From Chloroflexota bacterium (GTDB lineage: Bacteria > Chloroflexota > Anaerolineae > Ardenticatenales > JAADHH01), in NCBI GenBank assembly GCA_013151955.1, contig JAADHH010000048.1, positions 1 through 32,779 of the forward strand: a stretch of 32,779 nt of DNA, read 5' to 3'. Of the stretch, positions 1-32,779 are shown one piece after another. The position numbers and the translations under genes were made by a program. Numbering within the stretch: the first letter of the stretch is position 1; every line of letters begins with the position of its first letter. Under the pieces are notes generated by a model, which saw nothing but the letters and a program-made list of their open reading frames with translations, did no database searches and was not told the DNA's origin.

Positions 1-2
1 CG

Positions 3-200
3 GCGGTTTTCTATATGGCCTTGGCGCGCGGCGGGCTGACGCCGGAAGAGGCAGTCTACATCGGAGACGCCTACCCCCTGGACGTGATCGGGGCAACTGC
101 CACCGGCATCACTCCGGTGCTCATCGTGCGCGACGGCGAGATCCCCGCGCTCGATTGCCCCGCCATCCGCAACCTGCCGGCCATCCTCGATTTGCTCTGA
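3..200 (+). CDS. HAD-superfamily hydrolase, C-terminal fragment
   Basis: This is the 3' end of a gene that begins before the window; the frame is open from the first complete codon and stops at 200. The visible 60-odd residues contain the HAD motif IV region (PEEAVYIGDAYPLDVIGA), where the acidic GD...D residues bind the catalytic magnesium, followed by the usual small-residue stretch (GATATGITPVL) and a C-terminal helix. Family knowledge: HAD hydrolases of this kind dephosphorylate small phosphometabolites in the cytoplasm. The substrate cannot be told because the nucleophile DxD motif and cap domain are outside the window. An ATG at 15 is internal to the conserved domain and is not a plausible start. 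Confidence 0.8.
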   Translation, partial: AVFYMALARGGLTPEEAVYIGDAYPLDVIGATATGITPVLIVRDGEIPALDCPAIRNLPAILDLL

Positions 201-215
201 ACCATTCTTGAAGTT

Positions 216-248
216 AGAAGTTCAACTTCTCAGAGAAGTTGAACTTCT
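216..248. repeat. Nested palindromic repeat, AGAAGTT family, copy 1
   Basis: AGAAGTTCAACTTCTC is followed by one base (A) and then its perfect reverse complement, giving a 16-bp stem. Each half is itself a palindrome (AGAAGTT-C-AACTTCT), so the sequence can fold as one long hairpin or two small ones. A further GAAGTT lies just upstream at 210-215. A second copy with the same architecture is at 9455-9487. It lies between the HAD gene stop and the ABC transporter promoter, with no T-run typical of an intrinsic terminator. Confidence 0.85.
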
Positions 249-289
249 CGTTCTTGGGCGAAATCGGCCCCAGAGCCCCAGAATTCCTA

Positions 290-318
290 TTGTCATTCTC
301 CTGAAAACGTGATATACT
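290..318 (+). promoter_or_regulatory. Sigma70-type promoter of the ABC transporter operon
   Basis: TTGTCA at 290-295 and TATACT at 313-318 are separated by exactly 17 bp, each one mismatch from consensus. A transcript would start near 325, about 78 nt before the chosen ATG at 403. This also argues against a start codon at 322, which would be at or before the transcript start. Confidence 0.75.
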
Positions 319-402
319 ACAATGCGAGCAAGCCCGGCGGCGACAGTTCGTAGAAACCGGCACACAAGGCGATATCGACGACGGACGAGAAGAGGCGGAC
401 GT

Positions 403-1347
403 ATGACCATCCACGCAGTTGTTGAGGCCCACGGCCTCACCAAACGGTTCGGGACTTTCACGGCCGTGGATCGCGTGGACCTGCACGTTGCCGAAGGGGA
501 AGTATTGGCGCTGCTGGGGCCCAACGGTGCCGGCAAGACGACGACCGTGCGCTGCCTGGCGGCCATCCTGCGCCCCACCGCCGGCCAGGCCCGCATCGCC
601 GGCCACGACACGGTGGCCGAAGCGCAAACCGTACGCCACCTGGTCGGCCTGCTGACCGAGTTCCCCGGCCTGTACCAGCGCATGCGCCCCCCCGAATACC
701 TGGCCTTTTTCGGCCAACTCCATGAGATGCAGGCCAGCCACATCCGCCAACGCTCCGAGCAACTCATGCGACAATTCGGCCTGTGGGATGCCCGCGACCA
801 CCGCATGGGCGAGTTTTCCAAAGGCATGCAACAGAAGATGGCCCTCATCCGCGCGATGATCCACGACCCCCACGTCCTCTTCCTCGACGAGCCGACCTCG
901 GCGATGGACCCGCAGAGCGCCAAACAGGTCCGCGATGCCATCGCCGCGCTGCGCCGTGAGGGTCGCACGATTTTGCTCTGCACCCACAACCTGGCCGAAG
1001 CCGAAACGCTCGCCGACCGCATCGCCATCATTCGCCGGGGAAAGATCGTGGCCTTGGGTACGCCGGCCGAGTTGAAACATCGCCTGCTGGGCGATCCCCT
1101 CACCGAAGTGCGGCTGACGCAGTCCATAGACGGGTTCCTTTCTCGCGTGACCGATTTGGTGGAGATCGTTGATCATGGCGAAACGTGGTTCCGCTATCGC
1201 GCAGCACGGGCCCAGGAGGTCAACCCGCGCATCGTCCGCCGCCTGACCGAAGCGGGCCATGAAGTGGTCGCCATAGGTGAACTGGAACAACACCTCGAAA
1301 CCGTTTATCTGCGCATCGTGGAAGAGGAACGCGCCGGCAATGAATAG
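403..1347 (+). CDS. ABC transporter ATP-binding protein (ABC-2/NatA-type)
   Basis: A 314-residue cytoplasmic ATPase that energises the membrane protein encoded next. Walker A is GPNGAGKTT (residues 39-47), the signature is the divergent EFSKGMQQK (about 137-145), Walker B is VLFLDEP (158-164) and the H-loop histidine is at 195 (CTHNLAEAE). The divergent signature and the C-terminal extension of about 100 residues are usual in the NatA/DrrA group of exporter ATPases. I chose ATG 403 because AGAGGCGG precedes it and homology begins there; an upstream in-frame ATG at 322 would add 27 arginine-rich residues and coincides with the predicted transcript start. The stop overlaps the permease start by 8 bp, indicating translational coupling. 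The substrate is not evident. Confidence 0.93.
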   Translation: MTIHAVVEAHGLTKRFGTFTAVDRVDLHVAEGEVLALLGPNGAGKTTTVRCLAAILRPTAGQARIAGHDTVAEAQTVRHLVGLLTEFPGLYQRMRPPEYLAFFGQLHEMQASHIRQRSEQLMRQFGLWDARDHRMGEFSKGMQQKMALIRAMIHDPHVLFLDEPTSAMDPQSAKQVRDAIAALRREGRTILLCTHNLAEAETLADRIAIIRRGKIVALGTPAELKHRLLGDPLTEVRLTQSIDGFLSRVTDLVEIVDHGETWFRYRAARAQEVNPRIVRRLTEAGHEVVAIGELEQHLETVYLRIVEEERAGNE

Positions 1348-2812
1348 GACCGCCGTCTCCACGATCATGCGGCGCGAGATGCGCGACAGCTTGCGCGATT
1401 GGCGCATCGTCGCCCCGATCCTCCTGCTTACCCTGGGCTTCCCCTTCCTTATGAACACCACCGCCCTGCTCGTGGAAAACTTCTTGCGCCAGTACAACGC
1501 CGTGATCATTTCTACGCACATGATTCCCTTTGGCCTGATGGTGGTGGGCTTCTTTCCGATCTCCTTCTCTCTGGTCATCGCCCTGGAAACGTTCGTCGGC
1601 GAAAAGGAACGCTATAGCCTGGAACCGTTGCTGAGCACGCCCATCTCCGATGCCGAACTGTACTTGGGAAAGCTACTGGCGGCCGTGCTCCTGCCGTTGG
1701 TGGCCAGCTACATCGGCATGGCTCTGTACCTGGTCAGTGTGATGTGGAACCTGCGCTACCACCCCACCCCCCAAATTCTGGTGCAAGTCTCTCTGCTTAC
1801 GGCGATGGAAGGACTGGTGATGGTCGCCGGAGCCGTCGTCGTCTCCAGTCACACAACAAGCGTACGCGCAGCCAATCTGCTGGCTAGTTTCATCATCGTC
1901 CCCATGGCCTTGCTCGTACAGACCGAAAGCATCCTCATGTTCTGGGGACGATTCGATATGCTCTGGTACATTCTCCTGATCCTGGTCGTCGCCGACTTGG
2001 CCCTCGTCCGTGCCGGTGTGCGCACCTTCAACCGCGAGGAGATTCTCTCGCGCGGAATGGACAACCTGAACCTGGGGCACATCGCACGGTCCTTCCGGGA
2101 CTTTCTGCGCAGCGGATCTCCCACCCACGGCGATACGAACGCGGAACCTGTCCCCTGGTGGCGACGGCTGCTGGCTCTTTATCGCCATGACCTGCCTCGC
2201 TTGCTTTGGCGGGAGCGCTCCACATTGGGTGTGGCGGCCCTCATGCTGGCCGCCGGGGTGGGACTGGGGGCCTATTATGCCTGGCGCTATCCCCTCCCCC
2301 AGGGCATTATACCGCTGGACCATTTGACCGATAGAATTTTGCAGGCACAGGGATCACCGGTAACACCCGGTTGGAGTTGGCTGCCGGCCATCAGCACGCG
2401 CGCCATTTTCTTGCACAATATGCGTGTGCTCCTGCTGGGGGCGTTGCTCGCCCCCCTCTCGTTTGGCGCGCTAACGCTCATCCTGCTGCTGGCTCCGATG
2501 ACCATGGTGGGATTCCTGGCTGCCCAGGTCTCGATCGTGGGGGGCAACCCCTGGACTTTCCTGGCCGCCTTCATCCTGCCGCACGGCTGGCTGGAAGTGC
2601 CGGCCGCGGTCATCGCCACTGCCTTCGCCTTCCGACTGGGGGCCGTACTGATGGCTCCGCCGAAAGACTCCACCGCCGGCGAGGCCCTGATCCAGGCCGC
2701 CGCAGATTTTGTCAAAGTGTTTGTCTTGCTGGTGCTCCCCCTGCTGGCAATGGCTGCCCTAACGGAAGCACGCATCACGCCACAAGTCGTCTTGTGGGTG
2801 TATGGACGGTAG
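1340..2812 (+). CDS. ABC-2 permease with C-terminal SpoIIM-like domain
   Basis: A 490-residue multi-pass membrane protein, partner of the ATPase it overlaps by 8 bp. Residues 1-230 look like a NatB/ABC-2 permease: an N-terminal membrane segment and the characteristic cytoplasmic-helix motif GEKERYSLEPLLSTPISDAEL followed by LGKLLA (about 87-113), then several hydrophobic segments. After a hydrophilic linker (about 230-290) the C-terminal part starts with a membrane helix and continues with features of the SpoIIM/DUF95 family: IFLHNMRV (356-363), a glycine-rich hydrophobic core and LPHGWLE (413-419), then a closing hydrophobic segment. The SpoIIM assignment is from motif recognition. ATG 1340 is preferred over an in-frame 1277 because it gives the normal coupled overlap. 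Exporter substrate unknown. Confidence 0.85.
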   Translation: MNRTAVSTIMRREMRDSLRDWRIVAPILLLTLGFPFLMNTTALLVENFLRQYNAVIISTHMIPFGLMVVGFFPISFSLVIALETFVGEKERYSLEPLLSTPISDAELYLGKLLAAVLLPLVASYIGMALYLVSVMWNLRYHPTPQILVQVSLLTAMEGLVMVAGAVVVSSHTTSVRAANLLASFIIVPMALLVQTESILMFWGRFDMLWYILLILVVADLALVRAGVRTFNREEILSRGMDNLNLGHIARSFRDFLRSGSPTHGDTNAEPVPWWRRLLALYRHDLPRLLWRERSTLGVAALMLAAGVGLGAYYAWRYPLPQGIIPLDHLTDRILQAQGSPVTPGWSWLPAISTRAIFLHNMRVLLLGALLAPLSFGALTLILLLAPMTMVGFLAAQVSIVGGNPWTFLAAFILPHGWLEVPAAVIATAFAFRLGAVLMAPPKDSTAGEALIQAAADFVKVFVLLVLPLLAMAALTEARITPQVVLWVYGR

Positions 2813-2946
2813 GCAATGGTCAACGGCCAATGGGTAGGGGGCAGGGGGCAACGGCCAATGGGCAACACGCGATACGCAACACGCAGTACGAACCATGCCA
2901 ATCCAAAATCGCAAAGCTAAAATCTAAAATCATGCGGGGGGGTCTA
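2813..2946. repeat. Intergenic block of degenerate word repeats
   Basis: The 134 bp between the permease and the ArgH-like gene are built from drifting short words: caatgg/ccaatggg/gggcaac repeats, then acgcgatacgcaacacgcagtacg, then aatc-gcaaagc-taaaatc-taaaatc. The same acgcaacacgcaatacg word occurs at about 6812-6825, 27947-27960 and 32580-32600. No gene, terminator or strong promoter is visible. Confidence 0.7.
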
Positions 2947-4467
2947 ATGTCGAAAAAAGGGGAAAGCGACTACCTCGGACTGGGCAGTCGCCTGCGCGAG
3001 ACGGCTGCACCGGAACTGGTTGAATCGGCCTACCGCTTTGAATTGAAAGATGCGCCCATCCTCTACCGGGGGTTGAGCCTGGCCGACATAGCCCACTTGC
3101 TCATGCTGCTGGAGGTGGGAGTGGTGCCGCGCGAGGCCGGTGGCCCCCTTCTGGCCGCCTTGCTGGAGCTGCACGACACGCCGCTGGACGAGATTCCCCT
3201 CGACGTAGCCCTCGGCGATGTTTATAACAGCCGCGAACGATTGCTCAAGCAGCGCGTGCCCGATGTTGCCGGCTGGCTGCACGCCGGCCGTCCCCGCCGG
3301 GAGGCCAGCACCATTGCCTACCTCATCGCTCTGCGTAACCGCCTCCTCGACCTGGTCGCTGCGCTCGCAGCCTACAGCCGGGCCCTGACCGGACGGGCCG
3401 GCGAGCACGTAGACACAATCATGCCGGACTACACCTACTTGCAACACGCCCACCCCACCACGCTTGCCCACTACCTGCTCGCCTTCGCCTACCCCGTCCT
3501 GCGCGATTTCGACCGTTTGCTAGGCCTGTTCCGGCGGGTGAACACCGGCCCGGGCGGCGCGGGCAGCATCAATGGGTCCCGCCTGCCGTTGAACCGCCGG
3601 CGGCTGGCCGAATTGCTCGGCTTCGACGGGGTCACTGTCAACACGCGAGACGCTATGTGGCAGGCCGACGGCCCCATCGAGGTCAGCGGCACTGTCGTCG
3701 CCGCCCTGATCAACGTGGACCGGCTGGCCGAGGACTTGCAAATCTGGACCACACGCGAATTCAACCTGATCGAGCTGGCCGACCGGCACACCCGCACCAG
3801 CGTGATCATGCCCCAGAAGAAGAACCCCTACTCGCTGGCCTACGTGCGGGGGGTCACCGCCAATCTGATCGGCAAAACGGCGAGCATGGCCGCCTACGGA
3901 CAGACGCCGTCTGGTCAAGTGGACAATCGCATCTTTGCGTACGGGGAACTGCCTCTCGCCGTGGAGCGCGCGACGCAGGCCGTTCGACTGATGGCCGGCG
4001 TGTTGCAGGGCCTCTCGGTCAACACCGAACTGATGGCCCGGCGCGCAGCCGAGGGCTACGCCCAATCCACCGACCTGGCCGATGTGATCATGCAGGAAAC
4101 CGGCCTGGATTTCCGCACGGCCCACGAGATTGTCGGCCTTGTTGTACGCAACGCGCTGGACCGTAGTGTGCCCGCCACCGCAATCACGCCGGCGATGGTA
4201 GACGAAGCCGCGCGCGCGATGGTCGGCCATGCGCTGGGGTTATCTGCCGGAGTCGTCGCCGGCGCGCTGGACCCGCACGCGTTGGTGAACGCCCGCGTGG
4301 GGCTGGGGGGGGCAGCGCCGGGGCCGGTGCGCGAGATGATCCGCGAATGTCGCCGGCGCACCGACGAAGCTGTACGTTGGCAAGAGGGTATGACAATGAA
4401 GCTGCAACAAGTTGAAGAGGAGTTGGTGACGCGAGCTAGAACGCTGGCCTATGCGGAACGGGGATGA
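2947..4467 (+). CDS. Divergent argininosuccinate lyase-family protein
   Basis: A 506-residue member of the aspartase/fumarase superfamily, whose members cleave C-N bonds releasing fumarate or a related product. The signature TSVIMPQKKN (284-293) keeps the first serine, which in this superfamily is the catalytic base, and the MPxKxN lysine and asparagine. Three positions depart from true ArgH: the N-terminal LWGGRF motif is absent; the substrate loop HTGRSRND reads HAGRPRREA (112-120); and the conserved THLQ histidine is tyrosine in DYTYLQHAHP (161-170). The canonical ArgH lies 3.5 kb downstream, so this copy is probably not for arginine synthesis. EDDS-lyase-like or another N-substituted aspartate lyase is possible. 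ATG 2947 follows a G-rich run; ATG 2932 is an in-frame alternative. Confidence 0.85.
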   Translation: MSKKGESDYLGLGSRLRETAAPELVESAYRFELKDAPILYRGLSLADIAHLLMLLEVGVVPREAGGPLLAALLELHDTPLDEIPLDVALGDVYNSRERLLKQRVPDVAGWLHAGRPRREASTIAYLIALRNRLLDLVAALAAYSRALTGRAGEHVDTIMPDYTYLQHAHPTTLAHYLLAFAYPVLRDFDRLLGLFRRVNTGPGGAGSINGSRLPLNRRRLAELLGFDGVTVNTRDAMWQADGPIEVSGTVVAALINVDRLAEDLQIWTTREFNLIELADRHTRTSVIMPQKKNPYSLAYVRGVTANLIGKTASMAAYGQTPSGQVDNRIFAYGELPLAVERATQAVRLMAGVLQGLSVNTELMARRAAEGYAQSTDLADVIMQETGLDFRTAHEIVGLVVRNALDRSVPATAITPAMVDEAARAMVGHALGLSAGVVAGALDPHALVNARVGLGGAAPGPVREMIRECRRRTDEAVRWQEGMTMKLQQVEEELVTRARTLAYAERG

Positions 4468-4478
4468 AGAGCAGGGCG

Positions 4479-4934
4479 TCAGGGCTGTATATCCGTGAGC
4501 AACATACGCACACGCGATACAAATTCACCCGGGCGCAGAACGGTAACGTCTGGGTGTCCCGGCTGAAAGTGGCGCTGATTGAAAGTAAGCAACCACGGGC
4601 ACGCTGCCTGCATCGCTGCGACCAAAATCGGCAGGTCCTTGGGGTCAGCCATGCCGACGAAAGGCACGAGGTCTTCCCGTTGAGGATCAGAAACCATGTG
4701 CAAGGACCGGTCCACAATCAGCCGAAATGTGGGAAGTGCCTGAGGCAACTTCTCAGCAAGATTGCGTTCGACCTCTACAATCACTTGCTCTGATGCAATC
4801 GCTTTGATTAGTGTGATCTCCGCCATGCGCAAGACGACCAAGCTGGCACTGTGCTTGCTGGGAGACGCAGCAGCAGCAAAGAGCACATCCGCATCCACGA
4901 ACACACGCGGGCTATGCGGTCCGCTCATCACCAT
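4479..4934 (-). CDS. PIN-domain toxin-like protein
   Basis: A 151-residue protein, the second gene of a reversed toxin-antitoxin pair. It opens with a PIN-type strand and first acidic residue (RVFVDADVLFAAA), has a conserved acidic/helix region (ASEQVIVEVERNLAEKL) and a later acidic cluster (GMADPKDLPILVAAMQA then LLTFNQRHF), the pattern expected of Mg-dependent PIN RNases. ATG 4934 is preferred because AGGA sits 5 nt upstream; ATG 4928 is an alternative. The gene overlaps the antitoxin by 23 bp, so translation is coupled. It converges with the ArgH-like gene across only 11 bp. Functional toxicity is inferred from family and gene order. Confidence 0.8.
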   Translation of the reverse strand: MVMSGPHSPRVFVDADVLFAAAASPSKHSASLVVLRMAEITLIKAIASEQVIVEVERNLAEKLPQALPTFRLIVDRSLHMVSDPQREDLVPFVGMADPKDLPILVAAMQAACPWLLTFNQRHFQPGHPDVTVLRPGEFVSRVRMLLTDIQP

Positions 4935-5190
4935 ATTTTTCCTGGTAATACCGCTCTCGTTGCTCACGCAGATTGTTGAGTAAGTCCTCTGTGCTCAGGC
5001 CGGCCGCCAGACGTGCTTTCTCTATTTCACGGGCCAACTCCGGCACCATGGGCACCATCCGCGTCAGCACAAAGATACCGTCGAGGTCCACGAGACGAAA
5101 GGTGTCCCCCCTACGGATACGATACTTCTCACGCAATGCAGCCGGAAGCGTAAGCGTTCCCCTCTGCCGCACCTGAACTGTCATTGTCAT
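4912..5190 (-). CDS. AbrB/MazE-type antitoxin
   Basis: A 92-residue protein. Residues 3-46 form a swapped-hairpin AbrB (SpoVT-AbrB) DNA-binding domain: VQVRQRGTLTLPAALREKY, then RRGDTFRLVDLDGIFVLTR. The remaining half is charged and helical (ELAREIEKARLAAG...LREQRERYYQEKYGDE), as expected for the part that binds and neutralises the toxin. AAAGGAG lies 7 nt before ATG 5190. It is the promoter-proximal gene, as is usual for such modules, and a palindrome sits at its promoter (5212-5240), consistent with autorepression. The 23-bp overlap with the PIN gene supports joint expression. Confidence 0.87.
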   Translation of the reverse strand: MTMTVQVRQRGTLTLPAALREKYRIRRGDTFRLVDLDGIFVLTRMVPMVPELAREIEKARLAAGLSTEDLLNNLREQRERYYQEKYGDERTA

Positions 5191-5211
5191 CGGTCGCTCC
5201 TTTCCGTATTT

Positions 5212-5240
5212 CTGATATTGCAGATTATCTGCGCTATCAG
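5212..5240. promoter_or_regulatory. Palindromic operator of the toxin-antitoxin pair
   Basis: Two 14-bp arms around a central T: CTGATAttGCAGAT and ATCTGCgcTATCAG, complementary except at two positions. On the minus strand it begins at the end of the -10 box of the antitoxin promoter and covers the transcript start, the expected place for AbrB-type autorepression. Binding by this antitoxin is inferred. Confidence 0.7.
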
Positions 5241-5267
5241 TATACCCTCAAACGAACAACAAGGCAA
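5239..5267 (-). promoter_or_regulatory. Promoter of the toxin-antitoxin operon
   Basis: On the minus strand, TTGCCT (5267-5262) and TATACT (5244-5239) are separated by 17 bp. The -10 box abuts and partly overlaps the palindrome at 5212-5240. Confidence 0.65.
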
Positions 5268-5318
5268 ACCAATCGGGGCTTGCAGCGAACCGCTGCGCAA
5301 GCCCATTCATTCGACCCT

Positions 5319-5347
5319 TTGACAAGGCTGCCGTTTCGTGGTATAAC
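5319..5347 (+). promoter_or_regulatory. Sigma70-type promoter of the PurB-like gene
   Basis: A perfect TTGACA at 5319-5324, 17 bp, then TATAAC at 5342-5347 with a TGG extended -10 just before it. The transcript would start near 5354 and carry a leader of about 58 nt to the ATG at 5412. It shows that the PurB-like gene starts its own transcription unit, back to back with the toxin-antitoxin promoter about 75 bp away. Confidence 0.8.
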
Positions 5348-5411
5348 TGAACAGCATGGCTACATACGTATGCTTTCAAACGTTGGAAGGGGAAAGACAC
5401 AGGAGGTCATA

Positions 5412-6782
5412 ATGTCCACACATATCATCGACTCGCTGATCTACCGCGACGCGTGGGGCAGCGACGAAATGCGCGCCATCTTCGACGATGTGCCCCAAAC
5501 ACAAGGCTGGCTCGATGTGATCGCTGCGTTGGCCCAGGCCCAGGCCGAAGTCGGCCTGATCCCCAAAGACGCTGCCCTGGAAATCACCCGCATCTGCAAG
5601 GTCGAGAATCTGGACATGGCAGCCCTGCGCCAGGGGTACCGCGAAACGGGCCATTCCACGATGGGCCTGATCCGTGAGCTGAAGAAGCTCTGTCGCGGGG
5701 AGGCCGGCGAATGGGTCTACTACGGCGCAACGGTCCAAGACATCGTAGATACCTGGTACAGCATCGCGCTGCTCAAGGCGTGGGACATCCTCTTCCGCGA
5801 CCTGCGCGAGATCGAGGCCATCCTCGTGGACCTGGCCGAGACGCACCGCGATACCGTGATGGTGGGACGCACACACGGACAGGCCGGCCTGCCTATCACC
5901 TTCGGGTTCAAGGTGGCCGTGTGGGTGCGCGAAATCGCCCGCCACCGGGAACGCCTGCGCGCCGTGCGCCCTCGCCTGGAAGTAGGCGAGCTGGCCGGCG
6001 GCGTCGGCTCCCTCTCTTCGTTCGGCGACGTAGGTTTCGCGTTGCAGGAACACTTCTTTGCCAAGCTGGGCTTGCGCCCCCCGGACATCGTCTGGAACAC
6101 GGCACGAGACACCTGGGCCGAATTCTTCTCCCTGCTGGTACTCATCGCCGGCACCTGCGATAAGATCGGCCACGAGATCTACAACCTGCAACGCTCCGAC
6201 ATTGGCGAGGTGCGCGAAGGGTTCGTGCGCGGCACCGTCGGCAGCATCACCATGCCGCACAAACGCAACCCCGAAATATCCGAACACCTGGGCACGCTCG
6301 CCCGCCTGATCCGCCACAATGTCGCCGTGTTGACCGAGAGCCTCGTACACGATCATGAACGGGATGGCCGCGCCTGGAAATCGGAGTGGGCCGTCATCGG
6401 ACCGGTTTGCGTGATGGCCGGGGCCATGCTCCGCCTGACGAAACAGATGTGTACCCACTTGGACGTGGATGCGGCCGGGATGCGGGCCAACCTGGAGGCG
6501 ACGCAAGGCTACATCCTCTCCGAGGCGGTGATGCTGACCCTGGCCCAAAGAATCGGCAAGCAAACCGCGCACGAAATCGTCTACGAACGGTCCATGCGCG
6601 CCTTCGAGGCCGGCCGGCCGCTGAAGGACGCCCTGCTGGAGGACGAACAGTTACGCGCCCATCTCGCGCCGGAGGAAATCGAAGACCTCTTCGACTATCG
6701 CCGGCATACCGGCCTGTGTGGCGAATTCGTGGACCGCGTGGTGGCCATGACGAAGGGGGAACGTGGAGCGGAGAGCGTATAG
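5412..6782 (+). CDS. Adenylosuccinate lyase/CMLE-family lyase
   Basis: A 456-residue aspartase/fumarase superfamily enzyme. Visible motifs: GATVQDIVDT (105-114, first conserved region), GRTHGQAGLPITFG (152-165, with the catalytic histidine at 155) and the signature GSITMPHKRNP (277-287, catalytic-loop serine at 278). Its length and motifs fit adenylosuccinate lyase and 3-carboxy-cis,cis-muconate cycloisomerase; the second signature residue pair (SI rather than SS) and the absence of purine genes nearby make a housekeeping PurB role uncertain. ATG 5412 follows a full AGGAGGT (5401-5407). It is followed by the PLP-enzyme gene after a 105-bp repeat block and may be co-transcribed with it. Substrate unknown. 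Confidence 0.85.
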   Translation: MSTHIIDSLIYRDAWGSDEMRAIFDDVPQTQGWLDVIAALAQAQAEVGLIPKDAALEITRICKVENLDMAALRQGYRETGHSTMGLIRELKKLCRGEAGEWVYYGATVQDIVDTWYSIALLKAWDILFRDLREIEAILVDLAETHRDTVMVGRTHGQAGLPITFGFKVAVWVREIARHRERLRAVRPRLEVGELAGGVGSLSSFGDVGFALQEHFFAKLGLRPPDIVWNTARDTWAEFFSLLVLIAGTCDKIGHEIYNLQRSDIGEVREGFVRGTVGSITMPHKRNPEISEHLGTLARLIRHNVAVLTESLVHDHERDGRAWKSEWAVIGPVCVMAGAMLRLTKQMCTHLDVDAAGMRANLEATQGYILSEAVMLTLAQRIGKQTAHEIVYERSMRAFEAGRPLKDALLEDEQLRAHLAPEEIEDLFDYRRHTGLCGEFVDRVVAMTKGERGAESV

Positions 6783-6876
6783 CGTGATGCGTGGTGCGGG
6801 GAGCGACGGAATACGCAACACGCAACTCAAAACTCGAAACCCGAAACTCGAAACCCGTCGTCTGTTTTCAAAGCAG
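6783..6876 (+). repeat. Word-repeat block ending in CTGTTTTCAAAGCAG (copy A)
   Basis: Between the two genes lie drifting words: gcgtgatgcgtggtgcgg, ggaatacgcaacacgcaac, then tandem-like aaactcgaaacccg units (about 6827-6858). The block ends with CTGTTTTCAAAGCAG at 6862-6876, a 15-bp near-palindrome found at the edge of other such blocks. The next gene's ribosome-binding site starts immediately after it. Confidence 0.8.
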
Positions 6877-6887
6877 GAGAGAACCAG

Positions 6888-7868
6888 ATGCGACTATCTA
6901 CGATTCCGCGCATTCGCTTGGCCACGCTGCCTACGCCGCTACAAGACGCACCCCGCTTGACGGAGACCCTGGGCGGCCCGCGCATCCTGATCAAACGGGA
7001 CGACCTGACCGGCTTGGGCATGGGGGGCAACAAAGCGCGCAAGCTGGAGTTCTTGCTCGCCGACGCACTGGCCGGGGGAGCGGATACGGTGGTCACGGCC
7101 GGCGGACCGCAATCGAACCACTGCCGCATGACCGCGGCCGCAGCCCGACGACTGGGACTGCACCCGGTGCTGGTCTTCTACGGCGACCCGCCGGCGGAAA
7201 CGCAGGGCAATTTGCTGCTCGACGGAATACTGGGGGCAACGCTCATATATACCGGCAAGCGCGAACGAGCCAGCGTCGATCGTACCCTGGAGGTCGTCTG
7301 TGCCAATTTGCGAGAGGAGGGGCGGATCCCGTACGCGATCCCGCGAGGTGGTGCTGTCCCCCTGGGCGATGCCGGCTATGTGGTCTGTGCGCTGGAGATG
7401 GAGACACAATTCTTCGAGCGAGGCATACAACCCACACACGTCTTTTGTGCCACGGGGTCGTGCGGCACGCAGGCCGGGTTGCTGGCCGGCGCCGTCGCCT
7501 ACCGGGCCGGCTATCGGGTCTGCGGCGTCACCGTGAGCCGGCCACTGGACGAATGTCGCGTGCGCGTCCGCCGGCTGGCCCAAGAAACACTCGCTCTGGT
7601 CGGCGTGGAAGCCGATGTGCCGCCGGAACAGGTCGTCGTCTACGGTGGCTACATCGGCCAAGGGTACGGCATCCCCACAGCGGAGGGCACAGAAGCGATT
7701 CGCCTGCTGGCGCAAACCGAGGGCCTCTTTGCGGATCCGGTCTACACCGGCAAGGCGTTGGCCGGCCTGATAGACCGTATCCGGCGCGGCGAGCTCACCT
7801 CCGAGCACACGGTCGTCTTCCTGCACACCGGGGGGGCGCCGGCGTTATTCGCACACGCCGGCCGGTGA
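6888..7868 (+). CDS. D-cysteine desulfhydrase/ACC deaminase-family PLP enzyme
   Basis: A 326-residue cytoplasmic fold-type II PLP enzyme. KRDDLTGLGMGGNKARKLE (36-54) holds the Schiff-base lysine, Lys49; TAGGPQSNHCRMTAAAAR (about 70-87) is the substrate-carboxylate loop; ATGSCGTQAG resembles the PLP phosphate-binding loop; GYGIPT and a C-terminal HTGG motif complete the family pattern. Family members degrade D-cysteine to pyruvate, sulfide and ammonia or open 1-aminocyclopropane-1-carboxylate; sequence alone does not decide. GGAG lies upstream of ATG 6888. It sits between a PurB-like lyase and canonical argH, so the substrate may be a product of one of the divergent lyases, though this is speculation. 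Confidence 0.87.
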   Translation: MRLSTIPRIRLATLPTPLQDAPRLTETLGGPRILIKRDDLTGLGMGGNKARKLEFLLADALAGGADTVVTAGGPQSNHCRMTAAAARRLGLHPVLVFYGDPPAETQGNLLLDGILGATLIYTGKRERASVDRTLEVVCANLREEGRIPYAIPRGGAVPLGDAGYVVCALEMETQFFERGIQPTHVFCATGSCGTQAGLLAGAVAYRAGYRVCGVTVSRPLDECRVRVRRLAQETLALVGVEADVPPEQVVVYGGYIGQGYGIPTAEGTEAIRLLAQTEGLFADPVYTGKALAGLIDRIRRGELTSEHTVVFLHTGGAPALFAHAGR

Positions 7869-7946
7869 CTGTTATGAAAATAAGGTGTCAGGTGTCACGT
7901 GTCACGTGTCAGGTAAAACGTGATGCGTGATGCGCGCCCCGCCAAC
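7869..7946 (-). repeat. Word-repeat block starting with the reverse CTATTTTCAAAGCAG-type element (copy D)
   Basis: Immediately after the stop codon is CTGTTATGAAAATAA (7869-7883), the reverse complement of the 15-bp boundary element. Repeats of ggtgtcacgtgtcacgtgtcagg and cgtgatgcgtgatgcg follow. The same words recur at 16229-16275 upstream of valS, also next to a reverse copy of the element. Confidence 0.75.
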
Positions 7947-7975
7947 ATGACAAATGACCGGTCGTGATGTATAAT
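7947..7975 (+). promoter_or_regulatory. Promoter of argH, close to the start codon
   Basis: ATGACA (7947-7952) is one mismatch from TTGACA; 17 bp later is a perfect TATAAT (7970-7975). Transcription would begin near 7982, only 2-4 nt before ATG 7985. This would give a leaderless or nearly leaderless message, in keeping with the absence of a Shine-Dalgarno sequence. Confidence 0.7.
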
Positions 7976-7984
7976 ACCATCACC

Positions 7985-9409
7985 ATGAAAGAATCCCACG
8001 ATTCGACACGACAACCCGTCTCGCACAAACTCTGGGGAGGACGATTTGACAAGCCCCCCGATGCGCTGATGGCACAATTCAACGACTCGATTGGCTTCGA
8101 CCGGCGACTGTACGACGCAGACGTTCGGGGGAGCATGACCTATGCCAAAGCGCTGGCCCGCGCCGGCCTGATTTCTACGGAGGAGCGCGACCGGCTCGTC
8201 GCCGGACTGATTCGGGTGCGGGAGGAGTTCGCCGCCGGCACATTCGCCATACAACGCGGGGACGAAGACATCCACACAGCCGTCGAACGCCGGTTGTACG
8301 AGCTGACCGGGCCGGTGGCGGGCAAATTGCACACGGGCCGCAGCCGCAACGACCAGGTGGCCACCGATGTACGCCTCTACCTGCTCGAACAGGTTGACCG
8401 GCTGGGCGAACAAGTAACCGCCCTCCAGCGCGCATTGCTGATGCAAGCCGAGGTCCACCCCGGCCTGCTGATGCCCGGCTATACGCACCTGCAACACGCC
8501 CAACCGATCCTCTACGCCCACTGGCTGCTCTCCTACTTCTGGAAACTCCAGCGGGACCGGGAGCGGTTGGGTGACGTGCGGTGCCGGGTCAGTGTGTGCC
8601 CGCTCGGTGCCGGCGCGCTGGCCGGCAATGCGCTGGGGATCGACCGCGAATTCCTGGCCCGCGAACTGGGCTTCGACGCCATCAGCGAAAACAGCCTGGA
8701 CGCCGTCGCCGACCGCGACTTCATCCTCGAATTCTTGAGCGGGGGGGCTATCCTCGGCACACACCTGAGCAGCCTGGCAGAAGATGTAATTCTCTACGCC
8801 TCCACCGAGTTCGGCTTCCTGGAGATAGACGATGCCTACGCCACAGGCTCCAGCCTGATGCCCCAGAAGAAGAACCCCGATTCGCTGGAACTGGCGCGCG
8901 GTAAATGTGGCCGCTTGATCGGCAATCTCGTTTCCCTCCTGGTCACCGTCAAGGGCCTCCCGTCGGCATACGACAAAGACCTGCAAGAGGACAAAGAGCC
9001 GCTGTTCGACACGATTGACACACTGTCGCTGACCTTGCCCGTACTGGCCGGCGTGGTCGCCACCCTGCGTCCCCGCCCCGCGCAAATGGCCGCCGCTCTG
9101 GACGATGCCATGCTGGCCACGGACCTGGCCGACTACCTGGTGCGACGGGGCGTCCCCTTCCGTGAAAGCCATGCCATCGTCGGCCGGCTGGTGCGCCGCG
9201 CCGAAATCGAAGCCGTTCCCCTCGGCAAGCTGCCGGTATCTGCCTTCCAGTCGGAATCGCCCTACTTCGACGCCGACGTGGTGGACGTTTTCGATGCCCG
9301 TCGCTCGGTCGCAGCGCGGGACGTGCCGGGAGGGACTGCGCCCTCCGCAATACGCACACAGATCGAACGGGCGTGGCAGCACATCGGCGGAACGATGAAC
9401 GCAGAATGA
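7985..9409 (+). CDS. argH: Argininosuccinate lyase
   Basis: A 474-residue enzyme that splits argininosuccinate into arginine and fumarate, the last step of arginine synthesis. All hallmark motifs are present: LWGGRF near the N-terminus, GKLHTGRSRNDQVATD, GYTHLQHAQP with the catalytic histidine, and GSSLMPQKKNPDSLELARGK with the catalytic-loop serine. Length is normal for the family. I chose ATG 7985; the in-frame ATG at 7964 lies upstream of the -10 box of the apparent promoter (7947-7975) and would not be transcribed from it. No Shine-Dalgarno sequence is visible, fitting a leaderless message. No other arginine genes are in the window. Confidence 0.95.
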   Translation: MKESHDSTRQPVSHKLWGGRFDKPPDALMAQFNDSIGFDRRLYDADVRGSMTYAKALARAGLISTEERDRLVAGLIRVREEFAAGTFAIQRGDEDIHTAVERRLYELTGPVAGKLHTGRSRNDQVATDVRLYLLEQVDRLGEQVTALQRALLMQAEVHPGLLMPGYTHLQHAQPILYAHWLLSYFWKLQRDRERLGDVRCRVSVCPLGAGALAGNALGIDREFLARELGFDAISENSLDAVADRDFILEFLSGGAILGTHLSSLAEDVILYASTEFGFLEIDDAYATGSSLMPQKKNPDSLELARGKCGRLIGNLVSLLVTVKGLPSAYDKDLQEDKEPLFDTIDTLSLTLPVLAGVVATLRPRPAQMAAALDDAMLATDLADYLVRRGVPFRESHAIVGRLVRRAEIEAVPLGKLPVSAFQSESPYFDADVVDVFDARRSVAARDVPGGTAPSAIRTQIERAWQHIGGTMNAE

Positions 9410-9454
9410 TGAATGACACGTGGAGCGTCGAGCGTCGGAATATGCGTTTGGCCG
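9410..9454. repeat. Short word-repeat stretch after argH
   Basis: Between argH and the nested palindrome is gatgaatgacacgtggagcg-tcgagcgtcggaata, a short run of the gagcgtcgagcg / ggaata words also seen at 32559-32586. No gene is visible. Confidence 0.45.
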
Positions 9455-9487
9455 AGAAGTTCAACTTCTCGGAGAAGTTGAACTTCT
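9455..9487. repeat. Nested palindromic repeat, AGAAGTT family, copy 2
   Basis: AGAAGTTCAACTTCTC, a single G, then the perfect reverse complement, identical to the copy at 216-248 except for the spacer base. It lies in the gap between argH and the epimerase gene. Confidence 0.85.
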
Positions 9488-9499
9488 AAGCGTCGCGTG

Positions 9500-9550
9500 G
9501 CCAGCGTCTGACAACTGGCTACTGACGACTGACGACTGTTTTCACAACAG
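9500..9550 (+). repeat. Word-repeat block ending in CTGTTTTCACAACAG (copy B)
   Basis: Words of the type aactggctactgacgactgacgactg (about 9512-9538) run directly into CTGTTTTCACAACAG (9536-9550), one of the dispersed 15-bp elements. The epimerase ribosome-binding site (TTAGGAG) begins just after it. Closely related word-plus-element arrangements occur at 27961-28003 and, on the minus strand, at 16347-16390. Confidence 0.8.
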
Positions 9551-9565
9551 ATTAGGAGCAATCCC

Positions 9566-10528
9566 ATGAAAGTACTGATCACCGGCGGCGCAGGGTTCAT
9601 CGGTTCGCACCTGGCCGAAGCTTTGCTGGCACGCGGAGACACGGTCCACGTCATCGATGACCTCTCCACGGGCAGCATTGCCAACATCGCCCACCTCAAA
9701 CCCTTCGACCGTTTTCACTATACAATTGACACCGTCATGAACGGACCGGTGTTAGCAGAACTGGTGGACTACGCGGACGTGATCTACCATCTGGCCGCTG
9801 CGGTCGGTGTGCGCCTGGTGGTGGAAAGTCCCGTGCGGACCATCGAGACGAACCTTCGTGGCACCGAAGTCGTGTTGGAAATGGCCAGCAAGAAACGCAA
9901 AAAGGTGTTCATCGCTTCCACATCCGAGGTCTACGGCAAGAGCACCGACCAACCCTTTCGGGAGGATGGCGATCTGGTCATTGGCGCACCCCACAAAGGA
10001 CGGTGGAGCTACGCCTGCTCCAAGGCAATTGACGAATTTCTGGGGCTGGCCTATTGGAAAGAGCGCAAACTGCCGGTGATCATCGTACGCTTTTTCAACA
10101 CGGTGGGGCCGCGCCAGACCGGTCGCTACGGCATGGTGTTGCCCACGTTCGTGCGCCAGGCGTTGGCCGGCCAACCAATCACCGTCTACGGCGACGGTAC
10201 ACAGTCCCGCTGCTTCACCTATGTGAGCGATGTGGTGGACGCGGTGATCCGTTTGGCCGGCAAAGAAGAGGTCGTCGGGCAAGTCTTCAATATCGGCGGC
10301 AACGAGGAAATTACCATTGCCGATCTGGCCCAACGGGTAAAAGTGATCACCGGCAGTGATTCGGAGATCGTCTACGTGCCCTACGCCGAGGCCTACGAAG
10401 AAGGGTTCGAGGACATGCCCCGGCGCGTGCCCGACATCACGCGCATTCAGCAAGCGATTGGGTACAACCCTTCCCTGGGAATCGACCAGATCATTCAACG
10501 GGTCGTCGAATACCACCGGACGCGGTGA
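9566..10528 (+). CDS. NAD-dependent sugar-nucleotide epimerase/dehydratase
   Basis: A 320-residue extended short-chain dehydrogenase/reductase. The Rossmann motif GGAGFIGSH is at 7-15, an acidic pair (DD 31-32) after beta-2 favours NAD, the catalytic Ser/Thr lies in ASTSEVYG (117-124) and the catalytic YxxxK is Tyr149-Lys153. The C-terminal half (FNTVGPRQTGRYGMVLPTFV, YGDGTQSRCFTYVSDVVDA) is typical of UDP-sugar 4-epimerases and decarboxylases. It probably makes an activated sugar for surface polysaccharide; exact substrate unknown. TTAGGAG precedes ATG 9566. It converges with the PA14 gene over a 21-bp gap with no obvious terminator. Confidence 0.92.
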   Translation: MKVLITGGAGFIGSHLAEALLARGDTVHVIDDLSTGSIANIAHLKPFDRFHYTIDTVMNGPVLAELVDYADVIYHLAAAVGVRLVVESPVRTIETNLRGTEVVLEMASKKRKKVFIASTSEVYGKSTDQPFREDGDLVIGAPHKGRWSYACSKAIDEFLGLAYWKERKLPVIIVRFFNTVGPRQTGRYGMVLPTFVRQALAGQPITVYGDGTQSRCFTYVSDVVDAVIRLAGKEEVVGQVFNIGGNEEITIADLAQRVKVITGSDSEIVYVPYAEAYEEGFEDMPRRVPDITRIQQAIGYNPSLGIDQIIQRVVEYHRTR

Positions 10529-10549
10529 GCTTGCTCCCTCGAGCGCCTG

Positions 10550-12226
10550 TTACTGTCGCACGAACTTTACCGCGTCAAACCCGATGCTGCGGCTGAGGAA
10601 GGGCTCTCCCGTTGCGTCGCCCAAGAGGACAAATTCGCCACCCCCCGCCGAAAAGTTGTACGTCCCCAGGCTGACCCACTGATCATAGTAGATGGCCTGG
10701 TTCACCAGATGGTCTGAACGTTGGCCGTCGTGATAGATTTGGTACAGGCCGCTCATGGTGCTGGCGTTCCGGCTGGGGATGAAGACAAAGACCTCGTACT
10801 GTCCCGGTCCCGGCAAGGCGGGTGTCCATTTCCCGGAATTGACCGTGCCGTAGGAGACGTTGTAGGTCCAGTAGCTATGGCCGCTATAGCCGGCCGTCGA
10901 GTCTCGCCGGCCGGTCAGCGGGCCGCCCCAGGCGAACCCGGCGTCTTGCTCATCCACGATCACCGTTTGCGTGCCGCCGTTCCCCTGGCCTTGCTCCCAC
11001 CACACCTTGGCCGAAGCGTAGCCGCCATTCTCATAGTATTCCACTTTCACGTCGTGGTTTCCGGCCGAAAGGGTCGCAGTTCCGGAGACAGTTGTCGCCG
11101 GCTGATCCACCCAGCGGTCGATCACCAGGGCGTTATCCACCCACAGGCGCACCCCATCGTCCGTGCGGGCGTAGAAGATGTACGAACCACCGGCCGGGAA
11201 ACTCGTGGTGCGCGTCCAGCGGACAGAGAAGTCGTCGGCGTGGAGACGGGCGTCGGGCGAACCGGCCCCCCAATCGCAGTCAATGGCCGAATCCCAGCGC
11301 GTGAACGTTGGGGAGCCGGAAAGCGAAACGTTTCCGAAGTATTCCCCCTGCCAATTTCCTTGTGCTGTGCCCAGCTTTTCCCACGAAACCTTGGCTACCG
11401 CTCCACCGCCATGCTCGTAGAACTCGGTCAGGAGCTGGTGGTCGCCGGCGAGGAGATAAATGTCTGCGGAGTAAGAGGTCGGGGCCTGGTCGTGCCACTG
11501 ATCGATGATGCGGTGCGCGTCCACTTGCAGGCGAATGCCATCATCGGCAGTGACGTGGAAACGGTAGGTGCCGGCGTCGAAATGGAGGGCGCGCGTCCAG
11601 CGGACCGAGAAGTTGTCGCCCGAAACCCCGCCCCCCGGCGAGCCGCTGCCCCAATCGAATTGAATGTCGTGGTCATTGCGAGTCAGCACCGGTGTGCCGA
11701 GCAGGTCGGGATTGTTGAAGTATTCGCCCTTCCACTCGGGATAGGAAGTGCCCGGCCCTTCCCACCAGACGTGAATCAACGCTCCTCCGCCATTCTCGTA
11801 GTAGGCCACTTGCGCAACGTGGTGCCCGGCCAGCAAATTGATCTGGGCGCTAAACGTAGTCGCGCCTTGGTCTTGCCACTGATTGATCAACAATTGACCG
11901 TCTACCCAAAGCTGAACGCCGTCATCGCTCGTGGCATAGAACGTGTAGCTGCCGGCCGGCAAATCGAGCGTGCGGGTCCAGCGTGCCGAGAAATGGTCGG
12001 CCGGCAAAAGGGGGTCCGGCGAGCCGGTTCCCCAGTTGAAATCGAGGTCTGCATCGGAGCGCACTACGGCAGGGAATCCTTGCAGAGACATGTTGGCGAA
12101 GTATTCGCCATACCAGTAGGGGTCCGTATGGGCCGGTTCGACCGGCCCTTGCGCAGAAGCGGCCGGCAACATATTCGGAAGGAACAGAGCAGCCAAAGCA
12201 AACAACATCCAAACGAACCGTTTCAT
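10550..12226 (-). CDS. Secreted protein with three PA14 domains and a golvesin-type C-terminal domain
   Basis: A 558-residue exported protein. Residues 1-26 are a signal peptide (hydrophobic stretch, ASAQ cleavage region). Three consecutive PA14-type beta-barrel modules follow at about 36-156, 162-284 and 289-412, each with the GEYF opening, the DDFSVRWTR-type core and DDGVxLWVD calcium-binding-type motif; the second has a less canonical DDGIRLQVD. Residues about 420-558 resemble the golvesin C-terminal/xanthan-lyase carbohydrate-binding-like domain ([12 protein letters not shown]...IGFDAVKFV). There is no catalytic domain, so a carbohydrate- or surface-binding role is likely. GGAGGT lies 5 nt before ATG 12226. 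A MITE-like element fills the gap to the upstream gene. Confidence 0.88.
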
Positions 12227-12258
12227 CGTACACCTCCGGCAAAACATGGGGAGCCAGC

Positions 12259-12380
12259 CAGGCGACGAATGAATTCGCCGCCTGATACTACAAAGTGCGT
12301 TGAAACTATCCAGAGAAGGGCGACAGTAACCCGTTAAAACGGGCTTCGCAATAACAGGCGGGGAATTCATCGCTCGCCTG
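12259..12380. mobile_element. MITE-like inverted-repeat element, copy 1
   Basis: Terminal arms of 26 bp at 12259-12284 and 12355-12380 are inverted copies of each other (22 of 26 positions match), both starting or ending with CAGGCG/CGCCTG and containing GAATTC. The interior holds a small hairpin, CCCGTTAAAACGGG. A shorter relative is at 24246-24330. There is no transposase gene. The right arm overlaps the end of the methyltransferase gene and provides its last codons and stop. Confidence 0.75.
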
Positions 12381-13269
12381 TTGAAGCCCTCCGCCGTCTT
12401 CTTCTCGATGGGCGATCCCGGCCGGCCGCGCCACGCACAGACGCAATCCAACGTTGGCAGTATTCGTCGTGGCCCATCATCACGTCAGCAGCCGATACGG
12501 TTTTGCGCAGCGTCTCTTCGAGCGGGTTGGTAATCGCGGCCGTCAGGCCGGCACCGATGGCCATGGCCAGGAACGCCACGTTCAGGAGCAATCTATCGGG
12601 CAAGCCAAAGGAGATGTTGCTGGCCCCACACACCGTGTTGACGCCCAGCTCTTGTCGAATCAGGCGAACCGTCTCCAGGGTAACCGTTGCCGCCCGGTGG
12701 TCGGCCCCCACGGTCATGGCCAGGGGATCAACGACCACATCGTTTGGGGAGATGCCATAGTCCTGCGCGCGCTCGACAATCTTCCGGGCGATCTCCAGCC
12801 GGCCCTCCGGCGTGGCGGGAATTCCGCGCTCGTCGTTTGCAATCCCCACAACAGCCGCTCCGTGTTTCTTGGCCAGGGGGAGGACTCTTTCCAGGGAGGC
12901 GTCTTCCCCCGTCACAGAGTTGATCAACGGCTTGCCCTGATAGACTTGCAGTCCGGCTTCCAGGGCTTCGATGACAGACGAATCAAGGGAAAGGGGAACA
13001 TCCACCACCTCCTGGACCGCCCGGATCGCGGCCGCCAGGATGGCCGGCTCGTCTGCGCCGGGGACGCCGGCGTTCACATCCAGCATCTGCGCGCCGGCAG
13101 CTACCTGCGCGACGGCATCCTGCTGGACCCGGCTGAAGTCCATTGCGCCCATTTGCGCGGCCAACAGGCGTCGTCCGGTAGGGTTGATGCGCTCGCCGAT
13201 GATGACGAAGGGATGGTCGGGTCCAATCGTTACGGTTTTGGTGGGTGAGGAGACGGATGTTTCAGGCAT
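12367..13269 (-). CDS. Methyltetrahydrofolate:corrinoid methyltransferase-like pterin-binding protein
   Basis: A 300-residue TIM-barrel protein of the pterin-binding (DHPS/MeTr) superfamily. Motifs: GERINPTGR (25-33), DVNAGVPGADE, LSLDSS, INSVTGE, VVDPLAMTVGADH and GASNISFGLP. These fit AcsE-type or MetH-like enzymes that pass a methyl group from methyltetrahydrofolate to a corrinoid protein; no corrinoid protein or other C1 genes are nearby. ATG 13269 is chosen because AGGAG is 7 nt upstream (ATG 13275 would be only 1 nt away). The C-terminus is odd: a run of six arginines, then ASTGER, with the last codons lying in the right arm of the MITE-like element at 12259-12380. Confidence 0.86.
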   Translation of the reverse strand: MPETSVSSPTKTVTIGPDHPFVIIGERINPTGRRLLAAQMGAMDFSRVQQDAVAQVAAGAQMLDVNAGVPGADEPAILAAAIRAVQEVVDVPLSLDSSVIEALEAGLQVYQGKPLINSVTGEDASLERVLPLAKKHGAAVVGIANDERGIPATPEGRLEIARKIVERAQDYGISPNDVVVDPLAMTVGADHRAATVTLETVRLIRQELGVNTVCGASNISFGLPDRLLLNVAFLAMAIGAGLTAAITNPLEETLRKTVSAADVMMGHDEYCQRWIASVRGAAGRDRPSRRRRRRASTGER

Positions 13270-13283
13270 GAACATGCTCCTAG

Positions 13284-13298
13284 TTGTTGTGCAAATAG
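13284..13298 (-). repeat. Degenerate CTATTTTCAAAGCAG-type element (copy G)
   Basis: On the minus strand this reads CTATTTGCACAACAA, matching the 15-bp element at 11 of 15 positions. As in copies A and B it lies just before a ribosome-binding site, and is preceded by gacatctgacgactgaccg-like words (13299-13320 on the minus strand). Confidence 0.5.
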
Positions 13299-13532
13299 CG
13301 GTCAGTCGTCAGATGCCAGAAGGTGCGTATGGTGTAAGGGCGTAAAACGTGTTGCGTGTTGCGTGGGCACGTTCGAACGTATTCACGTTTCACGCCACTC
13401 ATCGTTTATCATTTCAGCGTCGTTCGACGCTCCACGATTTCAGCCTTTGCCGGCCATGCCGATCCATCGTGGGGCATGGCGCAGCACGAAGAAGGCAGAA
13501 ATATTGTAGCGTTATCTTGACCATCTGTCAAA
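13299..13532. repeat. Intergenic region with word repeats
   Basis: The 263 bp between valS and the methyltransferase gene (13270-13532) hold copy G, words such as gtcagtcgtcag, aaacgtgttgcgtgttgcg, cgttcgaacgtattcacgtttcacg and gtcgttcgacgctccacg, and a palindrome CGTTCGAACG (about 13370-13379). No gene and no T-rich terminator hairpin are evident. Confidence 0.6.
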
Positions 13533-16190
<2,658 letters not shown>

Positions 16191-16213
16191 TGTGCTGGCT
16201 CCTTCCTGTTGCA

Positions 16214-16228
16214 CTGCTTTGAAAATAA
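16214..16228 (-). repeat. CTATTTTCAAAGCAG-type element (copy E)
   Basis: On the minus strand it reads TTATTTTCAAAGCAG and lies just upstream of the valS ribosome-binding site. It is preceded on that strand by acctgacacctgacacg words. A second copy in the same orientation is 133 bp further upstream. Confidence 0.75.
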
Positions 16229-16481
16229 CGTGTCAGGTGTCAGGTAAAACGTGATGCGTGATGCGTAAGACGCAATACGTTTCACGTCTTCACGTTTCAC
16301 GTCCCCGCCATTTTCGTCTTTGGTGGCGAGCAGCCGCTCATGGGCACTGCTTTGAAAATAGTCGCCAGTAGCCAGATGTCAGCAGCCAGATCACGTAGCC
16401 CTGGAATCCCCATTCCAGCGGGTCCATTGACAATTGACAATTGCATCGCCCCTGGCCAAGCCACGTTCAGAATGACACATC
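16229..16481. repeat. Repeat-laden spacer between the valS T-box and valS
   Basis: The stretch consists of tgtcaggtgtcagg, gtgatgcgtgatgcg, acgcaatacg, tttcacgtcttcacgtttcacgtc, then copy F, gtcgccagtagccagatgtcagcagccag, and finally ccattgacaattgacaattgc (about 16425-16445). It is transcribed as part of the valS leader. No gene is visible on either strand. Confidence 0.7.
16347..16361 (-). repeat. CTATTTTCAAAGCAG-type element (copy F)
   Basis: On the minus strand it reads exactly CTATTTTCAAAGCAG. The words preceding it on that strand, ctggctactggcgact, match those before copies B and C. Copies E and F share the longer string GCACTGCTTTGAAAATA on the plus strand. Confidence 0.8.
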
Positions 16482-16516
16482 AAAAAACCCCCTCCCATCA
16501 CAAGGACGAGAGGGGG
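16482..16516 (-). terminator. Intrinsic terminator of the valS T-box
   Basis: On the minus strand CCCCCTC (16494-16488 complement) and GAGGGGG form a 7-bp GC-rich stem around a 15-nt loop, followed by a run of six T. The 5' side of this stem overlaps the sequence needed by the antiterminator next to the T-box core, the usual switch arrangement. Confidence 0.85.
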
Positions 16517-16788
16517 AATCCCGTGGTACCACCTTGATTTGGATGCACCCGCTGTATCTCCTCAAGAAGGGGCAAGGGCAAGACTGTGCCCCTACTGGCG
16601 AACGCGATCCACGCTCATTTGTGCTGTAACGGGCTTTCCCGGAGGGGCCTACTGGCGTTCGACTCCTCGACTCTTGGGCGACCTTCGGCGGCTCTCATCG
16701 AGGAAGGCTTCCAGCCGGTGGCCTTCCTTCTCTGGCGATTAACGCCCGCCTACTCCTCCCCATCTTCGTCTGTAGCATGTTTTTCTTA
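16482..16788 (-). promoter_or_regulatory. T-box riboswitch, valine type
   Basis: The core AAGGTGGTACCACG (minus strand, 16535-16522) matches the T-box consensus AGGGUGGNACCGCG. Its variable base is U, which would pair with the A discriminator base of tRNA-Val. Further upstream, the 5' side of Stem I has the AGTA-type loop-E word (GGAGGAGTAGG) and the 3' side has GCCGAAGGTCGCC, where GTC at 16682-16680 is a good valine specifier. The terminator is at 16482-16516. Uncharged tRNA-Val should favour the antiterminator and so valS expression. Stem boundaries were judged by eye. Confidence 0.87.
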
Positions 16789-16794
16789 CGCCAA

Positions 16795-16823
16795 ATTATA
16801 TAGGATTTTTCCGGTCGTGTCAA
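16795..16823 (-). promoter_or_regulatory. Consensus promoter of the valS leader
   Basis: On the minus strand a perfect TTGACA (16823-16818), 17 bp and a perfect TATAAT (16800-16795). Transcription should begin near 16788, just before Stem I of the T-box. Confidence 0.92.
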
Positions 16824-16851
16824 GTCCTTGTTTCCCAAAATTGGCAAAATG

Positions 16852-16860
16852 TGGTATAAT
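16852..16860 (+). promoter_or_regulatory. Extended -10 promoter of the membrane-protein gene
   Basis: TGG-TATAAT is an extended -10 box with a perfect hexamer at 16855-16860. No good -35 at proper spacing is visible, which an extended -10 can tolerate. The start would be near 16867, about 17 nt before the TTG start codon, enough to include the AAAGGAG. Confidence 0.6.
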
Positions 16861-16883
16861 AAATGAGTTGAAAGGAGTGAGAA

Positions 16884-17852
16884 TTGAGCATTATAGACAC
16901 ACTTTCTGCAGGCTTTGCAACGATAACCCGTCGCCCCTGGTTGATTTTTCTTTCTCTTTTCCTCGACGGTTACCTTTGGTTTGGCTCCCGTCTCTCGGCC
17001 CTACCCTTCATCGAGTCGGCTGTAAACTCTTTTGTATTACCAAAGACGCAAATGAACATCGCCACGATGGAGCAACAATGGGCCACCGTTCGCGAGGCAT
17101 TGTTGATGATGGGGCGCCAGGTGAACTTCTTTTCGCTGATGGCCAGCGGTCCGGTCAGCGTACCGAGTCTTCTCGCCGGTATGCCGGCCACAAACACCTC
17201 TTCATCGCAAATTGTCATTCGGGACGGGGTGACTTTTTGGGGCCTGGCCGTGCTTCTCACCGTGGTGGGGTTGTTCTTGGGGTGTCTCTATCTCGGATTG
17301 TTGACCCAAGCTGTGCGCGACGACCGCATTGAAATAGGTCGCTGGCTCCGTCGCGTGTGGGTCCATTGGTTCCGGTTGCTGGTGGTGGGCATTTTCTTGC
17401 TCTTGGCGACTATCGGATTGATCGTGCCGGCATTGTTTCTGGTTGCACTTGTCTCTATCGTCAGCCCGGCCGCCGGGACATTCGTGTCCACCATTTTTGG
17501 CCTGGGCCTCTTGTGGTTCGGGATTTGGATAGCCATACACCTCTTCTTTGTGGCCGATGCGGTCATTCTGGGAGAAAGCGGCCCCTGGAGCGCAGTGTGG
17601 AACAGTTTTCAGATAGTCGCGCGCAATTTTTGGCTCGCCTTGGGCCTGATCGTCCTGGTCAACGTCATTAGCGACGGGCTATTCCTGATCTGGACACGCC
17701 TGACCACATCCGCCTGGGGCACGACCATCGCCATTATCGGCAATGCGTACATCGGTGCCGGGCTGGCTGCTGCAACGCTGATCTTCTATCAGGAACGTCA
17801 TAAGATATGGCAGGAGGCCATCGTTGCATCGAAAGAAGAAGATGGGCAGTGA
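16884..17852 (+). CDS. Multi-pass membrane protein of unknown function
   Basis: A 322-residue protein I do not recognise. The start is TTG at 16884, supported by AAAGGAG at 16871-16877 and the lack of a better ATG. Hydrophobic segments are visible at about 15-40, 110-140, 160-225 (probably two or three helices), 240-275 and 285-308, so five to seven membrane helices. A soluble stretch between the first two, about 45-110, carries polar residues. Both ends appear charged and the C-terminus is short and acidic/basic (ERHKIWQEAIVASKEEDGQ). It is divergent from valS, with about 100 bp of shared promoter region between the two transcripts. No catalytic motif is seen. Confidence 0.8.
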   Translation: MSIIDTLSAGFATITRRPWLIFLSLFLDGYLWFGSRLSALPFIESAVNSFVLPKTQMNIATMEQQWATVREALLMMGRQVNFFSLMASGPVSVPSLLAGMPATNTSSSQIVIRDGVTFWGLAVLLTVVGLFLGCLYLGLLTQAVRDDRIEIGRWLRRVWVHWFRLLVVGIFLLLATIGLIVPALFLVALVSIVSPAAGTFVSTIFGLGLLWFGIWIAIHLFFVADAVILGESGPWSAVWNSFQIVARNFWLALGLIVLVNVISDGLFLIWTRLTTSAWGTTIAIIGNAYIGAGLAAATLIFYQERHKIWQEAIVASKEEDGQ

Positions 17853-21142
<3,290 letters not shown>

Positions 21143-21165
21143 ATTCGCCGAAAGGAGCTATGACC

Positions 21166-22539
21166 ATGACATACACAACTGTGCAAGATTTGTTCTCTGC
21201 TCTTGCAGGAGTTGTAGCGGTAACTGACGACAAGGTATCCATCCAAGACGAAGGCGCGCTACGTTCCACAGCAATTGACACATTGGTATGGAACGCGACC
21301 TTTGCCGAGGGCGCAGTGCGCGACACGGCCCGTTGGCTGATCTGGGAACTGGGACAGATCACCGGCGCGCAGCCCGCCTCGATCCACGAGCTGTACATTG
21401 CCCGTGGAGAGGATAAGTGGAAAGGGGCAACCGTGCCCGCAATCAACCTGCGAGGCATGACCTACGACGCAGGTCGAGCCGTTTTCCGCGCAGCACGTCG
21501 CCTGAACGTCGGCGCATTGATCCTGGAAATCGCCCGCTCGGAAATCGGCTACACCATGCAACGCCCCGCCGAGTACACCACCTCGGTGCTGGCCGCCGCG
21601 ATCAAAGAAGGATTCACCGGCCCGATCTTTCTGCAAGGCGACCACTTCCAGGCCAAGGCCGCAGTCTATGCCAAAGATGCAGAAGCCGAACGCAGCGCCA
21701 TCCAACAACTGATCCGCGAAGCGATCGAAGGCGGGTTCTACAACATTGACATCGACGCCTCGACCCTGGTTGACCTGGGCCAGCCCACGCTGGAGGAGCA
21801 GCAACGCACGAACTACGAGCTGACCACAGAATTCACCGCATTCGTCCGCGGGGAGGAGCCGGCCGGCGTGACCGTCTCCCTCGGCGGCGAAATCGGCGAA
21901 GTTGGCGGGAAGAACAGCACCGTCGAAGAGCTAACGGCCTTTCTGGACGGCTTCAATCGCACGCTCGACCAGATTGCCCCCGCCGCGTCCGGCTTGAGCA
22001 AGATCAGCGTGCAAACCGGCACCAGTCATGGCGGAGTCGTCCTCCCCGATGGCACGCTGGCAGATGTCAAGGTAGATTTCGACACGCTGCGCAACCTCTC
22101 CGCTGCGGCGCGGGAGCAAGGACTGGGCGGTGCCGTCCAACATGGCGCGTCCACATTGCCGCCGGAGGCCTTCGGCCACTTCCCGGCCACCGAAACGCTG
22201 GAAATCCACCTGGCCACCGGCTTCCAAAACATCATCTACGATTACGAGGGCCTGCCCGATGAATTCCGCCAAAAGGTGTATGCCTACCTCAAAGATGCAC
22301 ACGCGAACGAATGGAAACCGGAGCAGACCGAAGAACAGTTCATCTACAAAACCCGCAAGAAGGGGTTTGGCCCGTTCAAAGAAGAATGGTGGAGTCTGCC
22401 GGATGAGGTGCGCGCAGAGATCGGCCAGCGACTCGAGGACCAATTTGCTTTCCTCTTCGAGAAGCTGAACGTGCCCAACACTACAGAACTTGTCGCCCAG
22501 ATTGTGACTGCGCCAACGGTTCACAAGCCGCGGCCGTAG
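21166..22539 (+). CDS. Class II fructose-bisphosphate aldolase-like protein
   Basis: A 457-residue protein, longer than the usual 280-360 residues of class II aldolases. Zinc-site and catalytic motifs of the family are recognisable: GPIFLQGDHFQ (152-162, Asp159 and His160), NIDIDAST (193-200), GEIGEVGGKN (241-250), SVQTGTSHGGVVLPDG (281-296) and GAVQHGAST (322-330). About 90 extra residues precede the barrel and about 100 follow it (GFQNIIYDYEG...KPRP). It may cleave or form fructose- or tagatose-1,6-bisphosphate; exact substrate unproven. ATG 21166 is 8 nt after AAAGGAG; ATG 21160 is too close. It lies 23 bp after gyrB. Confidence 0.87.
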   Translation: MTYTTVQDLFSALAGVVAVTDDKVSIQDEGALRSTAIDTLVWNATFAEGAVRDTARWLIWELGQITGAQPASIHELYIARGEDKWKGATVPAINLRGMTYDAGRAVFRAARRLNVGALILEIARSEIGYTMQRPAEYTTSVLAAAIKEGFTGPIFLQGDHFQAKAAVYAKDAEAERSAIQQLIREAIEGGFYNIDIDASTLVDLGQPTLEEQQRTNYELTTEFTAFVRGEEPAGVTVSLGGEIGEVGGKNSTVEELTAFLDGFNRTLDQIAPAASGLSKISVQTGTSHGGVVLPDGTLADVKVDFDTLRNLSAAAREQGLGGAVQHGASTLPPEAFGHFPATETLEIHLATGFQNIIYDYEGLPDEFRQKVYAYLKDAHANEWKPEQTEEQFIYKTRKKGFGPFKEEWWSLPDEVRAEIGQRLEDQFAFLFEKLNVPNTTELVAQIVTAPTVHKPRP

Positions 22540-22574
22540 TGTTCTATCCACCATAAACAGCAAACAGCGGGGTA

Positions 22575-22642
22575 GGGGCAAGGCATTCCCCTTGGCAAGA
22601 GTTCTTCCTTACGCATCGACACGCCAAGGGGATTTGCCCCCC
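22575..22642. repeat. Long imperfect hairpin after the aldolase gene
   Basis: GGGGCAAggcattCCCCTTGGC (22575-22595) is matched by GCCAAGGGGatttGCCCC (22623-22641) across a 27-nt loop. There is no following T-run. The gtaggggcaaggc word is also found in degenerate form within the T-box leader (about 16568-16594). It occupies most of the 256-bp gap before the LCP gene; the rest holds the promoter at 22722-22750. Confidence 0.65.
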
Positions 22643-22721
22643 TCATCGGTCTGCAAGAAGGCCTCACCCTCACCAGACGGTGGCCCACACTTTTGCGGCA
22701 TCCCCCGCCACGACGCAAGAA

Positions 22722-22750
22722 TTGTCAACCTTTCAAATCTGTGCTATAAT
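22722..22750 (+). promoter_or_regulatory. Sigma70-type promoter of the LCP gene
   Basis: TTGTCA (22722-22727), 17 bp, perfect TATAAT (22745-22750) with a TGC extended -10. The start would be near 22757, with a 39-nt leader to ATG 22796. Confidence 0.88.
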
Positions 22751-22795
22751 CCTGCACATTAACCTTAAAAAGCGATAGTATTCAAGGAGTGAAAA

Positions 22796-24247
22796 ATGGA
22801 TGATACCGGGCCGGTGCAGCGCGCACCATGGTTCGATCTCTTCATGAGTTTCCTCCTCGTAGCATTTCTTGTGGGTGGGTTGTTTTCCGGCTATCTTTTC
22901 TATCAGACGGTACGCCGTGTTGTTGCGCACAACCAACTCCCCCCACTTCCTCATCTCGGTGGTGTGTCGCCCGCCCCACCCTCTTCTTCCCAAGGCACCC
23001 AGCCTCTTGGTGCCGCAGAATCTGGTTCACCGAACAAAGGCGGACCCTCTGCCCCCCTGGAATATCGCCAAGATCGGGTGAATGTGCTGCTTATGGGCAT
23101 AGACAAGCGAGAAGGCGAGGTTGGCCCCTGGCGCACAGACACAATGATTCTGCTCACGATAGACCCTCGCCAACGAACAGCCGGAATGGTCTCCATCCCA
23201 CGGGACTTGTACGTAACGATTCCCGATTTTGGCATAGGCCCCATTCAGAGTCGGATCAATACGGCCTTCTTCTATGGGGATCTGCGCCACTATCCAGGAG
23301 GAGGGCCGGCCCTGGCCAAGGAAACCATTCGCCGCAATTTTGGGATTCCGGTTCAGTACTACGTGCTGATAGACTTCGAGGGGTTCCGAAAACTGATCGA
23401 CCTGGTCGGGGGGATCGTGGTAGATGTGCCGAAAGAAATTCTGGACACACGTTACCCGGATGGCAACCGTGGCATCATGACCGTGCATTTCCAACCGGGC
23501 GTACAGCACATGGATGGCGTACAAGCCTTGCAATATGCGCGGATCCGTCATAATGGCACAGACTTCTCGCGGGCAAAACGACAACAACAGGTGATTCTGG
23601 CCATCCGCAATCGCGTGCTGGACAAGAACCTGCTCACCGACATGACTCCAACCAAACTGCTCGACATTCTGCGAACGTTTGGCAACACCGTGAAGACCGA
23701 CATGCCTTTGGAAGATGGCATCTTCCTCGGCCAGATCGCGCGTGACATCCCGCCCGAATCGATCCACCGTTTGGTGATTGACGAAAACATGACCGAGTAC
23801 TTTGTCACGGAGCAGGGCGCACAGGTTTTGCGCCCCAAATGGGATCAGATCCGGGCCAGCGTGAAACCCCTCTTCAGCAATGTCGCACCGGTGGCCGCTG
23901 TCACGCCATACCCATCCACCGTGCCCGGAGAAACGACCTGGGAGGGCGTCCGCATCGAGGTGCGCAATGGCACGCAACAGGCCGGAATTGACCAGCACGC
24001 AGCACGCTCCCTGCAGAGCCTGGGATACACGGCCCGCGCCACAGGGTACGCGGACCGGCGGGATTATGCACGAACGTCAATCATCGTATACGGCGACAAA
24101 CTGTACACTGCGCGCCGTCTGGCCCAGTTGCTCAACGTGCAGGTCGAAGATCTCCAGCACTTACCGGCCCACCCCGATCAGCCCGACCAACCGGACATCA
24201 TCCTGATTGTGGGGCAGAACGCGTTGCAGACCTCACTCCTTCAGTAG
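22796..24247 (+). CDS. LytR-CpsA-Psr (LCP) family envelope protein
   Basis: A 483-residue membrane-anchored protein. After a short cytoplasmic tail there is one transmembrane helix (about 15-38) and a Pro/Ser/Gly-rich linker (47-88). The LCP domain runs from about 93 to 270: NVLLMGIDKR, RTDTMILLTID (arginine and aspartates that bind metal-pyrophosphate), SIPRDLYV, INTAFFYG, QYYVLIDFEGF, DGVQALQYARIRHNGTDFSRAKRQQQV. A LytR_C domain follows at about 384-475. Family members transfer lipid-linked glycopolymers to the cell wall or to proteins outside the membrane. AAGGAG precedes ATG 22796. Its stop codon TAG lies in the first bases of the MITE-like element at 24246-24330. Confidence 0.93.
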   Translation: MDDTGPVQRAPWFDLFMSFLLVAFLVGGLFSGYLFYQTVRRVVAHNQLPPLPHLGGVSPAPPSSSQGTQPLGAAESGSPNKGGPSAPLEYRQDRVNVLLMGIDKREGEVGPWRTDTMILLTIDPRQRTAGMVSIPRDLYVTIPDFGIGPIQSRINTAFFYGDLRHYPGGGPALAKETIRRNFGIPVQYYVLIDFEGFRKLIDLVGGIVVDVPKEILDTRYPDGNRGIMTVHFQPGVQHMDGVQALQYARIRHNGTDFSRAKRQQQVILAIRNRVLDKNLLTDMTPTKLLDILRTFGNTVKTDMPLEDGIFLGQIARDIPPESIHRLVIDENMTEYFVTEQGAQVLRPKWDQIRASVKPLFSNVAPVAAVTPYPSTVPGETTWEGVRIEVRNGTQQAGIDQHAARSLQSLGYTARATGYADRRDYARTSIIVYGDKLYTARRLAQLLNVQVEDLQHLPAHPDQPDQPDIILIVGQNALQTSLLQ

Positions 24248-24330
24248 ACGACGAATGAATTCGCCGTCTGATACGGTAAAGTGCGTTGAAACGGGTTTCG
24301 CGACAACAGGCGGGCAATTCATTGCTCGCC
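24246..24330. mobile_element. MITE-like inverted-repeat element, copy 2
   Basis: The left arm (24246-24270) and right arm (24307-24330) correspond to those of the element at 12259-12380. The interior ATACggTAAAGTGCGTTGAAAC matches the first copy; about 35 bp present there between two AAAC words are missing here. It begins in the stop codon of the LCP gene and lies in the convergent gap before the DUF2085-like gene. After it, 24331-24405 contain an aaaaatctgtgtttatcc word and nothing else recognised. Confidence 0.75.
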
Positions 24331-24405
24331 GAGGCCGGCCTGAGTAGTAACGAAAAATCTGTGTTTATCCCGCAAATCCGTGTCCCATTATTCTCCGGCA
24401 ACCGG

Positions 24406-25242
24406 CTAGAAGGGCAGTCCCAGGGCGGCCGTGATTGCCGCTCGAACGGCATCCATCATCATGATCTCCAGAAAAGCCAGCCCCACGCCGGTCACGAGCG
24501 GTATGGAAACTTCCCTCCAATTCTTAGCGCGGTTTTCCATGCGGAGAAATATGGTTGCCAACACAGCGTTTGTGGTTGACAACAGTAGTACGACCCCGGC
24601 CGTGCTGGTCACGGCGATTGGATAAAATAGCCAAGGTATTTCGGCAGAGACCAAAGGTATCAAGGCCAGGGCCAGCAGTAGAAAAGGCCAGAAGCTGCGC
24701 CAGTCCGGCAATACGGGGCTTTCCGAGGGAACCTGCCAGACCGTTACGTGGAACAGGGGGGTCACGATGATCGCCAACGACATGCCGGCCAGCAGACCGG
24801 TGGTCAGTCGCAACCAATTTTGCGGCTCGTAAAGGTGGGGCAGCGAGGGAAAGAAACTCGCCAGATAGGAATTCGTGCCATCGATGGCCATCAAGGCGAT
24901 AAAGCCCAGAAGAAGGGCCAGGAGTGACACCGGCGGCATTTGCGCGGGTCGTCCACGACGCCAGAGAAACAGCCCGCCCAAGGTGTAGAACGCTCCCAAG
25001 TAGATACCGGTACAACGGGCACAGAGGGGGAGTTGCCGGCCCCCCAGGTGAAACGAGTGAGAAGGCAATTGGTGACACACAGCATACCCCACCAAATAGG
25101 TTTTTCCCACGACGTTCCAGGGAGGGCGGAGGAAGAATAGGGCCAGTATGCCCAAGGCCAGCGCCACCGCACCCCAACGCGTGACGCGGCCAAGATTGTG
25201 TCGAGGAGAAACGACCGGGTGGTCTGGCAGCGGCTCAGTCAT
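24406..25242 (-). CDS. DUF2085-type membrane protein
   Basis: A 278-residue integral membrane protein with about six hydrophobic segments (first at 23-38). It contains the hallmark of the DUF2085 family: [22 protein letters not shown] followed by TGIYLG, with Cys56-His57 and the CxxC pair Cys74/Cys77, probably a metal site. The function of the family is not established to my knowledge. ATG 25242 starts the only good match; there is no clear Shine-Dalgarno sequence. It is divergent from dtd with a 53-bp gap, so promoters must overlap, and converges with the LCP gene. Confidence 0.85.
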
Positions 25243-25295
25243 TGTATCGTACGTTTCGATATTTGCCCGAAACCCGTGGCAGGGGAGGAATAACC

Positions 25296-25745
25296 ATGCG
25301 CATTGTCCTTCAGCGAGTCAGCCGTGCTTCTGTCTCCGTCGATGGAAAGATGGTGAGCAAAATTGCACGTGGGCTATTGCTGCTGGTGGGAATCACGCAG
25401 GGCGACACGGAACCGGTCGCCGAAGCGTTGGCCCGCAAGGTGGCAAATCTGCGCATCTTCGAAGACGATGCCGGCAAGATGAACCTCTCTCTTTTGGATG
25501 TGCAGGGCGCGGCCCTTGTCGTCTCGCAATTCACGCTCTATGCCAGCACACGACGTGGGCGACGGCCCGGATTCACCGATGCGGCCGCCCCCGAGGTGGC
25601 CGAACCGCTGGTGGCCTGCTTCGCGAACGCGCTGCGCCACGCCGGCGTGACCGGCGTACAGACCGGCATCTTCGGCGCGCACATGCTCGTGGAGATATGC
25701 AACGACGGCCCGGTCACCCTGATACTCGAATCGCCCGGCGTCTGA
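25296..25745 (+). CDS. dtd: D-aminoacyl-tRNA deacylase
   Basis: A 149-residue cytoplasmic enzyme that removes D-amino acids (and glycine mischarged on tRNA-Ala) from tRNA. It is complete: [17 protein letters not shown] at the start, the SQFTLYAS motif (77-84) followed by GRRPGF, and the [12 protein letters not shown] motif (136-147), which includes the cross-subunit GP motif of the family. Length is typical. GGGGAGG precedes ATG 25296. It stands alone, divergent from the DUF2085-like gene and convergent with the secreted peptidase-like gene. Confidence 0.95.
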
Positions 25746-25793
25746 CGGCCGGCTGCGTAGCGGCTGGTCATTTACGCAACGCGCAAGAAAGAG

Positions 25794-25854
25794 CGGCCAC
25801 GGATTGCGCGAAAAGTTCAACGACGAATCGTCATTCTCGCGCAACTCGTGGCCG
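25794..25854. terminator. Strong hairpin between convergent genes, possible terminator
   Basis: CGGCCACG-ga-TTGCGCGA (25794-25811) pairs with TCGCGCAA-ct-CGTGGCCG (25837-25854), 16 of 18 positions, with an inner GACGA-A-TCGTC hairpin in the loop. On the plus strand GGCGCTTTGCTTTTGG follows, a weak T-rich tail that could make it the dtd terminator. Confidence 0.5.
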
Positions 25855-25881
25855 GCGCTTTGCTTTTGGTTTGCCGGAGAG

Positions 25882-27450
25882 TCAGGACTTGGGAATGATC
25901 GGCAGGTATAAGTGCCAAATTCCCGGTGTTGGCCCGCTCCCCTTTATGGGACACATGGCCACAGCGTAATCAACCTTGACCTTTACGTCCTTGCCCTGAT
26001 ACGGGAAGTATTTCGACTCGAGATCTGCGGCGAAATTGTGCCCCTCGAACTGAGACACCTCACTGTAGTTCTGGATGTAGTTCACCGGCCCGAACAAGGT
26101 CCAGGGCACGGGGAAGTCGCGCGCTTCATACATATCGTGGGAGACCACTTGGGAATCATTGTGTATTAGGTGGTCTGCGGTGTGCGTGGGATGTGCGGGC
26201 AACACCCGGCCGGGGCCGCCCTCCTCTGCTCTATCGAAGAAGGGATCGCTGAAAGCCACGTATCGCTGGGCACCACAAACGCCGGGGACGGTTACGTAGT
26301 GCCCTCCCATGCGTTTCCACTGACCGCTATCCAGTTTTTGCCAGAAGCCCAAAAGGACAATGACATCGCAACTCCGTTCCACTTGAGAGACAACCCAATC
26401 CCAACTGGGTTCTTTCATGACCGTGATCACGTAGCCGTTGCGCACCCCTTGATCCCGCAGATAGCCGTCGATGCCGCTGACCATGTCTTCCAGGCGTGTG
26501 CCGGCATGAGGGTCTCCGGTGCGCTGGCCGTCGGTATCCATGCGATAGGCCAACTCCTCGACGAAGGGAGCCACGTTTTGCGTGCTATGATCGTCCCATG
26601 CACCAAAGGCTTCGAGCAGGGGATAATGATCGCTGATCGAGGGAGGCGCAACCGGGCTGGGTTCAAACTTGGAATCGTACCACCACATCGAGTTTGCCCA
26701 GGCCACAGGCCCGTCGTATGACCAGGTATTGCTCACCGGATTGGTCCAGCCTGCCTGGTGCTGGTCGAAATCGGGTACGCCGTTCGGGGCATAGTCTCCC
26801 CATCCGCCCGCTTTCCAGAAACATTGGTTGGGCGGCGGCGGGGTGATCGTTGGCGTAGGCGTGGGCGTGACGCTGCCGGTCGGGGTGGGGCTGGGGGTAG
26901 CCGTAGCGGTTTCGGTCGGCGTGGGACTGGGCGTAGCTGTAGCGGTTTCGGTCGGTGTTGGGGTGGGCGTATAGCAGTTCGCCGTCTTCATCGTCGTGGA
27001 AGCGCTTGCGGAGGCTGGCTCAGTTTGGTCGGAGTCGACCGTGGCCCAGTTCGTGATCACATCGCCATCGTTTAGGAAGGCGCTCGTCGTCAGTTCCAGC
27101 CATGCTTCCCAGCTCTCCCCGACTCCCAACGTTCCGACATCCCAAGTGACGATGTCGCTACCCCATGATCCGACACCACCGTTTGTGGCACTCTCGAAGA
27201 AGGTGTCACTGGGAATCTGGTCTGTAATTACCACGCCACTCACCACGGTTTCCCCCTGGTTCGTGATGTGGATGGTGTAGCGCTGTCGCCAGGTGACGCA
27301 CAAGGGATCGTGCCAATCTACCTTGGTGATCAATATCTGGCCTGCAAGGGGTTGGGTGGGGCCGGGGCCTTGGGCATAAACGGCCGGCAACATGATCAGA
27401 GCTAAGACAATCACAATGAAGGGCGCTAGAAGCAAACGATGTTTGGTCAT
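25882..27450 (-). CDS. Secreted protein: DUF11-like domain, PT-rich linker, C39-like peptidase fold
   Basis: A 522-residue exported protein. Residues 1-26 are a signal peptide (VYAQ end). Residues 35-158 resemble the DUF11/conserved-repeat Ig-like domain (YTIHITNQGETVVSGVVITDQIP). Residues 160-208 are a Thr/Pro linker containing the repeat TATATPSPTPTE. From about 210 there is a papain/C39-like domain (WSYDGPVAWANSMWWYDSKFE, later GGHYVTVPGV with His384 and AFSDPFFD with Asp402). The usual cysteine is not present around DGPVAWANS (246-254), so activity is doubtful. It ends IWHLYLPIIPKS, a YLP-type tail I associate with Chloroflexota secreted proteins. ATG 27450 is 7 nt after AGGAG. Confidence 0.82.
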   Translation of the reverse strand: MTKHRLLLAPFIVIVLALIMLPAVYAQGPGPTQPLAGQILITKVDWHDPLCVTWRQRYTIHITNQGETVVSGVVITDQIPSDTFFESATNGGVGSWGSDIVTWDVGTLGVGESWEAWLELTTSAFLNDGDVITNWATVDSDQTEPASASASTTMKTANCYTPTPTPTETATATPSPTPTETATATPSPTPTGSVTPTPTPTITPPPPNQCFWKAGGWGDYAPNGVPDFDQHQAGWTNPVSNTWSYDGPVAWANSMWWYDSKFEPSPVAPPSISDHYPLLEAFGAWDDHSTQNVAPFVEELAYRMDTDGQRTGDPHAGTRLEDMVSGIDGYLRDQGVRNGYVITVMKEPSWDWVVSQVERSCDVIVLLGFWQKLDSGQWKRMGGHYVTVPGVCGAQRYVAFSDPFFDRAEEGGPGRVLPAHPTHTADHLIHNDSQVVSHDMYEARDFPVPWTLFGPVNYIQNYSEVSQFEGHNFAADLESKYFPYQGKDVKVKVDYAVAMCPIKGSGPTPGIWHLYLPIIPKS

Positions 27451-27971
27451 CTTTCTTCTCCTCTCTTCCATTACGAGACGGACAACGTGCTGTGGTGATC
27501 CAGCAGATGCATGAAGGGCTTACAAGGAGCGCAACTCTCGACGTTATCCGACCTTACTATGATATGATATGAAGATGAATATTCGATGAATGCAGTTGCA
27601 TTTAAGTTGACAATCCTTTCATTTTAAGAAATCGGGCCGATCTCACTCCTATCCCGGACAAGCCAGGTCCAACCAGGCTTTCTCACCACAAAGGCTCCAA
27701 GAGGTTCCTTGCTTCGTGACTCTGTCCCTTCGTGGTGCGCTATTCTCGCCCAAAACAGAGGGAGTCCGAGTGACGGCCTCACGGATGAAAAGAAAAAATC
27801 TGTGTTCGCTTTTATCCGAGAGTCGTGACACGTAGGAAGCGCCCAGAGCCTGTTGCCTGCATGGCATGGCCTCTTACGAAAAGTGCAAAGATAGTCACCA
27901 CGCGCGGCGCGCGCCACCAAGGATGAAATTTGCGTCGAGCAACGGAATACGCAACACGTTCTGACGACCGG
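27451..27971. repeat. 521-bp intergenic region with word repeats, no gene seen
   Basis: The part near the peptidase-like gene is A/T-rich (27555-27640: gatatgatatgaagatgaatattcg) and includes the palindrome AATGCA-GT-TGCATT (27589-27602), possibly a regulatory site, but no convincing -35/-10 pair. Further on are tcaccacaaaggctccaag (about 27683-27701), gaaaaaatctgtgttcgc (about 27790) and ggaatacgcaacacg (about 27945) words, all recurring elsewhere in the window. Confidence 0.55.
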
Positions 27972-29792
27972 CTACTGACGACTGCCGTCTATTTTCATAG
28001 CAGAATCGTCATGAATGTCTCGCCAAAGCAACCAGGATGCCAAAAGGGCCAGGGCCAACAAAGTGCCTGTGGTACGCCAAGGCAAGGGAGCCAACCCGGT
28101 TGGGACGACAATCCCATCAACCTCGGCACGCAAGCCAACGCTCCGGCTATCACGCTCGTTGCTCACGGTCAAGGTGACATGGTGTACGTCTGGCCCGGCG
28201 TTGCGAATCAAGGGGATGCGTTGTTGCCATGCCGGCTGTGGCGCATAGAGATTGACGTAGGATCGTCCGGCGGCGTCGCGGGGCAGCCCAGACACCGGGC
28301 GGCCATCGAGTGCAACCCATAAGATTCCAGAATTCGGGTTTTGGGCCGCTATCAAGTCTACGGCCGGCCCGCGAAAAGTCACCGTCAGCATGTCGCCCGG
28401 TGTTATGCTGGCCAGTTCCAATCCGGCGCTGGCTTCGGGCGCGTGACGGAGCTGCCAATTGCCCGACCGCGTGATTGCGGCACTGGTCTCTTGGTACGTT
28501 CCGGGGCCGGCAGTGCCCCACTCCGGGGCCGCTTGTTGCAAAGCCAGGTAAACTGGGCGCGGTGTGAAATCTACGTCCACCAACCGAAAATAGTATTCAG
28601 CCAGTTCCGGAGAGATGGCCCCCACCTGTCGAAAATACCAGATGTTCATGGCCCCCACCCACGGCCAATGTTCGCGTGCGTAGCGAATGCCCTGCACCGT
28701 ATAGGCAGCCTGCTGGGCGTCGGTAACACGCTGCCAGTGCAGTCTTTCGCGCGGCATCGTCTCTGGGGCGGCATTCCAGGCATATTCATTGAGCCAAATG
28801 GCCTTGTTTGAATCACCGTTCTGGACCATGATCGCTCGTTGCAGCTCCACGCGCCGGAAATTGAGAATGTTTCGATCGGGCGGGTCGTCAGGTGGCAGGT
28901 CCATGCCAAAAGCATTGGCAGACAAAATGTCAAAGTAAGGCTTTGCCCCAGCGCGATACATGCCTTCGAGATAGTCCAGGTCACTCATATTCTGGCGATC
29001 CGGTGGACTTTCCAGGGTGATGGCCAGCGGCGCACTGAGTATCACGATGTCCGGGTCCACCGCCTTGGCCCGTTGGTAAGCGATCCGCAACAGACGAACG
29101 TAGTCCGAGGGGTCTACCGGTTGATCGCCCCATTCGGGAAAAATATTTGGTTCATTCCAAACCTGGATATAGTGGATACGGCCACGATAATGTTGGACAA
29201 AGGCGGCTACGAAATCCCCGTAATCATCGAAGTTGTCTGGAGGTTGTTGGGCATATTTGTTGTTCTGGCGCGTCCAGGCCGGTGGTCGATCCAGCCGGGC
29301 GATGATTTCCAGTCCCATCGCATTGGCCATATCGACGAACTGGTCAAAAGGAACCCAGGAACTTTGGCCGCTCTTGGGGTCTATGAATTCTCCTTTGTGC
29401 GCCGGTTCCAACGCTTCCCAGGGAAACTGTTGCTTGACCCAGTGGATGCCGGCACTCTTGGCCATCTCCAGGGTTTTGTGTCGCTTCCATTCCTCGACCT
29501 CTTGAGACAGGAAAAAGTTTGCCCCCAGCGGATGAACGTCAGCATACGGGATTACGCGTGGTGCGTTGACTGAGGCCGGCGCACTTTGAAGAGCCGTCAC
29601 ATAACGCGACAGAATAGCGCCCAGGCCTACCACGGAAGCGATCAAGACGACAGTCAGCAACAGACGCCACATCCTACCCGGCGATGGGGGAGGGGGAGCA
29701 GCGTCGAATAACTCTAGATCCGCACGTATGTCATGGCTGTTCTCGTCATTGTTATGAGGTTCGGACATGGCGGACTCTGTGTGCTCAGACAA
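27972..29792 (-). CDS. Membrane-anchored clan GH-A glycoside hydrolase-like protein
   Basis: A 606-residue protein. The N-terminal 40 residues are acidic and cytoplasmic; a transmembrane helix is at 41-63. A TIM-barrel domain spans about 85-420: WVKQQFPWEALEP, LEIIARLDRPPAW, YIQVWNEPNIFPEWG (acid/base Glu214 after Asn213) and AIWLNEYAWN (candidate nucleophile Glu336). About 430-560 looks like a beta-sandwich; a second hydrophobic segment is near 574-592. Substrate not assignable. The start is TTG 29792 by extension; ATG 29768 is possible and neither has a strong Shine-Dalgarno. The last codons (SAMKIDGSRQ) lie in the repeat block with copy C. Confidence 0.82.
   Translation of the reverse strand: MSEHTESAMSEPHNNDENSHDIRADLELFDAAPPPPSPGRMWRLLLTVVLIASVVGLGAILSRYVTALQSAPASVNAPRVIPYADVHPLGANFFLSQEVEEWKRHKTLEMAKSAGIHWVKQQFPWEALEPAHKGEFIDPKSGQSSWVPFDQFVDMANAMGLEIIARLDRPPAWTRQNNKYAQQPPDNFDDYGDFVAAFVQHYRGRIHYIQVWNEPNIFPEWGDQPVDPSDYVRLLRIAYQRAKAVDPDIVILSAPLAITLESPPDRQNMSDLDYLEGMYRAGAKPYFDILSANAFGMDLPPDDPPDRNILNFRRVELQRAIMVQNGDSNKAIWLNEYAWNAAPETMPRERLHWQRVTDAQQAAYTVQGIRYAREHWPWVGAMNIWYFRQVGAISPELAEYYFRLVDVDFTPRPVYLALQQAAPEWGTAGPGTYQETSAAITRSGNWQLRHAPEASAGLELASITPGDMLTVTFRGPAVDLIAAQNPNSGILWVALDGRPVSGLPRDAAGRSYVNLYAPQPAWQQRIPLIRNAGPDVHHVTLTVSNERDSRSVGLRAEVDGIVVPTGLAPLPWRTTGTLLALALLASWLLWRDIHDDSAMKIDGSRQ
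27989..28003 (+). repeat. CTATTTTCATAGCAG element (copy C) inside a coding end
   Basis: CTATTTTCATAGCAG on the plus strand, preceded by ccggctactgacgactgccgt words as in copies B and F. Read on the minus strand it encodes part of the last residues of the glycoside-hydrolase-like protein, whose stop codon (27974-27972) lies in the words. Confidence 0.8.
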
Positions 29793-29849
29793 TGCGTTCT
29801 GCCTGCAAAATTAGTGGGCACCTACAATAGGGTAAGGTCATTTCGCTGA

Positions 29850-29878
29850 ATTGTACCACAAAACCGGGTGGGTGCAAA
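29850..29878 (-). promoter_or_regulatory. Possible promoter of the GH-A-like gene
   Basis: On the minus strand TTTGCA (29878-29873), 17 bp, then TACAAT (29855-29850) with a TGG extended -10. The start would be near 29843, leaving about 50 nt to the TTG at 29792. Confidence 0.55.
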
Positions 29879-29913
29879 TCTGTTGGCTCGTGCTGCCTTG
29901 TGGGTTGGGCCGG

Positions 29914-31185
29914 TCAATTCCGCTTGTAGGCCACACCCAACGTTTCCCCGCTGCATATTTCTGATGATTTGAAATCGCCTTCTCTCAAGAACGTGCCCAG
30001 CACACAGTTCCGACCAACTTCTGTGTTATCTGGAATGTGTGTCCCCTTTCCCACCACCGTCAAGCCGGTGTTCAAGCGGTCTGGTTCCCATTTGTTGGGC
30101 ATGAAGTTGTCGCCCCAGCCCACTTTCGCGTTTTCGCCGACGCACACCCGCTTGTCGATGATCGCGCGGTCCACAACGGCCAGCCGCTCGATCTGTGTGT
30201 CCGTCATAACCACCGAATCGCGGACCACAGCGCCGGGCGCTACATATACGCCGGGAGACAATACGGCGTTTTCCACATGGCCCTCGATGACACAACCGTT
30301 GGAAACGAGACTGCGTATGACATTCGCTTTGGAACCAAACTTCACCGGAGGACGTTCCTCGCTGCGGGTGTGGAGTACCCACGATGAATCGCGCAAGTTT
30401 AGCGATGGTTGATCCCGTGTCAGGGCCAGGTTTGCGTCCCAATAAGATTGCAAGGTTCCGACATCTACCCAATACCGGTCAAAAGAATAGGCATACACCC
30501 CTCCCTTCTTCACCATGGAGGGGATAATGTGCTTGCCAAAATCGTGTGCGCCCCGTGCCTTGCTCGCCAACAAACACGAAGCCAGAACCTCGGCACGGAA
30601 CACGTACACGCCCATGGAAGCCAACGTGCTGGTAGAGCTGAGCGGCTTCTCCTGAAACTCCAGCACGTGATTGTTCTCGTCGGCGACCATGATGCCGAAG
30701 CGACTGACCTCGTGTGGTTTTACGTGTAACACGGCTACAGTCAGGTCGGCCTTTTTTTCTTCGTGGTAGCGCACCATCTCCGAGTAGTCCATGTTGTAGA
30801 TGTGATCGCCGGATAAAATGAGTACCTGGTCTGCCTGACTATCGGTAATGAAACTGAGATTCTGGCGTACAGCATCGGCGGTGCCCTTGTACCAATCTTC
30901 GTCCTGTTGTCCGAGGTAGGGGTGCAGGAGGCGAATGCCCCCGCGACGCCAATCGAGATCCAGGTCCCACGGTTTGCCTGTGCCGATGTGCTCCGTGAGC
31001 GAACGGGGCCGGTACTGGGTCAACACGCCCAGATGGTAAATGCCGGAGTTGATGCAGTTAGAGAGTGTAAAATCAATGATGCGATATTTTCCGGCGAAGG
31101 GTACTGCCGGTTTGGCTCGTTCGGCGGTAAGGATGCTCAACCGCGTGCCGGCACCGCCGGCCATAATCATTGCCAAAGTACGCAT
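29914..31185 (-). CDS. glgC: Glucose-1-phosphate adenylyltransferase
   Basis: A 423-residue enzyme making ADP-glucose for glycogen synthesis from ATP and glucose-1-phosphate. The N-terminal nucleotidyltransferase domain has [20 protein letters not shown] (family: [21 protein letters not shown], with S-I replacing the common x-P), [22 protein letters not shown] and [15 protein letters not shown] and ASMGVYVF are also conserved. The C-terminal third is a left-handed beta-helix with hexapeptide repeats ([30 protein letters not shown]). AGGAG is 7 nt before ATG 31185. The phosphoglycerate mutase gene ends 70 bp upstream on the same strand, suggesting an operon; a small hairpin (31221-31244) lies between them. 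Confidence 0.94.
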
Positions 31186-31220
31186 GGGCTTGCTCCTGCC
31201 TGGGTTGTCGTTACTCTATG

Positions 31221-31244
31221 AACTTCACGCGCTTTCGGCTTCGC
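31221..31244. repeat. Small hairpin between apgM and glgC
   Basis: CACGCGC and GCGCGTG form a 7-bp stem around a loop of about 10 nt in the 70-bp intergenic gap. No T-run follows on either strand, so it is more likely a processing or stability structure than a terminator. Confidence 0.4.
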
Positions 31245-31255
31245 GCGTGGGCCGG

Positions 31256-32461
31256 TCATGCACCATATTTGGTCAAACGTCCCGCGTTGGCCAGGGCCAG
31301 TGGCATAAGCGCTGTCGTCTCGATTCTGGGACCCAACGCGCCCGTCAGGCAAGCGCGTTCGCCAAAAGCCCGCACGCCGTCAGGCCGGCAACGGTTCGAC
31401 CAGAGCAAAGCCGGTACCGGATGCCAACTGTGCGCCTTCATGGCCGCCGGTGTGGAATGATCGCCGGTGACGATGATCGAGTCGGGGTGCAACGCGAGCA
31501 ATCGCGGCAGAAGGGCGTCCACCTCTTCTATACATTTTACTTTGGCGGCAAAGTCCCCATCCTCCCCCCGGCTGTCGGTCCATTTGTAGTGAATGAAGAA
31601 GAAATCGAAGTCATTCCAGCGCGCCACCAATGTGTCGATCTCGTCGGCGAACGTTGTGCCGCCGGACAAGACCTCCATGCCCACCAGACGTGACACGCCA
31701 CGATACATCGGGTAAATGGCGATGGCCGCGGTGCGCAACCCAAAGACATCTTGCATGGATGGCCAATCGGGCTTTTTCGAGAAGCCGCGCAGGGTGAGCA
31801 TGTTGGCCGGATGGTGTTTGGCCAACCGTTGGGCGGCCTCCGCGACGAACTGGTTGACCAGCGCCGCTGTCCGTTCGGCGTCCGGGGCCAGGGCGCGGAC
31901 GGGCAAGGGGGCGGCACCGACTCGTTGCGGGTCGGTCTCGCTCAGTGCATCGGAGAGGCCCTCACCACGCAGGACAAGAACGAAGCGATATTCCTTGACC
32001 GGGCGCACGAACAATTCTACGCCGGGCAGGGCTATGTCGCTCAATTCGCGGGTTAGTTCGGCACAAATTTCTGTGGGGATACGGCCGGCACGGCGGTCGC
32101 TAATCAGTCCCTGCGCATCCACGGTACAAAAGTTGCCACGGGCAGCCACATCACGTGATGTGAGGGCGAAATCTATGCCGCCCGCTTCGAGCACCCCCCG
32201 TCCGATCTGGTAGCGCAGCGGGTCGTAGCCGAAGAGGGCCAGATGGGCCGGCCCGCTTCCCGGCGCGATCCCCGGCCCAATGGGCACGTGCAGTCCGCAG
32301 ATTCCTTCGTCAGCCAGCCTGTCCAAGTTCGGCGTACGGGCCGTCTCCAGCTCCGTCAATCCGCCACTTTCTGCGGGGAGGCCCCCGAGGCCATCCATCA
32401 CCAGCAAGACAACTTTCGTATCGCTGGGAATCACCAGTTCGCTGATCGTGCTAAGTTCCAT
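31256..32461 (-). CDS. apgM: 2,3-bisphosphoglycerate-independent phosphoglycerate mutase, archaeal type
   Basis: A 401-residue alkaline-phosphatase-superfamily enzyme interconverting 3- and 2-phosphoglycerate. The first metal-binding motif is [11 protein letters not shown] (18-27, Asp23); the catalytic serine lies in [18 protein letters not shown] (64-81, Ser69); [20 protein letters not shown] is the substrate-domain motif; the late metal site is [11 protein letters not shown]. Length and motif order are those of the archaeal-type ApgM, shorter than the 510-residue bacterial GpmI. GGAGG lies about 4 nt before ATG 32461. It precedes glgC on the same strand. Confidence 0.94.
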
Positions 32462-32779
32462 TTTGCCTCCACGTCCAACAATGCGTTACACTGATAAGCT
32501 CTTACAGCGCGGCTGCGCGCGGCACCGAGAGTGAAAATGGTGGGGAGCGGGGAGCGTGAAGCGTCGAGCGGAGAGCGACGGAATACGCAACACGCAATAC
32601 GAAACTCGAAACCCAAAACTCGCCACCTACATAACAGTATACACCAACAAGCGCCGAAAAGCAATCTCCGTGGATGCGGCACGGGGCTTTTCAAAGTTCT
32701 TATGTTTGTTTTTGTAGGACACAGATTCTCACAGAAAAACAGAGTATCTTCTCAATATTCCGGGGCGAAGAAGTTCGAC
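32462..32779. repeat. Intergenic end of the window with word repeats, no gene seen
   Basis: It contains ggagcgtgaagcgtcgagcggagagcg (about 32549-32577), ggaatacgcaacacgcaatacg, and gaaactcgaaacccaaaactcg (about 32600-32622), the same words as at 6783-6860. A degenerate TGAAAAT core of the 15-bp element is at about 32531-32537. Beyond 32700 the sequence is A/T-rich with ggacacagattctcacag. Confidence 0.6.
32636..32664 (-). promoter_or_regulatory. Possible promoter of apgM-glgC
   Basis: On the minus strand TTGCTT (32664-32659), 17 bp, TATACT (32641-32636). The -35 box is weak. It would give a leader of about 165 nt that contains the word-repeat block. Confidence 0.4.

What the first reader, a model, noticed from the sequence alone, without database searches (positions are those of the whole stretch)
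12259..12380. MITE-like element supplies the C-terminal codons and stop of a methyltransferase-like gene
The 122-bp element has 26-bp inverted ends (22/26 matching). Its right arm covers the final codons TGER and the stop of the 300-residue protein, which ends abnormally with a six-arginine run. The insertion may have replaced the native C-terminus. The arms are themselves near-palindromic (CAGGCG...CGCCTG), so the element could also act as a transcript-end structure.
Basis: partly seen in the sequence, partly recalled or inferred. Interest (0 to 1): 0.55.

Follow-up and report, generated by a model that had tools for sequence, protein, structure and literature searches.

The report
Jumping-DNA remnant ends a methyltransferase gene
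A worn copy of a small mobile DNA element, related by its ends to IS66 (ISBst12-group) transposons, lies at the end of a bacterial methyltransferase gene and provides its stop codon and last three or four amino acids, while the odd-looking run of arginines just before it is a normal feature of this protein family.

Summary
The repeat is real. 12259-12380 is one of at least 22 near full-length copies of a MITE family in the host genome. Intact members carry a further outer inverted repeat, GTTACTRCTCAGSC, and 8-bp target duplications: 15 of 22 repeat-bounded elements have 8/8 identical flanks, against 0 of 462 mismatched pairings. These ends match single-ORF IS66-family insertion sequences found in same-class genomes and the published, active ISDge4 of the ISBst12 group (PMC12898284). 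The window copy has lost the outer repeats, so it is a decayed copy.

The gene is a methyltetrahydrofolate:corrinoid methyltransferase. Its TGA stop and the codons G-E-R lie in conserved MITE sequence; T is probable. The arginine run is not abnormal: 90 of 109 homologues have at least 4 arginines in their last 14 residues, and none has the outer repeat near its stop. Tail length (21) equals the homologues' median. So the element replaced the stop and a few residues, not a domain; the effect is probably neutral. The transcript would fold into a very stable hairpin (z -7.2) without a terminator U-tract.

MITE-supplied stops are already known (Coxiella QMITEs).

The parts
12367..13275 (-). methyltetrahydrofolate:corrinoid/iron-sulfur protein methyltransferase-like gene (Pterin_bind), 302 aa, ending RRRRRRASTGER*
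   Evidence: NCBIfam NF005719 329.8 bits against cut-off 259; Pfam PF00809 99.7 bits; ORF
12259..12380 (-). MITE family-A copy, outer terminal repeats missing or decayed; strand is the orientation GGCGAGC..ATGAATT..GGCGGCGAATTCATTCGTCGCC
   Evidence: blastn against own genome: 30 matches at E<=0.001, aligned part 12260-12378 in the best relatives; alignment of 23 copies; no outer repeat found at <=2 mismatches
12259..12284 (.). left arm of the 26-nt inverted ends
   Evidence: 22 of 26 matching with the right arm
12355..12380 (.). right arm; holds the stop and last codons of the gene
12367..12369 (-). TGA stop codon, inside the conserved AATGAATT motif of the MITE
   Evidence: in the printed stretches of the 23 aligned copies TGA is present in 22, TAA in L020
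12370..12378 (-). codons G-E-R supplied by MITE sequence (family consensus G-[EK]-Q)
12388..12405 (-). six arginine codons, native to the protein family
   Evidence: 109 homologue tails
10550..12226 (-). next gene, PA14/Golvesin_C protein, 558 aa from ATG at 12226; Shine-Dalgarno-like GGAGG at 12233-12237 just beyond the element
   Evidence: Pfam PF07691 223.1 bits; sequence
24246..24351 (-). second MITE-A copy in the window, internally deleted, with one exact outer repeat GTTACTACTCAGGCCGG at 24335-24351

Best explanation
The element is a decayed, non-autonomous MITE whose intact sisters have the terminal repeats (GTTACTRCTCAGSC) and 8-bp target duplications of ISBst12-group IS66 transposons. 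A copy inserted at or just after the end of a methyltetrahydrofolate:corrinoid methyltransferase gene. Later loss of its outer repeat and of the native stop let the reading frame run into the MITE's subterminal sequence GGC GAG CRA TGA, which now supplies G-E-R (probably T as well) and the stop. The arginine-rich tail before it is ancestral. The protein is most likely unaffected; at the RNA level the element puts a stable hairpin across the stop codon and ahead of the next gene, which could affect 3'-end processing but is not an intrinsic terminator. Shown: repeat family, target duplications, terminal repeats shared with IS66, codons and stop inside conserved MITE sequence, native arginine tail. 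Inferred: order of events, neutrality, RNA effect.
For: At least 22 near full-length copies in the genome, 73-83% identical to the window copy over most of their length. 81 exact outer-repeat 13-mers in the genome against 0 for the reversed control. 15 of 22 repeat-bounded elements with 8/8 and 18 of 22 with at least 7/8 flanking duplications, against 0 of 462 mismatched pairings at 7/8 or better; three of these are family A (L010, L012 8/8; L014 7/8). IS66 TnpC loci of the same class: 20 of 33 have an inverted pair of the GTTACTACTCAG type, 8 of the 17 with readable flanks have exact 8-bp duplications, and L291 has 12/12 repeats at both ends, 1572 bp apart; the transposase meets NCBIfam's IS66 equivalog cut-off (304.4 against 180 bits). 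ISDge4 (ISBst12 group) has ends GTGACTACTCAGCA / GTAACTGCTCAGCA and an 8-bp repeat (PMC12898284, passages). Homologue tails: median length 21, window 21; 90 of 109 arginine-rich; outer repeat near the stop in 0 of 109.
Against: The window copy itself has no recognisable outer repeat or target duplication, so its own transposition is inferred from sisters. No IS66 transposase was found in this draft genome (PF03050 0 matches; protein search no match at 1e-40). No empty site in a close relative was available. Homologue ends vary: of the 90 tails that contain RR, 15 have five or more residues after the last RR, so residues A-S, and perhaps T, could be native.
Confidence: 0.85

Rival explanations
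1. The repeat is a REP/BIME-like extragenic palindrome kept as a transcript-end or processing structure, not a transposon remnant; its overlap with the stop is incidental to that role.
For: Very stable whole-element hairpin. Several copies lie at the 3' end of genes whose stop is within about 25 bp of the aligned core: family-supported genes in L001 (window), L002 rplF, L004, L007, L014 HAD, L016 rsmD, L022 LytR, L023 TadE, 8 of 23 copies examined.
Against: Intact sisters have terminal repeats and 8-bp target duplications, which a REP would not. No terminator pattern in 12150-12480. No control for the 3'-end counts was run.
Confidence: 0.1
2. The MITE replaced a longer native C-terminus and altered the enzyme.
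For: The last residues differ from every homologue tail printed, none of which ends TGER.
Against: Tail length equals the family median (21) and the arginine-rich segment is intact; the family profile match ends at residue 282, before the tail.
Confidence: 0.04
3. The T-G-E-R-stop sequence is native and resembles the MITE by chance.
For: The outer repeat is missing on the gene side of this copy.
Against: The sequence is continuous with 100+ bp of MITE homology (E below 1e-15 to at least 14 other copies), and the motif is conserved in copies at unrelated sites.
Confidence: 0.01

Closest known systems
ISDge4 / ISBst12 group of the IS66 family (PMC12898284, passages read)
   Same: Near-identical ends (GTGACTACTCAGCA / GTAACTGCTCAGCA against GTTACTRCTCAGSC) and an 8-bp target duplication.
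   Different: ISDge4 is autonomous, with a 449-aa transposase; the elements here are 34-174 bp and code for nothing.
QMITE1 and QMITE2 of Coxiella burnetii (PMC5896051, passages read)
   Same: MITEs lying over the 3' ends of functional genes and conferring the stop codon and 0-16 or more C-terminal residues; protein size little changed.
   Different: Different terminal repeats and direct-repeat lengths (2-3 nt and 7-11 nt), different host, and no link to IS66 seen in the passages read.
REP/BIME extragenic palindromes (recalled; abstract start of PMC2817692 seen)
   Same: Short, palindromic, multicopy, mostly between genes.
   Different: Here outer terminal repeats and 8-bp duplications identify DDE-type transposition.

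Membership tests
MITE | short, non-coding, multicopy | tested here: met
   at least 22 near full-length copies of about 100-135 aligned bp in the own genome
MITE | terminal inverted repeats | tested here: met
   met for the family (L010, L012, L014 and others); not met for the window copy itself, whose outer repeats are absent
MITE | target-site duplication | tested here: met
   met for the family: 8 bp, 15 of 22 exact, 18 of 22 at 7/8 or better, control 0 of 462; none recognised for the window copy
IS66-type (ISBst12 group) mobilised element | terminal repeats of that IS group | tested here: met
   IS66 TnpC loci of the class: inverted GTTACTACTCAG-type pair in 20 of 33, L291 12/12 at both ends; ISDge4
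IS66-type (ISBst12 group) mobilised element | 8-bp target duplication | tested here: met
   MITEs; IS66 elements, 8 of 17 with readable flanks exact
IS66-type (ISBst12 group) mobilised element | cognate transposase in the same genome | tested here: not met
   0 PF03050 matches in the draft genome, 86% complete; no TnpC match at 1e-40
IS66-type (ISBst12 group) mobilised element | mobilisation by an IS66 transposase | not testable with these tools
   needs a transposition assay
Intrinsic terminator | G+C-rich stem followed by a T run | tested here: not met
   0 sites in 12150-12480

The most novel reading that the evidence does not exclude
A single terminal-repeat type (GTTACTRCTCAG, ISBst12-group IS66) drives a large, undescribed set of MITEs with unrelated interiors across the host's bacterial class, down to 34-bp elements made of little more than two ends, and these repeatedly take over the stop codons of housekeeping genes (here the corrinoid methyltransferase, and rsmD in L016), acting as a source of new C-terminal codons and 3' hairpins.
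Probability: 0.35. Interest if true: 0.5.

Novelty: new member of a known kind. Interest (0 to 1): 0.3.

Why it matters
It turns a vague 'MITE-like' repeat into an element with a named transposase family, and corrects the tempting idea that an arginine run is insertion damage. It adds one case, with a likely second (rsmD), of MITEs supplying stop codons, and points to a widespread set of elements with IS66-type ends. No paper was found for MITE with IS66 family, terminal inverted repeats and 8 bp, for miniature inverted-repeat with Anaerolineae (the class name is my guess from record titles), or printing this repeat in such a context (9 listed papers, judged by title only); these cover only the open-licence library.

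Tried and rejected
Transposase hunt: PF01609 (DDE_Tnp_1) in five genomes, 59 places of which 30 were given loci; 7 of these showed any repeat-like site at <=2 mismatches and none was bracketed by an inverted pair; one with two same-direction repeats (L269) proved to be an IS1182-like gene (my reading of the protein, no family search) between two MITE pieces. PF13610 (IS6 type): 1 match in five genomes, no repeat within 3 mismatches. IS66 in the own genome alone: 0; in the other four genomes it gave the answer. A 91-bp repeat end at contig edges was first taken for an IS end but is another MITE of about 142 bp. A 2.4-kb pair of repeats in G075 proved to be two 151-bp MITEs.

A TSD-like pair near the window element (CCTCCGGC on the left, CCTCCGCC on the right, 7/8) was seen by eye and dropped: no test was run, and read by eye the frame joined across it would lack a stop before the next gene.

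Plasmid records: no match. Enrichment of copies at gene 3' ends was counted (8 of 23 with family-supported genes) but not tested against an expectation, so nothing is claimed from it. L280 and L281 were given to the script but gave no row (no tblastn hit at 1e-10). L009 was probably aligned in the wrong orientation. In one search the class search drew 298 genomes, 396; neither is the whole class.

Full report
Observation. The 122-bp element is there. Its 26-nt arms match at 22 of 26 positions and the minus strand folds far better than shuffles (-69.3 against -41.5 kcal/mol, z -7.18, 0 of 200 shuffles as good). The gene on the minus strand, 12367-13275, belongs to the methyltetrahydrofolate:corrinoid/iron-sulfur protein methyltransferases (NF005719, 329.8 bits against a cut-off of 259). 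It ends ...SRRRRRRASTGER and TGA, the TGA at 12367-12369. The gene downstream on the same strand is a PA14/Golvesin_C protein whose ATG is at 12226 with GGAGG at 12233-12237.

It is a repeat family. Blastn of window 12240-12400 against the host genome (3.02 Mb in 166 contigs) gave 30 matches at E<=0.001, at least 22 of them near full length, including the window itself. Aligning 23 copies with flanks shows that many have a further outer sequence, GTTACTACTCAGG... at one end and CTGAGCAGTAAC at the other, which the window copy lacks (a 17-mer search with 3 mismatches finds the repeat only at 24335-24351 in the window). The outer 13-mer occurs 81 times exactly in the genome, the reversed control 0 times.

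It is a transposon family. Among the 89 own-genome loci examined, 22 distinct elements of 34-174 bp are bounded by the repeat at <=1 mismatch; 15 have identical 8-bp flanks and 18 at least 7 of 8, against 0 of 462 pairings of one element's left with another's right flank. Three of the 22 are of the window's family (L010, L012, L014). The others have quite different interiors (G-rich about 130 bp, about 163-173 bp, about 142 bp, and 34 bp with almost no interior).

The transposase family. A class-level search found the exact 14-mer in 45 of 298 genomes, and the elements inspected there were again MITE-sized. PF03050 (IS66) matched in 4 of 5 repeat-bearing genomes, not in the host. One gene, 494 aa (P0001), scores 304.4 bits against the IS66 equivalog cut-off of 180, and a GTTACTACTCAG-type repeat overlaps its stop. 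Searching 396 class genomes with it gave matches in 42. In 33 loci (30 and three, where L290 is the query's own locus), 20 have an inverted pair of this type around the gene; of the 17 whose 8-bp flanks are readable on both sides, 8 are exact duplications; L291 has GTTACTACTCAG at both ends, 1572 bp apart. The 13 loci without a pair include partial genes and contig ends. ISDge4 of Deinococcus geothermalis, an IS66 element of the single-ORF ISBst12 group that was seen to transpose, has ends GTGACTACTCAGCA and GTAACTGCTCAGCA and an 8-bp repeat (PMC12898284, passages read). The MITEs therefore have ISBst12-group ends. Whether such a transposase moved them in this host is inferred, as none was found in the 86%-complete draft.

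What the element gives the gene. In the MITE orientation that enters the gene's 3' end, the printed stretches of the 23 copies show AATGAATT or a close variant in 22, and TAA in place of TGA in L020. In the gene's frame the common sequence reads G-[E/K]-Q-stop; the window reads G-E-R-stop.

The arginine run is native. All 109 homologue loci (L062-L170: 29 from the class search, 80 from the public genome contigs) had a readable tail. Length after query residue 281: median 21, quartiles 18 and 22, range 5-40; the window has 21. At least 4 arginines in the last 14 residues: 90 of 109; RRR: 75; RRRR: 46; RRRRRR: 9. In the 29 class members the trait is less common: 16 and 10 of 29 for the first two measures. 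None has the outer repeat within 60 bp before to 250 bp after its stop.

Other copies. Of the 23, eight have a family-supported gene whose stop is within about 25 bp of the aligned core: this gene, rplF, an SdrD_B protein, a DNRLRE protein, a HAD hydrolase, rsmD, a LytR/CpsA/Psr protein and a TadE protein. In L016 rsmD ends Y-S-S-G-D-stop with the stop inside the element, a probable second case; its orthologues' tails were not checked. No expectation was computed, so no enrichment is claimed.

RNA level. The hairpin spans the stop codon and lies upstream of the next gene's GGAGG. No intrinsic-terminator pattern occurs in 12150-12480. Processing by an RNase or an effect on the next gene is possible and untested.

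Comparison. In Coxiella, QMITE1 and QMITE2 overlap the 3' ends of functional genes and confer stops and short tails with little change in protein size (PMC5896051, passages read). The case here is the same kind of event with a different, IS66-type element.

Verdict. A decayed IS66-type MITE that supplies a stop codon and three or four residues; the striking arginine tail is ordinary. New member of a known kind; interest modest, raised a little by the link from many MITEs to one transposase family.

Noticed in passing
window 24246-24351: Second MITE-A copy, internally deleted, with an exact outer repeat on one side; its other end begins at the stop codon of a LytR/CpsA/Psr gene (22793-24247).
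   Followed up: partly
L052 at 1500-1533 and L221: 34-bp elements made of two terminal repeats and almost nothing else, with perfect 8-bp target duplications: minimal IS66-type mobile units.
   Followed up: partly
L035, L038, L040, L043, L227 and others: Several MITE families with unrelated interiors share the same terminal repeat in one genome.
   Followed up: partly
L205, L209, L247, L248 (G277) and L269 (G129): In other genomes the same ends enclose palindromes of the types ATTTCGACCGAAGGGAGAAATCTC and GTCATTGCGACC, known to me from memory as common bacterial repeats; these may be IS66-type MITEs.
   Followed up: no
L284 / L288: The end of the IS66 tnpC reading frame falls in the right terminal repeat (CTGAGTAG), so the repeat gives the transposase its stop.
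   Followed up: partly
C-termini of L062-L170 homologues: The arginine-rich C-terminal tail of this corrinoid methyltransferase family is widespread in records titled as gammaproteobacteria, alphaproteobacteria, Acidimicrobiia and Chloroflexi; its function is unknown to me.
   Followed up: no
L016 1595-2185 (-): rsmD ends Y-S-S-G-D-stop inside a MITE-A copy, a probable second MITE-supplied stop.
   Followed up: partly
L014: The HAD gene's TAG stop lies in the 8-bp target duplication (GAATAGGT/GAATAGGG) of an intact MITE-A copy.
   Followed up: no
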